Source: Rhodovulum adriaticum
GTDB lineage: Bacteria > Pseudomonadota > Alphaproteobacteria > Rhodobacterales > Rhodobacteraceae
Reading direction: 5' to 3'
NCBI RefSeq assembly: GCF_004345735.1
Contig: NZ_SLXL01000001.1
Span: 62,001 to 126,000 of the forward strand
DNA length: 64,000 nt
Shown: piece by piece, positions 1 through 64,000 of the stretch
Layout: each line of letters begins with the position of its first letter
How positions within the stretch are numbered: the stretch's first letter is position 1
Made by a program: the position numbers and the translations under genes
The notes under the pieces: generated by a model
What the model saw: the letters and a program-made list of their open reading frames with translations, nothing else
The model's database searches: none
What the model was told of the DNA's origin: nothing

Positions 1-50
1 GGCCCACAATACCGGCGCCGGGCGCGGGTGTCACCGGCTTTGCCGCATGC

Positions 51-1331
51 TCAGCCCGATTTGACAAGGCAGGCCATATAGAACCCATCCATCCCGCCGC
101 GATCCGGCCAGAAATCGGGGCGCAGGCGCAGCCCGCCCAGATCGTCGCGCCAGTCGGGCGCAATACCCGGCAGATCGGCGGGCCGGACGGACAGGCCGGG
201 GTGACGGTCCAGCGTGGCGGCGACCTGTTTTTCGCCCTCTTCGGGCAGCAACGAACAGGTGCAAAAGACCAGCCGCCCCCCCGGCGCCAGCAGGTCCAGC
301 GCCCGGTCCAGCAGTTGTGCCTGCAACGCGAAAAGCGGCTTGATCGACGCGCCGTCCTTGGCAAAGGGCAGGTCGGGATGGCGGCGGATCGTACCGGTGG
401 CCGAACAGGGCGCATCCAGCAGGATCGCATCAAGGGGCTGGGGCGGCGACCATGTCAGCGCATCGGCGACTACCAGATCGGCGGACAGATCGGTGCGGGC
501 CAGGTTTTCCTCTACCCGCGCCATGCGTTGTTCGGAAATGTCCAATGCGGTGACCTGTGCCCCGGTGGCCGCCAGTTGCATCGTCTTGCCCCCGGGCGCG
601 GCGCACAGGTCGGCCACCCGTTCGCCGGGTTTCGCGGCCAGCAGGCGCGCGGGCAGCGCGGCGGCAGCATCCTGCACCCACCAGGCGCCCTCGGCATAGC
701 CCGGCAGGGCGGACACCTGCGCCGCCCCGTGCAGACGTACCGATCCGGTGGGCAGCGCGACGCCCCCGACCATGTCGGCCAGCGCGTCCGCGTCGCCATC
801 GCGCGGCGTCAGGTCCAGGGGCGCACCGGCGGCATGCGCGGCCTCAACCCCCGTCACGGCGGCGCGGCCCCAGGCGCTGTCCAACCGCCCGCGCAGCCAG
901 CCGGGCAAACGTTGCGGCGGCAGCGCGTCCCACGCGGCGGGCGGGGTCTCGGCCACCTTGCGCAGCACCGCGTTGACCAGCCCGGCCATCGCGCCGGTGC
1001 GCCGGTCCGCACGGGCCAACGCCACGGCGGCATTGACCGCGCCATGGGCGGCGGCGGCCTCTTGCAGCATTTCGACGGTGGCCAGGCGCAGCAGGGCGCG
1101 CACCGGGGGCGGCGGGGCTTTGCGCAGGTGCGGCTTCAGCACGGCGTCGGCCCGGTCGATGTGGCGCAGGGTCATCCGCGCCAGCCGGGCTGCGCGCGCG
1201 CGTTCCGCCGGGGTCAGATCGGCCAGGGGGCCGAACTCGCCCTCCATCTCGGCCAGAAGCTGGCGGTCCTCCAGCACCGCGCGCAGCAATTGCCACGCCG
1301 CCCCCCGCGCCCTGTCGCCCTGCCCTGCCAT
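51..1331 (-). CDS. rsmB: 16S rRNA m5C methyltransferase RsmB
   Basis: Transfers a methyl group from S-adenosylmethionine to a cytosine of 16S rRNA (C967 in E. coli numbering), in the cytoplasm. The 426-residue protein has a NusB-like RNA-binding N-terminal half (about 1-140) and a Rossmann methyltransferase domain. Motifs seen are the SAM-binding CAAPGGKT (243-250), DAPCSATG with the release cysteine C309, and CTCS with the catalytic cysteine near C359. The frame stays open upstream to 1511, but that would overlap the oppositely oriented gene at 1405. The ATG at 1331 begins MAGQGDRARG, which runs straight into the NusB-like domain. It is divergent from the SdhAF4-like gene. The 50 bases to its left hold nothing I can assign. 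Confidence 0.95.
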   Translation of the reverse strand: MAGQGDRARGAAWQLLRAVLEDRQLLAEMEGEFGPLADLTPAERARAARLARMTLRHIDRADAVLKPHLRKAPPPPVRALLRLATVEMLQEAAAAHGAVNAAVALARADRRTGAMAGLVNAVLRKVAETPPAAWDALPPQRLPGWLRGRLDSAWGRAAVTGVEAAHAAGAPLDLTPRDGDADALADMVGGVALPTGSVRLHGAAQVSALPGYAEGAWWVQDAAAALPARLLAAKPGERVADLCAAPGGKTMQLAATGAQVTALDISEQRMARVEENLARTDLSADLVVADALTWSPPQPLDAILLDAPCSATGTIRRHPDLPFAKDGASIKPLFALQAQLLDRALDLLAPGGRLVFCTCSLLPEEGEKQVAATLDRHPGLSVRPADLPGIAPDWRDDLGGLRLRPDFWPDRGGMDGFYMACLVKSG

Positions 1332-1404
1332 CGCCCGTGCCCCCGCTTGCCAGTCAACCGCGCCGGGGTATATCACCATTGCCGCACCGGCAAGGAGCCC
1401 CGCC

Positions 1405-1590
1405 ATGACAGACGAACCCCGCAAGGATCTGCCCCCCGCCGCGATCCGCGCCCTGCAAGAGGCCGCAGAACGCCGCAAGAAGGCCGAGGCCGAGGCACAC
1501 GCGATGCCCACGGAACTGGGCGGCCGCGACGGGCCGGAACCCGTGCGCTATGGCGATTGGGAGAAGAAGGGGATCGCGGTCGATTTCTGA
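1405..1590 (+). CDS. DUF1674 / SdhAF4-like succinate dehydrogenase assembly factor
   Basis: A 61-residue protein ending in the family signature RYGDWEKKGIAVDF. DUF1674 proteins are related to mitochondrial SDHAF4, which binds flavinylated SdhA and promotes assembly of succinate dehydrogenase. That role is assumed here from family membership. The N-terminal half is charged and probably helical (residues 10-30, rich in Glu, Lys and Ala). The start at 1405 follows AAGGAG about nine bases upstream. It is a single gene divergent from rsmB, and no sdh genes are present in the window, so context adds nothing. Confidence 0.85.
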   Translation: MTDEPRKDLPPAAIRALQEAAERRKKAEAEAHAMPTELGGRDGPEPVRYGDWEKKGIAVDF

Positions 1591-1606
1591 CCGCCGCGCG
1601 GCGCGC

Positions 1607-1960
1607 CTATTTCAGGCGCAGGTCCGCCGTGTCCCCCGCGCCCCGGTCGGCGGTAAAGCGCAGCGTTTGCCCGCGCACCTGCACCAGTTGGCAATTGTCG
1701 CCCAAGCGTTCGCTGCCCACGACCATGTCACGACAGAAATAGCGCCCCTCCCACCGCCAGGCCCCGCGCACCTGGCGCCCGAAGGCCTGTCCGGCGATGG
1801 TGCCGCCGGGGGCCACATCCAGCGAGATACCGAATCGGGTCAGGCTGCGGCCCTCGACCAGGCCCAGAAACCCCGCACGGGTTTCCACCCTTTGGAACCC
1901 TTCGGCCCAAAGGGGCGTTGCAGGCAGCGCCAGCGCGGCGGCGAAAAGGGGGCGGATCAT
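1607..1960 (-). CDS. Small exported protein of unknown function
   Basis: A 117-residue protein with a likely Sec signal peptide (MIRPLFAAALALPATPLWA, then EG) and a mature part rich in Gly, Arg and Thr with two cysteines (in YFCRDM and DNCQL) that could form a disulfide. The start at 1960 is chosen over in-frame upstream codons because GGAGG lies six bases before it. It lies just downstream of dapB on the same strand, with about 60 bases between them. I do not recognise a characterised domain. From memory, small proteins of this kind in roseobacters sometimes carry the name dihydrodipicolinate reductase. Nothing in this sequence supports that: there is no Rossmann motif, and a real dapB is next door. 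Confidence 0.75.
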   Translation of the reverse strand: MIRPLFAAALALPATPLWAEGFQRVETRAGFLGLVEGRSLTRFGISLDVAPGGTIAGQAFGRQVRGAWRWEGRYFCRDMVVGSERLGDNCQLVQVRGQTLRFTADRGAGDTADLRLK

Positions 1961-2021
1961 CGCGAACCTCCGTGCCATGTCACGGGGGGTATACGCGGCC
2001 ACGCCCGGACCGGATCAGCGG

Positions 2022-2831
2022 CTACAGGCCCAGAACGTCGGTCATGTCATATTCGCCGGGCTTGCGGTCCTGCCCCCAGAGTGCGGCGGCCAGCGCCCCG
2101 CGCGCAAAGATCGCCCGGTCGGTCGCGACATGACGCAGCACCAGCCGTTCGCCCGCCCCGGCAAAGATCACGTCATGTTCGCCCACCACGTCCCCGCCGC
2201 GAATCGCCGAAAAGCCGATGGCGCCCGCCTGACGTTCGCCGGTGATCCCGTCGCGGCCGCGATCGGCAACCTCGGACAGGGCCACGCCGCGCGCCTCGGC
2301 CGCGGCCTCGCCCAGCATCAGGGCGGTGCCCGAGGGGGCATCGACCTTGTGGCGGTGGTGCGCCTCGACGATCTCGATGTCGAACTCGGGGCCCAGGGCG
2401 GCGGCCACCTTGCGGGTCAGGCCGACCAGCAGGTTTACGCCCAGGCTCATGTTGCCGGCCCGCACGATCACCGCATGACGCGCGGCGGCGCGCAGCTTTT
2501 CCAGGTCTTCGGGGGCAAAGCCGGTGGTGCCGATCACATGCACCGCGCGGGCCTGCGCGGTCAGCGTGGCGGTGGCGACGGTGGCGGCGGGCACGGTGAA
2601 ATCGATCACCGCCTGCGCCTGCGCGATCATGCCCACGGCATCATCGGTGACCTGCAACCCGATCGGCGCACCGCCCATGGCCTCGCCCACATCGCGGCCC
2701 ACCCAGGGGTGGCCGGGCCGCTCCACGCAGCCGATCAGCCGCGCGCGGTCGCTTTGCAGTACGGTGTGGGTCAACATCTGGCCCATCCGGCCCGACGCCC
2801 CCATCACGACGATTCCCGGCAGGTTGCCCAT
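2022..2831 (-). CDS. dapB: 4-hydroxy-tetrahydrodipicolinate reductase DapB
   Basis: Reduces 4-hydroxy-tetrahydrodipicolinate with NAD(P)H in the lysine and diaminopimelate pathway, feeding peptidoglycan synthesis. The 269-residue length is normal for the family. The nucleotide-binding motif [11 protein letters not shown] is at the N-terminus, VHVIGTTGF marks the middle of the Rossmann domain, and [16 protein letters not shown] is the DapB signature with the catalytic histidine and lysine. The start at 2831 is chosen because GGAGG precedes it by five bases. An ATG at 2843 is possible but would place the Shine-Dalgarno sequence inside the gene. It is divergent from rbfA. Confidence 0.96.
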
Positions 2832-2905
2832 CTTGCCCTCCATCTGGTGTCGCGCCCGGTCTACCCCAGCGCCCACCGCTTGGCAAAGCCCCGCGCATCG
2901 CCTAG

Positions 2906-3313
2906 ATGGGGAACATGTCACGCTCTTCCGCCCCCTCTCAACGCCAGCTTCGCGTCGGCGAACTGATCCGCCGCACCCTGTCAGAGGTTCTGGCCCGCGG
3001 CGATGTGCACGACCCGGAACTGAACCGCATGTCGATCACCGTGGGCGAGGTGCGCACCTCGCCGGACCTGCGGGTGGCAACCGCGTTCGTTCTGCCGCTG
3101 GGCGGACAGGGCGCAGAGGATGCGCTGGCCGCGCTGCGCCGCAACAGGGGTGAATTGCGCCGGATGGTGTCGAAAAAGCTGACGCTGAAATTTTCGCCCG
3201 AACTGCGGTTCGCGATCGACGAGACCTTTGACAGGATGGACGAGACCCGCCGCCTGCTGGCGCAGGACGCGGTGCAACGCGACCTGGCCGGGCACGGGGA
3301 CGATGGGGATTAG
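2906..3313 (+). CDS. rbfA: 30S ribosome-binding factor RbfA
   Basis: A late 30S maturation and cold-adaptation factor that binds near helix 1 of 16S rRNA. The roughly 135-residue product has the KH-type core, with [14 protein letters not shown] at the N-terminus and [19 protein letters not shown] in the middle, followed by a short acidic tail. An ATG at 2915 ([11 protein letters not shown]) is an equally plausible start, and neither has a strong Shine-Dalgarno sequence. The stop overlaps the next gene by eleven bases, so the two are probably cotranslated. Together with truB and rpsO/pnp further on it forms the familiar RNA-maturation neighbourhood. Confidence 0.95.
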
Positions 3314-4040
3314 GGCCGCCCTTGTCCTGATCCTGTTTCTGCTGCCGGGGCTGGCCGCAGCCGGCTGCCAATCGCTGACCCATGAGGGCCGCCGTTACAC
3401 GGTGTGCAGCTTCGACCCGGCGCAAACGCAGCTGCGGATGTTCCTGCGCGACGACACGGGACAGATCATCGGCAGCTTCGCCCGGCTGGAGGCACTGCTG
3501 GACAGCAGGGGCCAGGCGCCAGTCTTCGCGATGAACGGCGGCATGTATCACCCCGACCGTGCGCCCGTTGGCCTGTATATCGAGGACGGCCAGGTTCTGA
3601 CCCCCACCGTCGCCCGCGCGGGGCCGGGCAATTTCGGCATGCTACCCAACGGCATCCTGTGCCTGGCCGATGGCCGCGCCGAGGTGATCGAAACCCGCCG
3701 TTATCTGGACCGCATGCCCGAATGCCGCCACGCAACCCAATCCGGCCCGATGCTGGTGATCGACGGGGCGCTGCACCCCCGGTTTCTGCCCGACAGCACC
3801 TCGCGCCATATCCGCAACGGGGTGGGCGTTGACGCGGACGGGCGCGTGCATTTCGCGATTTCCGCCCGGCCCGTAACGTTCCACGAATTTGCCCGCCTGT
3901 TCCGCGACGTGCTGGGCACGCCGCAGGCGCTGTATCTGGACGGCAAGATTTCCCGCCTGTTCGCCCCAGAGATCAACCGCGCCGATGGCGGTTTGCCGAT
4001 GGGCCCCATCGTGGCTGCGGTCGCGGACGCACCGCGTTGA
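3303..4040 (+). CDS. Exported phosphodiester glycosidase (NAGPA-domain) family protein
   Basis: A 245-residue protein with an N-terminal signal sequence ([20 protein letters not shown]) and the NAGPA/DUF2233 fold. Recognisable blocks are [39 protein letters not shown] and [15 protein letters not shown]. The family includes the enzyme that uncovers mannose-6-phosphate in animals and bacterial phosphodiester glycosidases acting on cell-surface polymers; the substrate here is unknown. Cysteines near the new N-terminus and in the core are consistent with a periplasmic protein. The start overlaps rbfA by eleven bases, so it is probably cotranscribed with rbfA and perhaps truB. A gene of this type between rbfA and truB is not a functional link I can explain. 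Confidence 0.85.
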
Positions 4041-4098
4041 CGCGGGCGCGCGGCTTCGCTAGCAGGCGGGCCTCATCTTGCAAAACGGAGCATCGCAA

Positions 4099-5001
4099 TT
4101 GGGACGCCGCAAGGGACGCGACATTTCGGGCTGGATCGTCGTGGACAAACCCGAGGGGATGACCTCGAACGCCGTGGTGAACAAGGTCCGCTGGGCCTTT
4201 GACGCGAAAAAGGCCGGGCATGCAGGCACGCTGGACCCGGCGGCGACGGGCGTTCTGGCCATCGCCCTGGGCGAGGCGACCAAGACGGTTCCTTACATCA
4301 CCGACGCGCTGAAGGCCTACCGCTTTACCGTGCGGCTGGGCGCGGCCACCAATACCGACGACGCCGAGGGCGAGGTGATCGCCACCTCTGACGCGCGGCC
4401 CACGGACGACCAGATCGCTGCCGCCCTGCCCGCCTTTGAAGGGGACATCATGCAGGTGCCGCCGCAGTTTTCCGCCGTCAAGATCGACGGCGAACGCGCC
4501 TATGCCCGCGCCCGCGCCGGCGAGGATGTCGAGATCGCCGCGCGCCCCCTTTATGTCGACAGCCTGGAATTGATCGCGCGCCCCGATCCCGATCATGTCG
4601 AGCTGGAAATGGTCTGCGGCAAGGGCGGCTATGTCCGGTCCATCGCGCGCGACCTGGGGCAGGCACTGGGTTGTCTGGGCCATGTGAAAACCCTGCGCCG
4701 CGTCTGGTCCGGCCCCTTCGACGCCGAGGATGGCGTCAGCATGGCACTGATCGAGGAGCTGGCGAAATCGCCCGAGTTGGACGATTACCTGCGCCCGCTG
4801 GAAGAGGGGCTTGCCGACCTGCCCGAGTTGCGCACCACCCATGAGGGCGCCGCGCGCCTGCGCAACGGCAATCCCGGGATCGTGGTGACGGCGGATGCCG
4901 AATACGGGGACGAGGCCTGGGCCTCGCTCGACGGGCAGGCAGTCGCGGTGGGGATCTACAAGGCGGGCGAACTGCACCCCAGCCGGGTGTTCAACACCTG
5001 A
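4099..5001 (+). CDS. truB: tRNA pseudouridine-55 synthase TruB
   Basis: Converts U55 of the tRNA T-loop to pseudouridine. The 300-residue product contains [26 protein letters not shown] with the catalytic aspartate near D46, the substrate loop [17 protein letters not shown], and [12 protein letters not shown]. The likely start is a TTG at 4099, giving [12 protein letters not shown], because GGAG lies about eight bases upstream. An in-frame TTG at 4078 would place that Shine-Dalgarno sequence inside the gene. It lies downstream of rbfA on the same strand. The usual next gene, rpsO, is displaced by about 3.3 kb holding a DUF1643 gene and two RTX genes. Confidence 0.95.
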
Positions 5002-5009
5002 GCGGCGCG

Positions 5010-5531
5010 ATGATTACCCGCACCCATCAGAAAGGCGATGCCGCGTCGGAGGCCGTCTATTCCGATTGCGAGGCCTACCGCTATCTGCTGACGCGCACCT
5101 GGGATCCGGACGGGCGGCGGGCGCTGTTCGTGATGCTGAACCCCTCTACCGCGACAGAGGTGCAGAACGACCCCACCGTGGAACGGTGCGAGCGGCGCGC
5201 CCGCGCCCTGGGGTTCGGGGCGTTCCGGGTCACCAACATCTTTGCCTATCGCGCGACCGACCCGCGCGTGATGCGCGCCGCCCCCGATCCTGTGGGGCCG
5301 GCCAATGACACCGCAATCGCCGACAGCGCGCCCTGGGCCGATCAGGTGATCTGCGCCTGGGGCACACATGGCGCGCATCTGGACCGTGGCCCGGCGGTGG
5401 AACGGCTGTTGCGCGGCACGGGCTGCGCGCTGTGGCATCTGGGGCTGACGCAGGCCGGGCACCCAAAACACCCGCTTTACATCGCCTATACGCAGCAGCC
5501 CGAGCCCTGGCCCACGGCAGCGGGGCGTTAA
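5010..5531 (+). CDS. DUF1643 domain protein
   Basis: A 173-residue soluble protein with the DUF1643 blocks LFVMLNPSTATEVQNDPTVERC and FRVTNIFAYRATDP, followed by ICAWGTHG. The family is widespread in bacteria and phages and has no established biochemical role. There is no signal peptide or membrane segment. It starts nine bases after truB and is probably read through from it. About 100 bases separate its stop from the first RTX gene, whose own Shine-Dalgarno sequence is strong. Confidence 0.85.
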   Translation: MITRTHQKGDAASEAVYSDCEAYRYLLTRTWDPDGRRALFVMLNPSTATEVQNDPTVERCERRARALGFGAFRVTNIFAYRATDPRVMRAAPDPVGPANDTAIADSAPWADQVICAWGTHGAHLDRGPAVERLLRGTGCALWHLGLTQAGHPKHPLYIAYTQQPEPWPTAAGR

Positions 5532-5632
5532 CCATCCACAGCGGTCCTTGTCGCGGCGCGGGCGGGTTCCGGCTATGCTTGCCGATGGGGGTGGTGATCG
5601 GTCCGGCACGCGCCGGCACCGGGGAGGGTGAG

Positions 5633-6838
5633 ATGTTCGCACTGGCCGGCCTTTTGGGCCTTCTTCTGGTTGGGAGCGCCGTCGATTTCAGCGACCCGGC
5701 GACCGAAGAGGATGACGACACCCCGGCGGAAAACGACGGCGAAACGGCCGCGCCTGACCCGACGCCCCTGCTGGCGGACGGCGCGGCAGAGGATCCTGGC
5801 GACACGCTGCTGGGCGACCCGGCGGACGACGACATGACCGAGGACGATCTGACCGCCGACAGCGCGGACGGGGATATGACGATCGTTACCGGCAGCGGTG
5901 TCAGCGGCGGTGCGGGCAGCTATGGATCGTTCGACGGAACGGACAGCCGCACCGCACAGGGCACAGGCAACACCGGCACCGCGCCGATCGGTGGCGGGGC
6001 GGGCAACGACGCGCTGAACGGCACCGCCGCAGACGACCGGATCCTGGGCGAAGAGGGGGACGACGTGCTGTACGGCGCGGCGGGCGACGACCTGCTGGCG
6101 GGCGGCGCGGGCGATGACCTGCTGATGGGTGCCGGGGATGACGATACCCTTTGCGGCGGCGCGGGCAGCGACCGGCTGGAGGGCGATACCGGCGACGATA
6201 CCCTGCTGGGAGAGGCCGGCGACGACGCGCTTGCGGGCCAGGCGGGCGACGACCTGCTGGTCGGCGGCACGGGGCAGGACACACTGATCGGCGGGCCGGG
6301 CGCCGATACGCTGCTGGGCGGCGCGGGCGATGACGGGCTGATGGGCGGGCTGGGCAACGACACGTTGCTGGGCGGCGCAGGCGATGACGTGATGAACGGC
6401 AACGATGGCGACGACCTGCTGGTCAGCGTGGCCGTTGATGGCGCGACGGGCACGCTGACCGATGCGGGCGGCACCGATTACCTGAACGGGGGCAGTGGGG
6501 CGGATACGCTGTTGATCGGCGGCGGGGACATCGCCACAGGCGGCGCGGATGCCGACCTGATGGTGCTGGGGGACTGGTTGACCGGCACGGCCGATGGCCC
6601 GGCCCAGATCATGGATTTCGACGCGGCCAGCGATCGGCTGGTCGTCATGTACGACCCAACCGCCTATCCCGATCCCGCCCTGACCCTGATCCCCACCGAA
6701 GCGGGCAGCGCGGATGCGCTGTTGCTGCTGGACGGGCAGCCCCTGGCGGTGCTGATCGATGCCGCCGGTGCCGATCCCGCCATGATCGAGTTGCGCCCCG
6801 AAACCGACCTGTCGTCCGAAATCGGCCGCGCCCTGTAG
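5633..6838 (+). CDS. RTX-repeat calcium-binding protein 1
   Basis: A 401-residue acidic protein. A short hydrophobic N-terminus (MFALAGLLGLLLVGSAVDF) is followed by an Asp/Glu/Thr-rich linker (about 20-120), then about 16 consecutive RTX nonapeptides of the type GGAGDDLLM (about 121-262). A roughly 140-residue non-repeat tail holds AQIMDFDAASDRLVVMYDP. RTX repeats bind calcium and fold into a parallel beta-roll outside the cell. Proteins of this class are usually exported by type I secretion, but no ABC/MFP/TolC genes are present here. The start at 5633 follows GGGAGGGTGAG. It faces a paralogue (6863-8026, minus strand) with the same three-part architecture. Function is unknown: surface-layer, adhesin or regulatory roles are all possible. 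Confidence 0.88.
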   Translation: MFALAGLLGLLLVGSAVDFSDPATEEDDDTPAENDGETAAPDPTPLLADGAAEDPGDTLLGDPADDDMTEDDLTADSADGDMTIVTGSGVSGGAGSYGSFDGTDSRTAQGTGNTGTAPIGGGAGNDALNGTAADDRILGEEGDDVLYGAAGDDLLAGGAGDDLLMGAGDDDTLCGGAGSDRLEGDTGDDTLLGEAGDDALAGQAGDDLLVGGTGQDTLIGGPGADTLLGGAGDDGLMGGLGNDTLLGGAGDDVMNGNDGDDLLVSVAVDGATGTLTDAGGTDYLNGGSGADTLLIGGGDIATGGADADLMVLGDWLTGTADGPAQIMDFDAASDRLVVMYDPTAYPDPALTLIPTEAGSADALLLLDGQPLAVLIDAAGADPAMIELRPETDLSSEIGRAL

Positions 6839-6860
6839 CGGGCGCGGCACATGCGCCCGC
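6838..6860. terminator. Hairpin between convergent RTX genes
   Basis: GCGGGCGC (6838-6845) and GCGCCCGC (6853-6860) form a perfect eight-base stem with a seven-base loop, immediately after the stop of the first RTX gene and two bases before the stop of the second. Neither side has a T tract, so it could act as a weak bidirectional terminator or only as an RNA 3' stabiliser. Confidence 0.45.
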
Positions 6861-6862
6861 GC

Positions 6863-8026
6863 CTATAGCGAGGTCGGGCCGTATTCCGTGGGCGTCAGCA
6901 GGACCTGCGAGGGATCGGCAGGCTGTTCGCCCTGGACGGTCAGAACCGGGCTGCCGTTGAACAAGACGATAAAGGTGCCGTCTTCCTCGCCATCGGCGAA
7001 GGTCACTTCGGGCGTTTCTGTCACCACCGTCTGGTCGTAGATCACCTCGATCACGTCCTCGGTCACATCGAAATCCGCAACGAACCCTGTATCGTCCGGG
7101 TCGATATAGGTGCCGGTGGCGAAAAGGTCCGCCCCTTCGCCGCCGATCGCGGTATCGCCATCGCCCAGCAGGATCGCGTCGTTGCCGTCCCCGCCGTCCA
7201 GAGTGTCGGCCTGGTCCAGATCGTCGCTGCCGATCAACCCGTCGGCGACGCCGTCATCGGTACCGTTCAGAATGTCGTCGCCCGCCCCGCCCAGCAGGGT
7301 GTCGGCGCCCAGGCGGCCCTCAAGGTAATCGTCGCCCTCGTCGCCAGACAACGTGTCGTTGCCGCCGCCGCCGTACATCTCGTCGTTGCCCTCGCCGCCG
7401 GACAGGGTGTCGACCCCGGTGCCGCCGCGCAGCACATCGTCGCCCTCGCCGCCGGTCAGGGTGTCGTCGCCGCCCTCGCCCAGCATGATATCGTCGCCGA
7501 GTTCGCCGATCAGCGTATCGTCGCCCGTGCCGCCCAGCATCAGGTCGTCGCCATCGCCACCCGACATCAGGTCGTCCCAGCCGCCCCCCTCCAGGGTGTC
7601 GTCGCCGTCACCGCCGTCCAGCGTATCCATACCGGCAGAGCCTTGCAGCAGGTCGTTGCCGTCGCCGCCGCTCAGCGTGTCCATGCCGGCGCCACCGACC
7701 AGGGTGTCGTTGCCGGTCCCGCCGCTGAGGGTGTCGTAGCCCTGGCCACCGTCCAGAACATCGTCCCCGGTGCCCCCGCTGAGCAGATCGTCGCCGTCCA
7801 GGCCGGACAGCACGTCATCGCCGCCGTTGCCGTACAATTCGTCGTCGTATTCGGTTCCGACAAGCTCGTTGTCGTCCTCGTCGCCCTCCAGGACGACACC
7901 TTTTTCGTCATCCCCGTTGGGCCAATCCCAATCGGGCGTCGATTCGTTATCGTTGTCGTCATCGTCGAACAGACCAACGATCAGGCCGACCGTCATAAGA
8001 CCCATAAGCACCGCGAAACCGGCCAT
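6863..8026 (-). CDS. RTX-repeat calcium-binding protein 2
   Basis: A 387-residue acidic protein with the same layout as its convergent neighbour. It has a hydrophobic N-terminus ([20 protein letters not shown]), an Asp/Asn-rich linker, about 21 consecutive nonapeptides of the type GGTGDDTLI (from about residue 64), and a tail with [17 protein letters not shown] that resembles the tail of the first RTX gene. The start at 8026 is preceded by GGGGGA eight bases upstream; an in-frame start at 8101 lacks support. The hydrophobic start could be a signal anchor, which would be unusual for a type I secreted RTX protein. The DNA repeats have a 27-base period and are coding. Confidence 0.88.
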
Positions 8027-8309
8027 TTTTCCATCCCCCAAAACCATGGAACCAGCGCAGTCTCTGCCCGAAGGCCCCAAGACACAAACGAAAAGCGGCA
8101 TTTTGAAGGCATTGTCGCCAGCAATGCGTCAGTTCAGGACAAGGCGACCAGATTGTTCGCGCCAAGTGCGGAAATGGCGGTGTCGGCCCCCTTTCCTTTC
8201 GGGTCCGAATCCCCTAGACGACCACATCCGCCTGCGGGCGGTATCCTCCACGGGCCCTGCTGGACGACATCCCGGCTTGTGCCATCAACCCTTTCGAAAG
8301 GAGACCCCG

Positions 8310-8579
8310 ATGTCGATTACCGCCGAAGAAAAGGCACGCCTGATCAAGGAATACGGCACCAAAGAGGGCGACACCGGTTCGTCCGAGGTGCAGATCGCGA
8401 TCCTGACCAGCCGCATCAGCACGCTGACCGAGCATTTCAAGACCCACAAGAAGGACAACCATTCCCGCCGTGGGCTGCTGAAGCTGGTCGCCCAGCGCCG
8501 CAAGCTGCTGGACTACCTGAAAGGCAAGGACGAAGCCGGTTACCAGAGCCTGATCCAGAAACTGGGCATCCGCCGCTGA
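8310..8579 (+). CDS. rpsO: 30S ribosomal protein S15
   Basis: An 89-residue primary 16S rRNA-binding protein that organises the platform of the 30S subunit. The sequence matches S15 along its whole length: [17 protein letters not shown], then [16 protein letters not shown] and [17 protein letters not shown] lies about eight bases before the start. It has its own strong terminator (8604-8636), so it can be expressed separately from pnp downstream. The 283 bases between it and the RTX gene on the other strand should hold both promoters, but no clear promoter could be picked out. Confidence 0.98.
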
Positions 8580-8603
8580 TCCAAGGCACGCGACGAAATC
8601 CTG

Positions 8604-8636
8604 AACGCCCGCTCATCCGAGCGGGCGTTGTCTTTT
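8604..8636 (+). terminator. Rho-independent terminator of rpsO
   Basis: AACGCCCGCTC (8604 or 8605 to 8614) and GAGCGGGCGTT (8619-8629) form an eleven-base perfect stem with the four-base loop ATCC, followed by GTCTTTT. This is a canonical intrinsic terminator. Confidence 0.92.
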
Positions 8637-8882
8637 GCGGCCTGTGACAGCGTCGCTGCGGTGCAAAGGCGAAAACTGCACCGAAATGCACCGGTTTCCC
8701 CTGACCGGGCGAAACGGTCATACCCCTTTCCACCAAGGGGAAACTCCTGTATGGCCCCCATATCTGAGACGTTGCGCCCTGACCCCGGCGCTCGACATGG
8801 ATAGGAGGGGTCGGCGGCAATGGGGCCGCCATAGCAATGGGAGACCCGGAGGGCCGGGAGTGCTCCCTTACAGGATATACGT
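8637..8882 (+). promoter_or_regulatory. pnp leader region with nested inverted repeats
   Basis: About 245 bases between the rpsO terminator and pnp contain no plausible gene. TTTCCCCT (8695-8702) pairs with AGGGGAAA (8736-8743), and TGACC (8702-8706) pairs with GGTCA (8716-8720) inside it. Nearer the gene, CCCGG-AGGG-CCGGG near 8845-8859 forms another hairpin within a GGGAG/CTCCC pair. In enterobacteria the pnp leader is folded, cut by RNase III and used for autoregulation. A similar role here is inference only. CAGGA lies seven bases before the pnp start. Confidence 0.4.
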
Positions 8883-11018
<2,136 letters not shown>

Positions 11019-11043
11019 TCCCCGGCCCTACCTTGGAAACGCG

Positions 11044-11078
11044 AACGGCCCCGGATTACTCCGGGGCCGTTTTGTTTT
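11044..11078 (+). terminator. Rho-independent terminator of pnp
   Basis: AACGGCCCCGG (11044-11054) and CCGGGGCCGTT (11061-11071) form an eleven-base stem with a six-base loop, followed by TTGTTTT. It lies 26 bases after the pnp stop, between pnp and the convergent peroxiredoxin gene. Confidence 0.92.
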
Positions 11079-11094
11079 GGGTCCGTGCGCCCGA

Positions 11095-11751
11095 TCAGGC
11101 AGCGGTGGTCTTGACCTTGCGCAGGTAGGGGAAGATCTCTTCGACCTCGCCGAACTGCGCCTTGGCATCCTCGGTCGAGATGTCCATGCGAACGATCATG
11201 TCATCGCCCGGGCGCCAGTCGGCGGGGGTGGCGACAGGGTTGGCCTTGTTGTTCTGGATCGCATCCAGCGCGCGCAGGATCTCGTCGAAGTTGCGGCCCA
11301 CGGTCATCGGATAGATCAGCATCAGCTCGATCTTCTTGTCGGGGTTGATGATGAAGGTGGTGCGCACGGTCGCGGTCTGGCCATCGGCGGTGCCATCGGC
11401 GCTGTAGGCATCGGCGGGCAGCATGTCATACAGCTGGGCGACCTTGAACTTGTCGTCGGCGATGATCGGAAAGGCCATCTTGGTGCCGGCGTATTGCTCG
11501 ACATCGGATTTCCATTTCAGGTGCTCTTCGACGGTGTCCATCGAGATGCCGATGACCTTGGTGTTGCGCTTGGCAAACTCGTCGGCCAGCTTGGCGGCGG
11601 CGGCGAATTCGGTGGTGCAGACGGGCGTGAAATCGGCCGGGTGCGAGAACAGGACCGCGTAGCTGTCGCCGATCCACTCGTGAAAATCGATCTGGCCTTC
11701 GGTGGTGTCGGCGGTGAAGTTCGGGGCGATGTCATTGATGCGCAGGGTCAT
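11095..11751 (-). CDS. 1-Cys peroxiredoxin (Prx6 family)
   Basis: A 218-residue thiol peroxidase that reduces hydrogen peroxide and organic hydroperoxides in the cytoplasm. The peroxidatic cysteine is C45 in SHPADFTPVCTTE, and the Prx6-type C-terminal domain (PADWRPGDDMIV, then EEIFPYLRKVKTT) is complete. No second conserved cysteine is evident in a resolving position, which fits the 1-Cys class. AAAGGA precedes the start by about seven bases. A near-perfect TTTAGA/TCTAAA palindrome lies 40-56 bases upstream of the start codon and suggests iron- or redox-linked control. It is a single gene converging on pnp. Confidence 0.93.
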   Translation of the reverse strand: MTLRINDIAPNFTADTTEGQIDFHEWIGDSYAVLFSHPADFTPVCTTEFAAAAKLADEFAKRNTKVIGISMDTVEEHLKWKSDVEQYAGTKMAFPIIADDKFKVAQLYDMLPADAYSADGTADGQTATVRTTFIINPDKKIELMLIYPMTVGRNFDEILRALDAIQNNKANPVATPADWRPGDDMIVRMDISTEDAKAQFGEVEEIFPYLRKVKTTAA

Positions 11752-11790
11752 GAATGCGTCCTTTGGTTGTGTTCAGGATCAGGGATGCGA

Positions 11791-11807
11791 TTTAGATATA
11801 TTCTAAA
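11791..11807. promoter_or_regulatory. Irr/ICE-like palindrome upstream of peroxiredoxin
   Basis: TTTAGATATATTCTAAA has six-base perfect arms (TTTAGA and TCTAAA) around a five-base A/T centre, in otherwise GC-rich DNA. As I recall it, the alphaproteobacterial Irr (iron-control element) operator has the form TTTAGAA-n3-TTCTAAA. This site differs from that form at one position. Assignment to Irr is inference. A perfect GGAATATTCC palindrome at 11853-11862 lies further upstream. Confidence 0.6.
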
Positions 11808-11821
11808 CTTACCTTTTCCAA
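11793..11821 (-). promoter_or_regulatory. Candidate peroxiredoxin promoter overlapping the palindrome
   Basis: On the minus strand TTGGAA (11816-11821) and TATCTA (11793-11798) are separated by 17 bases. Each matches four of six bases of the sigma-70 consensus. The -10 element lies inside the palindrome, so a protein bound there would block transcription. The promoter call is weak taken alone. Confidence 0.35.
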
Positions 11822-11906
11822 CCCCCTATCCTGCGTTCACGAAAAATGTGAGGGAATATTCCGCAGCACGGGCCAGGCCCGCGCCGCGCTGCCCACCTGA
11901 ACGGCC

Positions 11907-11931
11907 CCTTTGCCCATCTTTCAGGCAAAGG
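11907..11931. other. Hairpin between prx promoter and rluA 3' end
   Basis: CCTTTGCC (11907-11914) and GGCAAAGG (11924-11931) form a perfect eight-base stem with a nine-base loop, 38 bases past the rluA stop. There is no T tract. It may be a weak terminator or RNA end for rluA. Confidence 0.3.
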
Positions 11932-11968
11932 CCAAAGCCCGGATTTTACCTTGAAAAGCGTCGCCCGG

Positions 11969-12616
11969 TCAGAACGGACAGGGTGCACGAAAACTCATCC
12001 CCCGCCCGCCATCGGGGTGACGCAGGCGCAACTCTTCGGCATGCAGCATCAGGCGGGGGGCGTCGCGCGCCGGACCCTCGGCATAGAAGGGATCGCCCAG
12101 GATCGGGTGGCTAAGGGCCTGCATGTGTACGCGCAACTGGTGGCTGCGCCCCGTTTTCGGCATCAGGCGCACCCGCGTTGTGCCGTCTTCATACCGCTGG
12201 ACGCGCCAATCGGTGATGGCCGGTTTGCCGTTTTCATGGTCCACCATCTGTTTCGGCCGGTTCGGCCAATCCACGATCAGCGGCAAGTCGACCGTGCCGG
12301 TCTTCGGCTCCAGCCGCCCCCAGACCCGCGCGACATAGGTCTTTTTCGTCTGGCGTTTCTCGAATTGCAGGCCCAGGTGGCGCTGCGCCGGCGGGGTCAG
12401 CGCAAAGACGATAACCCCCGAGGTATCGCGATCCAGCCGGTGCACCAGCAACGCCTGCGGAAAGGCCAGCTGCACCCGCGACAGCAGGCAATCGGCCAGA
12501 TGCGCCCCCCGCCCCGGCACCGACAGCAGGCCAGATGGCTTGTTCACCACCAGCAATTCGTGATCCTCGTGAAGGACATCCAGCGGCGTGTCGGGCGGGC
12601 AGTATGCGTCGGTCAT
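11969..12616 (-). CDS. rluA: RluA-family pseudouridine synthase
   Basis: A 215-residue enzyme with the RluA signature HRLDRDTSG (59-67, catalytic aspartate D62), the uracil-binding block HILGDPFYA, and KTGRSHQLRVHM near the C-terminus. Length and lack of an S4 domain match RluA, which modifies U746 of 23S rRNA and U32 of some tRNAs in E. coli. Specificity in this organism is inferred. There is no strong Shine-Dalgarno sequence before the ATG. It lies 27 bases downstream of the LysE-type gene on the same strand, so the three genes fRMsr, lysE-like and rluA probably form one unit. Confidence 0.9.
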   Translation of the reverse strand: MTDAYCPPDTPLDVLHEDHELLVVNKPSGLLSVPGRGAHLADCLLSRVQLAFPQALLVHRLDRDTSGVIVFALTPPAQRHLGLQFEKRQTKKTYVARVWGRLEPKTGTVDLPLIVDWPNRPKQMVDHENGKPAITDWRVQRYEDGTTRVRLMPKTGRSHQLRVHMQALSHPILGDPFYAEGPARDAPRLMLHAEELRLRHPDGGRGMSFRAPCPF

Positions 12617-12643
12617 GGGCCGGGCGGTAGCCGGTTCCCCGCC

Positions 12644-13255
12644 TCAGGGCAAGGCCAACAGGCCCAGCAGCGCGCCATACAGGATGAAACACAGCGCCAC
12701 CCCCTGCCGCAGCCGCACATGCATGATCGCCCCCAGGGCCAGCCGCCCCAGCCACGCGCCCAACGCGGTATAGCCAGTATAGGACAGCGTCGTCAGGCAC
12801 AGCGCCGTGGGCACGATCACCCACATCTGCTGCCCGATCGGCACACCCGGTTCAACGAATTGCGAAAAGGCCGCCAGATAGCCCGCCACCGATTTTGCAT
12901 TCACCGTGGCGATCAGAAAGGCCCGCCCATAGATCGACCCGCCCGAGGCCGCCCCCGGCGTCACGGCCACGGCGGCATTACGAAAGGTGCGCACCCCCAG
13001 CCAGACCAGCACCAGCGCGCCCGCCAGCTTGGCCCAGGCAAAGGCCGTGGGCGAGGCCGCGATCAGCGCCGTGATCCCAACGGCAGAAAGCGTCAGGAAC
13101 AGCGCCGCCTGGGTCAGGATGCCCAGCACGCCCCACAGCGCCCGGCCCAGCCCGTGGGTCATTCCATTGGCGATGCAGTTCACCGCGTTCGGGCCAGGCG
13201 TCGTGACGAACAGAACCCAAAAGCCTGCAAAGATGGCCCAGGCGTGAAGGCTCAT
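12644..13255 (-). CDS. LysE/RhtB-family amino acid exporter
   Basis: A 203-residue inner-membrane protein with five or six hydrophobic segments and the family N-terminus FVTTPGPNAVNCIANGM. LysE-type exporters move amino acids or related small metabolites out of the cell by proton antiport; the substrate cannot be read from the sequence. The start codon overlaps the stop of the free-methionine sulfoxide reductase gene (ATGA, 13252-13255), so translation is probably coupled. A methionine- or amino-acid-related substrate is possible but unproven. Confidence 0.88.
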   Translation of the reverse strand: MSLHAWAIFAGFWVLFVTTPGPNAVNCIANGMTHGLGRALWGVLGILTQAALFLTLSAVGITALIAASPTAFAWAKLAGALVLVWLGVRTFRNAAVAVTPGAASGGSIYGRAFLIATVNAKSVAGYLAAFSQFVEPGVPIGQQMWVIVPTALCLTTLSYTGYTALGAWLGRLALGAIMHVRLRQGVALCFILYGALLGLLALP

Positions 13256-13704
13256 CTTGCAAAAGTCTGGGCCAAGAGCGCGGCCAGCCCGTCCGCATCG
13301 GCCCGGTCAAAGGCATCGGGCCGGTCGCTGTCGATATCCAGCACCCCCAGCAGCGCGCCGCCCGCGTCCCACACGGGCAGCACGATTTCCGACCTTGTAG
13401 AGGCCGCGCAGGCGATATGATCCGCGAAGGCATGGACATCAGCCACCAGTTGCACCTGCCCCGTCCGCGCCGCCGCCCCGCAGACACCGCGCGCAAACGG
13501 GATGACCAGGCAGCCGTGCCCGCCCTGGTATGGGCCGATCTTCAGCGTATCTTGGCCGACATTGCGGTAGAACCCGGTCCAGTCGAACCGTTCATCCGCG
13601 TGGTGCAGTTCGCACGCCATGGTGGCCATCAGGGCGATGGTGTCGGTTTCGCCCTCGATCAGGGCGGCCAATGTCCTGGCCATTTCGTCATAGTCGATGC
13701 GCAT
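13252..13704 (-). CDS. Free methionine-(R)-sulfoxide reductase (GAF domain)
   Basis: A 150-residue single GAF-domain protein. Three cysteines at C65, C75 and C99 keep the spacing of the catalytic cysteines of E. coli fRMsr (10 and 24 residues). The surrounding blocks DWTGFYRN, GHGCLVIPFARGVCG, DHIACAASTRSEIVLPV and GVLDIDSD are typical. The enzyme reduces free methionine-R-sulfoxide through thioredoxin. The frame is open upstream, but AGGAGG five bases before the ATG at 13704 fixes the start. It lies next to a dispersed repeat and upstream of a LysE-type exporter. Confidence 0.92.
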   Translation of the reverse strand: MRIDYDEMARTLAALIEGETDTIALMATMACELHHADERFDWTGFYRNVGQDTLKIGPYQGGHGCLVIPFARGVCGAAARTGQVQLVADVHAFADHIACAASTRSEIVLPVWDAGGALLGVLDIDSDRPDAFDRADADGLAALLAQTFAR

Positions 13705-13724
13705 CGCATCCTCCTGCCCGGGAT

Positions 13725-13785
13725 GGGGGCGCTGCCCCCGTCGCCCGTTCGGGCGACTCCCCCGGGTATTTGGCCCAAGAAGAAG
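13725..13785. repeat. Dispersed GC-rich intergenic repeat, copy 1
   Basis: A stem-forming block (GGGGGCGCTGCCCCC) leads, after a second inverted repeat (TCGCCCG / CGGGCGA), into CCCCCGGGTATTTGGCCC and AAGAAGAAG. It lies between the stop of the thiolase gene and the start of the sulfoxide reductase gene. The same order of blocks, without the middle inverted repeat, recurs at 27127-27172. Confidence 0.65.
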
Positions 13786-13787
13786 GC

Positions 13788-14960
13788 TCAGACGCGTTCG
13801 ATTGCGATCGCCGTGCCCTCGCCCCCGCCGATGCAGATGGCGGCGACGCCCCGTTTGAGGCCCCGTTTTTCCAGCGCGTTCAGCAGCGTGACCATGATCC
13901 GCGCCCCCGAGGCGCCAATCGGATGGCCCAGCGCGCAGGCGCCGCCGTTCACGTTCACCTTGTCGCGGGGCAGGTTCATTTCGTGCATGAAGGCCATGGG
14001 GACGACGGCGAAGGCCTCGTTCACCTCCCACAGGTCGACATCGTCCACGGACCAGCCGATCCCTTGCAGCAGCTTTTGCGCGGCCGAGACGGGGGCGGTA
14101 GTGAACCAGCCCGGGGCCTGGGCGTGGCTGGCGTGACCCAGGATGCGGGCGCGGACGGGCAGGTTACGGGCCTGTGCCGCCGCGCCCGTGGCCAGGATCA
14201 GCGCCGCGGCACCGTCCGAGATCGAGGAGGAGTTGGCCGCGGTCACGGTGCCGTCCTTGCGAAAGGCGGGCTTAAGCTGCGGGATTTTTTCGGGGCGCGC
14301 ATTACCGGGCTGTTCGTCCTGGGCAACCACGGTTTCGCCCTTGCGGGAGGTGAGGGTGACGGGTGTGATTTCATCGGCGAAGGCGCCGGTTTCCTGCGCC
14401 CGCAGCGCGTTCGACAGCGAGTCCAGCGCGTAATCGTCCTGTGCCTCGCGCGTGAACTGGAAATGTTCGGCGCAATCCTCGGCGAAGGTGCCCATCAGGC
14501 GGCCCTTGTCATAGGCATCCTCCAGCCCGTCCAGGAACATGTGGTCGATCACCTGGCCGTGGCCGATCCGGGCGCCGCCGCGCATCTTGGGCAGCAGGTA
14601 GGGGGCGTTGGTCATGCTTTCCATGCCGCCCGCGCAAATCACCTGCGCACCGCCAAGGGCCAGTTGGTCATGGGCCAGCATCGCCGCCTTCATGCCCGAG
14701 CCGCACATCTTGTTCAGGGTCGTGGCGGGCACCTCTTGGCCCATGCCCGCGTTGAACCCCGCCTGCCGGGCGGGCGCCTGGCCCTGGCCCGCGGGCAAAA
14801 CGCAGCCCATCAGCACCTCGTCCACGGTGTCAAGGCCCGCGCCCTGCATCGCCGCGCGGATGGCCGCGCCGCCCAGCGTGGGCGCATCGACATCCGAGAA
14901 GACGCCCTGAAACCCGCCCATGGGCGTGCGCGCCGCGCCGCAGATGACAACCTCTTGCAT
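13788..14960 (-). CDS. Acetyl-CoA C-acyltransferase (thiolase)
   Basis: A 390-residue biosynthetic/degradative thiolase. The nucleophilic cysteine C86 lies in LNKMCGSGMKA, the histidine in NGGACALGHPIGASG, and the C-terminal cysteine in AICIGGGEGTA. All catalytic residues are present. It condenses or cleaves acyl-CoA; whether it serves beta-oxidation, branched-chain degradation or polyhydroxybutyrate synthesis is not decided by sequence. GGAGGAAT precedes the ATG. The gene is divergent from a STAS gene, and a TetR-type palindrome sits 30-47 bases upstream of its start. Confidence 0.94.
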   Translation of the reverse strand: MQEVVICGAARTPMGGFQGVFSDVDAPTLGGAAIRAAMQGAGLDTVDEVLMGCVLPAGQGQAPARQAGFNAGMGQEVPATTLNKMCGSGMKAAMLAHDQLALGGAQVICAGGMESMTNAPYLLPKMRGGARIGHGQVIDHMFLDGLEDAYDKGRLMGTFAEDCAEHFQFTREAQDDYALDSLSNALRAQETGAFADEITPVTLTSRKGETVVAQDEQPGNARPEKIPQLKPAFRKDGTVTAANSSSISDGAAALILATGAAAQARNLPVRARILGHASHAQAPGWFTTAPVSAAQKLLQGIGWSVDDVDLWEVNEAFAVVPMAFMHEMNLPRDKVNVNGGACALGHPIGASGARIMVTLLNALEKRGLKRGVAAICIGGGEGTAIAIERV

Positions 14961-14989
14961 GGTATTCCTCCCCTTTGATCCGGGTCCAG

Positions 14990-15007
14990 CCTTACCGAAT
15001 GGTAAGG
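14990..15007. promoter_or_regulatory. TetR-type palindrome upstream of thiolase
   Basis: CCTTACCGAATGGTAAGG is a perfect inverted repeat with seven-base arms and a four-base centre. It lies between the divergent thiolase (start 14960) and STAS (start 15049) genes, close to where the thiolase promoter must be. The form resembles operators of TetR-family acyl-CoA-responsive repressors; no regulator gene is adjacent. Confidence 0.55.
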
Positions 15008-15048
15008 ATTGGCGTCTAGCCTGATCGCCACGCAAGAGGGAGATGGCA

Positions 15049-15396
15049 ATGGAGTTGCTGAGTGAAATCCGCGCCGACGCGCTGCATGTCACCGTGGGCG
15101 AGGCCCGGATCGATTCCGCCGTGGCGATCCGGTTCAAGGAACGGATGCGCGAGGTTGCCATCGGCGGGCCGTCGCGCGTGGTGCTGGACCTGGGCCAGGT
15201 CACGTTCCTGGATTCCAGCGGGCTGGGCGCCGTGGTGGCGGTGATGAAACTGCTGGCGCCCGGGCAGCGGCTGGAACTGTGCTGCCTGACCCCGACCGTG
15301 GCCAAGGTGTTCCGGCTGACGCGGATGGACCGCGTGTTCACCATCCATGACGATGCGGGCGCGGCCTTTGCGGTGGCGTCGGATTGCCGGGAATGA
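15049..15396 (+). CDS. STAS-domain anti-sigma factor antagonist
   Basis: A 115-residue SpoIIAA/RsbV-like protein. VTFLDSSGLGAVV carries the serine that such proteins use as phosphorylation switch (S56/S57). In partner-switching systems the unphosphorylated form binds the anti-sigma kinase and releases the sigma factor. The start at 15049 is preferred over the ATG six bases upstream because GAGGGAG is then properly spaced. The stop overlaps the start of the kinase gene (ATGA), so the pair is coupled. No PP2C phosphatase or sigma-factor gene is present in the window. Confidence 0.88.
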   Translation: MELLSEIRADALHVTVGEARIDSAVAIRFKERMREVAIGGPSRVVLDLGQVTFLDSSGLGAVVAVMKLLAPGQRLELCCLTPTVAKVFRLTRMDRVFTIHDDAGAAFAVASDCRE

Positions 15397-15869
15397 CCTG
15401 CATCGCGGACCCGGCGCGCCCCGGCCTGGCCTGCGAAACGGAAACCGGCAGTTCCCTGAAACTGGGATTTTGGGCGACTGGCACAGAGGTGCGCCTGGCC
15501 CTGCTTTGCATCCGCCGTCACTATGCAGCGGGGCTGGGCCCGGGGGAAACCCTGGACATCGCGGAAACCGTTCTGGCCGAGGTTCTGAACAACATCTGCG
15601 AACACGCCTATCCGGCCGCAGCCCCGGGCCGGATCGACCTGCGCCTTTTGTCGTGCTGCGGGCGGTTGGGGGCAGAGGTTCGCGACACCGGCCGCGCGAT
15701 GCCCGGGAACAGGTTGCCCGCAGGCCAACTGCCACAGGCGGACCGGCCAGAGGGCGGGTTCGGCTGGTTCCTGATCCACGCGCTGGCGGACGGGCTGTCC
15801 TATCGACACTACGCGGGCACCAATATCCTGCGCCTGACAGTGCCCCTGCGCGATACAGAGGCGGCCTGA
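15393..15869 (+). CDS. Anti-sigma regulatory factor, HATPase_c kinase (RsbW-like)
   Basis: A 158-residue GHKL ATPase-type serine kinase. The N box is EVLNNICEHAY, the G1 box is DTGRAMP, and the G2 region is GGFGWFLIHAL. The N-terminal 25 residues are not conserved and contain two cysteines. It likely phosphorylates the STAS protein encoded just upstream and may hold an unidentified sigma factor or other target. The G1 box ends AMP where many family members have G-x-G, a common variation in this class. Confidence 0.85.
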   Translation: MTCIADPARPGLACETETGSSLKLGFWATGTEVRLALLCIRRHYAAGLGPGETLDIAETVLAEVLNNICEHAYPAAAPGRIDLRLLSCCGRLGAEVRDTGRAMPGNRLPAGQLPQADRPEGGFGWFLIHALADGLSYRHYAGTNILRLTVPLRDTEAA

Positions 15870-16071
15870 AACGCGGGCCGCGAAAATGCCCAATTTCACC
15901 CATCGCAAGGCCCAAATTACCGGCGATATTTAGAATGTAGCTGCATAAGGCTTCCCTCGGCGTCGCGTTAACAGCCCCCACCCAGTGCGTGGCGTCGAGG
16001 TCCTTTCCCCAAAAGCTTGGCATCGTGGCAGACCCGGCCTAAGGTCTGGCGACGTTCGAGGGAGGAAAGGC

Positions 16072-17652
16072 ATGCGTGATTTCCAGCAACCGGGCCGATC
16101 GGCCGTCTTTGCCACCAATGGCATGTGCGCAACATCGCACCCGCTGGCCGCCAAGGTCGCCATCCAGATGCTGGAGGCCGGCGGCAATGCCGTGGATGCC
16201 GCGATTGCGGGCGCGGTGCTGCTGGGGATCTGCGAACCGCAGATGACGGGAATTGGCGGCGATTGCTTTGTCCTGCTGAAACCGGCGGGCGAGGATCGGA
16301 TCGTCGCGCTGAACGGGTCGGGCCGCGCACCGGCCGGGCTGTCGGCCGCCACCCTGCGTGACCGGGGCCTGTCGGCGATGCCGACCGACACCGCCGACGC
16401 GGTCACGGTGCCCGGCGCAATTGACGCGTTTTGCCGTCTGTCCAAGGATTGGGGCCGCGCCGGGCTGAAGGCCAGCCTGGCCCCCGCGATCCACTATGCC
16501 GAAGCCGGGGTGCCCGTCGCGCCGCGCACCGCCTTTGACTGGGCGCGCGCGACCGATCACCTGCAAGGGGCGGCGCGGTCGTTCTATCTGCTGGACGGCC
16601 AGGCGCCGCGGCCCGGCCAGGTCTTTCGCGCGCCGCAACAGGCCGAGGTGCTGCGCCGCGTTGCGATGGACGGGCCGGCCGGCTTTTACGAGGGCGAGGT
16701 GGCAGAGGACATGGTCGCCAGCCTGCGGGCGTTGGGCGGCACCCACACGCTGGAGGATTTTGCCGCCACCGCCTGCGATTACACCGATCCCGTCAGCGGC
16801 CCCTACAAGCATGTCGAACTGTTCGAGCACCCGCCCAACGGGCAAGGTGCAACCGCGATCCTGATGGCCAATATCCTGAGCCATTTCGACCTGCCGTCGA
16901 TGGACCCGCTGGGGGCCGACCGCGCCCATATCGAGGCCGAGGCCACCAAGCTGGCCTATGACGCGCGCAACCGCTTTATCGCCGATGCGGATCACACCAC
17001 GCGGCTGGCGCACATGCTGGCCCCGGAAACAGCGGCGAACCTGGCCGCGCTGATCGACCCCAACCGGGCCATGGACAACCCCGCCGCCCTGTCCGAGGCG
17101 GTGCACCGCGAAACCATCTATATAACCGTGGTCGACCGCGACCGCATGGCCGTGTCGCTGATCTACTCGATCTTCCACAGCTTTGGCTCGGGGCTGGCCT
17201 CGGAAAAATTCGGCATCAATTTCCAGAACCGCGGCGCGGGCTTCAGCCTGCAAGAGGGCCACGCGAACGAGGCCGGCGGCGGCAAGCGCCCGATGCACAC
17301 GATCATTCCCGCCATGCTGAAGCGCGAAGGCCGGGTCATCATGCCCTTCGGCGTGATGGGCGGCCCCTATCAGCCCAACGGCCATGCCCGCGTTCTGACC
17401 AATCTGGTGGATTACGGGATGCACCCGCAGGCGGCCCTGGACGCGCCGCGCAGCTTTGCCGATGCGGCGGGCCTGCTGGTGGAGCGGGGGTATACGGATG
17501 CGGTGCGCGCCGCGCTGGCGGACAAGGGGCACAAGGTGCTGGAACCCGACTCGGCCATCGGCGGGGCGCAGGCGATCCTGATCGACGAGGAAACCGGCGT
17601 TTTGCAGGGGGCCTCTGACCCGCGCAAAGACGGCTGCGCGCTAGGATACTAG
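16072..17652 (+). CDS. Gamma-glutamyltransferase family protein, no signal peptide
   Basis: A 526-residue Ntn-hydrolase of the gamma-glutamyltranspeptidase family. The autocatalytic threonine lies near T348 (in HRETIYITVVDRD), splitting a large and a small subunit. IGGDCFVLL, LNGSGRAP and FGVMGGPYQPNGHARV are further family blocks. Classical periplasmic Ggt carries a signal peptide, but this protein starts directly with MRDFQQPGRSAVFATNGM. It is therefore probably cytoplasmic (YwrD-like), acting on glutathione, glutamine-type amides or an unknown substrate. GGGAGGAAAGG precedes the start at 16072. It converges on hspQ. Confidence 0.9.
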   Translation: MRDFQQPGRSAVFATNGMCATSHPLAAKVAIQMLEAGGNAVDAAIAGAVLLGICEPQMTGIGGDCFVLLKPAGEDRIVALNGSGRAPAGLSAATLRDRGLSAMPTDTADAVTVPGAIDAFCRLSKDWGRAGLKASLAPAIHYAEAGVPVAPRTAFDWARATDHLQGAARSFYLLDGQAPRPGQVFRAPQQAEVLRRVAMDGPAGFYEGEVAEDMVASLRALGGTHTLEDFAATACDYTDPVSGPYKHVELFEHPPNGQGATAILMANILSHFDLPSMDPLGADRAHIEAEATKLAYDARNRFIADADHTTRLAHMLAPETAANLAALIDPNRAMDNPAALSEAVHRETIYITVVDRDRMAVSLIYSIFHSFGSGLASEKFGINFQNRGAGFSLQEGHANEAGGGKRPMHTIIPAMLKREGRVIMPFGVMGGPYQPNGHARVLTNLVDYGMHPQAALDAPRSFADAAGLLVERGYTDAVRAALADKGHKVLEPDSAIGGAQAILIDEETGVLQGASDPRKDGCALGY

Positions 17653-17660
17653 CGCGCGGT

Positions 17661-17987
17661 TCAGTTCAACTGGAATTGCAGGTTGTAGTGATCGCCCTCG
17701 AACTCTCCGAACAGGTCGGGCAGGTCGGGGTGTTCGATCGGCTCGCCGGTATTGTCCGGCACCAGATTCTGTTCCGAAACGTAGGCCACATAGTAGCTTT
17801 GGTCGTTTTCGGCCAGAAGGTGATAGAAGGGCTGATCGCGTTCCGGGCGGTTTTCCTCGGGGATGGCGTCGTACCACTCTTCGCTGTTGGAAAACTCTGC
17901 ATCCACATCGAACACAACACCGCGAAACGGATGTTTGCGGTGCCGGACCACCTGGCCCAGATGATATTTTGTGCGCGTTGTCTGCAT
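17661..17987 (-). CDS. hspQ: Heat-shock protein HspQ (YccV-like)
   Basis: A 108-residue protein of the YccV/hemimethylated-DNA-binding fold. Blocks are KYHLGQVVRHRKHPFRGVVFDVD, PFYHLL and YVAYVSEQNL. In enterobacteria HspQ is heat-induced, promotes degradation of DnaA and acts as a Lon specificity enhancer; roles in alphaproteobacteria are less clear. A well-spaced promoter (TGGACA, 17 bases, TAGAAT) lies just upstream. It converges on the Ggt-like gene with an eight-base gap, and no terminator is visible between them. Confidence 0.93.
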   Translation of the reverse strand: MQTTRTKYHLGQVVRHRKHPFRGVVFDVDAEFSNSEEWYDAIPEENRPERDQPFYHLLAENDQSYYVAYVSEQNLVPDNTGEPIEHPDLPDLFGEFEGDHYNLQFQLN

Positions 17988-18009
17988 GGCGTCAAACCCT
18001 TACACCGCA

Positions 18010-18038
18010 ATTCTAAGCCACCCATGGGGTGCTGTCCA
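18010..18038 (-). promoter_or_regulatory. Predicted sigma-70 promoter of hspQ
   Basis: On the minus strand TGGACA (18033-18038) and TAGAAT (18010-18015) are separated by exactly 17 bases. Each matches the consensus at five of six positions. The predicted transcription start would leave a leader of about 15 bases before the hspQ ATG at 17987. Confidence 0.6.
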
Positions 18039-18070
18039 TGCGGCACCGCCAACCTTCGGGGAAACAGATT

Positions 18071-18952
18071 GTGAACCTTGTCCTGACAGTGCTTGAGATT
18101 GTCGCCCCGGTCTTCTTGCTGGCGGGGGTCGGCTTTGCCTGGGTGAAGCTTGGCAATGAATACCGGGTCCAGTTCGTCACGCAACTGGCGATGACGCTGT
18201 CGGTGCCCTGCCTGATCTTTACCGCCCTGATGAAGACCGAGATCGAGCCGCAGGCGCTGACCGCGCTGTCGCTGGCCGCCGTCGCGGCCTATGCGGCGGT
18301 CACCGTGTTGTGCATGGCCGTCGTCGCGCTGGCGCGGCTGGACCGGCGGACCTACCTGGCGCCGGTCATCTTTGGAAACACGGGCAACATGGGGCTGCCC
18401 CTGGCGCTGTTCGCCTTTGGCGAGGCGGGGCTGGAGTATGCGGTGGTCGTGTTCGCGGTGATGGCGATCTATTCCTTTACCTTCGGGGTGTGGCTGGTGT
18501 CCGGGGGCGGATCGCTGGTCAAAGTGGTCCGCGAACCGTTAGTGGCGGCCACGGTGCTGGGGGGTATCTTCCTGTGGCAGGGCTGGCAAACGCCGCCCTT
18601 TTTGACCAACACGCTGGACCTGATCGGGCAGATGGCGATCCCCTTGATGCTGATCACGCTGGGGGTGGCCATCGCGCGGCTGCATCCGGGCCACCTGCCC
18701 CGCGCGGTCTGGCTGTCGGCGGTCAAGCTGGCGCTGTGCCTGGCCGCGGCGGTCGGCGTGGGGCTGTGGTTCGAATTGCCGCCTGTCCCCTTTGCGGTGC
18801 TGGTGCTGCAAATCTCGACCCCGGTGGCGGTCACGTCCTACCTGCTGGCGGAAAAATACGGCGCCGATGCCCAGGCGGTGGCCGGCCTTGTCGTGGTCTC
18901 GACGCTGATGTCGGTGCTGGCGCTTCCAGTCACTCTCGCATTTCTGATCTGA
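18071..18952 (+). CDS. AEC-family transporter (auxin efflux carrier-like)
   Basis: A 293-residue inner-membrane protein with about ten hydrophobic segments arranged as two five-helix repeats. Blocks include LSVPCLIFTALM, FGNTGNMGLPLALFAFG and LVLQISTPVAVTSYLLAEKYG. AEC transporters carry organic anions such as malate or export small metabolites; the substrate is unknown. The start is probably the GTG at 18071 (MNLVLTVLEIV), preceded by GGGGA. Upstream ATG codons at 18029 and 18038 would add a hydrophilic stretch that overlaps the hspQ promoter. It is divergent from hspQ. Confidence 0.88.
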   Translation: MNLVLTVLEIVAPVFLLAGVGFAWVKLGNEYRVQFVTQLAMTLSVPCLIFTALMKTEIEPQALTALSLAAVAAYAAVTVLCMAVVALARLDRRTYLAPVIFGNTGNMGLPLALFAFGEAGLEYAVVVFAVMAIYSFTFGVWLVSGGGSLVKVVREPLVAATVLGGIFLWQGWQTPPFLTNTLDLIGQMAIPLMLITLGVAIARLHPGHLPRAVWLSAVKLALCLAAAVGVGLWFELPPVPFAVLVLQISTPVAVTSYLLAEKYGADAQAVAGLVVVSTLMSVLALPVTLAFLI

Positions 18953-19029
18953 GGCCGGGGCGCTTTGCCGTTTTCCCACGGGGGTTTTTTTCGTATCCTC
19001 TCTGGAAAACAATGAATGGAGAGGGGCAG

Positions 19030-19608
19030 ATGAGCAGGATCCTTCTCGTGGCTTTGTGTCTGGTACTGGCCGGTTGCGGCGCGCCGAAGGGGCCGCCGCG
19101 CAATCTGGACAATGCCTGTGCGCTGGCCGCGGAACGCCCGAAATACATGCGCGCCATGAAGCGCACCGAGCGGCGCTGGAATGTGCCTGTGCACGTGCAG
19201 ATGGCCATGATCCACCAGGAAAGCAAATTCGACGGCCGCGCCCGAACCCCGCATCGCTATGCACTGGGGATCATCCCGATGGGGCGGCTAAGTTCGGCCT
19301 ATGGCTATGCGCAGGCCATCGACGGCACCTGGGACGACTACAAGCGCGCCACCGGCAAGCGCCGGGCCAAGCGCACCGATATCGCCGACGCCACCGATTT
19401 CATGGGCTGGTACATGAACGAAACGCGGCGCCGGTTGAACATCCCGCTGGGGGACGCGCGCAACCAGTACCTGGCCTATCACGAGGGGCACGGCGGCTAT
19501 GCCCGGGGCAGCTATCGGCGCAAGTCGTGGCTGCTGTCCGTCGCCGACCGGGTGGATCGCCGCGCCGACATGTACAAACAGCAACTCAAGAGCTGCCGCC
19601 GCTGGTAG
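19030..19608 (+). CDS. Lytic transglycosylase-like lipoprotein
   Basis: A 192-residue protein with lipobox LVLAGC at the end of a signal sequence, so probably an outer-membrane lipoprotein. The mature part is an SLT-type lytic transglycosylase domain, with catalytic glutamate in IHQESKFDG, then SSAYGYAQAIDGTWDDYK and a conserved YLAYHEGHGGYARGSY. Such enzymes cleave peptidoglycan with formation of 1,6-anhydromuramic acid. GAGGGGCAG precedes the start at 19030. It ends three bases from the convergent lolA stop. Confidence 0.9.
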   Translation: MSRILLVALCLVLAGCGAPKGPPRNLDNACALAAERPKYMRAMKRTERRWNVPVHVQMAMIHQESKFDGRARTPHRYALGIIPMGRLSSAYGYAQAIDGTWDDYKRATGKRRAKRTDIADATDFMGWYMNETRRRLNIPLGDARNQYLAYHEGHGGYARGSYRRKSWLLSVADRVDRRADMYKQQLKSCRRW

Positions 19609-19611
19609 CGC

Positions 19612-20226
19612 TCAGTCCTCGCCGGTGCGGCGTGCGGTTTCCTGCAGGATACTGAACAGCCGCGCCGGCAGATCGACGCCGGTCTCCGTTTCCCCCAGGA
19701 TCACGGTCGTCGACTGGCCCGCGCCGTCGGTGATGATCCATTGCCGCAGTTCCACCGGGTCATCGGTAAAGACCAGCGCGATCGTTCCGTATTCGGGGTT
19801 TTCCGGGTCTTGCGCCACGACGCGGGTTGCGGTGTCGTCGCCATCGTGGCCGACCACCATGTTCGCCCGCGCGAAATCCACCCGTTCAGCCAGGATCACG
19901 CTCAGCGGTGTGCGCGCCAGGGGGTATTGTTCCGGCGGCTGGTTCGACTTGTCGTCGAAAATCGCCACCTGCCCGCCGCTGGCCAGCACCAGCGCCTTGT
20001 TCGGCGGATCATAGGCAAACCGCGCGCGGCCCGGCCGTTTCATCGCCAGCGTCCCGGTCGAGATCGTGCCATCGGCGTTGATCTGCGTGAACTGCGCCCG
20101 AACGGTGGCAAAGCTGTTGATATAGGCCGAGAGCCGCGAGAGCGGGATGATCTCGGCCAGGGCGGGCAGCGGGGCGGCGGCGCACAGCGCCGCGCCAAGG
20201 GCAAGGGCAAGGGCAAAGCGGTTCAT
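19612..20226 (-). CDS. lolA: Outer-membrane lipoprotein carrier protein LolA
   Basis: A 204-residue periplasmic chaperone that takes lipoproteins from LolCDE to the outer membrane. Signal peptide MNRFALALALGAALCAAAP is followed by the LolA core: VRAQFTQINADGTISTG, KRPGRARFAYDPP, and a C-terminal half with RQWIITDGAGQSTTVILG. The start at 20226 is preferred over an in-frame GTG six bases upstream. It lies 67 bases downstream of ftsK on the same strand, so it is probably the last gene of an amidase-aminotransferase-ftsK-lolA unit. Confidence 0.92.
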   Translation of the reverse strand: MNRFALALALGAALCAAAPLPALAEIIPLSRLSAYINSFATVRAQFTQINADGTISTGTLAMKRPGRARFAYDPPNKALVLASGGQVAIFDDKSNQPPEQYPLARTPLSVILAERVDFARANMVVGHDGDDTATRVVAQDPENPEYGTIALVFTDDPVELRQWIITDGAGQSTTVILGETETGVDLPARLFSILQETARRTGED

Positions 20227-20293
20227 GGCCACAATCTAGGGCCACGCGCGCCGCTTTGCACCTGCCAAACGCTCACATGCGCGGGAGGCGGGT

Positions 20294-23113
20294 TCAGCCC
20301 TGCTCGGGCACCAGGATTTCACGCTTGCCGACATGGTTGGCCGGGCTGACGACGCCCTCTTCCTCCATCTGCTCGACCAGGCGCGCGGCCTTGTTGTAGC
20401 CGATGGCCAGCTTGCGCTGGATGTAAGAGGTGGAACACTTGCGATCCTTCAGCACGATCGCCACGGCCTGATCGTACAGCGCATCCTCGGAATTGGTGTT
20501 GCCGCCCAGGCCCAACACCGCGTCGATGTCGCTTTCCTTGTCCTCGTCCGGCCCCTCGACCACGCCGCCGACGTAATCGGGCGGGCCATAGGCCTTGAGG
20601 AAGGTCACGATCTCCTCGACCTCTTCGTCGCTGACGAAGGGGCCGTGGATACGGCTGATCCGCCCGCCCCCGGCCATGTACAGCATGTCGCCCATGCCCA
20701 GCAGTTGTTCCGCCCCCTGTTCGCCAAGAATGGTTCGGCTGTCGATCTTGGAGGTGACCTGGAACGAAATCCGGGTGGGGAAGTTGGCCTTGATCGTGCC
20801 GGTGATGACATCGACCGAGGGCCGCTGGGTCGCCATGATCAGGTGAATGCCCGAGGCCCGCGCCATCTGCGCCAGGCGCTGGATGCAGGCCTCGATCTCC
20901 TTGCCGGCGACCATCATCAGGTCGGCCATCTCGTCCACGATCACGACGATATAGGGCAGGGGTTCGGGCTGGAATTCCTCTGTCTCGAACACGGGTTCGC
21001 CGGTTTCGTCGTCAAACCCCGTCTGTACCGTGCGCGAGAACAGCTCGCCCCGCGACAGGGCATCGTTGACCCGGCCGTTATAGCCCTCGATGTTGCGCAC
21101 GCCCATGCGCGACATCTTGCGATAACGATCCTCCATCTCGGCCACGACCCATTTCAGGGCGACCACCGCCTTTTTCGGGTCGGTCACGACCGGGGACAGC
21201 AGATGCGGGATGCCGTCATAGACCGACAGTTCCAGCATCTTGGGGTCGATCATGATCAGCCGGCATTCCTCGGGCGACAGCTTGTAAAGCAGCGACAGGA
21301 TCATTGTGTTGATCGCCACCGATTTACCCGACCCGGTGGTCCCCGCGATCAGCAGGTGGGGCATCTTGGCCAGGTTCGTCACCACGGGTTCGCCGCCGAT
21401 ATCCTTGCCCAGGGCCAGCGGCAGCCGCATCGCGCTGTCGCCAAACTGGCGCGCGGCCAGGATTTCGCGCAGCATCACCTTTTCGCGGTTGGCATTGGGC
21501 AGTTCGATGCCGATCACGCTGCGCCCCGGCACGGTGGACACACGCGCCGACAGCGCGGACATGGACCGAGCGATATCGTCGGCCAGGCCGATCACGCGGG
21601 ACGCCTTCAGCCCCGGCGCGGGTTCCAGTTCGTACATGGTGACGACGGGGCCGGGGCGGACGCTGACGATTTCGCCCTTCACGCCGTAATCGTCCAGCAC
21701 GTTTTCCAGCATCCGCGCGTTTTCCTCCAACGCCTCGTCGGACAGTTGGTGACGTTCCACCAGCGCGGGATTGGTCAGCAAGGACAGAGGCGGATATTCG
21801 TATTCCGGTTCGGCCGCACCATCGAATTGCAGCGCGGGCTGGGCCTCTTCCTGTGCGCGGCGCGACGGTTGCACGGATTTGCGCGGGGGATGCTGGACAA
21901 CCTTGCGCGGCTCTGCCACCGGCACGCGGGCGGCAGGGGGCGCCACGGGCGCGATCTCTGGCTCTGCGTGGGGCACGGGCGCGTCAGGGGCGGCGGTCAG
22001 CGGCGGCTCCGCCACCGCGCCGGGCCCGGCGATCAGGGGCTCTGCACCGGCGTGGCGGCGCAGGGGCGGTTCGGCCCGGGGCTGGGGCGGGACGGTGGCG
22101 GCGCGGCCCTTGCGGGCGCGGCTCTTGATGACCTCGGCGATCCGCGCCTTGATCCGATCCTCGTCCTCGTCGCCCAGGTCTTCGATCTCGGGCAGGTCAG
22201 GCTCGACCAGCTCCGGCTCGGGCGGGCGGCGCATCAATCCCGGCACCCGCGCCAGCAGGCCCGCGCGCGGCGCGGCGGGTTCGTCCTGGGGCACCGGCGC
22301 GGCGGGCGCCTCGGCGGCCCTCAGCCGCGGGGCGCTGCGCAGGACGCGGGGCGGCTCGGTATGCGGTGCGGGTTCGGGGGCCGCGGCCCGCCTGGCACTG
22401 CGGTCCTGCAGGCGGGTGCGCATGGCCCCCGCCCCACGCAGTGCGCCGCCCAGGGCGCCCCGTGCCGACCGGCCGGCGATGCGGCGCAGCCCCTCATAGG
22501 TCAGGATGACCCCCACAAGCATCAGTCGCAAAAAGGCCCGCCCCTCTGCCCGGTCAAAGCCCAGGGCAAACAGCGACATGGCCAGCGCAGCAATCCAGAC
22601 CATTCCGGCCAGCACCCGCAGGCCCACCACCGTATCGACCGGCGCGATGTTCAGCAGCGCGCCCAGCACGGTATCGCCGAACAGCCCCCCCATGCCGAAC
22701 CCGTGGGTCCAGCTGGGCGGCGGCACATGGGTCGAGGCATAGACAGAGGCCAGCGCCACCGCGATCGGGGCAAACAGCACCCGCCCCAGCACCCGGCGTT
22801 CGCCCCAATGCCCGACAAAACGCACGCCCCAGGCCGCGGGAACCGCGACCAGACCCCAGGCGCCCCACCCCACCACGATGAACAGCGGCGCAGCGACCGA
22901 GGCGCCGAAATGGCCCAGCCAGTTTTCCGCCGGGGCATCCGTCGCCGCCAGCCAGCTGGGATCGTCGGGGACATAGGATCCCAGGATCATCGCCATCAGC
23001 GCGGCCAGCAACAGCAGGGCAAAGCCCAGCAATTCCATGCCGCGCCGTTCGATCGCCTCTTGCATGCCCGCATCCAGCAGCGGTTCGCGGTCCTTGGCCT
23101 GGTAAGATGCCAT
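20294..23113 (-). CDS. ftsK: DNA translocase FtsK
   Basis: A 939-residue septal DNA pump that clears and resolves chromosomes at division. About four transmembrane segments lie in residues 25-180. A long Pro/Ala/Glu-rich linker (about 215-440) follows, then the RecA-like motor with Walker [12 protein letters not shown] (near residue 590) and Walker [16 protein letters not shown] winged-helix gamma domain ([19 protein letters not shown]) that reads KOPS sequences is at the C-terminus. GGAG lies about eight bases before the ATG. The aminotransferase stop is twelve bases upstream. Confidence 0.97.
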
Positions 23114-23125
23114 GATCCGAACTCC

Positions 23126-24307
23126 TTACCCGTAAAGACAGTCACGCAGCCGCGTCAGCCCGTGCCGCATTTCCTGTTCCGTGGCGACCATCGCGACGCG
23201 GATATACCCCGCGCCAGGATTGCCGCCCTCGACATCGCGCGACAGATACGCCCCGGGCAGCACCCGCACCCCGGTAAAGCGCCAGGCCTTCAGCGCGGCC
23301 TCTTCGCCATCCGGGACCGGCAGCCACAGGAAAAACCCCGCCTGCGGTGGATGATAGCCGGGCAGGCCGGAAAAGATCTCGTCCGCGATGGCGTATTTGC
23401 GCTGATAGAGCGCCCGGCTTTCCTTGACGTGGGTTTCGTCGGCCCAGACCCTTTCGGCCACCCGTTGCAGGGGCAGCGGCAAGGGGGCGCCGGCATAGGC
23501 GCGCAACTGCTTGATCCGGCGGAGGGATTCCGGCCCGCCCGCCACGAAACCGGAACGCAGCCCGGGCAGGTTCGACCGTTTCGACAGCGAATGGAACACA
23601 ATCACCCGTTCCGGGTCGGCGCCGATTTCCTGCGCGGCCTCCAGCGCGCCGGGGGGCGGGGTGTCGCGGTAGACCTCGGAATAGCATTCGTCGGCAAAGA
23701 CCTGGAAATCGTGTTTCTCGGCCAGCCGCAGCAGATCCTTCCAATAGTCCTTGCTGGCCACCGCGCCCTGCGGGTTGGAGGGAGAGCACAGATAGGCAAT
23801 CGCGGTGCGGTCCAACACATCGGCGGGCAAGGCCGCGTAATCGGGCAAGAACCCGTTTTCCGCCGTGGCGGGCACATAGACCGGGTCGGCCGCCACCGCC
23901 AACGCGGCCACCGCGTAGACCTGGTAAAACGGGTTCGGCGTCAGGATCACCGGGCGCTTGCCGGCCTTTTCCTCGGGACACAGGGCAAGGGCCGCGTTGA
24001 ACAGCCCCTCGCGCGTGCCGTTCAACACGGTGATGTGGCGGTCGGGGTCCAGCATCACGCGATAGCGCCGGGCCACCCAGTCGGAAATCGCGGTGCGCAG
24101 TTCGGGCGTGCCCTCGTTCGGGGGGTACTTGCCGAATTCATGGGCGTGTTCAGCTACCAGCCCGGCCACCCAGGACGGAAAGGCATGCTGCGGCTCGCCG
24201 ATGGTCATGTGAATGGGCGCACCCCCCGGACCGTGACAGTCCAGCAGGCGGCGCAGCCGCGGAAAGGCGTATTCTGGCAGGTTCGAAAACCGCTCGGGAA
24301 AGGTCAT
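23126..24307 (-). CDS. Class I/II PLP aminotransferase (DapC-like)
   Basis: A 393-residue fold-type I aminotransferase. The PLP lysine lies in HSLSKRSNLPGLRSGF. The cofactor blocks LNGTREGLFNAAL, LCSPSNPQGA and FADECYSEVY are complete. The sequence looks most like proteobacterial succinyldiaminopimelate aminotransferases (DapC), which would place it in lysine/DAP synthesis with dapB. Assignment by sequence alone is not secure within this family. It sits between an amidase and ftsK on the same strand. Confidence 0.85.
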   Translation of the reverse strand: MTFPERFSNLPEYAFPRLRRLLDCHGPGGAPIHMTIGEPQHAFPSWVAGLVAEHAHEFGKYPPNEGTPELRTAISDWVARRYRVMLDPDRHITVLNGTREGLFNAALALCPEEKAGKRPVILTPNPFYQVYAVAALAVAADPVYVPATAENGFLPDYAALPADVLDRTAIAYLCSPSNPQGAVASKDYWKDLLRLAEKHDFQVFADECYSEVYRDTPPPGALEAAQEIGADPERVIVFHSLSKRSNLPGLRSGFVAGGPESLRRIKQLRAYAGAPLPLPLQRVAERVWADETHVKESRALYQRKYAIADEIFSGLPGYHPPQAGFFLWLPVPDGEEAALKAWRFTGVRVLPGAYLSRDVEGGNPGAGYIRVAMVATEQEMRHGLTRLRDCLYG

Positions 24308-24444
24308 GGACCCTGTCTGTTGTTATGTCTGCCTCGGGTCGGGGTCGTTCGGGGCGCCCCGTTCGCCTGTCAGGATACCGATTGCGCGCGGCCTGGTCCA
24401 GAAACCGGGCACACGGGACCGACCGGCGCGCTGAAATGTGGCAT

Positions 24445-25770
24445 TTAGGCCAGCGCGACCTCTGCCGCCGCACCCAGGCGCAGCAGCCGTTCCTCGAACA
24501 TCGGCGGCCCCATCAACGAAATCCCGGTGGCAGGCAGGCCCGTGGGCAGGGTCAGCACCGCCGCGCCCATCAGGTTGCCGATCCGCGTGTTGCGCAGGGT
24601 CAACAGGTTCTCGGACAAGAAGAAATCGGGATCGCCCAGCAGGCGGTCCACGTTCGGCAGCAGGATCGGACAGGTCGGCAGCAGCACCGCATCATAGCCC
24701 GCGATGCGCCGCGCCCAGTCCGCGCGCAGCCGGTCCAGCGCGTGCCATGCCGCGACGTAATCGGCGCCCGCGTGATCGCGCCCACCGCGAAACCGTTTCA
24801 GTATCTCGGGATACATCTTGTCGGGCGCGGCCTCGATCACGGCCTGCCATGTGCCGTAGGCCTCTGTCGCGAACAGGACGCCAGACAGGGCCATCGCGTC
24901 GGCCACCTCTGGCGCGCGGCCCCATTCCAGCGTGGCCCCGGCCGCGGCGAACCGGTCCAGCGCATGGTCGAACCCCGCGCGCGGTTCGTCGCGCACCCCG
25001 TCCAGCGCGACGGTTTCCAGCACCAGGAACCGCGCCCCGGCCAGGCTGGCCCCGCGCAGATCGGCGGGCGTTCCGCCCTCCAGCACCGCCAGCAGCAGCG
25101 CGACATCCTCGACCGTGCGGGCCAGCGGCCCCACCGTGTCGAATTTCGGGGCCAGCGGCACAACGCCCGTCAGCGGCAGGCGCCCGGCGGTGGTCTTCAG
25201 CCCCACCAGATCGTTCCAGACCGACGGCACGCGAACCGACCCGCCGGTATCCGACCCGATCCCCGCCGCCGCCAGCCCATGGGCGACAGATGCCGCCGCC
25301 CCCGAAGACGAGCCCCCCGGCGCGGCCTGCGGGTCAAGGATGCAGGGCGGCGTTGCGGTCATCGGATTCACACCTAGGCCGGAAAAGGCCAGTTCGGTCA
25401 TGTGCGTCTTGCCCAGGCAGACCAGCCCCTGCGCGGTGGCGATATCCAGAACGGCGGCGTCGCGGTCCGGCACCCGACCGGCCAGCAGGGCGGACCCGGC
25501 CTCGGTCGCCACGCCCGCCGTATCGAACAGATCCTTCCACGAGATCGGCACGCCATCCAGCGGACCCAGCCGCTGGCCCGCACGGGCGCGGTCGCGGGCG
25601 GCCTCGGCCTCGGCCAGGGCGCGGTGGGGCGTGGTGCGAGCATAGATGCGGTCGCGGTATTCGTGCGCGGCGATGGCGTCCAGAAAGGCGGCGCACAACT
25701 CCATCGGGTCGATGTCACCCGCGCCGATCCCCCGGCCCAGGTCCGCCGCACTCATCTTTCGCCAGTCCAT
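24445..25770 (-). CDS. Amidase signature-family hydrolase
   Basis: A 441-residue enzyme with the complete Ser-cisSer-Lys triad: K79 in GVPISWKDLF, a cis-serine in PGGSSSGAAAS (near S155), and nucleophile S178 in GSDTGGSVR. It hydrolyses a carboxamide or transfers its ammonia. GatA itself is longer and usually lies with gatB/gatC, so this is a general amidase of unknown substrate. GGAGG precedes the ATG. It is divergent from the UbiH-type hydroxylase gene and may start the aminotransferase-ftsK-lolA transcript. Confidence 0.88.
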   Translation of the reverse strand: MDWRKMSAADLGRGIGAGDIDPMELCAAFLDAIAAHEYRDRIYARTTPHRALAEAEAARDRARAGQRLGPLDGVPISWKDLFDTAGVATEAGSALLAGRVPDRDAAVLDIATAQGLVCLGKTHMTELAFSGLGVNPMTATPPCILDPQAAPGGSSSGAAASVAHGLAAAGIGSDTGGSVRVPSVWNDLVGLKTTAGRLPLTGVVPLAPKFDTVGPLARTVEDVALLLAVLEGGTPADLRGASLAGARFLVLETVALDGVRDEPRAGFDHALDRFAAAGATLEWGRAPEVADAMALSGVLFATEAYGTWQAVIEAAPDKMYPEILKRFRGGRDHAGADYVAAWHALDRLRADWARRIAGYDAVLLPTCPILLPNVDRLLGDPDFFLSENLLTLRNTRIGNLMGAAVLTLPTGLPATGISLMGPPMFEERLLRLGAAAEVALA

Positions 25771-25853
25771 GCCCGCCCTCCATTCACAACGGGGGGAGGC
25801 TAGCGGGCACGCGCGTTATGGACAATCCCGCGCGCGCGGCCATATTGCAGGGC

Positions 25854-27080
25854 ATGACATACGATTCCGACATCCTGATCGTGGGCGGCGGGCTGAACGG
25901 CCCCGCGCTGGCCCTTGCGCTGGCCCAGGGCGGCCTTTCGGCAACCGTGATCGACGCGCTGCCCGCCGCGGCACAGGCGGATGACGGGTTCGACGGGCGC
26001 GCCTATGCGCTGGCGCTGGCCTCCATGCGGCTGCTGAAGGCATTGGGCATCTGGTCAGAGGTCGGCATGCGCAGCCAGCCGGTCCACCGCATCGTCGCAT
26101 CTGACGGGCGCGCGGGCGAGGGGCCGGCCCCCTTCTTCCTGGATTTTCATCACGGCGAGATCGAGGAAGGCCCGATGGGCTATATGCTGGAGGATCGCTA
26201 TCTGCGGCAGGCGTTCCAGGCTGCGATGCAATCCGCGCCGGACGTGACCCTGATGCCGGGGGAAACCGTGGTGGCCCAGGCGCCCGACGCAACCGGCGTG
26301 ACCGTGACCCTGGCCAGCGGCAAGACCCTGCGCGGGCGCGTTCTGGTCGGCTGCGACGGGCGCAAGACCGGCACCGGTAGCCGCGCGGGGATCAGGCGGA
26401 CGGGCTGGGATTACGGGCAGACAGCGCTGGTCTGTGCCATCGCGCACGAACACCCCCATAACGGCGAGGCGCACCAGTTCTTTATGCCCGCCGGGCCACT
26501 GGCGATCCTGCCGCTGCCGGGCAACCGCAGTTCTATCGTGTGGAGTGAAACCCACAGGAACGCGGCTGCGATCCAGGCGCTGGACGACGCGGGTTATCTG
26601 GACGCGCTGCGCCCGCGCTTTGGCGATTTCCTGGGCGAGATCGCGCTGGAGGGGAAACGGTTCACCTACCCGCTGAACCTGACGCTGGCCAACGCCTTCG
26701 TCGCGCCGCGCTTAGCACTGCTGGGGGATGCCGCCCATGGCGTGCACCCGATCGCGGGCCAGGGCCTGAACCTGGGGCTGCGCGACGTGGGCGCGCTGGC
26801 GCAAGTGCTGGTCGAGGCACGCCGGCGGGGCGAGGATATCGGCGCGCTGGATGTGCTGGAACGCTATCAAACCTGGCGGCGGTTCGACACGACGGTCATG
26901 GCCGCCGGAACCGACGCGGTGAACAAGCTGTTTTCCAACGACAACCCGGTACTGCGGGCGGGACGCGACCTGGGGATGGGCGCGGTCAACGCCCTGCCCG
27001 GCCTGCGCCGCCGCTTCATCCGCGAGGCGGCCGGGCTGACCGGCGATCTGCCGCGACTGATGACCGGGCGGCCGCTGTAA
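25854..27080 (+). CDS. UbiH/UbiF-type FAD-dependent hydroxylase
   Basis: A 408-residue flavoprotein monooxygenase. The FAD dinucleotide fold is at the N-terminus (ILIVGGGLNGPALALALAQ), the middle motif is VLVGCDGRKTGTGSRAGI, and the second FAD motif is LLGDAAHGVHPIAGQGLNLG. This combination marks the UbiH/UbiF/UbiI/COQ6 group that hydroxylates the ubiquinone ring; the exact ring position cannot be assigned. The ATG at 25854 begins MTYDSDILIVGGG. An in-frame ATG at 25818 would add twelve residues. It is divergent from the amidase gene. Confidence 0.9.
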   Translation: MTYDSDILIVGGGLNGPALALALAQGGLSATVIDALPAAAQADDGFDGRAYALALASMRLLKALGIWSEVGMRSQPVHRIVASDGRAGEGPAPFFLDFHHGEIEEGPMGYMLEDRYLRQAFQAAMQSAPDVTLMPGETVVAQAPDATGVTVTLASGKTLRGRVLVGCDGRKTGTGSRAGIRRTGWDYGQTALVCAIAHEHPHNGEAHQFFMPAGPLAILPLPGNRSSIVWSETHRNAAAIQALDDAGYLDALRPRFGDFLGEIALEGKRFTYPLNLTLANAFVAPRLALLGDAAHGVHPIAGQGLNLGLRDVGALAQVLVEARRRGEDIGALDVLERYQTWRRFDTTVMAAGTDAVNKLFSNDNPVLRAGRDLGMGAVNALPGLRRRFIREAAGLTGDLPRLMTGRPL

Positions 27081-27097
27081 GCCGAAGCTGACGGTTT

Positions 27098-27119
27098 CGC
27101 CTTGGCTGGCGCCAAGGCG
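27098..27119. terminator. Hairpin downstream of the ubiH-type gene
   Basis: CGCCTTGGC (27098-27106) and GCCAAGGCG (27111-27119) form a perfect nine-base stem with a TGGC loop, 18 bases after the stop. There is no T tract, and it directly precedes a copy of the dispersed repeat. Confidence 0.45.
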
Positions 27120-27126
27120 ACCCGCC

Positions 27127-27172
27127 GGGGGCGTTGCCCCCGGACCCCCAGGGTATTTTCGCCAAGAAGAAG
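27127..27172. repeat. Dispersed GC-rich intergenic repeat, copy 2
   Basis: GGGGGCGTTGCCCCC, then GGACCCCCAGGGTATTTTCGCC and AAGAAGAAG, match copy 1 at 13725-13785 block for block without its middle inverted repeat. It lies between the convergent ubiH-type and Trm112-like genes. Confidence 0.65.
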
Positions 27173-27201
27173 AGGGGGATGGCGCAGGACCGCAGGACGG
27201 A

Positions 27202-27384
27202 TCAGTCCAGCTTGCGCGCCTCATCGACCAGCATGATCGGAATGCCGCCCCGGATCGGAAAGGCCAGGTGCGCGGCGCGCGAGATCAGTTCCTGTCGCTC
27301 GGCGTCATAGGCCAGGGGCGCGTGTGTCACGGGGCAGACCAGCGATTCCAGCATCTTGCGGTCGGCCTGGATGGTATCGGTCAT
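27202..27384 (-). CDS. Trm112/YcaR-family small protein
   Basis: A 60-residue protein matching the Trm112/YcaR family over its length ([15 protein letters not shown], then [21 protein letters not shown]). Family members are small zinc-binding partners of methyltransferases or are of unknown bacterial function. Only one cysteine (C17) remains; the usual CPxC pair and the third cysteine in LIC are replaced (CPVT and LIS), so zinc is probably not bound. Its start overlaps the stop of the LON-domain gene (ATGA), making it the last gene of a four-gene unit. Confidence 0.85.
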
Positions 27385-28022
27385 TGAATCGTCTCCTCGT
27401 CGCTGCCGCTGCGCAGGGCAAACTCGATCAGGGTTACCAGTGTTTCCCGCCGCGTGGCCAGCGACGGGGCCTCAAGCAGGGCCTGTTTATCCTCTGGCGC
27501 AAAGGGGCACAGCATGGAAAGCGAGTTTATCAGCAATTCTTCCTCGGCCTCGGCCAGGCTGTCCCAGTCGGTGGACAGGCCACGGCTGTCGAAAAAGCGG
27601 CCGAGCAGGGCCAGTAACGGCTTGCGGTCGAAACCGGGGTCCGTTTCGCCCGGACCGAGGTCGCGCGCGAACCCCTCCCACGAGATGTCGGCCTTGATGT
27701 AGGGGCTGAACCCGGCCTGTTCGCGCAGGATGCGAAAGCGCGACACGCCCGACAGGGTCACCATATAGCGCCCGTCCTCGGTTTCGGAAAAGCCGGTCAC
27801 GCGACCGGCGCAGCCGATCGCGTGCAACTTGGCCTCGCCGCCGGGCACCTCGCGCGGCTGGATCATTCCGATCAGCCGGTGAGATGTCTTCAGCGTATCG
27901 TCCAGCATCGCCAGGTAGCGCGGCTCGAAGATGTGCAGAGGCAGGCGGGCGCGCGGCAAGAGCAGCGCGCCCGGAAGCGGGAACAGGGGGATGGTGTCGG
28001 GCAGGTCGGGCGCTTTCAACAT
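27381..28022 (-). CDS. LON substrate-binding domain protein
   Basis: A 213-residue soluble protein consisting of the N-terminal (substrate-binding) domain of Lon protease without the AAA or protease parts. Blocks are [31 protein letters not shown] and [27 protein letters not shown]. Stand-alone LON-domain proteins are common in proteobacteria, and their role is unsettled. The start at 28022 is the first ATG; an in-frame TTG nine bases upstream is possible. It follows the CnoX-like gene by 27 bases. Confidence 0.86.
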
Positions 28023-28049
28023 GAAAGGCAAGCTAGGCCGCGCGTCCCC

Positions 28050-28967
28050 TCAGGCAAATATCATCGACGACAGTTTCCTGCGGCCTTTCAGCACGATGGG
28101 ATCCTGCGGCGTCAGCGCATCGAAAATGGTGAACAGCTGGTCCTTGGCCGCGCCGTCGTTCCACTCGCGGTCGCGACGGAAAAGCTCCAGCAACTGTTCG
28201 ACCGCCTCTTCGACATCGCCGGCCGCATGCAGTGCGGTGGCCAGGTCGAAGCGGGCCTGGTGATTGTCCGGGTCGTGATCGACGGCGGCGCGCAATTCGT
28301 CCAGCGGCCCGGCCTCGGCCGCCTGGCGGGCCAGTTCGACCTGGGCGCGGGCGGCCTCGATTTCCGGGGCGCTGACGATTTCGCGCGGGACGGCGGCCAG
28401 CAGTTGTTCCGCCTTTTCGACCTCTTTCAGGGCCAGATGTGCGCGGATCATGCCGCCATGGGCGGCGGCGTTTTGCGGATCCTCGCCCAGGATCGCGGCA
28501 AAGGTCTGGGCGGCATCGACGACCGCGCCTTCGGCCAGCATCGCCTCGGCGGCCTCCACGGCCTCGGCCAGGCCGCCGCCGGCCTCTCCGCCGGCGGCCT
28601 GCACCACCCGGTCGATGAACGCCTTGAGTTCCGAGGCCGGCAGCGCGCCCTGGAACCCGTCCACCGGCTGGCCGTTGGCAAAGGCATAGACCGTCGGGAT
28701 CGACTGGATGCGCAGTTGCGCGGCGATCTGCTGGTTTTCGTCAACGTTGACCTTGACCATGCGGACCTTGCCGCGCGCCTCGGTCACGGCCTTTTCCAGC
28801 GCGGGGCCCAGCGTTTTGCACGGGCCGCACCAGGGCGCCCAGAAATCGACGATCACGGGCACCTCTTTCGAGGTCTCGATCACGTCCTGCATGAAGGTCG
28901 CCTCTGAGATGTCCTTGATCAGGTCACCGTTGGGCGCCGCGGCGCCATTTCCACCAAGTTCCAGCAT
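28050..28967 (-). CDS. Thioredoxin-domain co-chaperone CnoX (YbbN)-like
   Basis: A 305-residue protein with an N-terminal thioredoxin domain holding WCGPC (C47, C50) in VIVDFWAPWCGPCKTLGP, followed by about 190 residues of TPR-like helices ending with WNDGAAKDQLFTIFDALT. This layout is that of CnoX/YbbN, a hypochlorite-responsive holdase that hands clients to GroEL. The E. coli protein has lost the redox-active pair, whereas this one keeps CxxC and could be a real oxidoreductase. It lies in the same orientation as xthA upstream (70-base gap) and the LON and Trm112 genes downstream. Confidence 0.88.
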   Translation of the reverse strand: MLELGGNGAAAPNGDLIKDISEATFMQDVIETSKEVPVIVDFWAPWCGPCKTLGPALEKAVTEARGKVRMVKVNVDENQQIAAQLRIQSIPTVYAFANGQPVDGFQGALPASELKAFIDRVVQAAGGEAGGGLAEAVEAAEAMLAEGAVVDAAQTFAAILGEDPQNAAAHGGMIRAHLALKEVEKAEQLLAAVPREIVSAPEIEAARAQVELARQAAEAGPLDELRAAVDHDPDNHQARFDLATALHAAGDVEEAVEQLLELFRRDREWNDGAAKDQLFTIFDALTPQDPIVLKGRRKLSSMIFA

Positions 28968-29037
28968 GTCCTTGCCTCCTGTCTGAGGATTTGCGCCCTA
29001 TATGTGACGCGCGGGGCCAAAACCCAAGGGCCAATCC

Positions 29038-29826
29038 CTATAGATCGAAGGTTGCAAAGACCGGGGCGTGGTCGCTGGGTTTGTCCCAGCCGCGCGCGGC
29101 GCGCAGGATGCGGCTGGAATGGGCGGCCTGTGCGATGTCGGGGCTGGCCCAGACGTGATCCAGGCGGCGGCCCTTGTCGGCGGCGTCCCAGTCGCGGGCG
29201 CGGTAGGACCACCAGGAATAAAGCTGCCCCTGGGGGATGTCGGCGCGGGTCACGTCGACCCAGTGACCGGCCGCTTGCGCGTTGCCCAGATGTTCCACCT
29301 CGATGGGCGTGTGGCTGACCACCTTCAGCAACTGCTTGTGGGACCAGACGTCGTCCTCTCGGGGGGCGATGTTCAGATCGCCGACCAGGATGGCGCGGTC
29401 GGGGCGGCTGTCACGGAAGAAGTCGCGCATGTCGGTCAGGTAGTCGAGCTTTTGGCCGAATTTCTCGTTCACCGCGCGGTCGGGCACATCGCCCCCGGCG
29501 GGCACGTAGAAATTGTGAATGACGGTGCCATCCTCCAGCCGCGCGGCGACATGGCGGGCCTGGCCCAGACCGGCGAAATCCAGATCGCCCGCATCCTGCA
29601 AGGGCAGGCGCGACAGGATCGCAACGCCGTTATATCCCTTTTGCCCGCGCGCCACGACATGGCCGTAGCCCAGGGCGGCGAACCCCTCCAGGGGCATCTT
29701 GTCCACCGGGCTTTTGCATTCCTGCAGGCACAGGATATCGGGTGCCTCTTCGCGCAGCAGCCGTTCCACCAGCCCTGCGCGCAGGCGGACCGAGTTGATG
29801 TTCCAGGTGGCAAGGGTAAAGGGCAT
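29038..29826 (-). CDS. xthA: Exodeoxyribonuclease III (AP endonuclease)
   Basis: A 262-residue member of the exonuclease III/APE1 family for repair of abasic sites and 3' blocks. Catalytic blocks seen: TLATWNINSVR, LCLQECKS with the metal-binding glutamate, ILVGDLNIAP, RRLDHVW and SDHAPVF with the catalytic histidine. The start at 29826 (MPFTLATWNINS) is used because the family begins directly with this beta-strand. Its Shine-Dalgarno GGAG is rather far (about twelve bases). Likely first gene of the xthA-cnoX-LON-Trm112 unit. Confidence 0.94.
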   Translation of the reverse strand: MPFTLATWNINSVRLRAGLVERLLREEAPDILCLQECKSPVDKMPLEGFAALGYGHVVARGQKGYNGVAILSRLPLQDAGDLDFAGLGQARHVAARLEDGTVIHNFYVPAGGDVPDRAVNEKFGQKLDYLTDMRDFFRDSRPDRAILVGDLNIAPREDDVWSHKQLLKVVSHTPIEVEHLGNAQAAGHWVDVTRADIPQGQLYSWWSYRARDWDAADKGRRLDHVWASPDIAQAAHSSRILRAARGWDKPSDHAPVFATFDL

Positions 29827-29901
29827 ATGGGGCGGGCTCCGGCTGACAGCGACGAGCGGCACGCTACTGCGCGGCGCCGACCGCGGCAACCGCCCGGGCG
29901 A

Positions 29902-29933
29902 TCCGCCCCGCCGACAGAATGCGGCGGGACGGA
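29902..29933 (-). terminator. Imperfect hairpin after the AGCS gene
   Basis: CCCGCCG and CGGCGGG pair around an eight-base loop, extended by TCCG/CGGA across one mismatch. It lies 14 bases after the symporter stop. There is no T tract, so termination there is uncertain. Confidence 0.35.
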
Positions 29934-29946
29934 CCGGGGCCGGGTG

Positions 29947-31284
29947 TCAGGCCCGTTGCTTGCGCCAATAGGCGCGCGTCACCGCCGCGACGGTGCCGCT
30001 GAGCGCGATCAGCGCGATCAGGTTGGGGATGGCCATCAGCGCGTTCATGATGTCGGCCACAACCCACACCACGCCTAGGTTGGCCACCGCACCCAGCACG
30101 ATGGCCGCGACCCACAGCAGGCGGAAGGGCAGGATCACCTTGACGCCGAACAGGTATTCGGCGGCACGCTCGCCGTAATAGCTCCACCCCAGCATGGTGG
30201 TGAAGGCGAACACGATCAGGCCCAGGCTGACGATCAGGTCGCCCCCGGCCAGGCCGGTCTGGAACGCCAGCGCGGACAGTTCCGCCCCAGTTTCACCGCT
30301 GGTCCAGGCGCCGGTGGTGATGATGACCAGCGCGGTCATGGTGCAGATCAGGATCGTGTCGATAAAGGTGCCCAGCATCGCCACATTGCCCTGCCGCACC
30401 GGATCGTCGGTCAGCGCCGCGGCATGCGCGATGGGGGCAGAGCCAAGCCCCGCCTCGTTCGAGAACACGCCGCGCGCCACGCCAAAGCGGATCGCCGCCA
30501 TGACCGCCGCCCCGGCGAAACCGCCGGTCGCCGCCGTGCCGGTGAACGCATCGCTGACGATCAGCCCCAGCGCCGCGGGAACGTCGGTGATGTTGACCGC
30601 CAGGATCGCCAGCGCCCCGATGACGTAAAGGATCGCCATCAGCGGCACCAGGGTTTCGGCCACCCGGCCGATCCGCTTGACGCCGCCGATGATGACCACG
30701 AAGACCACCGCCGCCAGGGCCAGCCCGGTCCACAGGTAGGGCACGCCGAACGTCCCCTCGACCGCGCGCGCGACCGAATTCGCCTGCACCGTATTGCCGA
30801 TGCCGAAGGCCGCAATCGTGGCGAAGAAGGCGAAGAGCCACGCCAGCCAGCGCCATTTGGCCCCCAGCCCGTTACGGATGTAATACATCGGCCCGCCCAC
30901 ATAGCGGCCACGTTCGTCGGTTTCGCGGAACTGGACGGCCAGAACGGCCTCGGCGTATTTGGTGGCCATCCCGACCAGCGCGGTCAGCCACATCCAGAAC
31001 ACCGCGCCCGGACCGCCCAGAAAGATCGCCGTCGCCACCCCGGCGATGTTGCCGGTGCCGATGGTTGCCGACAGCGCCGTCGTCAGCGCCTGGAACGGCG
31101 TGATCTCACCCTCTGCCCCTTCCTGGCCCTTGCGCCCCTGAAAGAGCATGCGAAAGCCATAGCCAAGCTTGCGCTGCGGCAGGAACCCCAGCCGCAATGT
31201 CAGGTACAGACCCGTACCCAGCAGCAGCACCAGGACCGGCGGCCCCCATACAAGGCCACTGATCGCATTCAGGATTTCGTTCAT
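29947..31284 (-). CDS. Sodium/alanine(glycine) symporter, AGCS family
   Basis: A 445-residue inner-membrane protein with about ten to eleven hydrophobic segments. Family motifs are ALSATIGTGNIAGVATAIFLGGPGAVFWMW near the N-terminus, YVGGPMYYIRNGL, and GVARGVFSNEAGLGSAPIAHAAA in the middle. AGCS proteins import alanine, glycine or serine with sodium. The start at 31284 (MNEILNAISGLVW) is chosen because the first helix begins there; the frame remains open upstream. It lies apart from its neighbours and is probably a single-gene unit. Confidence 0.92.
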   Translation of the reverse strand: MNEILNAISGLVWGPPVLVLLLGTGLYLTLRLGFLPQRKLGYGFRMLFQGRKGQEGAEGEITPFQALTTALSATIGTGNIAGVATAIFLGGPGAVFWMWLTALVGMATKYAEAVLAVQFRETDERGRYVGGPMYYIRNGLGAKWRWLAWLFAFFATIAAFGIGNTVQANSVARAVEGTFGVPYLWTGLALAAVVFVVIIGGVKRIGRVAETLVPLMAILYVIGALAILAVNITDVPAALGLIVSDAFTGTAATGGFAGAAVMAAIRFGVARGVFSNEAGLGSAPIAHAAALTDDPVRQGNVAMLGTFIDTILICTMTALVIITTGAWTSGETGAELSALAFQTGLAGGDLIVSLGLIVFAFTTMLGWSYYGERAAEYLFGVKVILPFRLLWVAAIVLGAVANLGVVWVVADIMNALMAIPNLIALIALSGTVAAVTRAYWRKQRA

Positions 31285-31402
31285 CGGATTGCCCCGTGTC
31301 GTTGTTTCCGGGGCTGGCTTAACAAAGCCCGAACCCGGCCGCACGGGACAGACGGCCACGGCTTGCGGTCACCGCAAGCCGGGCATTCGGCCTGCGAAAC
31401 CC

Positions 31403-32089
31403 TTAGGCCGCCAGACGGTAGCCGCCCGATTCCGTGACCAGCAGACGCGCGTTGGAGGGGTCGGGCTCGATCTTCTGGCGCAGGCGGTAGATATGGGTTT
31501 CCAGCGTGTGGGTCGTCACGCCCGCGTTGTATCCCCAAACCTCGTGCAGCAGCACATCGCGCGGCACAACGCCCTCGGACGCGCGGTACAGGAATTTCAA
31601 GATGTTGGTTTCCTTCTCGGTCAGGCGGATCTTGCGGTCGTCTTCGCAGATCAGCATCTTCATCGCCGGCTTGAAGGTGTAGGGCCCCAGCGGGAAAACC
31701 GCATCCTCGGACTGTTCGTGCTGGCGCAGCTGTGCGCGGATACGGGCCAGCAGGACGGGGAACTTGAACGGCTTGGTGATATAGTCGTTGGCACCCGCGT
31801 CCAGCCCCAGGATCGTATCGGCGTCGCTGTCATGGCCGGTCAGCATCAGGATCGGGCATTTGACGTTCTGCTTGCGCAGCAGGCGGCACAGCTCGCGCCC
31901 GTCGGTATCGGGCAGGCCCACGTCCAGGATCACCAGATCGTACAGCGCCTCTTTGGCCTTTTCCAACGCCTCGGCGCCATTGCCGGCCTCGAACACGTCG
32001 AAATCCTCGGTGGTGACCAGTTGTTCGCTCAGCGCTTCGCGCAGGTCCTCGTCATCGTCGACCAGCAGGATCTTTTTCAGGTTCGCCAT
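31403..32089 (-). CDS. OmpR-family response regulator (possibly CenR)
   Basis: A 228-residue two-component regulator with a receiver domain (acidic pair in LLVDDDED, phospho-acceptor in VILDVGLPDTDG, conserved lysine in DYITKPFK) and an OmpR/PhoB winged helix (THTLETHIYRLRQKIEPDP, ESGGYRL). No histidine kinase gene is adjacent. Sequence and orphan location recall CenR, an envelope and division regulator that is essential in some alphaproteobacteria; that identity is inference. GGGAGAGAG precedes the ATG. It is divergent from ribA. Confidence 0.88.
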   Translation of the reverse strand: MANLKKILLVDDDEDLREALSEQLVTTEDFDVFEAGNGAEALEKAKEALYDLVILDVGLPDTDGRELCRLLRKQNVKCPILMLTGHDSDADTILGLDAGANDYITKPFKFPVLLARIRAQLRQHEQSEDAVFPLGPYTFKPAMKMLICEDDRKIRLTEKETNILKFLYRASEGVVPRDVLLHEVWGYNAGVTTHTLETHIYRLRQKIEPDPSNARLLVTESGGYRLAA

Positions 32090-32246
32090 GGACTCTCTCC
32101 CTGTAAATCTGCCTTTCAGATGCGCAGGCGCCGCGCGGGGACAAGATTTGCAACAAGGTTTTCACGCGAGCGTGTGGCAGAGCAGGGTTTTGTTTCATAT
32201 CTGTCGCCTTTGGCGCTAGACCAACGCCGAACGGAAAGGAACGCCC

Positions 32247-33326
32247 ATGCCCCTTGGACCCGACAGCACCGAACGACTTGCCCGCGCGCGGGGCGACATG
32301 CGGATGGGGGTGCCGGTGGTGGTGGGGCCCTTGCTGGTACTGGCCGCCGAAACGCTGGTGCCCGAACGGCTGGCCGCGCTGCGCGCCCTGGACGGGCAGC
32401 CGGTTCTGGCCATCACCGCGCGCCGGGCCGAAACGCTGAAGGCGCGTGCCTATGACGACGACATCGCCCGGCTACGCCTGCCTGCGGATGTCGCCCCCGA
32501 TTGGGTGCGCAGCGTGGCCGAACCCGCAAACGATCTGGACCGCCCCCTGCTGGGCCCATTCGAATCGGTGCGCAGCGGCGATGCGGACCCGCATCGCGCC
32601 GCGATCGGGCTGGCGAAATCGGCCCGGCTGCTGCCCGCCATCCTGGCGCTGGACCTGGACGACGCGGTGGACTTTGCCGCCCGAAACGGCCTGACCCGCG
32701 TGACCGAGGCCGAGGCCACCGCCGCCCAGACCCAGGGCACCACGCTGGAACAGGTGGTCGCCGCCCGCGTGCCGCTGGCGGTGTCGCGTGCGGGCCGCGT
32801 GCATGTCTTTCGCCCCGCCGATGGCAGCGAGGAACATTACGCCGTGGAAATCGGCACCCCGTCCCGCAAGGAACCCGTGCTGGCACGCCTGCATTCGGCC
32901 TGTTTCACCGGCGATCTGATGGGCAGCCTGAAATGCGATTGCGGGGCGCAGTTGCAGGCCGCCCTGGCCCAGATGGGGGCCGAGGGCGCGGGCGTGCTGC
33001 TGTACCTGAACCAAGAGGGGCGCGGCATCGGCCTTGCCAACAAAATGCGCGCCTATGCGTTGCAGGATCAGGGCTTCGACACGGTCGAGGCCAACCACCG
33101 TCTGGGGTTTGAGGATGACGAACGCGATTTCCGAATCGGGTCCGGCATCCTGCGCGAGATGGGGTTTTCCGCCGTCCGGCTGATGACCAACAACCCCGCC
33201 AAGATCGAGATGATGCAGGCCAATGGAATCGACGTGACCGAACGCGTCCCGCTGAAGGTCGGCTGCACGGCAGAAAACGCCCACTACCTTGCCACCAAGG
33301 CGGCAAAGTCCGGGCACATGCTGTAA
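32247..33326 (+). CDS. ribA: GTP cyclohydrolase II with degenerate RibB-like N-terminus
   Basis: First enzyme of riboflavin synthesis, converting GTP to a diaminopyrimidine, formate and pyrophosphate. The C-terminal domain (about 165-359) is a full GTP cyclohydrolase II, with zinc cysteines C219, C230 and C232 (spacing 11 and 2 as in E. coli RibA), LYLNQEGRGIGLANKM and MTNNPAKI. The N-terminal 160 residues look like a DHBP synthase (RibB) domain in which the acidic catalytic strip is replaced by VVVGPLLVLAAETL, so that activity is probably lost. AAAGGAA precedes the ATG. It is not with other rib genes here. Confidence 0.92.
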   Translation: MPLGPDSTERLARARGDMRMGVPVVVGPLLVLAAETLVPERLAALRALDGQPVLAITARRAETLKARAYDDDIARLRLPADVAPDWVRSVAEPANDLDRPLLGPFESVRSGDADPHRAAIGLAKSARLLPAILALDLDDAVDFAARNGLTRVTEAEATAAQTQGTTLEQVVAARVPLAVSRAGRVHVFRPADGSEEHYAVEIGTPSRKEPVLARLHSACFTGDLMGSLKCDCGAQLQAALAQMGAEGAGVLLYLNQEGRGIGLANKMRAYALQDQGFDTVEANHRLGFEDDERDFRIGSGILREMGFSAVRLMTNNPAKIEMMQANGIDVTERVPLKVGCTAENAHYLATKAAKSGHML

Positions 33327-33332
33327 CGCGCG

Positions 33333-33515
33333 TCAGCCCTGGTGGGGCGCGCGCATTTCCTTGATGGCGGCCTGCACCTTGCGCCAGGTATCGGCTTGTG
33401 CAGCCTCTCCTTGCGCTTCCAGGGTGGCGGCCTTTTGCGCGGCCTCGGCTTCGGCCTTGTCGCCATGGGCCTCGAACAGCGCGCGGGCGTAGTCCATCAC
33501 TTTCGACGGTTCCAT
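33333..33515 (-). CDS. Small charged protein of unknown function
   Basis: A 60-residue Ala/Glu/Lys-rich, probably helical protein (MEPSKVMDYARALFEAHGDK at the start, RKVQAAIKEMRAP near the end). AAGGAGG four to five bases before the ATG argues that it is translated, and it ends six bases from the convergent ribA stop. I recognise no characterised domain. Conservation in related genomes would be the deciding evidence. There is no signal peptide or membrane segment. Confidence 0.7.
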   Translation of the reverse strand: MEPSKVMDYARALFEAHGDKAEAEAAQKAATLEAQGEAAQADTWRKVQAAIKEMRAPHQG

Positions 33516-33631
33516 GGGGTCCTCCTTGAACTCTCCTCGTGGGGGTAGCCTACCACGTGGGGCGCAGGTTTTCTTGATGCGGCTCAAGGCAGCCCCTTTT
33601 TCCCCGCCGCGCGCCGGGGCAGGATCGCAGC

Positions 33632-34126
33632 ATGCGGCATACAGATCTTGTCCTGACCCCGACTCACCTGCGGTTTTGCGGGCGGCGGTTTCCCTGTTCC
33701 ATCGGGCGCGGCGGCGTGACCGGCACCAAGCGCGAGGGCGATGGCGCGACCCCGCGCGGCACACACCGGATCGTGGGGATGCTGTATCGTCCCGACCGGA
33801 TGGCCCGTCCTGCGGGTTGGGCGATGCCCATCGGGCCGGGCGATCTGTGGTCTGACGATCCGGGCGATGCGGCCTATAACCAGATGGTCCGTGCGCCCTA
33901 TCCCCACAGCCACGAACGGCTGCGCCGGGCCGATCCGCTGTATGATCTGGTGCTGCTGACCGACTGGAACTGGCCCCGCGCCATGCCGGGGCGGGGATCG
34001 GCGATCTTCGTCCATCAATGGCGCAAGCCGCACCACCCGACAGAGGGCTGCATCGCCCTGCACGGCGATCACCTGCGGTGGGTGGCCGCGCGGATTGCGC
34101 CCGGCACCCGCCTGATTGTGGCCTAG
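33632..34126 (+). CDS. L,D-transpeptidase (YkuD-domain) family protein
   Basis: A 164-residue protein with the YkuD catalytic block: histidine in IFVHQW and the cysteine C140 in HHPTEGCIALHG, preceded by GVTGTKREGDGATPRGTHRI. Secreted enzymes of this fold crosslink peptidoglycan or attach lipoproteins, but this short one shows no signal peptide, as do many small family members in alphaproteobacteria. Its substrate is therefore unclear. The last four bases overlap the stop of the convergent yggS gene; both stops share the tetranucleotide CTAG. Confidence 0.86.
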   Translation: MRHTDLVLTPTHLRFCGRRFPCSIGRGGVTGTKREGDGATPRGTHRIVGMLYRPDRMARPAGWAMPIGPGDLWSDDPGDAAYNQMVRAPYPHSHERLRRADPLYDLVLLTDWNWPRAMPGRGSAIFVHQWRKPHHPTEGCIALHGDHLRWVAARIAPGTRLIVA

Positions 34127-34776
34127 CCGTAGTCGCGCGCGCCAAAGATCGCGCTGCCGACCCGGACATGGGTGGCCCCCAGCGCAATCGCCTGTTCGAA
34201 ATCGGCGCTCATCCCCATCGACAGCCCCGACAGACCGTTGCGTTCGGCGATCTTGGCCAGCAGGGCAAAGTGCAGGCTGGGGGTTTCGTCTACGGGCGGG
34301 ATGCACATCAGCCCGCGCAGGGGCAGGTCCATCGCGCGGCATTCGGCAATGAAATCATCCGCATCGGCGGGCAGGATACCGGCCTTTTGCGGCTCTTCCC
34401 CGGTGTTCACCTGGATAAAGATGTCCGGGCTGGCCCCCAGTTCCTGCGCGTGATCGGCCAGGCGGCGGGCCAGTTTCGGCCGGTCCACGGAATGGATCGC
34501 GTCGAACAGGTCTACCGCTACGCGGGTCTTGTTGGATTGCAGCGGCCCGATCAGGTGCAATTCCACCCCGTCGAATCGCGCCTTGAAATCGGGCCATTTA
34601 CCCTGCGCCTCTTGCACCTTGTTTTCGCCGAAGATGCGGTGACCCTGTTCCAGCACGGCCTCTACCCGGTCCAGCGGCTGAACCTTGGACACGGCGATCA
34701 GCGTGACCGATCCCGGCGCACGCCCGGCCTCTGCCTCAGCGCGGGCGACCTTTTGGCGAATATCCTCAAGCCCCAT
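34123..34776 (-). CDS. yggS: PLP homeostasis protein YggS/PLPBP
   Basis: A 217-residue single-domain alanine racemase-like barrel that binds pyridoxal phosphate and helps keep free PLP and amino-acid pools in balance. The PLP lysine is in LIAVSKVQPLD. FGENKVQEAQGKWPDF, LHLIGPLQSNK and SMGMSADFEQAIALGATHVRVGSAIFG are the family signatures. GGAAGGAACAG precedes the start at 34776, which lies eleven bases inside the upstream sulfotransferase gene. Its stop overlaps that of the L,D-transpeptidase gene. Confidence 0.94.
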   Translation of the reverse strand: MGLEDIRQKVARAEAEAGRAPGSVTLIAVSKVQPLDRVEAVLEQGHRIFGENKVQEAQGKWPDFKARFDGVELHLIGPLQSNKTRVAVDLFDAIHSVDRPKLARRLADHAQELGASPDIFIQVNTGEEPQKAGILPADADDFIAECRAMDLPLRGLMCIPPVDETPSLHFALLAKIAERNGLSGLSMGMSADFEQAIALGATHVRVGSAIFGARDYG

Positions 34777-36940
34777 TCTCTGTTCCTTCCTCGACCGCAT
34801 CGCCCAGGGCCTCGACCAGTTCGGCCAGCTCATCCTCGTATCGCTGCCATGCCTTCATGGACGAGCGGTAGATCGGCTGGCGCACCTGCTGCAGGCTCAG
34901 CGTCTTTACCTGCCGCCGGGTCTGGTGAAAGTTCAGGCACGCGTCCTGCCAGTCCAGCCCGCAGGCATCGATCAGCGCGCGCGCCTGCCCCTCTGGGTCG
35001 GCGATCAGATCCTCATAGCGGATTTCGTACAAACGTCCGGGCAGCTTTTCGCGCCAGAACGCCACCAGTTCAAGAAACATCCGGTAATACAGTCCCAGGT
35101 CGCGCAGGTTGTAGGCATAGCGATGCGCGCCCTCGGCAAAGATGTTCTTGTAGATCGACAGGCAGGTATCGCGCGGGTCGCGATGGACCACCACGATTTT
35201 CGCGTTCGGCAGGGCAAGCTGGGCAACACCGGCCACCGAATAGGTCTGGATCGACTTGTCGGTGACGATATCCGATCCGGGCAGGCGCATACGGAAATGC
35301 GCCTCTGTCTTGCGGCCCAGCCCGGCCAGTTCCGCATCGTCCAGGTCGGACACCGGGCGCAGCCCCCCTGCCCCGTCGGCCATCAAGCTTAGCGCCTCGT
35401 TCGCCAGGTAGCCCAGTTCGCCGCCCCCCGTGACGCGGGAATGGCTGGCGATGATCTGTTCCACCAGCGTCGTGCCCGAACGCGGCATCCCGGTGACGAA
35501 GATCGGCGCATACGCGGTCGCCCCCGCGACCTGCCGCGCGGTGAAATCGGTGCCGGCACAGGCGGCCTTGATCCGGTCCAGCTCGGCGCGGCGGTCCGCG
35601 ATGTCATAGGGATAAATCTTTCGCATCAGGGCGTTGGCGGGATGCAGATAGCCAAAGACGCGGTCGTGCTGGCCCGAATCCTCCATCGCCTTGGCCAGCG
35701 CGAAGGCCAGGTTCATCCGGCTGTGATCGCTCAGCCCCTCGCGGGCGTAAAGCGTTTCCATATCCTGGATCAGCGGGTCGTCCCCGGCCAGTTTGCGGCC
35801 CGCGACCAGCAGGCGATAGGGTTCCCCGCTGTCCGGGTCCAGCGTCAGGGCACGGCGAAACCCGGCCTCGGCCTCGTCGAAGCGGCCCATCTGCTGCAAC
35901 TGGATCGCGCGGCGGCCATGGACATCGGCGCGGTCGGGGGCGACGGCGACCGCCTTGTCATGGGCGGCCAGGGCACCCTCGGGATCGCCGGCCCCATCCA
36001 GCGCCTGGGCCAGCGCCTCAAGGGTGGCAACCCGCGTATCCCCCAGGGCGACGGCGCGTTTGAACGCCTTGGCCGCGGCGGCGAAATCGCGCGCCTTCAG
36101 ATGGGCGTGGCCCAGTTGCGCCTGCGGTTCGGGGGATTTGGGCTGGTGGCGGGCGGCGCGGCCCAGCACCTCGACCGCCTCTTCGGTCAGGCCCAGCCGG
36201 GTCAGCGCATGGCCCAGGGCGATCAGCGCGGGCGCGGATTTCGGGGCCAACGCCACCGCGCGGCGCAGGTGGGGCAGCCCCTCTGCCGCGGCGCCCTGTT
36301 GCAGCAGGAACCGGCCATAGGCAATCCGCGCCTCCAGGAAATCCGGGTCCAGGCGCAGCGCGTCCTCATGCGCCTTGCGTGCGGCGTCCACCTGTCCCAG
36401 CCGGGCCAGGGCATTGGCATGGATGTCGGCCAGGATCGCAACGCCCGGATATTGCCCGCGCAAGGTTCGGGCGCGCGATTCGGCCTCGGCCAGCTTGCCG
36501 GAATTGACCAGCGCGACCAGCGCCTGCACCTGTTGCGGTGGCAGCTTGCCCAGTTTCGGCGCGCGCGGTGCGGCCCCACTGACCGCGCGGTCCAGCGCGG
36601 CCAGGGTGGCGCGGTCCAGACCGGCGGCGCGCGCGCGTTTCAACAGGGTCTTGGCGGCGGCCTTGTCCCCGGTGGCGTTGGCGGCCTGCGCCCAGGCCTG
36701 CCAGATCGCGGGTTCCTTGGGGCGGGCGTGGGCGGCACGGTCGAACTGGGTGCAGGCGGCGCCGGGATTGCCGCGGGCCAGCGCCACGCGGCCCATCTGA
36801 AACCGCGCCTCGGGCAGGTCGGGCTGGGCCTGCAACACACGGTCCAGCCGCGCCTGCGCAGCATCGGGGTCGCCCGCGGCCAGCCGCTGCGCGGCCTCGG
36901 ACAACAGTTGTTTCACCTGGGGGGCTGAGAGGGGCAACAT
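34766..36940 (-). CDS. TPR-repeat sulfotransferase
   Basis: A 724-residue cytoplasmic protein. About 400 residues of tandem TPR helices (repeated ARxxLGQ / LDPD patterns) are followed by a sulfotransferase domain with the PAPS phosphosulfate loop APIFVTGMPRSGTTLVEQII (near residue 480), the 3'-phosphate strand KIVVVHRDPRDTCLSIYK, and YEIRYEDLIADPEGQ. Such proteins are frequent in Rhodobacterales; the acceptor is unknown (polysaccharide, lipid or protein). The start at 36940 (MLPLSAPQVKQL) is the last ATG before the TPR region. It overlaps yggS by eleven bases. The frame is open further upstream across the porin, but this is codon-bias shadow. Confidence 0.88.
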   Translation of the reverse strand: MLPLSAPQVKQLLSEAAQRLAAGDPDAAQARLDRVLQAQPDLPEARFQMGRVALARGNPGAACTQFDRAAHARPKEPAIWQAWAQAANATGDKAAAKTLLKRARAAGLDRATLAALDRAVSGAAPRAPKLGKLPPQQVQALVALVNSGKLAEAESRARTLRGQYPGVAILADIHANALARLGQVDAARKAHEDALRLDPDFLEARIAYGRFLLQQGAAAEGLPHLRRAVALAPKSAPALIALGHALTRLGLTEEAVEVLGRAARHQPKSPEPQAQLGHAHLKARDFAAAAKAFKRAVALGDTRVATLEALAQALDGAGDPEGALAAHDKAVAVAPDRADVHGRRAIQLQQMGRFDEAEAGFRRALTLDPDSGEPYRLLVAGRKLAGDDPLIQDMETLYAREGLSDHSRMNLAFALAKAMEDSGQHDRVFGYLHPANALMRKIYPYDIADRRAELDRIKAACAGTDFTARQVAGATAYAPIFVTGMPRSGTTLVEQIIASHSRVTGGGELGYLANEALSLMADGAGGLRPVSDLDDAELAGLGRKTEAHFRMRLPGSDIVTDKSIQTYSVAGVAQLALPNAKIVVVHRDPRDTCLSIYKNIFAEGAHRYAYNLRDLGLYYRMFLELVAFWREKLPGRLYEIRYEDLIADPEGQARALIDACGLDWQDACLNFHQTRRQVKTLSLQQVRQPIYRSSMKAWQRYEDELAELVEALGDAVEEGTENGA

Positions 36941-37017
36941 CGGGCGCGGTCCATCCTTGTCCGGTCTGCGCCGCAGATAACACGCGCCCGGTTGGATGTC
37001 GATTTGCCACCCGGATA

Positions 37018-37046
37018 TGAAAAGAGCGGGCCAATGGCCCGCTCTT
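37018..37046 (-). terminator. Rho-independent terminator of the porin gene
   Basis: Reading the minus strand, AAGAGCGGGCC and GGCCCGCTCTT (37046-37036 and 37032-37022) form an eleven-base perfect stem with a three-base loop, followed by TTCAT. It lies 25 bases after the porin stop and separates it from the sulfotransferase gene. Confidence 0.88.
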
Positions 37047-37070
37047 CCCGTACTCCAAGTTCCGAAGAAC

Positions 37071-38090
37071 TTAGAAGGACATCGCGATACCCAGCGACCA
37101 GGTTTCCTGGCCAGCGTCGGTGCCGGAGATCGAGGCCGGATCCAGAACGGTGCTCCAGCTGCTGTCGCCGTAGCCGAAGTGCACGGCAGCGCCGCCACCC
37201 AGGTCGTAGGACGCGGCCAGGCCGTAGCCTTCGACGGTGCCGAAGCCGGCGGGCAGGTCATACTGGCCGTAGTTCGCGCCGATCGAGAAGGCGTCGAAGG
37301 TGTAGCCGGCAGAAACCTGGATGTGGTCGACGTCGGCACCCGGCAGGTCCCACTGCGAGTAGGCCAGACCAGCAACGAAGCCGTTGTTGAAGTCCAGATC
37401 GACGCTGACGGCGACGATTTCGACATCGGTGCCAACCGGCAGAGCGACGGCGAAGTAGTTGCCCAGGTTGCCCGGGATGTAGGTGCCGTCCGATTCCAGG
37501 CTCTGGTAGCCCAGGCCGAAGCCAACGCCAACGCCCGAGAACTCGGTGTCGTAGGACACGGCAACCGCGTAGCCGTCATCGACGGTGTCGGTGTCGTCCA
37601 GCTCGGTCGACAGCGAGATGCCGAAGCCGGCGAAGTCGTAGTCGTAGCGCAGGATCTGGTTGTCGTAGGCGCCGTCGCCGAACGAACCCATGTAGCCGAT
37701 GTGGGTGGTTTCGTCGTCAGCGATCGAGCCCGGGTTGCCCACGCCTTCGGTGATGCGCTTGTCGACGGCACCGTCGGTTTCACCCAGGGTCAGGGTGCCA
37801 AACACACCCGAGATGTAGGCGTATTCGTTGTCCCAGGTGGTGGCGCCGTTGATGCCACGGCCGTCGGCGTCGGCACGGATGTTGAAGCCGTAGGTCAGGC
37901 CGCCGTCGGTTTCACCTTCAGCCGAGAAGTTGATGGTGGTCGAGGTGTGGAACTGGGTGTTGTTCACACCGGTGTTGTTGCCGCCACCAACGACGCCCAT
38001 TTCGACGCTGGCGCCGATGTCAATGCCTTGCGCGGCGGCGAAGCCGGTCGAAGCAACCAGAGCGGTGGTCGCGAAGAGAACCTTTTTCAT
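37071..38090 (-). CDS. Outer-membrane porin
   Basis: A 339-residue beta-barrel protein, probably the major porin for small hydrophilic solutes. Signal peptide MKKVLFATTALVASTGFAAA and mature start QGIDIGASVEMG are followed by alternating amphipathic strands, a loop region rich in Asp and Gly, and the C-terminal phenylalanine needed for Bam insertion (SLGIAMSF). Codon use is noticeably more biased than in the neighbours, as in highly expressed genes. GAGGG precedes the ATG. It has its own terminator and a leader with a hairpin and a nine-base G run. Confidence 0.93.
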   Translation of the reverse strand: MKKVLFATTALVASTGFAAAQGIDIGASVEMGVVGGGNNTGVNNTQFHTSTTINFSAEGETDGGLTYGFNIRADADGRGINGATTWDNEYAYISGVFGTLTLGETDGAVDKRITEGVGNPGSIADDETTHIGYMGSFGDGAYDNQILRYDYDFAGFGISLSTELDDTDTVDDGYAVAVSYDTEFSGVGVGFGLGYQSLESDGTYIPGNLGNYFAVALPVGTDVEIVAVSVDLDFNNGFVAGLAYSQWDLPGADVDHIQVSAGYTFDAFSIGANYGQYDLPAGFGTVEGYGLAASYDLGGGAAVHFGYGDSSWSTVLDPASISGTDAGQETWSLGIAMSF

Positions 38091-38118
38091 GGTTTTCCCT
38101 CATTCATTTAAGATGCAC

Positions 38119-38143
38119 CTCAGGTCGGAGCATCCGAACTGAG
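38119..38143 (-). promoter_or_regulatory. Hairpin in the porin leader
   Basis: CTCAG/CTGAG (38119-38123, 38139-38143) and TCGGA/TCCGA (38125-38129, 38133-38137) pair across one mismatch with a three-base loop. It ends about 28 bases before the porin ATG and could stabilise or regulate the mRNA. Confidence 0.5.
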
Positions 38144-38164
38144 TATGTTGGCTGTGTCGCGCTT

Positions 38165-38173
38165 CCCCCCCCC
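38165..38173 (-). repeat. Nine-base C/G homopolymer upstream of the porin
   Basis: Nine consecutive C on the plus strand (G on the porin strand), 75-83 bases upstream of the porin start codon. Runs of this length are prone to slippage. I could not fix the promoter well enough to say whether it falls in a -35/-10 spacer. Confidence 0.85.
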
Positions 38174-38335
38174 AAATGCAAGCGGACGCGACCCCGGGGG
38201 TTCAGGGCGCCGCGGATTGATGCAGCTTTGCCACACCGCAGCACGGGGCCCGCCACCTTGGCGGGAAAGGGAAAAACCTTGTTCCATCCCGCGCCCTCGG
38301 CTAAAGACCAGGGGGATCGAACAGGGGCGGTTTGC

Positions 38336-38845
38336 ATGACCTTTTACAGCTTTTCCCGCATCGCGACGCTTGCGATCCTGACCTCGGCGCTGGCCGGGTG
38401 TGGTGGGGGCCTGTTCCCCGAACGCAGCCCCGAGGACAGGCAGGCGGTCATCGAGCGCCAGAATGCCAACATCCCCGGTCGCGAAGAGGGCGCCCGGAAC
38501 CGTTCGACCATCTGGGATCTGTTCAACAACGACGACGACCCCAACACCACCGTCGCGGTGAACAAGTATATCTGGCAGGCCTCGCTAGAAATCCTGAACT
38601 TCCTGCCGATTCAGTCGGTCGATCCGTTTTCCGGTGTGATCGTCACCGGCTATGGCACGCCGCCGGGCGGCGGGCGCGCCTATCGCGCCACCGTCTATGT
38701 GCAGGATCCCGCGCTGGATGCGCGGTCGCTGAAACTGGCGCTGAACACGCGCGGCGGGCCGGTCGATGCCGCAACCACCCGCGCGGTAGAGGACGCGATC
38801 CTGACCCGTGCCCGCCAGTTGCGCATCCGCGACAGCAAACTCTGA
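38336..38845 (+). CDS. DUF3576 lipoprotein
   Basis: A 169-residue lipoprotein: signal sequence ending in the lipobox LTSALAGC, a short linker, then the DUF3576 domain (NRSTIWDLFNNDDDPNTTVAVNKYIWQASLEIL, shown in parts as STIWDLFNN and VNKYIWQASLEIL). The domain is widespread in alphaproteobacteria, and its function is not known to me. The start at 38336 gives a normal signal peptide; earlier in-frame codons lack one. It lies in the same orientation as the next gene and leuS, with 64 and 106 bases between. Confidence 0.85.
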   Translation: MTFYSFSRIATLAILTSALAGCGGGLFPERSPEDRQAVIERQNANIPGREEGARNRSTIWDLFNNDDDPNTTVAVNKYIWQASLEILNFLPIQSVDPFSGVIVTGYGTPPGGGRAYRATVYVQDPALDARSLKLALNTRGGPVDAATTRAVEDAILTRARQLRIRDSKL

Positions 38846-38909
38846 CACGGGCGCGCGCGCCCGATCCATGCTAGGCTGATCTCCGCATATATAGCAGGAG
38901 TCCAGACAG

Positions 38910-39335
38910 ATGGTGGCACCCGTCTTGCACGGCATTCTGGGGGTCGGCGCATTTTGCCTGGCCGCGCTGACAGCGCCGGCATCGCACGCCCAGACGGTGA
39001 CAGAGGTCCGTTTCGCACCGGGCAGCTTCGGCACGATGATCAGCGGCAGCATCACCGGGCAACGCTATGCCGACTATGTATTGCGGGCGCGCGGCGGCCA
39101 GCAGATGTTCGCAGCGCTGGATGCCACCGTCACCGACGGATACGGAACGGTCTATTTCAACATCCTGTCGCCGGGCAGCCAGGGCTATGCCATCTATAAC
39201 GGTGCGATGTCGGGCAACCGCGCGCTGGTCACGCTGCCGCAGGACGGCCCCTATACCATCCGGGTCTACCTGATGGGCAACGACCGCGACACGGGCAAAA
39301 CCGTGGCCTACAATCTGGATCTGTCGATTCAGTAG
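38910..39335 (+). CDS. Putative periplasmic PliG-like lysozyme-inhibitor family protein
   Basis: A 141-residue exported protein. The signal peptide ends around ASHAQ, and the mature part is a single beta-rich domain with SGSITGQRYADYVLRARGGQ, TVYFNILSPGS, LPQDGPYTIRVYLM and KTVAYNLDLSI. This layout resembles the inhibitor of g-type lysozyme family (PliG, E. coli YcgK) and similar pre-peptidase-type domains. Inhibition of a lysozyme has not been shown for this protein, and PliG proteins protect against host or competitor muramidases. AGGAG lies about eight bases before the ATG. Confidence 0.65.
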   Translation: MVAPVLHGILGVGAFCLAALTAPASHAQTVTEVRFAPGSFGTMISGSITGQRYADYVLRARGGQQMFAALDATVTDGYGTVYFNILSPGSQGYAIYNGAMSGNRALVTLPQDGPYTIRVYLMGNDRDTGKTVAYNLDLSIQ

Positions 39336-39441
39336 GCGGGCGCAAGCGGCGATCCCCCCTCTGGACGGCCCCGCCCCACATGACTATGCACGACGCCGGG
39401 CCATCGCGCCCGGCGTTTGACCGAAAGCATAGGACCGCAAA

Positions 39442-42048
39442 ATGGCGCGCTACAATCCCCGCGAGATCGAGCCGAGGTGGCAGCAAGCATGGGAGGCCGA
39501 CGGCACCTTCCTGGCGAAACGCGACGCGGACCGGCCCAAGTATTACGTGCTGGAGATGTTCCCCTACCCCTCTGGCCGAATCCACATGGGGCATGTGCGC
39601 AATTACACCATGGGCGACGTGGTGGCGCGCTATAAATCCTCTTGCGGTTTCAGCGTGTTGCACCCGATGGGCTGGGATGCCTTCGGGATGCCCGCGGAAA
39701 ACGCCGCGATGGAACGGGGCGGCCACCCCAAGGACTGGACCTACGGCAACATCGCCGACATGCGCGACCAGATGAAACCGCTGGGCCTGTCGATCGACTG
39801 GACCCGCGAATTCGCCACCTGCGACCCCGAATACTACGGCCAGCAGCAGGCGATGTTCATCGACATGCTGCACGCGGGCCTGGTCTATCGAAAGAACGCG
39901 GTGGTCAACTGGGATCCGGTGGACATGACCGTTCTGGCCAACGAACAGGTCGAGGACGGGCGCGGCTGGCGATCCGGCGCGCTGGTGGAACGGCGCGAGC
40001 TGACGCAGTGGTTCTTCAAGATTTCGGACTTCTCCGAAGAGTTGCTGGAGGCGCTGGACGGGCTGGATAACTGGCCCGAGAAGGTCAAGCTGATGCAGCG
40101 CAACTGGATCGGCAAATCGCGCGGTCTGGAAATGGCGTTTTCGCTGATCGACGCACCGCACGATTTCGACCGGATCGAGGTCTATACCACCCGCCCCGAT
40201 ACGCTGATGGGGGCCAGCTTCGTCGGTATTTCCCCCGATCACCCGCTGGCCAAGGCGCTGGAACGCGACGATCCCAAGGTGGCGGAATTCTGCGCCGAAT
40301 GCCGCCGCCTGGGCACGTCCGAGGAAGAGCTGGAAAAGGCCGAGAAACGCGGCCTGGATACCGGCCTGCGCGTGCGCCATCCCTTTGACACCGCATGGGA
40401 ATTGCCGGTCTACATCGCCAATTTCATCCTGATGGATTACGGCACCGGCGCGATCTTTGGCTGCCCGGCCCACGACCAGCGCGACCTGGATTTCGCGCGG
40501 AAATACGACCTGCCGGTGACCGACACCTTCGTCGCGCTGGAAAACGGCCAGCCGGTCGGGGATGAGGCTTTCGTGCCCCCCAAGACCGAAAAGGTGAAGT
40601 GGCTGAAGGCCTTTGCCTGGGACGAGGTCGCCACCGGCGAACAGGCCATCGAGGCCGCGATTCGGTTCTGCGAGGAAAACGGCGTGGGCCACGGCGTGAC
40701 CAAGTTCCGCCTGCGCGACTGGGGCATCTCGCGCCAGCGCTACTGGGGCTGCCCGATCCCGGTGGTCCATTGCGACAGCTGCGGCGTGGTACCCGAGAAA
40801 AAGGAAAACCTGCCTGTTCGGCTGCCCGACGACGTGTCCTTTGACCAGCCGGGCAACCCGCTGGACCGGCACCTGACCTGGGCCGCCTGCACCTGTCCGA
40901 AATGCGGGGCGCCCGCGCGGCGGGAAACCGACACGATGGATACCTTCGTGGATTCGTCTTGGTACTACGCCCGCTTTACCGCGCCGCGGGCCGACACGCC
41001 GACCGATATGGCCGAGGCCGAGTACTGGATGAACGTGGACCAGTATATCGGCGGGATCGAGCATGCGATTCTGCACCTGCTCTACTCCCGCTTCTTTGCC
41101 CGCGCGATGCACATCACCGGGCACCTGCCGGCCAAGGCGAAAGAGCCGTTCGACGCGCTGTTCACCCAAGGGATGGTGACGCATGAAATCTATCTGACGC
41201 GGGATGAAAACGACCGCCCGGTCTATCACCTGCCCGAGGATGTCGAGGGTGGCAAGCTGAAGACCACGGGCGCGGCGGTGGAAACCATCCCCTCGGCCAA
41301 GATGTCGAAATCGAAAAAGAACGTCGTCGATCCGGTGAACATCATCGAATCGTTCGGCGCCGATACCGCGCGCTGGTTCATGCTGTCCGACAGCCCGCCG
41401 GAACGCGACGTGGAATGGACCGCCGCAGGGGCCGAGGCCGCCTATAAACACCTGGGCCGGGTCTGGCGCATCGCCAACGGCATCGCCGAGGAAATGGAAC
41501 AGGGCGGCGGCATCGCGGCCTACGAATCGGAAGTGCCCCAAAACGCGAAGGGCGCGGCAGCAGTTGGGGGAGACGACCTTGCCCTGCGCCGCGCCCTGCA
41601 TCGAACAGTGCACGACGTGACAATGGGCATTGAAAGCTTTGGCTTCAATACCTCGGTCGCGAAATTGTATGCTTTCACGAACACGTTAGCGAAATCCAGT
41701 GCCAGCCTTGCCGCGCGGCGAGAGGCCGCAATGGTCATGGCCCAGCTTATGGCACCCATGACCCCCCACTTGGCCGAGGAAATCTGGGACATCCTGGGCG
41801 GTCAGGGCCTGGTTGCCAACGCCCCCTGGCCGCAGACCGATCCCGACATGCTGGTCGAGGATACGGTAACCCTGCCGATCCAGGTCAACGGCAAGCGCCG
41901 CTCGGAACTGACGGTACCCAAGGACATGCCGAAGGACGAGGTTGAAAAGCTGGCGCTGGCCGATGATGCTGTGTTGAAGGCGCTGGCGGGCGGCGCCCCG
42001 AAAAAGGTGATCGTCGTGCCGGGCCGTATCGTCAATGTCGTTATCTGA
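39442..42048 (+). CDS. leuS: Leucyl-tRNA synthetase
   Basis: An 868-residue class I aminoacyl-tRNA synthetase charging tRNA-Leu. HMGH (in [16 protein letters not shown], near residue 48) and KMSKS (620-624 in [13 protein letters not shown]) are both present. A CP1 editing domain (roughly 225-420) with [17 protein letters not shown] supports proofreading. A zinc-type [14 protein letters not shown] / CPKCG insertion lies near residues 445-490. It is followed by lptE and holA in overlapping frames, an order typical of Rhodobacterales. AGGA precedes the ATG. Confidence 0.98.
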
Positions 42049-42529
42049 TCGCCGCACCCTGCTGGCCGGGATGGCCGCCGCCGCACTGGTGGCGGGCTGC
42101 GGATTCGCCCCCGCCTATGGGCCGGGCGGCGCGGCAGAGGGGCTGCGCGGCCAGATCGCGGTGGATGACCCCGGCACCAAGGCCGAATTCGCCCTGGTCG
42201 AGCGGCTGGAAAACCGGTTGGGCCGGGCCGGGGCGGCGCCCTACCGGCTGTCCTATCGGGTCGAAACCGACACGGACCGGCTGGGCATCACCTCGAAACA
42301 GGAAACCACGCGCTACAACCTGACGGGCCGCCTGAGCTATCAGTTGCGCAACCTGGACGGCGATGTGCTGGGGTCGGGCGAAATCACCGGCTTTACCGCC
42401 TATTCCGCCACCGGCAGCACCTTGGCCACCCTGACCGCAGAGCGTGACGCCGAGGATCGGTTGATGGTGATTCTGGCCGACAAGCTGGTGTCGCGGCTGC
42501 TGGTCACGGCATCGGACTGGCGCTCATGA
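42035..42529 (+). CDS. lptE: LPS-assembly lipoprotein LptE
   Basis: A 164-residue outer-membrane lipoprotein that plugs LptD and helps insert lipopolysaccharide. The lipobox is LVAGCGF, followed by the family pattern [25 protein letters not shown], and [19 protein letters not shown]. The start overlaps leuS by fourteen bases, and the stop overlaps holA (ATGA), so all three are one transcript. With waaA and lpxK further along, the window holds three separate LPS functions. Confidence 0.9.
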
Positions 42530-43554
42530 AACTGTCGGGCCGCGACGCTGCCCGCTATTTCACCCGGCCCGACCCTGACCGGGCGGGGGTTCTGCTGTTC
42601 GGCGCGGATGCGATGCGCGTGGCGCTGAAACGGCAGGAGCTGATCGCCAACCTTCTGGGCCCCAATGCCGAGGAAGAGATGCGCTTGACCCGCATGATGG
42701 CAGGCGAGTTGCGCAGCGACCCGGCCGCCCTGGCCGACGCGGTCAAGGCACGCGGTTTTTTCCCAGGCCCCCGCGTCGTTTTCGTCGAGGACGCCGCCGA
42801 CGGGCTGGCCGACACGATCAAGGCCGCGCTGAGCGACTGGGCCGAGGGCGACGCGCAACTGGTGGTAACGGCCCGGCAACTGACGCCACGCTCTGCCCTG
42901 CGCAAGCTGTTCGAGGGGCACGCCAACGCGCTGGCCATCGGCATCTACGACGACCCGCCCGGCCGGGACGAGATCGAGGCGATGCTGACCAAGGCCGGCC
43001 TGCCCCTGCCCGACAGTACCGCGATGGGCGCGCTGACCGACCTGGCGCTGGCGCTGGATCCTGGGGATTTCAGCCAGACGGTGGAAAAGCTGTCGCTGTT
43101 CAAGCTGAACGATCCCGCCCCCCTGACACCCGAGGATATCGCCGCCTGCGCGCCCGCCTCGGTCGAGGGAGAGGCCGACGCGCTGATCCATGCGGTGGCA
43201 GAGGGCAAGGCCGCCGAGATCGGGCCGATGCTGCGCCGCCTTCAGGCGCAGGGGGTGACGCCGGTCACCCTGTGCATCACCGCCACCCGCCAGTACCGCG
43301 CCCTGCATGCCGCCGCCAGCGACCCCGAGGGCCCCGCCCGCGGCATCGGCCGTCTGCGCCCGCCGGTGCATTTCAAATCGCGCGACCGCATGGTGCGCCA
43401 GGCGCAAAACCTGGGCGTGGCAAAGTTGGAACAGGGGCTGGGCCTGCTGATCGACACCGATCTGACGCTGCGTTCCGCGCAGAAGGCGCCGCAGATGGCA
43501 GTGATGGAACGCGCCCTGATCCGGCTGGCGATGCTGGGGGCGCGGCGGGGGTAA
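42526..43554 (+). CDS. holA: DNA polymerase III subunit delta
   Basis: A 342-residue clamp-loader subunit that opens the beta sliding clamp. The N-terminal half holds VLLFGADAMRVALKRQELI and FFPGPRVVFVEDA. The central AAA-like part has DDPPGRDEIEAML, and the C-terminal collar contains PPVHFKSRDRMVRQAQNLG. Length is normal. The ATG overlaps the lptE stop. It ends seven bases from the convergent flavoprotein gene, and no terminator is obvious there. Confidence 0.93.
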   Translation: MKLSGRDAARYFTRPDPDRAGVLLFGADAMRVALKRQELIANLLGPNAEEEMRLTRMMAGELRSDPAALADAVKARGFFPGPRVVFVEDAADGLADTIKAALSDWAEGDAQLVVTARQLTPRSALRKLFEGHANALAIGIYDDPPGRDEIEAMLTKAGLPLPDSTAMGALTDLALALDPGDFSQTVEKLSLFKLNDPAPLTPEDIAACAPASVEGEADALIHAVAEGKAAEIGPMLRRLQAQGVTPVTLCITATRQYRALHAAASDPEGPARGIGRLRPPVHFKSRDRMVRQAQNLGVAKLEQGLGLLIDTDLTLRSAQKAPQMAVMERALIRLAMLGARRG

Positions 43555-43561
43555 CGCCCGC

Positions 43562-44755
43562 TCAGCCCGCCGCCAGCCGCCGCGCCGCCGCCTGCCCGGC
43601 CCAACGCCCGGTGGCGAAACAGGCGGTCAGCAGATAGCCCCCCGTCGGCGCCTCCCAATCCAGCATTTCGCCTGCCAGATAGGTGCCCGGGCATGCGTGC
43701 AGCATCAGGTCGCCGTCCACCGCATCCCAGCACACACCGCCCGCGGTGGAAATCGCCTCGTCCAGCGGGCGCGGCCCGGCGTGGCGGATCGGCAGCGCCT
43801 TGAGCCGCGCCGCCAGATCGGCGGGCGCCTCGGGCAGCGGACGGGCGAATTCCATCAGCAGGGCCAGCCGCACCGGGTCCAGCCGCAGCGCCTTGCGCAG
43901 GTGGTTGGACAGGCTGGCCTTGCCGCGCGGGCGGGACAGGCGCTGAACGATCTTGTCCACCGGCCAGTCGGGCATCAGGTCGGCCACCAGCGGCGCGCCC
44001 GCGCGCAAGGGGCGGGTCAGGGCATAGATGCCGCCGCCCTCCAGCCCACGGGCAGAGATCACGAATTCGCCCCGGTGCCACGAACCATCACCCGCGCGCA
44101 GGGCCACACCCTTGACCGGCTGGCCAAAGACGCGGGCCATGGGCGCGGACCAATCCACCCGCAGCCCCGCATTGGCTGGCTGGAACGGGGCCAGCGGCAC
44201 ACCCGCCCCGGCCAGCAGATCGGCCCATCGCCCGTCCGATCCCAGCCGCGCCCAACTGGCGCCCCCCAAGGCAAGGATCGTCACCCCCGCCTGCACCTGC
44301 CGCACCCCGTCCGGCGTGTCGAAAACCGCCCGGTTCCCATCCCAGCCCATCCAGCGCCAGCGGGTGCGCAGCCGCACCCCCAGCCCTTCCAGCCGCCGCA
44401 GCCAGGCGCGCAACAGCGGCGAGGCCTTCATCGCCCGTGGAAATACCCGCCCCGTGCTGCCGGTGAATACGGGCTGGCCCAGCCCCTCGGCCCAGGCGCA
44501 GACCTGATCGGGGCCGAATTCGGCCAGCATCGGGTGCAGATGCGGGGCGGCCTCGGCGTAATGGGAAAGGAAATCGTCGAACGGCTGTGCCCGGGTCAGG
44601 TTCAGCCCGGATTTGCCGGCCATCAGAAACTTGCGCGCGGGGCTGGGTTTGGCCTCGGCCAGCAGCACCGCATGGCCTGCCGCGCCCAGCACCTCTGCCG
44701 CCATCAGCCCTGCCGGGCCTGCCCCGATCACCAATGCCTGGACTGTTTCGCCCAT
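43562..44755 (-). CDS. HI0933-like flavoprotein (BaiN-type oxidoreductase)
   Basis: A 397-residue FAD protein of the HI0933/BaiN superfamily, TIGR03862-like subgroup. The dinucleotide fold is VIGAGPAGLMAAEVLG, followed by ARKFLMAGKSGLNLTRAQ, which is the family signature. RVFPRAMKASPLL lies in the middle, and AGEMLDWEAPTGGYLLTACFATGRWAG is the C-terminal FAD segment. Function of this subgroup is unknown; relatives include NAD(P)H-dependent reductases. The start at 44755 follows AAGGGATGACG; in-frame ATG codons 6 and 21 bases upstream are possible. It is divergent from the HNH gene with only 44 bases between. Confidence 0.87.
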   Translation of the reverse strand: MGETVQALVIGAGPAGLMAAEVLGAAGHAVLLAEAKPSPARKFLMAGKSGLNLTRAQPFDDFLSHYAEAAPHLHPMLAEFGPDQVCAWAEGLGQPVFTGSTGRVFPRAMKASPLLRAWLRRLEGLGVRLRTRWRWMGWDGNRAVFDTPDGVRQVQAGVTILALGGASWARLGSDGRWADLLAGAGVPLAPFQPANAGLRVDWSAPMARVFGQPVKGVALRAGDGSWHRGEFVISARGLEGGGIYALTRPLRAGAPLVADLMPDWPVDKIVQRLSRPRGKASLSNHLRKALRLDPVRLALLMEFARPLPEAPADLAARLKALPIRHAGPRPLDEAISTAGGVCWDAVDGDLMLHACPGTYLAGEMLDWEAPTGGYLLTACFATGRWAGQAAARRLAAG

Positions 44756-44799
44756 CGTCATCCCTTGCCCGGGCACGCGCGGTGGCCCATCCTTGGCCC

Positions 44800-45099
44800 A
44801 TGACCCGCGATGTGCCGATCTGCCCGCTGTGCGGCCGCCCGATCCCGCCCGAGGCGCAGCAAAGCCTGCATCACCTGACCCCGAAACTGCGCGGCGGCAA
44901 GGGCGGGCCGACTGTCCTGTTGCACCAGATCTGCCACAATGAAATCCACGCCACCCTGACAGAGGCCGAACTGGCCCGCGACTACAACACCATCGCCGCG
45001 TTGCGCGCCCATCCCCGTATCGCCAAGTTCACCGCCTGGGTGGCGAAACGCCCGCCCGGCTTTCACTCCAAGACACCGGGGCCACGGCGGCGGCGTTAG
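44800..45099 (+). CDS. Small HNH endonuclease-like protein
   Basis: A 99-residue protein made up almost wholly of an HNH motif: zinc-type CPLCGRPIP at the N-terminus, then SLHHLTPKLRGGKGG and LLHQICHNEIHATL. Both histidines and the asparagine are in place. Genes of this kind occur in many alphaproteobacteria outside phages or restriction loci; nuclease activity is likely but the target is unknown. There is no Shine-Dalgarno sequence of note. The stop overlaps that of the convergent enoyl-CoA hydratase gene by three bases. Confidence 0.85.
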   Translation: MTRDVPICPLCGRPIPPEAQQSLHHLTPKLRGGKGGPTVLLHQICHNEIHATLTEAELARDYNTIAALRAHPRIAKFTAWVAKRPPGFHSKTPGPRRRR

Positions 45100-45722
45100 G
45101 CGGGGCGTCCGTTGCACAGTGCCTTGATGCCCGCGCGAATCTGGGGCGGCGCGGCGATCGCGTCGGCCACCAGGGCGTCGATCGTGGTTTCCATCTCTTC
45201 ACCCGGCACCACGAGATCGACCAGGCCGAAGGCATAGGCCTCATCCGCCGTGATCTTTGCCCCGCCCATCAACAACAGCTTGGCCCGGGCAGGCCCCACC
45301 AGTGCGGCCAACCGCCCGGGGTCCGAGGGTTGCGGCAGGAAGCCCAGTTTCATCACCGGGTAAAAGAATCTGGCCCCCGGCACCGCCAGCCGCAGATCGC
45401 AGGCCAGCGCCATGCCAAAGGCGCCCCCCGCAAGCGTGCCGTTGAGCGCCGCGATGGACAGGCCCGGCAGCGCCGCGATGGCCCCCGACAGTCGTTCCCA
45501 GACGGGATCGGTCGCCAGCCCGGCGCGGGCCTCGTCCAGGTCGGCGCCTGCGGAAAACACCTTGCCCCGGCCTGTCAGCACAAAGGCGGCGACGTTTTCG
45601 CGGGCGGCCTCTTCGGCCAGGTCGGCCAGCCCGGACAACATGTCCCGGGTCAGGGAATTGGCCTTGTCGGGGCGGTTGATGATGACGGTCCAGCGCCCCT
45701 CGGCGCGCTCGATCTCGATCAT
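45096..45722 (-). CDS. Enoyl-CoA hydratase/isomerase family protein
   Basis: A 208-residue crotonase-fold protein, shorter than the usual 255-290. The CoA-binding and oxyanion blocks FVLTGRGKVFSAGADLDEA and LNGTLAGGAFGMALACDLRLA are present. The two catalytic glutamates of true hydratases are not evident: the position after the second oxyanion strand reads FLPQPSDPG. It may therefore be an isomerase, a hydrolase or another crotonase-type enzyme. The start overlaps the stop of the SDR gene (ATGA), so the two work together or are at least coexpressed. Confidence 0.82.
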   Translation of the reverse strand: MIEIERAEGRWTVIINRPDKANSLTRDMLSGLADLAEEAARENVAAFVLTGRGKVFSAGADLDEARAGLATDPVWERLSGAIAALPGLSIAALNGTLAGGAFGMALACDLRLAVPGARFFYPVMKLGFLPQPSDPGRLAALVGPARAKLLLMGGAKITADEAYAFGLVDLVVPGEEMETTIDALVADAIAAPPQIRAGIKALCNGRPA

Positions 45723-46474
45723 GCCTCGAGCCCCACGCGGCGGCGGATCGCGCGTTCGCGCAGCGATACCTCTTGTCCGATGAATTCATCCGCGTCCGGC
45801 GTGCACATCCAGACCAGCGCACGGGCGGGCCAGGCGGGCGGGATATGCTCGGACCAGTCCAGTCGGCTGACCGGGTTCACGCCGCTGTCGCGGATGTCGC
45901 GCTGCATGTCGGTGGCCACGGTGCCCGGCGACAGGCCCATGGCGCGAATGCCGTCCTCGCGCCCCTCCAGGTCGGCGCAGCGGGTCAGCATGGCCGCCCC
46001 CGCCTTGGTGGTGCAATAGGCGCTCCAGCCCTCCAGCGGGTTGTGGGCGGCGCCGGAACTGACGGTCAGGATCGTGCCGCCGCCCATCGCCGCCATCACC
46101 GGCATGGCCGCACGGATGCCGTGGAACACGCCCTTCAGGTTGATGTCCATCGCGCGGGCCCAATCCGCCGGATCGACGGTCGCGATGTGGGCGATCGGGT
46201 CGATCACGGCGGCGTTGTTCACCAGAACGTCGATCTTGCCAAAGCTCTTGACCACAGCGCGCACCGCGTCGGACACCTGCCCGAAATCGGCCACGTCACA
46301 GGGCAGCGCGATGGCCCCCGGCCCGATTTCGCGGGCGATGGTGGTGATCGCCTCTTCGCTGCGCGCGGCCAGCGCCACATGCGCGCCCGCCTCGGCAAAG
46401 GTCCGCGCGGCCGCCGCACCGATGCCGCGGCTTGCCCCGGTAATCAGCACGCTCTTGCCCGTCAGGTCGGTCAT
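45719..46474 (-). CDS. Short-chain dehydrogenase/reductase
   Basis: A 251-residue classical SDR. The cofactor motif is LITGASRGIG, the structural motif is VNNAAV, and the catalytic serine and YxxxK lie in VSSGAAHNPLEGWSAYCTTK. The aspartate that would select NAD at the end of the second strand is absent; the region reads ALAARSEE, which favours NADP. The substrate is unknown. GGAGGGG precedes the ATG at 46474. It is coupled to the crotonase-like gene downstream and divergent from the DUF2125 gene. Confidence 0.9.
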   Translation of the reverse strand: MTDLTGKSVLITGASRGIGAAAARTFAEAGAHVALAARSEEAITTIAREIGPGAIALPCDVADFGQVSDAVRAVVKSFGKIDVLVNNAAVIDPIAHIATVDPADWARAMDINLKGVFHGIRAAMPVMAAMGGGTILTVSSGAAHNPLEGWSAYCTTKAGAAMLTRCADLEGREDGIRAMGLSPGTVATDMQRDIRDSGVNPVSRLDWSEHIPPAWPARALVWMCTPDADEFIGQEVSLRERAIRRRVGLEA

Positions 46475-46612
46475 TTTCCCCTCCGTCGCCTGCCCCTCTC
46501 TCTGCCCTCTGCTCTAGCCCAGCCGTGGCGGGCAGGCCAGCGCAACGTTCCGTTGACTTGGGCCGGGCAAGGGCCGAAGCTTGCGCCAACGCACCAACAG
46601 GGATGATTTGCG

Positions 46613-48121
46613 ATGACCCGATTCAAGATGGCCGCCGCCGGGATTGTTGCCGGTGGATTGTGCCTTGCGGCCCCCGCCCATGCCGATGTGACCGCCGACC
46701 AGGTCTGGGCGGCATGGAAAGGTGTGGTCACCGGGACGGGCCAGACCGTGCGCGGCACCGAGGCGCGCAGCGGGCGCACGCTGACGGTCAGCGACCTGAC
46801 GATTTCCGCGGCCATGCCCGATGGGGGCAGTTCCACCGTCGCCCTTGGCAGCATCGCCTTTACCGAGGAAAACGACGGCAGTGTGACCATCGCCATGGCG
46901 CCGGCCTTTCCGATCATGGCAACCGGCCGATCGGACGAGGGCGAGAAGGTCGAGCTGAACATGACCGTGCGCCAGCCCGGCCTGTCGCTGGTGGCAAGCG
47001 GCGTGCCCCAGGCGATCCGTTACGATTTCAGCGCGCCCGAGATCGGCGTGACGCTGGACCGCCTGTTGGTGGACGGCGCAGCCGTGGACGCCGTGTTGGA
47101 TATGGTTATCGCCCAGGGCACTGGCCGCTATCTGGTGGAAAAGGGCGCTGCGCGGCAGTTTTTTGACAGTGCGTTTGACGCCGACCGCATGACCCTGAGC
47201 GTGTCCGGCCTCAACCCCGACGATGGCAGCCGCGGCGCGATCACGGCGCAGATCCGCGACATCAGTTCCACCTCCAAGGGGGCGCTGCCCGATGCCGCAG
47301 CCAATGGCGAGCTGGCCGACATGCTGCGCGCGGGGCTGGACATCACCGGCGGGCTGACCCACGGCGGCATGGAATACCGCATGAACGTGGTCGAGGCGGG
47401 CGATACAACCACCATCGATACGCGCTCGGCCTCGGGGGCGCTGGATTTTGCCCTGGGCGAGGATGGCATGACCTATGCCGTGGCCAGCACGGACACGGCG
47501 ATTTCGATCAGCGGGCCGGAAATCCCCCTGCCCACGCTGGACGCCGCGCTGGAAGAAGTCGAGTTCCGCATGCAGATGCCCCTGCTGCCGACCGACAAGC
47601 CGGCCGATTTCGCGCTGCTGACGCGTCTGGTCGGGCTGAACCTCAGCGATCAGATCTGGGCGATGCTGGATCCTGCCGGGCAGTTCCCGCGTGATCCGGC
47701 GACCTTGGTGCTGGACCTGGCGGGCAAATCGCGCTGGACCGTGGACATCACCGACCCCACCACCGACACCGGCGATGCCGCGCCCGGCGAATTGCACGCC
47801 CTGACCGTGCGCGACCTGCGGCTTAGCCTGGCCGGGGCGGAACTGACCGGCGCGGGCGATTTCAGCTTCGACAATTCCGACACCACGACCTTTGACGGCA
47901 TGCCGCGCCCCGAGGGCAGCCTGGCGCTGCAACTGGTGGGCGGCAACGCGCTGCTGGACAAGCTGGTGAACATGGGGCTGGTTCCGGCCGAACAGGCCAC
48001 CGGCTTTCGCATGATGCTGGGCCTGTTCGCGCGGCCCGGCGCGGGGGGCGATACGCTGGTGTCGGAAATCACCGTGACCGAGAACGGGCAGGTTCTGGCC
48101 AACGGGCAGCGCCTGCGCTGA
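46613..48121 (+). CDS. DUF2125 exported protein
   Basis: A 502-residue protein with a signal peptide (MTRFKMAAAGIVAGGLCLAAP, cleavage near AHADV) and a long beta-rich region. It lacks transmembrane segments after the signal. The pattern, with VTADQVWAAWKGVV at the start and repeated short strands such as LTLSVSGLNPDDG, fits DUF2125, a domain of alphaproteobacterial periplasmic proteins without known function. The C-terminus ends VTENGQVLANGQRLR. AGGGATG lies about nine bases before the ATG. It is followed after 70 bases by pmbA on the same strand. Confidence 0.8.
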   Translation: MTRFKMAAAGIVAGGLCLAAPAHADVTADQVWAAWKGVVTGTGQTVRGTEARSGRTLTVSDLTISAAMPDGGSSTVALGSIAFTEENDGSVTIAMAPAFPIMATGRSDEGEKVELNMTVRQPGLSLVASGVPQAIRYDFSAPEIGVTLDRLLVDGAAVDAVLDMVIAQGTGRYLVEKGAARQFFDSAFDADRMTLSVSGLNPDDGSRGAITAQIRDISSTSKGALPDAAANGELADMLRAGLDITGGLTHGGMEYRMNVVEAGDTTTIDTRSASGALDFALGEDGMTYAVASTDTAISISGPEIPLPTLDAALEEVEFRMQMPLLPTDKPADFALLTRLVGLNLSDQIWAMLDPAGQFPRDPATLVLDLAGKSRWTVDITDPTTDTGDAAPGELHALTVRDLRLSLAGAELTGAGDFSFDNSDTTTFDGMPRPEGSLALQLVGGNALLDKLVNMGLVPAEQATGFRMMLGLFARPGAGGDTLVSEITVTENGQVLANGQRLR

Positions 48122-48191
48122 TCTGCGCGGGCCTTGCAGGGGTGGGTCCGGCGTATTAGCTGAGAACCCATCCCCAAGCGCCGGAGGCCCG

Positions 48192-49538
48192 ATGACCGAC
48201 CAGATCGAGACCCTGACACAGGCCCTGCTGGACGCGGCGCGCAATGCGGGGGCCGATGCCGCCGACGCGCTGGCGGTGCAAGGCACATCCCTGTCCATCG
48301 ACGTGCGCGCCGGCGCGCTGGAACAGGCCGAACGGGCCGAGGGCGTGGACCTGGGCCTGCGGGTGCTGGTGGATGGGCGGCAGGCCTGCGTTTCGGCCTC
48401 GGACACGCGGGCCGAAACAATGGCCGAAATGGCCACCCGTGCCGTGGCCATGGCACGCGAGGCGCCGCAGGACGAAACCCTGGGCCTGGCCGATGCCGAT
48501 CGTCTGGCCCGCGACGTGGACATCGCCGCGCTGGACCTGGCCGACCCCGCCCCCGAGCCGGCCCCCGCCACGCTGGAGGATGACGCCCGCCGGGCAGAGG
48601 CCGCCGCCCTGGCCCATGCGGGTATCACGCAGGTTCAATCGGCCAGCGCCGGCTATTCCCGCCGCCGCCTGCACCTGGCCGCGAGCAACGGCTTTTCGGG
48701 GGGCTACACGCGCACCGACCGCGCGATTTCCTGCGTGGCGATCAGCGGCACGGGCACGGGGATGGAGCGGGACTGGTGCGGCGAAACCCGCACCTATCAG
48801 GCCGACCTGCCCGACGCGGAAACGGTGGGCCAACTGGCGGCCGAGCGCGCCGCCGCCCGTGCGGGCGCGCGCAAGCCGAAAACCGGGGCCTATCCGGTGC
48901 TGTACGACGAACGCATCGCCGCCTCGCTGATCGGGCATCTGCTGGCGGCGATCAACGGCCAGGCCATCGCGCGCGGCGCGTCCTGGGCGCGCGACCTGCT
49001 GGGCGAACAGGTGCTGCCCACGGCCCTGTCGCTGATCGAGGATCCCCATCGTCCGCGCATCGCCGGGTCGCGCCCCTTCGATGGCGAGGGGCTGCCGACG
49101 GCACGCCGTGCCTGGGTGCGCGATGGCATGCTGCAAGGCTGGGTGCTGGATCTGGCGACCGGGCGCAAGCTGGGGATGGACAGCACCGCCAACGCCGCGC
49201 GGGGCACATCCGCGCCGCCCGCCCCCTCGGTCGGGAATGTGACGCTGACACCGGGCGCGCACAGCCGGGACGATCTGCTGGCCCAGATGGGCACGGGGCT
49301 GTGGGTGACCTCGCTGATCGGGTCCACCATCAACCCCAACACGGGCGATTATTCGCGGGGGGCCTCTGGCTTTTGGGTGGAAAACGGGCAGATCGCCTAT
49401 CCGGTCAACGAATGCACCATCGCCGGGCATCTGCCTGACATGCTGCGCCGCGTGATCCCCGCCAACGACGCGCGCGATCACCTGTCGCGCCGGGTGCCCA
49501 GCCTGCTGGTCGAGGGCATGACCCTTGCCGGTGCGTGA
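48192..49538 (+). CDS. pmbA: Metalloprotease PmbA/TldE
   Basis: A 448-residue TldE/PmbA subunit of the TldD-TldE protease, known from microcin B17 maturation, CcdA degradation and RiPP processing. Only TldD carries the zinc-binding HExxxH motif, so a tldD gene should exist elsewhere. Seen here: LGLRVLVDGRQACVSASD near the N-terminus, YPVLYDERIAASLIGHLLAAI in the middle, and the C-terminal LWVTSLIGSTINPNTGDYSRGASGFWVENG, the family signature. CGGAGGCCC precedes the ATG. The stop overlaps the start of the cysQ-like gene. Confidence 0.93.
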   Translation: MTDQIETLTQALLDAARNAGADAADALAVQGTSLSIDVRAGALEQAERAEGVDLGLRVLVDGRQACVSASDTRAETMAEMATRAVAMAREAPQDETLGLADADRLARDVDIAALDLADPAPEPAPATLEDDARRAEAAALAHAGITQVQSASAGYSRRRLHLAASNGFSGGYTRTDRAISCVAISGTGTGMERDWCGETRTYQADLPDAETVGQLAAERAAARAGARKPKTGAYPVLYDERIAASLIGHLLAAINGQAIARGASWARDLLGEQVLPTALSLIEDPHRPRIAGSRPFDGEGLPTARRAWVRDGMLQGWVLDLATGRKLGMDSTANAARGTSAPPAPSVGNVTLTPGAHSRDDLLAQMGTGLWVTSLIGSTINPNTGDYSRGASGFWVENGQIAYPVNECTIAGHLPDMLRRVIPANDARDHLSRRVPSLLVEGMTLAGA

Positions 49539-50298
49539 CCTGGACCTGCTGACAGAGGCCGCCCGCGCGGCGGGGCATATCGCCGAACGCTACTGGCGGC
49601 GTGACCCGGCCACCTGGGACAAGCCCGGCCACCAGGGCCCGGTGACAGAGGCCGATCTGGAAATCGACCGGATGCTGCACGACCGGCTGCGGGCTGCGCG
49701 CCCCGCCTATGGCTGGCTGTCCGAGGAATCCGAGGACGACCCCGCCCGGCTGGAGGCCGAGCATATCTTTGTCGTCGATCCCATCGACGGCACCCGCGCC
49801 TTTATCGGGGGGGAACGCACCTTTGCCCATGCGCTGGCGGTGGCGCGCAGCGGGGCGATCACCGCCGCGGTGGTCTACCTGCCGATGATGGGGGCGCTGT
49901 ATCAGGCGACCGTGGGCGGCGGCGCCTGGCTGAACGGGCGCCGCCTGTGCGCCAGCAGCCGTGACCGGCTGGAGGGGGCCGCGGTGCTTACCGCGCGCGC
50001 CGCGCTGGACCCCGACCACTGGACCGGCCCGCCGCCACATCTGAAACGGTCCTTGCGGGCCTCGCTGGCCTATCGGCTGTGCCTGGTGGCCGAGGGGCGG
50101 TACGATGCGATGCTGACCCTGCGCGACAGTTGGGACTGGGACACCGCCGCCGGTAGCCTGATCGCACGCGAGGCCGGCGCAAGCGTCACCGACCGGCGCG
50201 GCGGCGCGCTGCGTTTCGACACCGCGCACCCTGTGTCGGCGGGCGTGATCGCGGCACCGCCCGCCCTGCACGGGCAGATCGTCACGCGGCTGGCCTGA
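49525..50298 (+). CDS. cysQ: Inositol monophosphatase-family protein (CysQ-like)
   Basis: A 257-residue magnesium-dependent phosphatase. The metal sites are SEESEDD and DPIDGTRAFIGG, and the C-terminal aspartate lies in WDWDTAAGSLIAREAGA. CysQ-like members hydrolyse 3'-phosphoadenosine 5'-phosphate, a by-product of sulfation; this could matter for the sulfotransferase in the same window. Inositol-1-phosphatase activity cannot be excluded. The likely start is the TTG at 49525, with GAGGG about eight bases upstream. A GTG at 49531 is the alternative. It overlaps pmbA by fourteen bases. Confidence 0.85.
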   Translation: MPVRDLDLLTEAARAAGHIAERYWRRDPATWDKPGHQGPVTEADLEIDRMLHDRLRAARPAYGWLSEESEDDPARLEAEHIFVVDPIDGTRAFIGGERTFAHALAVARSGAITAAVVYLPMMGALYQATVGGGAWLNGRRLCASSRDRLEGAAVLTARAALDPDHWTGPPPHLKRSLRASLAYRLCLVAEGRYDAMLTLRDSWDWDTAAGSLIAREAGASVTDRRGGALRFDTAHPVSAGVIAAPPALHGQIVTRLA

Positions 50299-50365
50299 GC
50301 GGGCTTTCGCCGCCTTTCACCATGCTCTAGGGTGACCCCGACGCGAACGGCACCCGGAGGATACG

Positions 50366-50611
50366 ATGACCCAACGCCTGCACCTTGTGTTCGGCGGCGA
50401 ACTGGTGGACCCCAGCCGCACCACCTTCAAGGATGTCGAGAACATCCATATCGTGGGCATGTTCCCCGACTATGCCAGCGCCTATAACGCCTGGAAGGCC
50501 GAGGCGCAGCGCACCGTGGACAACGCCCACATGCGCTACTTCATCGCCCATATCCACCGCCTGCGCGACGAAGAGGTCGAAACAGCCCCGACCGAGGAAC
50601 TGGGCGGCTGA
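50366..50611 (+). CDS. DUF4170 protein
   Basis: An 81-residue soluble protein with the DUF4170 pattern [44 protein letters not shown], given here as [13 protein letters not shown] and [19 protein letters not shown]. The family is alphaproteobacterial and of unknown function. It is regularly found beside waaA and lpxK, so a link with lipid A or Kdo metabolism is possible. CGGAGGATACG precedes the ATG. It is eleven bases from waaA. Confidence 0.87.
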
Positions 50612-50622
50612 TCCCGGCGGCG

Positions 50623-51783
50623 ATGCAGACCGCAACGGCCGACAGGCCCTCGGGGCCGCTGATCTGGGTGCATGCGCCGCCCCCCAAGGACCGCGCCGCA
50701 ACCGCGCAACTGCTGGCCCGCCTGGCAGAGGCGCGCCCGGACCTGACCGTGCTGCTGACCGAGGCCGGAACCGCCCCCCCCTGGGCAGAGGGCGCGGACC
50801 TGCCCGCCCTGCTATACGCGGCCCCGCCGCCGGACAGGCAGCGCGCGGCCCTGGGCTTTTGCCAGCACTGGCGCCCCGACCTGGCGCTGTTCTTTCCGGC
50901 CACGCTGCCCGCCACCCCGGCGACACAGGCCCATGCGACCGGGGCGGCCCTGTTCCTGATCGCGCGCGACATCCCCCGGGGCTGGCAGCGGCGCTGGCGG
51001 ATCGGTACCGGGCTGACGCGGCGGCTGTTGCGGCGCTTCGACCGGCTGTATGCCCAAAGCGCGGAAATCGCACTGGCCCTACGGGCCATGGGGGTGCCGC
51101 GCTGGCAGATCGCGGCCTGCGGCCCGCTGGACGAGGGCAGCGCCGCCCTACCCTTTGCCCCGGCAGAGCGCGAGGCGCTGGCCCTGCTGCTGGCCGGGCG
51201 GCCGGTCTGGCTGGCCGCCGGCACCCGCGCCCCCGAAGACCCGGTTGCCGTGGCGGCCCATGCCGCGATCATCCGGCACATGCACCGGCTGCTGCTGATC
51301 CTGGTCCCCGACGATCCCGCCCGCGGCCCGGCCCTGGCACAGCGCCTGCGCGCCGAAGGCTGGGAGGTGGGCCTGCGCTCTGCCGGGGACGAACCGACGG
51401 CGGAAACCCAGATCTACCTTGCCGATACCGTGGGCGAGCTGGGCCTGTGGCTGCGCCTGGCGCCGGTGTCGTTCCTGGGCGGCACGCTGGGGGCGGGGGG
51501 CGGTCCCGATCCCTGCGCGGCGGCGGCGCTCGGCTCGGCGATCCTGCACGGGCCGATGACCGAAACCCATGCTGCCCATTTCGAGCGCCTGACCAAGGCC
51601 CGCGCCACCAGGCCGGTACAGGACGCAGCCAGCCTGGCGCAGGGGCTGGGCGAATTGCTGGCGCCCGAACGCGCCGCGCACCTGGCCCGCGCGGCCTGGG
51701 ACGTGACCAGCGCGGGCACCGTGGCCACCGGGCGGATCGTGCAGCGTATGCTGGACACACTGGACATGGCGGAGGCTGGCTGA
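50623..51783 (+). CDS. waaA: 3-deoxy-D-manno-octulosonic acid transferase
   Basis: A 386-residue KdtA/WaaA glycosyltransferase that adds Kdo from CMP-Kdo to lipid IV-A. The N-terminal half has the glycosyltransferase N-domain ([25 protein letters not shown]). The C-terminal half carries [25 protein letters not shown] and [19 protein letters not shown], the family signature around the active site. The usual N-terminal transmembrane anchor is missing or very short, so the protein may bind the membrane only peripherally. Its stop overlaps the lpxK start by one base. Confidence 0.9.
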
Positions 51784-52778
51784 TGCGCGCACCCCGTTTC
51801 TGGTTCCGCCCGCCCGACCGACCGGGCCTGGCCGCGCGGGCGCTGGCGCCGCTGGGGGCGCTGTATGCGCGCGGCACCGCGCGGCGGCTGGCACAGGGGC
51901 CGGGGCTGGCGCCCGGCGTGCCGGTGATCTGCGTGGGCAACATCAACGCCGGCGGCACCGGCAAGACGCCTACGGTGATCGCGCTGCTGATGCGGCTGAT
52001 GGAACGGGGCGTGACCGCCCATGTGGTCAGCCGCGGCTATGGCGGGCGACTGGAGGGGCCGGTGCGCGTGCAGGAACGCACCCATGACGCAGCGGATGTC
52101 GGCGACGAACCGCTGCTGCTGGCCGCCTTTGCCCCCACATGGGTCGCGCGGGACCGGGCCGCTGGCGCACAGGCGGCGGTGGCCGCTGGCGCGCAGGCGA
52201 TCGTGCTGGATGACGGGTTACAGAATCCCGCGCTGGCCAAGGATCTGTCCATCGTCGTGGTGGATGCGGCCAAGGGCTTTGGCAACGGGCGGGTGATCCC
52301 GGCGGGCCCCTTGCGCGAACCCGTGGACGTGGGTTTACGGCGTGCCGATGCGGTGCTGTCCATCGGACCGGCCGCGGCGCAACGGCATTTCGCAGAAAGC
52401 TGGGGCGCCCGCATCCCCTGCCCCCATGTGACCGGCGCGCTGCGCCCGCTGCCCACGGGCATGGACTGGGGCGATATGCGGGTGCTGGCCTTTGCCGGGA
52501 TCGGCCACCCCGAGAAGTTCTTTGCCACCCTGCGGGGCCTGAGTGCCGACCTGGCCCGGGCAGAGGCGCTGGAGGATCACCAGCCGCTGACCCCCGCCCT
52601 GATGGCGCGGCTGGAAAACGAGGCGACGTTGCTGGGCGCGCAACTGGTTACCACGGAAAAGGACGCGGTGCGCCTGCCCGCGTCCTTTCGCCAGAAGGTT
52701 CTGACCCTGCCGGTCCGACTGGAAATCGACGACTGGTCCGCGATCGACGCCGCGCTGGCGCGGATCCGCCTGGGCTAG
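51783..52778 (+). CDS. lpxK: Tetraacyldisaccharide 4'-kinase
   Basis: A 331-residue inner-membrane-associated kinase that phosphorylates the 4'-position of the lipid A precursor. The P-loop is [16 protein letters not shown], with [21 protein letters not shown] and the acidic [22 protein letters not shown] following. The C-terminal part has [11 protein letters not shown] and [12 protein letters not shown]. All expected motifs are present. The ATG at 51783 overlaps the waaA stop. The two genes with DUF4170 form a lipid A-Kdo unit that ends six bases from the convergent DsbA-like gene. Confidence 0.95.
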
Positions 52779-52784
52779 GGTCGA

Positions 52785-53435
52785 TCAACCCTCCAGCTTG
52801 GCGTCCAGGATCTTCTTCAGGCGGCTGTAGCGCATGTTCGAGTAAAGCTCGCCGTCGATCATGATCGAGGGCGTGCCGTCTACCCCGTCACGTTCGGTGG
52901 CCGCGTCGGAATGGGCGATCAGCGCCTCGGCTAGGGCGACATCGGTGAAACAGGCATCCATCTGTTCGGTGCTCAGCCCGGCGGTGCGGCCGATGCGGCG
53001 CAGGTTCTCACCCGTTTGCGTCGGATCCTTGGCGTCGATCCAGTCGCGCTGCTTTTCATACAGCAGCGACACGATTCCAAAGAAACGGGTGCCGCCCCCG
53101 CAACGCGCCAGCAGCCCAGCCCAGACCGCGTAGCGATCCCAGTAGACCTCTTGGTAGGTGAAGTAGACCTTGCCGGTGTCGATATAGTCCGCCTTGAGCC
53201 GCTTGAAGACATCGTCGTGGAAATTGCCGCAATGCCCGCAGGTAAAGGACGCGTATTCCGTCAGGCGGATCGGCGCGTCCGGATCGCCCAGGGTGAAGGA
53301 GTCGACCGTGACGGCCTCTTCGGCATGGGCGGCGCCGGACAGGCCTGCCGGGGCAAAGGGCGCGGATGCGATCCAGCCACCGCCAAGCGCGGCCAGCATC
53401 ACCATACCGAGAGAGAGGGTCAGGATGCGGATCAT
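52785..53435 (-). CDS. DsbA-family thiol-disulfide oxidoreductase
   Basis: A 216-residue periplasmic protein. A signal or anchor segment (MIRILTLSLGMVMLAALGGGW) is followed by the thioredoxin-like DsbA fold with the active pair CGHC in YASFTCGHCGNFHDD. DsbA's cis-proline region is GVDGTPSIMIDG. The CGHC dipeptide is that of protein disulfide isomerase rather than the DsbA CPHC, so it may isomerise as well as oxidise. GAGG lies about nine bases before the ATG at 53435. It follows the DUF721 gene by ten bases, both on the minus strand, and converges on lpxK. Confidence 0.9.
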   Translation of the reverse strand: MIRILTLSLGMVMLAALGGGWIASAPFAPAGLSGAAHAEEAVTVDSFTLGDPDAPIRLTEYASFTCGHCGNFHDDVFKRLKADYIDTGKVYFTYQEVYWDRYAVWAGLLARCGGGTRFFGIVSLLYEKQRDWIDAKDPTQTGENLRRIGRTAGLSTEQMDACFTDVALAEALIAHSDAATERDGVDGTPSIMIDGELYSNMRYSRLKKILDAKLEG

Positions 53436-53445
53436 CGGGGGAACC

Positions 53446-53985
53446 TCATTGACGTTTGGGGCCGGATAGAACGTTTCGGCCAAGGGCTTCAAGGGCGGCG
53501 CGCAGGGACTCGTCCCGGACATCGCCGGACAATTGGGCGGCCTGGGCCTGCACGGCGGGATCGGGCGCGCGCGGGGTGCGTTTGGGGGCGGGGGCGAACT
53601 GCGCCTGCCCCTCGGCAAAGCCGGTGGGCGCGGTCTGGGTCAGGCGGATGCGCGAAATGGCGGCGTATCCGTAGCAGGCGTTCACCTTTTCGCGGATCGC
53701 CTCTTTCTGCATTTCCAGCATCGGGGCCTGCGCGCCGGTGGTCAGCAGGGTCAGCGTGGCGCCGAACCCCTCGCGCCCATAGCTGACCTCGACCGGGCGG
53801 GCGATAGCGGCGGTCTGTTCGCCCACGATTTCCGCCCAATGGGTCAACAGCCGCGACACGGCAAACCCGCGCGCCTCTCCGGCGCGGCGGATACGCGATT
53901 GCACAAGGCCCGCCGCACGCTCGAACCCGCGCATGCGCCGTGCTGCCCTGTCGCCCGTTTCCGTCATGTCTGTCTTTCCCATCAT
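53446..53985 (-). CDS. DUF721 (DciA-like) protein
   Basis: A 179-residue protein with the DUF721 domain in its N-terminal half (ARGFAVSRLLTHWAEIVGEQTA, LTLLTTGAQAPMLEMQKEAIREKVNACYGYAAISRIRL in parts) and a proline-rich C-terminal tail ending SGPKRQ. The family includes DciA, which loads the replicative helicase in bacteria without DnaC; that function is plausible but not established for this branch. Starts at 53985, 53982 or 53967 are possible; none has an outstanding Shine-Dalgarno sequence. It is divergent from mutY. Confidence 0.82.
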   Translation of the reverse strand: MMGKTDMTETGDRAARRMRGFERAAGLVQSRIRRAGEARGFAVSRLLTHWAEIVGEQTAAIARPVEVSYGREGFGATLTLLTTGAQAPMLEMQKEAIREKVNACYGYAAISRIRLTQTAPTGFAEGQAQFAPAPKRTPRAPDPAVQAQAAQLSGDVRDESLRAALEALGRNVLSGPKRQ

Positions 53986-54051
53986 CGCGACTTAGCTTAG
54001 GCGCGAGGCAGCGCCGCAGCAAAGGCAATGACCGCGCAAGGAGCATAAAGA

Positions 54052-55113
54052 TTGCGTGACGAGGAGATGAGCACCGCCCTGCTGGCCTGGTACGATCGCC
54101 ACGCCCGCGACCTGCCCTGGCGTGTGGGGCCGGCGGCCCGCGCGGCCGGGGTGCAGCCCGACCCCTATGCCGTGTGGCTGTCAGAGGTGATGCTACAGCA
54201 AACCACGGTCGCGGCGGTGCGCGACTATTTCCACCGCTTCACGACCCGCTGGCCCGATGTGGCCGCCCTGGCCGGGGCAGAGGATGCGGCGGTGATGGGC
54301 GAATGGGCCGGGCTGGGATACTATGCCCGCGCCCGCAACCTGCTGAAATGCGCGCGCGTGGTGGCGGGCGAGATGGGCGGGCGGTTTCCCGACACGCGCG
54401 AGGGGCTGTTGGCCCTGCCCGGGATCGGCCCCTACACGGCCGCGGCCATCGCGGCCATCGCCTTTGACCGGGCCGAAACCGTGGTGGACGGCAACGTTGA
54501 ACGGGTGATGGCCCGCCTGTTTGCCGTGCAGACGCCCCTGCCCCCGGCCAAGCCCGAACTGACCGCGCTCGCCGCCCGGCTGACCCCTGCCCGCCGCCCC
54601 GGCGATTACGCACAGGCGGTGATGGATCTGGGCGCCACGATCTGCACGCCCAAAAGCCCCGCCTGCGGGATCTGCCCGCTGCGCGCGCCCTGCGCCGCAC
54701 GCCAGCAAGGCATTGCCGCCGATCTGCCCCGCAAACAGCCGAAAAAGCCCAAGCCCACACGCCACGGCATCGCCTATGTCGGGCGCCGCGCCGATGGGGC
54801 CTGGCTGCTGGAACGGCGACCGGACAGGGGGTTATTGGGCGGCATGCTGGGCTGGCCCGGCACCGACTGGCGTGAAGATCCGCCCGCCGAGGCGCCGCCA
54901 GCCGCCGTGGAATGGCGCGATACCGGGGCCGAGGTGCGCCACACCTTTACCCATTTCCATCTGCGCCTGTCGGTGCGCGTGGCCCAACTGCCCGCCGATT
55001 GCACGCCCGCGCGGGGCGCGTTCCTACAGCCGGGGGATTTCCGCCCCTCGGATCTGCCGACGGTGATGCGCAAGGCCTTTGACATTGCGCGCCGCGACGC
55101 AGGCATGCGTTGA
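54052..55113 (+). CDS. mutY: A/G-specific adenine glycosylase MutY
   Basis: A 353-residue base-excision enzyme that removes adenine opposite 8-oxoguanine. The helix-hairpin-helix with catalytic aspartate is LPGIGPYTAAAIAAIAFDRAETVVDGNVERV. The [4Fe-4S] cysteines lie in ICTPKSPACGICPLRAPCAARQ. A C-terminal MutT-like domain (AYVGRRADGAWLLERRPDRG, THFHLRLSV) recognises the oxidised base. The start is probably TTG at 54052, with GGAG eight bases upstream. An ATG at 54067 (MSTALLAWY) is the alternative. Confidence 0.94.
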   Translation: MRDEEMSTALLAWYDRHARDLPWRVGPAARAAGVQPDPYAVWLSEVMLQQTTVAAVRDYFHRFTTRWPDVAALAGAEDAAVMGEWAGLGYYARARNLLKCARVVAGEMGGRFPDTREGLLALPGIGPYTAAAIAAIAFDRAETVVDGNVERVMARLFAVQTPLPPAKPELTALAARLTPARRPGDYAQAVMDLGATICTPKSPACGICPLRAPCAARQQGIAADLPRKQPKKPKPTRHGIAYVGRRADGAWLLERRPDRGLLGGMLGWPGTDWREDPPAEAPPAAVEWRDTGAEVRHTFTHFHLRLSVRVAQLPADCTPARGAFLQPGDFRPSDLPTVMRKAFDIARRDAGMR

Positions 55114-55178
55114 GTGAAAGGGGCGGGCGGGTCTATACCTGCGGGCACGGGGCGCGCGCGAGAGATTCGGAGACTGTC

Positions 55179-56318
55179 ATGCCTGACAAACCGCCCATCG
55201 CCCAACTCAAGAACGCCCTGCCCTTCTGGCTATCGCTGGGAATGATCCCGCTGGCCCTGACCGGGGCCACCGTCGGGGGCTGGACCGTGATCCTGCTACC
55301 CGTTTACGGCTGGCTGTCGGTCACGGTTCTGGATGCCATCCTGGGCCTGAACGAAAAGAACCCCGACCCGCAGACCCCCGAAAAGGATCTGTTCTGGTAC
55401 CGCTTCATCACCATGATCTGGTTCCCGATCCAGTTCGTCACGATCTTTGGGATGCTGTGGTGGGTGACCCATACCGACCACCTGAACGCGCTGGAAACCA
55501 TCGTGCTGTTCTTCGGCGTCGGCGTGATCTCGGGCACGGTGGGGATCGTCTATTCGCATGAACTGCTGCACCAGTCGAACAAGACGGAACGCTGGCTGGG
55601 CGATCTGCTGCTGTCCACGGTTCTGTACAGCCATTTCCGCACCGAACACCTGCTGGTGCATCACCCCCATGTCGGCACGCCGCGCGACGGGGTGACGGCG
55701 CGCTATAACGAGGGGTTCCACCGCTTTTTCTGGCGGGTGCTGAAAACCGGCATTCCGTCCGCCTGGCGGGCAGAGCGGCTGAAACTGGCCCGCGCGAACC
55801 GGCCTGTCTGGCATGTCTCTAACCCGTTCTGGCGCTATGGCGCGCTGCAACTGGCGATGCTGGGGCTGGCGCTGTGGATCGGCGGCTGGGCCGGGCTGGC
55901 GCTGTTCGTCTGGCAGGCCTTCATCGCGGTCTGGCAGCTGGAGCTGACCAATTACGTGGAACATTACGGCCTGACCCGGCGCTATCTGGGCGAGGGCAAG
56001 TATGAACACGTGAAACCGCATCACAGCTGGAACGCATCGCACACGGCGTCGAACTGGCTGCTGATCAACCTGCAACGCCACTCGGACCATCACTACAAGC
56101 CGCAGCGCCGCTTTCCGCTGTTGCAGACCTATTCCGAGGACGAGGCCCCGCAATTGCCCCTGGGCTATCCGGCGATGACCTCGCTGGCGATGATCCCGCC
56201 GCTGTGGCGGCGCCGGATGAACCCGCGGGTGCGGGAATGGCGGCGGAAATACTATCCCGACATCACCGACTGGGCGCCCTACAAGGCGGCCAGCAATCCT
56301 ATGCCCGCAGGCACCTAA
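55179..56318 (+). CDS. alkB: Alkane 1-monooxygenase, AlkB family
   Basis: A 379-residue integral-membrane di-iron hydroxylase that converts medium- or long-chain alkanes to 1-alkanols. The histidine boxes are complete: HELLHQ (from H127), EHLLVHHPHVG (from E156), NYVEHYGL, and LQRHSDHH (from about residue 298). Around six hydrophobic segments are visible, four of them before the first box region. Rubredoxin and rubredoxin reductase genes are not in the window. The start at 55179 (MPDKPPIAQLKNALPFW) follows GGAG by six bases. It follows mutY by 65 bases and ends before a strong hairpin. Confidence 0.93.
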   Translation: MPDKPPIAQLKNALPFWLSLGMIPLALTGATVGGWTVILLPVYGWLSVTVLDAILGLNEKNPDPQTPEKDLFWYRFITMIWFPIQFVTIFGMLWWVTHTDHLNALETIVLFFGVGVISGTVGIVYSHELLHQSNKTERWLGDLLLSTVLYSHFRTEHLLVHHPHVGTPRDGVTARYNEGFHRFFWRVLKTGIPSAWRAERLKLARANRPVWHVSNPFWRYGALQLAMLGLALWIGGWAGLALFVWQAFIAVWQLELTNYVEHYGLTRRYLGEGKYEHVKPHHSWNASHTASNWLLINLQRHSDHHYKPQRRFPLLQTYSEDEAPQLPLGYPAMTSLAMIPPLWRRRMNPRVREWRRKYYPDITDWAPYKAASNPMPAGT

Positions 56319-56324
56319 AGGGCC

Positions 56325-56348
56325 AGGGGCGGCCGCGTGGCCGCCCCT
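56325..56348. terminator. Bidirectional terminator between alkB and CoA-transferase
   Basis: AGGGGCGGCC (56325-56334) and GGCCGCCCCT (56339-56348) form a ten-base perfect stem with a four-base loop, flanked by AAAGGGCC on the left and TTCCC on the right. It fills the gap between the two convergent stops. Confidence 0.75.
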
Positions 56349-56355
56349 TTCCCGA

Positions 56356-57873
56356 TCAGGGCCGCATCGACCCGGTCTGAATATAGCGCGTGTGCCAGGA
56401 CAGCGCCTCGTCCGGCAGACAGGGCGCGTGCATCCCGAAAGACGTGCGCCGCGCGCGGTCGTAATAATCCTGCAACGCGGGGCGGAAATCGGGATGGGCG
56501 CAGGTGCCGATGATCTTCTGCGCGCGCCGCTTGGGATCCAGCCCGCGCAGATCGGCCAGCCCCTGTTCGGTCACCAGAACCTGCACGTCCTGCCCGATAT
56601 GGTCGGTATGGGACACCTTGGGCACGATGGTGGAAATCTTGCCGCCCTTGGCCACAGAGGGCGACATGAAGATCGAGACATAGGCGTTACGCGCGAAATC
56701 CCCCGATCCACCGATGCCGTTCTGGATGCGCGAGCCCATGATATGGGTGGAATTCACGCTGCCGTAGATGTCGGCCTCGATCAGCCCGTTCATCGCCAGG
56801 CAGCCCAGGCGGCGGATCAGTTCGGGGTGGTTTGAAATCTCTTGCGGGCGCAGGATCAGCTTGTCCCGGAACCGATCCGCCTGCGTGTTGAACCACTGGG
56901 CCTTTTCCGGGCTCAGCGACAGCGCGGTGGCCGAGGCAAAGCGCAGCTTGCCCGCATCCATCAGGTCCAGCATGCCGTCCTGCACCACCTCGGTATAGGC
57001 GGTCAGATTCTCGAACGGCGCCTCGATCAGGCCCAGCATCACCGCGTTGGTGACATTGCCCACCCCCGATTGCAGCGGCAGCAGCTCCGGCGGCAGGCGG
57101 CCCTGTTTCACCTCATGGGCAAAGAAGTCCAGCAGATGGCCGGCGATCGCGTGGGCCACCGCGTCCGGCGGAGAAAACGGCGCGTTGCGGTCCGGCGCGT
57201 CGGTTTCGACCACCGCCACGATCTTGTCGGGGTCGCAGCGGAAATGGCGCTGGCCGATCCGGTCGTCCGGGTGAACCAGCGGGATCGGCTTGCGGTGCGG
57301 GGGCAGCGCGGTGCCGTAATAGATGTCGTGCATCCCGTCCAGCGCCGGGCTTTGCCAGCGGTTGACCTCCAGGATCACCTGCCGGGCCTGTTCCAGCCAG
57401 GTCTTATTGTTGCCCATCGACGACGACGGGATCAGCGCGCCATCCTCGGTGATGCCGGACACCTCGATCACGGCGGTATCCAGCGGGCCAAGGAACCCCT
57501 GGCGCGCCATGGGGGCCACCTGGCTGAGATGCAGGTCGACATAGTCCATTTCACCTGCGTTGATCTTTTCGCGGGCGACAGGGTCCGAGTTGTAGGGCAG
57601 CCGGTATTCGATCCCCCCGGCCTTGGCCAGCGCGCCGTCCAGTTCCGGCCCGGTCGACGCGCCGGTCCAGATCCGCACCTGGAACGGGCGACCGGCGGCG
57701 TGCTCGGCCTCGATCCGGCGGGCCAGCGCCAGCGGAACCGCCTTGGGATACCCCGACCCGGTGAAGCCGCTCATCCCGATGGTTGCGCCGTTTTCGATCC
57801 GGGCCGCCGCGGCCTCGGCATCCATGATCCTGTCGCGCAGACGGGGATCGGCAATACGGTTGCTGTCGCTCAA
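56356..57873 (-). CDS. Succinyl-CoA:acetate CoA-transferase / acetyl-CoA hydrolase family
   Basis: A 505-residue family I CoA-transferase of the Ach1/AarC type. The catalytic glutamate E295 lies in AYTEVVQDGMLD, the CoA loop is QSGVGNVTNAVMLG, and GMSGFTGSGYPKAVP marks the N-terminal half. It transfers CoA between succinyl-CoA and acetate, or hydrolyses acetyl-CoA, linking acetate to the TCA cycle. The best start is the TTG at 57873, because AGGAGG lies five bases before it. The ATG at 57888 would contain this ribosome site. Its 565-base upstream region carries several palindromes and no gene. Confidence 0.92.
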   Translation of the reverse strand: MSDSNRIADPRLRDRIMDAEAAAARIENGATIGMSGFTGSGYPKAVPLALARRIEAEHAAGRPFQVRIWTGASTGPELDGALAKAGGIEYRLPYNSDPVAREKINAGEMDYVDLHLSQVAPMARQGFLGPLDTAVIEVSGITEDGALIPSSSMGNNKTWLEQARQVILEVNRWQSPALDGMHDIYYGTALPPHRKPIPLVHPDDRIGQRHFRCDPDKIVAVVETDAPDRNAPFSPPDAVAHAIAGHLLDFFAHEVKQGRLPPELLPLQSGVGNVTNAVMLGLIEAPFENLTAYTEVVQDGMLDLMDAGKLRFASATALSLSPEKAQWFNTQADRFRDKLILRPQEISNHPELIRRLGCLAMNGLIEADIYGSVNSTHIMGSRIQNGIGGSGDFARNAYVSIFMSPSVAKGGKISTIVPKVSHTDHIGQDVQVLVTEQGLADLRGLDPKRRAQKIIGTCAHPDFRPALQDYYDRARRTSFGMHAPCLPDEALSWHTRYIQTGSMRP

Positions 57874-57959
57874 GGGCGCCTCCTGCATCTGGGCCCCGCG
57901 CGGCCAGCGTATGGCCACGCCGGGGCAGTCGCTGCCCATGGGTGATAGGTCACGGGCAC

Positions 57960-57976
57960 GGGGAAAAGGTTTCCCC
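57960..57976. promoter_or_regulatory. Palindrome GGGGAAA-agg-TTTCCCC
   Basis: Perfect seven-base arms with a three-base centre, 87-103 bases upstream of the CoA-transferase start. The same TTTCCCC/GGGGAAA arms, further apart, occur in the pnp leader at 8695-8743. Operator or RNA hairpin; undecided. Confidence 0.35.
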
Positions 57977-58027
57977 TGTTGGCAAGGTTACGCCCCCCCT
58001 GTGCAAGTCCGAATAGAAAATAGCCCC

Positions 58028-58044
58028 CATGCACCGGGTGCATG
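58028..58044. promoter_or_regulatory. Palindrome CATGCACC-g-GGTGCATG
   Basis: Perfect eight-base arms around one base, followed directly by a tandem GTGCATGC. It lies about 155-170 bases upstream of the CoA-transferase start, where an activator or repressor site would be expected. No regulator can be named. Confidence 0.4.
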
Positions 58045-58381
58045 CGTGCATGCGAGCTATGCCCAACGACAGAATCACCGCGCCGGGGCCATGAGCCCAT
58101 GGGCCACACCCGCAGCGACCGGACTGTCCGCCGGTGCGCCGTTCCAAATCGGCGTTGTCGGTGTCGGTTTTACCGGGCGGCGGGGCAAGCCATGGCACAC
58201 GACCTACGGCCCGAAACCCTGGCTTGCCTGACTCGGCCTCCAACGGCGCAGATCGCGTTCGAACCGACGCTTTCCGGGGGATCTTTGTTGAGGGAGGTAA
58301 GCCCGCTTCAGGCGGGTTGGCGTGCCAAATCACACGGGGCCACGGCCTGGATCGACGCGGCGGATGCCCGGATGTTGGCGC

Positions 58382-58416
58382 GGTTTGGGGCGGCGTTCAA
58401 CATTGCGCCCCAAACC
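58382..58416. terminator. Eleven-base hairpin after the small exported-protein gene
   Basis: GGTTTGGGGCG (58382-58392) and CGCCCCAAACC (58406-58416) pair perfectly with a 13-base loop. On the minus strand it follows the stop of the small exported-protein gene by 22 bases. There is no T tract. Confidence 0.45.
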
Positions 58417-58438
58417 AGATCCAAAGGGGGACGCCCCG

Positions 58439-58729
58439 TTACTGGGTGTCAGAGGCGCTGGACCCACCGGCCATAGCGCCGAAGACGAATGCCAGACCCG
58501 CCAGCCCGATCACGGGCATCAAAAGGCCATTATCGGGGGCCGACTGGGTCGACACCGACATGCTGCCGCAGGTCACGGCCAGACCCTTGTCGGTCATGCG
58601 CGCCGAGTTGACCTGGTTGCCGTTGCAGGCGTCCAGGCGTTGCGCCATCTCCATCGGGGTTTCGGCCTGCGCCGCAAGCGGGGCGCAGATCAGAGAGGCG
58701 GCGAACAGGGAAGAGGTAATAGCTTTCAT
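58439..58729 (-). CDS. Small exported protein with C-terminal membrane segment
   Basis: A 96-residue protein with a clear signal peptide (MKAITSSLFAASLICAPLAA, then QAETP), a central part with two cysteines (LDACNGNQV and AVTCGSM) that may pair, and a hydrophobic stretch near the end (GLLMPVIGLAGLAFVFGAMAG) followed by GSSASDTQ. That layout suggests a small periplasm-facing membrane protein. AAGGAG lies about nine bases before the ATG, and a possible promoter stands 27-54 bases upstream. I do not recognise the family. It is divergent from the glycan genes. Confidence 0.78.
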   Translation of the reverse strand: MKAITSSLFAASLICAPLAAQAETPMEMAQRLDACNGNQVNSARMTDKGLAVTCGSMSVSTQSAPDNGLLMPVIGLAGLAFVFGAMAGGSSASDTQ

Positions 58730-58755
58730 GACGAAGAACTCCTTTGCTTGGCGTT

Positions 58756-58783
58756 CGTATACCATGCCTTTGTACCGATTCAA
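58756..58783 (-). promoter_or_regulatory. Candidate promoter of the small exported-protein gene
   Basis: On the minus strand TTGAAT (58778-58783) and TATACG (58756-58761) are separated by 16 bases. Each matches four of six consensus bases. The leader would be about 20 bases, which fits the ribosome site. Confidence 0.4.
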
Positions 58784-58948
58784 AATACCAATGCGGGCCT
58801 GAAACCCCACGATCCCGACAACCGTGCCACGAAAACTACGCCCCTTGCCGGGGTGGGGGTCGATGGATCGCCTTGCCTCATGGCGGGGGAAAATATATGA
58901 ACACCCTGAGCCCGCCGAAGCGCAGCGCTAGAGATTGTTGGACAGTTC

Positions 58949-59922
58949 ATGGCAATTCTCATCACCGGCGGGGCCGGCTACATCGGCAGCCATGTCGCGC
59001 TTGCCCTTCTGGATACCGGCCACGATGTCGTGATCGCCGACAACCTGAGTACCGGATTGGCATCGCTTGTTCCCGCGCGGGCCACTTTGGAACGGGCGGA
59101 TATCCGCGATCGCGACCGGATGGCGCAAATCATGCGCAAAAACGGCGTGGATACCGTGATCCACTGCGCCGGATCGACGGTCGTACCGGATTCGGTCCGC
59201 GATCCGCTGGCCTATTACGACAACAATGTCGGTGGCACGCTGGGACTGCTGCACGCGATGCAGTCCGCAGGGGTGCGCCGCATCCTGTTTTCCTCTACCG
59301 CCGCCGTCTACGCCATCAACGGCAGCGATCCAATCCCGGAAAGCGCGCCCCTGGCGCCAGCCTCGCCCTATGGCGCGTCCAAGCTGATGGCCGAGCGGAT
59401 CATCCAGGACATGGCCGCGGCGGGCCTGATGGATTACATGATCCTGCGCTCAATTTCAATGTGGCCGGCGCCGATCCGCAGGGCCGTTCGGGCCAGTCCA
59501 CCCCGCGCGCCACGCATCTGATAAAGGTCGCCGCCGAGGTCGCACTGGGCAAGCGCGAAGCGCTGGAAATCTACGGCACCGACTGGCCCACCGCCGACGG
59601 CACGGGGGTACGCGACTTCATCCATGTCGACGACCTGGCCGCTGCGCACCGGCTGGCGATCGAGGCGTTGTGCAACGGCACGGGAAACCGGATCTACAAT
59701 TGCGGCTATGGCCACGGGTTCAGCGTCAGCGCCGTGGTCAGCACGCTGGGCGAGATCACGGGAAAACCGCTGCCGACCCGCGCCGCGCCGCGTCGCCCCG
59801 GCGACCTGGCAGAGGTCGTGGCCGACAGCGCCGCGTTGCGGGAAAACCTCGGTTGGCGACCGCGCCACGACGATCTGCGGGAAATCCTGCGGCACAGTCT
59901 GGCATGGGAAGCGCGCTCGTGA
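58949..59922 (+). pseudogene. galE: UDP-glucose 4-epimerase, frameshifted near 59450
   Basis: A GalE-type SDR that should interconvert UDP-glucose and UDP-galactose or the N-acetyl forms. The first frame (58949 to about 59450) has ITGGAGYIGSH, VIHCAGSTVVPDSV, SSTAAVY and the catalytic Y141 and K145 in SPYGASK, then breaks after DYMILR. The rest continues in another frame from FNVAGADPQGRSGQS to the end at 59922, with GTGVRDFIHVDDLA and RPGDLAEVVADS. Removing two bases (CA at 59451-59452) would restore LRYFNVAGAD and give 323 residues, a normal GalE length. It is a real mutation, a sequencing error, or less likely a programmed shift. Confidence 0.88.
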
Positions 59923-59983
59923 CACACAGGGACCATCGCCGCCGCAGGCAGTTTTCCGCAAATGCATTTAGACGGGACCGGGA

Positions 59984-61087
59984 ATGTACACGATCGCGAA
60001 CATCAGGCCTCTGGGCTACAACGTCGGCAACCACGCCATCAATTTCGCCCTCCGCCACATGCTGTATGAAACCTTCGGGCGGCTGGTGTCGGTCATCGAC
60101 TATCCCGCGACCAGCCGGCACGAAAGCACGGCCAAGGCCGGTCTGACACCCGGCACCGTGTTCGAGATAAACCGCTTTGCGGACGGCGTGATCGTGGGCG
60201 GCGGCAATCTTTACGAGAACGACGAACTGGAGGTCGACGCGCGCGCGCTGAACTCTCTCCTGCCGCCGATGGTCCTGTTCTCGAACTCGCGCGGGCGGAT
60301 CTTCGACCGGCACGGGCGGCTGTCGGACCGGTCCGACGTGATGCCCGACGCCAAGCTGCAAACGCTGCTGCAGCGCGCCGACCTGTCCCTGTCGCGCGAT
60401 TCGGCGACCCACGCCCATCTGCACGCCATCAACCCCAAGGACGAAATGGGCTGGTGCCCGACGATCAACCTGTCGCGCTACCGGCACTGCCTGCCCGACC
60501 TGCCCGAACACGAAGAGGTGGGCGCGTTGATCTCGGTGCGGACGCCGGGGCTGATGAACGTGCCTTACCGCATCCAAAGCTCGGTACAGGCACAGATCGA
60601 CCTAGCGATCGACAAGCTGCGCGAACGGGGGTGCAAGCGCATCCGCATCCTGTGCAACGACAGCCGCGACCTCGATTTCGCGACGGCGTTCCGCTACACC
60701 AAGGGCGTGGACGCGGTCTATGCCAACGACGTCTACCAGTACCTGGCCCTGCTCAGCCGCGCCGACATGGTGGTCAGCTACCGCCTGCACGCCACGCTGC
60801 CTGCCATTTCCTACGGCACGCCGACGGTCAACATCGTCTACGACGAACGCGCCCTTTCGCTGTGCGACGACCTGGGCCTGGGCGATGCCAGCCTGAACAT
60901 GGTGGAACAGGGCAACGGCTTTGCCGCCGCCTTGGGCGATGCGATCATGTCGGGGGGCTATACCGCAGAACGGCACGCCGCCCTGAAACCCCGCTGGCAA
61001 GAGATCACCGACAGCCAGTTCGCCGCGCTGGCACGGCTGAAGCAGATGATGGGCAGCTACCTGGAAAGCGGAAGCTACGCCCGATGA
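59984..61087 (+). CDS. Polysaccharide pyruvyl transferase family protein
   Basis: A 367-residue protein of the CsaB/WcaK family, which transfers pyruvate from phosphoenolpyruvate to sugars as a ketal, or in some members catalyses other sugar reactions. Seen are DGVIVGGGNLYEND near residue 75, LSLSRDSATHAHLHAI in the middle and the C-terminal donor-site block MVVSYRLHATLPAISYGTPTVNIVYDERA, with its conserved R-L-H. There is no signal peptide. The start overlaps no gene; it follows galE by 61 bases. Its stop overlaps the next start (ATGA). Confidence 0.85.
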   Translation: MYTIANIRPLGYNVGNHAINFALRHMLYETFGRLVSVIDYPATSRHESTAKAGLTPGTVFEINRFADGVIVGGGNLYENDELEVDARALNSLLPPMVLFSNSRGRIFDRHGRLSDRSDVMPDAKLQTLLQRADLSLSRDSATHAHLHAINPKDEMGWCPTINLSRYRHCLPDLPEHEEVGALISVRTPGLMNVPYRIQSSVQAQIDLAIDKLRERGCKRIRILCNDSRDLDFATAFRYTKGVDAVYANDVYQYLALLSRADMVVSYRLHATLPAISYGTPTVNIVYDERALSLCDDLGLGDASLNMVEQGNGFAAALGDAIMSGGYTAERHAALKPRWQEITDSQFAALARLKQMMGSYLESGSYAR

Positions 61088-62025
61088 GCGGGCCGCCGGC
61101 GCCTCTATTCTATGTCCAGGCAAGCGCTGCGGCAGGGATGGGGCACCTGGCGCGCAGCGCGGCCGTTCTGGAAACGCTGTGCGCACAGGGCCACGATGCG
61201 CGGGTTTGGCTGCGCGCCGATGAACAGGGGCACGCGCTGGCCCGCATGCGGGGTTTGCCGCTGGTCGAAACGCCCCACGCGGCGGGGGCGTGCGTCGTGA
61301 TCGACGCGATGTCCGTGCCCGAGGCCGACGCCGCCCTGTTGGCGCGCTTCGACCGTCGCATCCTGATATCGCCCGTCTGCGATCGCGCGGATATTGCCAC
61401 CGATGTGCTGGTCCGGTCGGTTTCGGACCGGCTGCGCGCACAACTGGCGCCCGGTTGCAGGGTGACCTGCGATCCGCGTTTCGCCTATGCCACCGCGGCC
61501 GGGCTGACGCCGCGCAAGATGGGCTATGACGGCCCCCTGTCCGTCGGCATCTGCCTGTCCGGCGGCGCCGGACAGCAGCCGGTCGATGGGCTGGTGCGGG
61601 CCGCCGCCGGGGTTGCCGGGGTGACGGATATCTTCGTGATCGCCCCAGAGCGGCCGCAGCCTGGGGAGGCTGGGCCCGCGCTGCACTGGCAGGCCTTCAG
61701 CAACGATGCCTGGGACTTTTTCGCGGGGTGCAACGTCTTTGTCGGCGGCGACGGGCTGATGATCGCCGAGGCCGTGGCCCAAGGTCTGCCCTGCCTGTCG
61801 ATCACCCGGCCCGAGGCCCTGTTCAAGAACCGCGCCTTCATCGAGGCCGGCTGCATCGAATGCTGTTTTCACGGCGACATGCCCGAAACGGCGCTGGCCG
61901 CGTGGTTGTCGAATCGCCCCGGCCTGGCCGAAATGCACCGTGCAGCCCTGGCCGCTGACGCCAGTGCGGGCGCCCGCGCCCTGGCGGATCACATTGCCCG
62001 GACATCCAAGCAAGAGGAAGGCTGA
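61084..62025 (+). CDS. SpsG/PseG-like glycosyltransferase-fold protein
   Basis: A 313-residue two-domain GT-B-like protein. The N-terminus has FYVQASAAAGMGHLARSAAVLETL, matching the GxGHLxRS entry of PseG/SpsG. The C-terminal half has FVGGDGLMIAEAVAQGLPCLSITRPEALFKNRAFIEAG, the nucleotide-sugar side. PseG removes UDP from an altropyranose during pseudaminate synthesis; SpsG is the Bacillus spore-coat relative. The catalytic residues of PseG could not be checked one by one. It overlaps both the pyruvyltransferase gene and lies three bases from the NeuB-like gene. Confidence 0.78.
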   Translation: MSGPPAPLFYVQASAAAGMGHLARSAAVLETLCAQGHDARVWLRADEQGHALARMRGLPLVETPHAAGACVVIDAMSVPEADAALLARFDRRILISPVCDRADIATDVLVRSVSDRLRAQLAPGCRVTCDPRFAYATAAGLTPRKMGYDGPLSVGICLSGGAGQQPVDGLVRAAAGVAGVTDIFVIAPERPQPGEAGPALHWQAFSNDAWDFFAGCNVFVGGDGLMIAEAVAQGLPCLSITRPEALFKNRAFIEAGCIECCFHGDMPETALAAWLSNRPGLAEMHRAALAADASAGARALADHIARTSKQEEG

Positions 62026-62028
62026 ACC

Positions 62029-63108
62029 ATGCCCGAAATCATCGCAGAGGCCGGCAGCAACCATAACGGCTCGGTCGAGCGGGCCGAGGCGCTGGTCGAC
62101 CTGGCCGCCCGCGCCGGGGCAACCTCGGTCAAGTTCCAGTTCATCTTCGCCGACGGCCTGTACCTGCCCGCCTATTACGACGACGGGCGCTACGTCGAAA
62201 GCGAGGTCTACCACACTCGCAAGGCCGAGGAGCTGAACCGCGAGGACTGGGAACGCATCTGGCGGCACGCCGCACAGACGGGCATCGACATCTCTGCCTC
62301 GGTCTTCGATGCGCAGGGCCTGGCGCTGCTGTCCGACCTGGGCGCCAGCTATGTCAAGATCGCCTCGACCGACGCCACCAACCATGAGCTGATCGGCCAG
62401 GCCTGCGACCTGTTCGACAGGGTGATCGTCAGCACCGGGATGGCGTCGCTGGCCGAAATCGACCCGATGGTCGGTTTCGTGCGGCGCAATTTCCCCGGCA
62501 CAGAATTGCACCTGATGCACTGCGTATCGGCCTATCCCTGCCCGCTGGAACGCGCAAACGTGCAGCGTGTCCGCCTGCTATGCGACTGCTTCGGGGTGCC
62601 GGTGGGCTATTCGGACCATACCGGGGGCACCACGGCGGCGGCCATGTCGCTGACGCAGGGCGCAAGCTTTTTCGAGAAACACATCACGACCGACCGGACG
62701 CTGCCGGGGTTCGACCATGCCCACGCGATGGCAGAGACCGAGTTCACCGATTACGTGGCGACGCTGACCGCCTGCGCGGCCAGCCTGAAGGCCCCCGCCA
62801 ACCAGTCCGCCCCGGCCGAGGATACGACGCGCGTCCGCGCGCGGCGCGGGGTCTACGCGGCACGCGACCTGTCGGCGGGCCATGTCCTGACACGGGACGA
62901 CCTGCTGCATGTCCGGCCCAGTTCGGATTTCCAGGGCTTCGACCTGTCGGCACTGGTCGGGGCCAAGCTGGAAACCGACGTTCAGCGTTACCAGGCCATC
63001 GGCAGATGCCCCGGGGCGCAGGCCACGCACAGCAACTGGCAGGCCGCGCAGGCGTACTGGGCAGGCGAAATGACCGAGAAGGGGATGAAGGCCCGCGATG
63101 ACAACTGA
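62029..63108 (+). CDS. NeuB/PseI/SpsE-type nonulosonate synthase
   Basis: A 359-residue enzyme that condenses phosphoenolpyruvate with a six-carbon sugar to give a nine-carbon acid. The barrel holds IIAEAGSNHNGSVERA, GATSVKFQ, VSTGMASLAEID, LMHCVSAYPCPLE, VGYSDHTGG and FFEKHITTDRTLPGFDH. A C-terminal SAF (antifreeze-like) domain with RARRGVYAARDLSAGHVLTRDDLL completes the family layout. Sialic, legionaminic and pseudaminic branches cannot be told apart by eye. It overlaps the SpsF-like gene by eleven bases. Confidence 0.9.
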   Translation: MPEIIAEAGSNHNGSVERAEALVDLAARAGATSVKFQFIFADGLYLPAYYDDGRYVESEVYHTRKAEELNREDWERIWRHAAQTGIDISASVFDAQGLALLSDLGASYVKIASTDATNHELIGQACDLFDRVIVSTGMASLAEIDPMVGFVRRNFPGTELHLMHCVSAYPCPLERANVQRVRLLCDCFGVPVGYSDHTGGTTAAAMSLTQGASFFEKHITTDRTLPGFDHAHAMAETEFTDYVATLTACAASLKAPANQSAPAEDTTRVRARRGVYAARDLSAGHVLTRDDLLHVRPSSDFQGFDLSALVGAKLETDVQRYQAIGRCPGAQATHSNWQAAQAYWAGEMTEKGMKARDDN

Positions 63109-63793
63109 CACCGCTGCCTTCGTGTATGCCCGCTGCGATTCCAGCCGCTTGCCGGGCAAGATCCTGCGCGAGATCGCGGGCCACACGGTCATCGACATCG
63201 TGCACGCCCGCGCCGCGCGCGTGGCGGTCGACCGCGTGGTGGTCCTGACCACCGACCGCGAGGTGGACGACCCGCTGGCCGCCCATTGCGCGCAACGGGG
63301 CTACCTGTGCTTTCGCGGCGACCCCGAGGATCTGGTCCGCCGGACGCTACAGGCGATCGAGGTGTACGCACCCGCCGCCATCCTACGCGTGAACGGTGAC
63401 AGCCCGCTGTTCGACCCTGCGCTGGCGAATGCCGCGCTGGCCCGCCTGGACAACGGAACCGAGATGGTCAGCAATATCGTCGAACGCAGCTTTCCCTACG
63501 GAATCGCGGTCGAATGGATCGCAACCGACGCCTATGTCCGGCTCGCCGATGCAGCGGAACCGCAGGAACGCGAACATGTCACCCAGCACCTTTACCGGCT
63601 GCGCGGGGCACTGTCGCTGTGCAGCATGACCGACACAGGCGGCAACCACGCAGACCTGCGGCTGACGCTGGACACGCAACAGGACTGGGACGCCCTGTCG
63701 CGGCTTTGCTCGGGCCGGGATGTTACCAAAGTGCCCTACTGGAGGCTTTGCGGCATTGCCGAACCCACACCAGCCTTCAGGCCCGCGCCATGA
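63098..63793 (+). CDS. SpsF/CMP-nonulosonate-type cytidylyltransferase-like protein
   Basis: A 231-residue protein of the SpsF/cytidylyltransferase-like family. AAFVYARCDSSRLPGKILREIAGHTVID carries the R-x-x-S-x-R-L-P-G-K nucleotide site, and AILRVNGDSPLFDPALA the acidic metal pair. EREHVTQHLYR and DLRLTLDTQQDWDAL are SpsF features. SpsF occurs with SpsE and SpsG in Bacillus spore-coat glycan synthesis; a CMP-sugar synthase role is inference. Start and stop overlap the neighbouring genes. Confidence 0.83.
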   Translation: MTTDTAAFVYARCDSSRLPGKILREIAGHTVIDIVHARAARVAVDRVVVLTTDREVDDPLAAHCAQRGYLCFRGDPEDLVRRTLQAIEVYAPAAILRVNGDSPLFDPALANAALARLDNGTEMVSNIVERSFPYGIAVEWIATDAYVRLADAAEPQEREHVTQHLYRLRGALSLCSMTDTGGNHADLRLTLDTQQDWDALSRLCSGRDVTKVPYWRLCGIAEPTPAFRPAP

Positions 63794-64000
63794 CGACAGA
63801 CCGCCCCGCCGATACGATCACCTTGCGCCATGGCGTTCCCACACCGGCCGATCTTTACCTTGACGGGCACCCGCTGAGCCACCTGCTGGGCTGGGACGAG
63901 ACGCTGGCCTGCCTGGACCGGGCAATCGCCCGGCTTTTCACCTTTTTCCGCGCCGCTCAGGACCGGCCCGACCGAACCCCGCTGGACATCTTCCTGTTCG
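63790..64000 (+). CDS. Start of an unidentified gene, cut by the window end
   Basis: The first 70 codons (MTTDRPADTITLRHGVPTPA at the start, LGWDETLACLDRAIARLFTFF in the middle) overlap the SpsF-like stop by four bases (ATGA), so it belongs to the same transcript. Nothing in the visible part is recognisable. It has no signal peptide. It is the next candidate member of the glycan locus. Confidence 0.7.
   Translation, partial: MTTDRPADTITLRHGVPTPADLYLDGHPLSHLLGWDETLACLDRAIARLFTFFRAAQDRPDRTPLDIFLF

Follow-up and report, generated by a model that had tools for sequence, protein, structure and literature searches.

Four overlapping genes at the right end of the analysed window, the whole stretch of 64,000 nucleotides from Rhodovulum adriaticum, probably form a cassette (we put the chance at about two in three) which encodes the last three steps of CMP-nonulosonate synthesis together with a pyruvyltransferase and is supplied with its six-carbon sugar from elsewhere, whereby the substrate, the product, the target of pyruvylation and a role of the following ORF5 as a transferase are predictions. 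The same genes recur in identical order, PvT-SpsG-SpsE-SpsF, in Thioalkalivibrio versutus and in the Thioalkalivibrio genome G614, members of another class, and the cassette is apparently a rare, horizontally moved separate module. This recurrence and the separate clade formed by the cassette synthases favour the uncharacterised nonulosonate pathway that a sequence-only reading had proposed, while a neuB-neuC-neuA set in the same run, of the kind which that reading had itself named as refuting it, counts against the proposal for the operon as a whole.

Gene content of the cassette

The first gene, PvT (59984..61087 (+), 367 aa), encodes a ketal-pyruvyltransferase-like protein of the PS_pyruv_trans family (Pfam, 54.4 bits, cut-off 25.3) and is followed by SpsG (61084..62025 (+), 313 aa, with its start ATG at 61084), an SpsG/PseG-like protein with the motif GMGHLAR and a predicted UDP-sugar hydrolase, by SpsE (62029..63108 (+), 359 aa), a NeuB-family synthase (NeuB 191.6 bits, cut-off 22.1) of the cassette clade with a marginal SAF domain (22.5 bits, cut-off 21), and by SpsF (63098..63793 (+), 231 aa), an SpsF-like cytidylyltransferase (CTP_transf_3 75.1 bits, cut-off 22.6). 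ORF5 (63790..65538 in window numbering (+), 582 aa) belongs to no known family, and its predicted structure is too poor to use (mean pLDDT 36.6). ORF listing and family matches confirmed the four overlapping genes and the edge-cut fifth gene that had been read at these positions; ATGA indeed couples the start of ORF5 (63790) to SpsF, and the gene continues beyond the window edge at 64000. Genes for a hydrolase (by profile only), a NeuB-family synthase and a cytidylyltransferase lie side by side, as in the sps operon of Bacillus subtilis.

The PseG/SpsG assignment of the second gene was made from the GMGH motif and a three-row profile. SpsG gave no Pfam match above cut-off (one sub-cut-off match, E 0.12) and, at the thresholds applied, none in NCBIfam or PHROGs. 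Among 1675 ORFs, the only matches of the profile outside the cassettes (E ≤1) were two PseG genes, and it missed the PseG of the host genome itself though this is present among these ORFs; pairwise, SpsG and PseG align weakly (hhalign probability 3.6, E 0.012, 38 columns). In the available T. versutus genome sequence, of unstated completeness, the one Epimerase_2 gene is a WecB, so that SpsG is the sole candidate hydrolase found there.

Relationships of the synthase

In all three cassette rows, SpsE retains K53, K129, S132, S154, Y186, S213, H215, H236, D247 and R314 of meningococcal NeuB, and carries D for E134, R for F288, S for T110 and S for N184, substitutions that make a different substrate possible. 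The NeuB-family tree comprised 34 rows, among them 24 of the 29 host-family loci L009-L037 (three entered as L046, L047 and L048; L012, L013, L014, L029 and L032 were left out) and five PDB rows consisting of the aligned segments only. The three cassette synthases formed their own clade (100/100 support), and the AU test rejected trees in which they join the sialic NeuB clade (p 0.034). Not rejected was a joining with the NeuB of L048 (p 0.145), with the Leptospira row (p 0.296) or with Bacillus subtilis SpsE (p 0.148), whose row is a partial PDB segment and which stood outside the cassette clade in the best tree. Several long branches, 3g8r, L034 and 6ncs among them, and a support of 80-86% at the deep forks limit how far the tree can point to the nearest kin of the cassette synthases. 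The phylogenetic check suggested along with the SpsE-type label yielded a distinct clade, whose placement with B. subtilis SpsE it neither showed nor rejected.

A CMP-pseudaminic pathway was discarded as an identity of the cassette, as SpsE misses the PseI cut-off (201.9 bits, cut-off 340.25) and no PseB, PseC or PseH is found among the ten genes of the run. The full pseudaminic set PseB-C-F-G-H-I, encoded on another contig (C17) of the host genome, shares with the cassette the logic of hydrolase, synthase and cytidylyltransferase, but has the PseB, PseC and PseH that the cassette lacks.

The pyruvyltransferase-like protein

Of the four cassette genes, PvT shows the highest conservation. Its R267-L268-H269 aligns with the RLH of Escherichia coli WcaK and its R289 with the WcaK lysine, positions which in CsaB and Pvg1p are places of PEP binding (according to PMC10435577 and PMC4872226); the RLH is kept in all three PvT proteins, while the counterpart of CsaB R148 has no confident alignment. 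By its domain and these PEP-binding residues PvT is predicted to be a ketal-pyruvyltransferase. The PS_pyruv_trans domain, the RLH and a basic residue in the lysine column are shared with CsaB, WcaK and Pvg1p; unlike these, PvT travels with nonulosonate genes. Of the CsaB/WcaK type proposed earlier, domain and RLH hold, whereas PvT stays far under the cut-offs of the CsaB (41.2 bits, cut-off 213.1) and WcaK (19.8 bits, cut-off 399) equivalogs. The low-confidence predicted structure (mean pLDDT 55.9) gave general GT-B fold matches with TM-scores of 0.18-0.40, none of the 50 matches listed being named a pyruvyltransferase, and was not used as evidence of function.

Surroundings in R. adriaticum

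In front of the cassette, as in G614, lies a gene for a GalE-like NDP-sugar 4-epimerase (58949..59922 (+)). In the host assembly this gene is split, the reading frame changing near 59440-59455; both parts share 62% identity with the G614 copy, which is intact (GalE model TIGR01179 397.4, cut-off 262.3). Beyond the window edge, the same tightly coupled run continues with neuB (65551-66579), neuC (66576-67727), neuA (67720-68427) and a sulfotransferase gene (68424-69281), the neuB-neuC-neuA set beginning 1.76 kb after SpsF. Judged by its sequences this is an ordinary sialic-type set: NeuC matches the hydrolysing UDP-GlcNAc 2-epimerase model TIGR03568 (337.1 bits, cut-off 235.9), and the native NeuB groups with meningococcal NeuB (100/100; TIGR03569 348.9 bits, under the cut-off of 399.65) and is 75-83% identical to NeuB of 15 other host-family loci and 76% to one on Sinorhizobium meliloti pSymB, where the order is cytidylyltransferase-NeuB-NeuC-polysialyltransferase. 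The neuA product matches CTP_transf_3 (72.9 bits) and, under cut-off, the PseF model (81.8, cut-off 205.7), and no NeuA-specific model. The neuBCA sets, which in the host share the operon with the cassette, also have a NeuB-family synthase and a CMP-transferase in common with it; the cassette differs by a PseG-like protein in the place of NeuC and by a synthase 29% identical to the neighbouring native NeuB.

In one of the 15 family loci, a PS_pyruv_trans-like gene follows the native neuB (PvT profile, E 0.013; CsaB 25.3 bits, cut-off 213.1). A pyruvyltransferase beside neuB as a rule of the family was discarded, the PvT profile giving this one match in the 15 loci and no relative of that gene being found in the other 14.

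For the dehydratase, aminotransferase and acetyltransferase of the precursor, a place to the right had been considered, or else a pathway with a different sugar; none of the three is encoded in the run, where neuBCA is found instead, and no SpsC-type aminotransferase or SpsD-type acetyltransferase occurs in the ten genes that begin with PvT and extend to the right, of which ORF5, SpsG and the tenth gave no family match. Elsewhere in the host genome, genes for a PF02719 dehydratase and a sugar transferase lie near one for an aminotransferase of the LegC family (464.8 bits, cut-off 420). With three NeuB-family genes it has the most among 198 family genomes, three others having two (SpsE query, E ≤0.001).

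Occurrence in Thioalkalivibrio and apparent mobility

Identity to the host proteins is 66% (PvT), 36% (SpsG), 60% (SpsE) and 46% (SpsF) in T. versutus and 68, 38, 60 and 46% in G614; orthologues of near-equal length for all four genes in both genomes argue against a chance arrangement. In all, three cassettes were found: PvT turned up in a single one of the 398 genomes of the phylum sample, in one of the 16 from the host genus and in two of the 47 from the order to which T. versutus belongs. Their surroundings differ, being a sialic operon, a flagellar region and polysaccharide genes, with a GalE-like gene in front in two of the three. The T. versutus island has a GC content of 48.2% versus 63.5% in the flanks used and integrase-domain genes on both sides of the cassette, a GalE gene lying between the cassette and the downstream integrase; flagellin, FliD and Maf genes follow further on. 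This low-GC cassette (locus L007) was read from ORF lists, as codon-model gene calling missed it.

In both Thioalkalivibrio genomes there are genes for a long PF02719 dehydratase and for a DegT aminotransferase, the latter with a Bac_transf gene nearby; the DegT proteins stay below the LegC as well as the PseC cut-off. In G614, a PseB remnant with a stop stands beside GalE, and on the downstream side a PF02719 gene, intact, lies 7.9 kb and a DegT gene 15 kb from SpsF; this PF02719 gene is found together with a WecB-type epimerase gene, and its role may be in another sugar. A working dehydratase, aminotransferase or acetyltransferase gene adjoins none of the three cassettes. In G614, SpsF is followed by a 469-aa protein (sub-cut-off TIGR04396 match, 28.8 of 125) which resembles ORF5 at chance level (blastp E 3.8, hhalign probability 0.6). 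As vehicles, phages (three records with 26-28% identity to SpsE, no viral contigs) and plasmids (101 records for SpsE, all <60%, none for PvT, SpsG or ORF5) were discarded; plasmid matches to SpsF came to 12 records, at ≤38% among the 10 matches listed.

Proposed pathway and its alternatives

The predicted substrate of SpsG is a UDP-sugar, most probably a UDP-diacetamido-trideoxyhexose of the bacillosamine/legionaminic type that a dehydratase and an aminotransferase with genes elsewhere would supply. From the sugar released by this hydrolysis and PEP, SpsE would form a nine-carbon acid, which SpsF would convert with CTP to the CMP-sugar, and PvT would transfer pyruvate from PEP as a ketal onto the nonulosonate or its glycan. 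ORF5, a putative transferase, joins the cassette to the native neuBCA, the presumed source of a second, sialic-type CMP-sugar, so that a single operon, followed by a sulfotransferase gene, would provide two nonulosonates for a surface glycan.

The CMP-legionaminic pathway of B. subtilis (spsCDEFG-spsM) has, as described in PMC7439481, the SpsG-like hydrolase, NeuB-family synthase and SpsF-like cytidylyltransferase in common with the cassette, as well as the expected UDP-sugar substrates and a first dehydratase encoded elsewhere; there, spsG and spsE are required for legionaminate synthesis from UDP-sugars and spsF for the transfer. Unlike that system, the cassette run has a pyruvyltransferase gene instead of SpsC/SpsD-type genes, and its host is a Gram-negative bacterium with no known spore coat. 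The combination also has precedent: PMC4000134 reports polysaccharide operons from other phyla in which spsE/spsF-like genes are linked with genes for sugar pyruvyltransferases. DUF4910 operons of the type of Clostridium acetobutylicum CA_C2186-2199 share spsE- and spsF-like genes and a Maf-like gene, and several of this type a sugar pyruvyltransferase gene, but they encode many other modifying proteins and the DUF4910 protein, and the compact PvT-SpsG-SpsE-SpsF unit is absent from those tabulated in that source.

It is quite possible, at a little under even odds, that the cassette is a divergent legionaminic or sialic route and that PvT pyruvylates an ordinary hexose of the same glycan, with no new chemistry. 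SpsG, SpsE and SpsF would then perform the known B. subtilis steps, hexoses, Gal, Man and Glc among them, are the usual acceptors according to the review PMC6801904, CsaB uses ManNAc (PMC10435577), common operons of such genes occur elsewhere, and a different PS_pyruv_trans-like gene follows the native neuB in the one family locus. Its pathway half coincides with that of the preferred reading, the difference lying in the target of PvT; here the conservation of PvT and its linkage with SpsGEF in three of three differing surroundings favour an acceptor supplied by the cassette. Pyruvylated Kdo is on record in PMC6801904, in which, as in related literature, we found no pyruvylated nonulosonate.

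That the sugar of the cassette is the sialic-type one of neuBCA as well, the cassette being a redundant or decaying import, is improbable. In its favour, the GalE-like gene is split, neuBCA should suffice for CMP-sialate, and PvT is missing from the other 15 species searched within the genus; against it, the four cassette genes are all open, have the GC content of their neighbours (64.7-70.0%) and are coupled to ORF5, SpsE is divergent from the adjacent NeuB, and a joining of the two clades was rejected. Improbable as well is PvT as the actual CMP-nonulosonate transferase, for which the resemblance of Pvg1p to GT-B enzymes including sialyltransferases (PMC4872226) and the position of PvT as the sole cassette gene with no assigned pathway step might speak, against the conserved PEP-binding places and a gene for a Maf-type transferase some 7 kb from the T. 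versutus cassette.

Returning to the three-step pathway with a pyruvyltransferase, the gene content suggests, short of proof, a surface sugar with pyruvate that has yet to be described, ketal pyruvylation and nonulosonate synthesis being tied together in one small transferable unit. A bolder and rather unlikely version is that the mobile cassette makes a pyruvate-ketal nonulosonate, a doubly acidic nine-carbon sugar on flagellin in T. versutus or on a surface glycan in R. adriaticum. The T. versutus genome sequence, in which the NeuB-family gene of the cassette is the only one and NeuC is absent, provides a clean natural test, as a nonulosonate there should come from the cassette.

The gene run and its downstream neighbours

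The window covers bases 62001-126000 of a 721-kb contig in a genome of 3.35 Mb, and an ORF list together with a family search confirmed every gene that had been described in it. A pyruvyltransferase-like protein of the PS_pyruv_trans family (PvT), an SpsG/PseG-like protein, a NeuB-family synthase with a marginal SAF match (SpsE) and an SpsF-like cytidylyltransferase are encoded at 59984-63793 (+), here called the cassette, while the start of the following gene, ORF5, at 63790 overlaps spsF by ATGA. Beyond the window edge ORF5 (582 aa) is succeeded by neuB, neuC and neuA, then by genes for a sulfotransferase and for a 358-aa protein that matched no known family. At the nine junctions of this ten-gene run, neighbouring genes either overlap by 4-11 bases or are separated by 3 and 12 bases. 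The sequence-only reading had proposed an uncharacterised nonulosonate glycan pathway and had itself named a full sialic, legionaminic or pseudaminic set immediately downstream as contrary evidence; as a sialic-type set follows at once, the idea fails for the operon as a whole. Restricted to the four genes, the idea holds in a more precise form, in which they are the back half of a nonulosonate pathway, rare and mobile, with a pyruvyltransferase alongside in all three cases found.

The downstream neuBCA is an ordinary set, a module separate from the cassette within one operon. NeuC lies above its equivalog cut-off (337.1 vs 235.9), and NeuB shares 75-83% identity with NeuB of 15 loci from other genomes of the bacterial family (L039-L045, L051-L058), 14 of which also contain NeuC at 57-68% identity in the stretch fetched. 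The remaining five of the 20 family loci fetched (L046-L050) have other NeuB types, and at no place in the 20 was a cassette protein the best match (E up to 1e-6; best matches only). The downstream NeuB is also 76% identical to proteins of Sinorhizobium meliloti pSymB, where one inspected locus has the order cytidylyltransferase, NeuB, neuC and a polysialyltransferase-family gene. Among plasmid records, this NeuB and the DNA of the window matched mainly those of rhizobia and other alphaproteobacteria. After neuA of the run described here (L004, 10424-18577, and L005) stands the sulfotransferase gene, with surface-glycan genes for a UDP-sugar dehydrogenase, an ABC exporter, an AT3-SGNH acyltransferase and an asparagine-synthase-like protein further along.

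Distribution and apparent mobility of the cassette

Exact SpsE peptide patterns, a scan which detects close relatives only, hit a single locus among species genomes, in Thioalkalivibrio versutus, with the identical four-gene order, almost equal lengths and identities over the alignments of 66% (PvT), 36% (SpsG), 60% (SpsE) and 46% (SpsF). This island has a GC content of 48.2% vs 63.5% in the flanks used, integrase-domain genes stand on either side, a GalE gene lies between the cassette and the downstream one, and genes for FliD, flagellin and a Maf-type glycosyltransferase follow further on. A PvT profile run against 30 genomes of the T. versutus genus recovered a third cassette, in genome G614, with the order GalE-PvT-SpsG-SpsE-SpsF. 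The G614 GalE shares 62% identity with each of the two parts of a GalE-like gene at window 58949-59922, which is split over two frames relative to the intact homologue either as a true pseudogene or through an assembly error; thus the unit GalE-PvT-SpsG-SpsE-SpsF occurs in two of three cases and PvT-SpsG-SpsE-SpsF in all three.

PvT is rare: it was found as a single protein in 1 of 398 genomes sampled across the phylum (E up to 1e-30), in 1 of 16 genomes of the source genus (E up to 1e-10), and 1 of 369 and 2 of 47 genomes of the T. versutus class and order respectively (both E up to 1e-12), in overlapping samples whose counts are not additive and whose matches are the centre genome of each, plus G614 in the 30-genome genus and 47-genome order samples. 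The cassette synthase matched in 53 of 198 genomes of the source family (E up to 0.001), and its best match beyond the source genome is 38% identical. In G614 a PseB gene remnant with a stop (L079, 18312-18774) adjoins the cassette's GalE; a pseudaminic locus may once have been the cassette's neighbour or have recombined with it.

Divergence of the synthase and SpsG

A phylogeny of 34 NeuB-family rows unites the three cassette synthases in a clade with 100/100 support, whose stem is long (1.98 changes per column); the sialic NeuB rows make up a separate 100/100 clade. A topology test speaks against joining the two (p 0.034). Unions of the cassette clade with Bacillus subtilis SpsE (p 0.148), the NeuB of L048 (0.145) or a Leptospira row (0.296) are not rejected, and bootstrap support of the deeper forks is 80-86%. 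Against NeuB_NnaB (cut-off 399.65) the cassette synthases score 230-247 bits, compared with 390-407 for three other divergent family members. Most key residues of meningococcal NeuB are retained in the alignment, with E134 replaced by D, F288 by R, T110 by S and N184 by S in all three cassette rows; D at 134 is shared by the Leptospira row, L048 and 2 of 21 other family rows, and R at 288 is unique to the cassette among the rows aligned.

SpsG matched nothing in curated libraries. A three-row SpsG profile run against 1675 ORFs of the fetched loci gave only two matches outside the cassettes (E 2.9e-5 and 1.8e-4), each of which passes the cut-off as PseG; it did not reach the source genome's own PseG, to which SpsG showed weak similarity in direct comparison.

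The pyruvyltransferase and a possible product

The RLH motif of WcaK is conserved in PvT, whose R289 is aligned with a WcaK lysine. In CsaB, according to passages of PMC10435577, mutation demonstrated the importance of R148 and H308 for PEP, the R306 position derives from docking, and a K328R variant is still active. On the boldest reading of the cassette, its product would be a pyruvylated nonulosonic acid. Passages of PMC4000134 offer a precedent for the gene linkage, reporting operons across several phyla, a Clostridium table with spsE and spsF adjoining a Maf-like gene, and a sugar pyruvyltransferase gene in several such operons, with no function given there for the linkage. PMC9000132 reports neuA/neuB from capsule loci of Serratia, and its figure key names pyruvyltransferase genes, the locus not being specified in the passage. 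The passages concerned of a review, PMC6801904, include pyruvylated Kdo and no pyruvylated nonulosonate. The open-licence literature searched, which leaves most subscription journals outside its scope, holds no paper that mentions Thioalkalivibrio together with nonulosonic, or nonulosonic acid together with Rhodobacteraceae. In one genome of the family, a different PS_pyruv_trans-like gene (L051, 10385-11458; 25.3 bits to CsaB, below cut-off), without close kinship to PvT, lies immediately 3' of the native neuB.

Possible substrates

Several substrates can be proposed from gene neighbourhoods, none of which is thereby proven. UDP-2,4-diacetamido-2,4,6-trideoxyglucose, also an intermediate of bacillosamine synthesis, could feed the cassette by analogy with B. 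subtilis. There it is the proposed precursor preceding the free sugar, and pglF is able to replace spsM (passages of PMC7439481). Strong PF02719 genes occur in the T. versutus genome within frames of 655 and 717 aa. The genome also has two strong DegT aminotransferase genes, one of them close to a gene for a Bac_transf sugar transferase. G614 has an intact PF02719 gene 7.9 kb downstream of SpsF and a DegT gene 15 kb downstream of it; the PF02719 gene stands with a WecB-type epimerase gene, a neighbour by which it may belong to a different sugar. On another contig, C17, the source genome encodes a LegC-family aminotransferase above cut-off (464.8 vs 420), with a PF02719 dehydratase and a Bac_transf gene close by.

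An alternative for T. versutus is UDP-ManNAc supplied via WecB. The genome record searched has one NeuB-family gene, and its sole Epimerase_2 gene is WecB, hence no NeuC. A galacto-configured substrate could be suggested by the GalE-like gene ahead of the cassette, against which count its split in the window and its absence from the front of the T. versutus cassette.

At L105 10349-14746 on C17, the LegC-family aminotransferase, a gene which by eye resembles one for a nucleotide-sugar dehydrogenase, the PF02719 dehydratase and the Bac_transf sugar transferase stand in a row, a possible UDP-bacillosamine-type supply. Apart from these, C17 carries a complete pseudaminic set (L006, 5754-11312; PseB, PseC, PseF, PseG, PseH and PseI, 6 of 6 above NCBIfam cut-offs), which brings the NeuB-family genes of the source genome to three. 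In Pseudosulfitobacter pseudonitzschiae pSMR1-1 (L112, 9007-11040), an SpsF-like stretch of 36.5% identity heads a gene annotated as class III aminotransferase, which lies within a pseB-pseC-pseG-pseI cluster.
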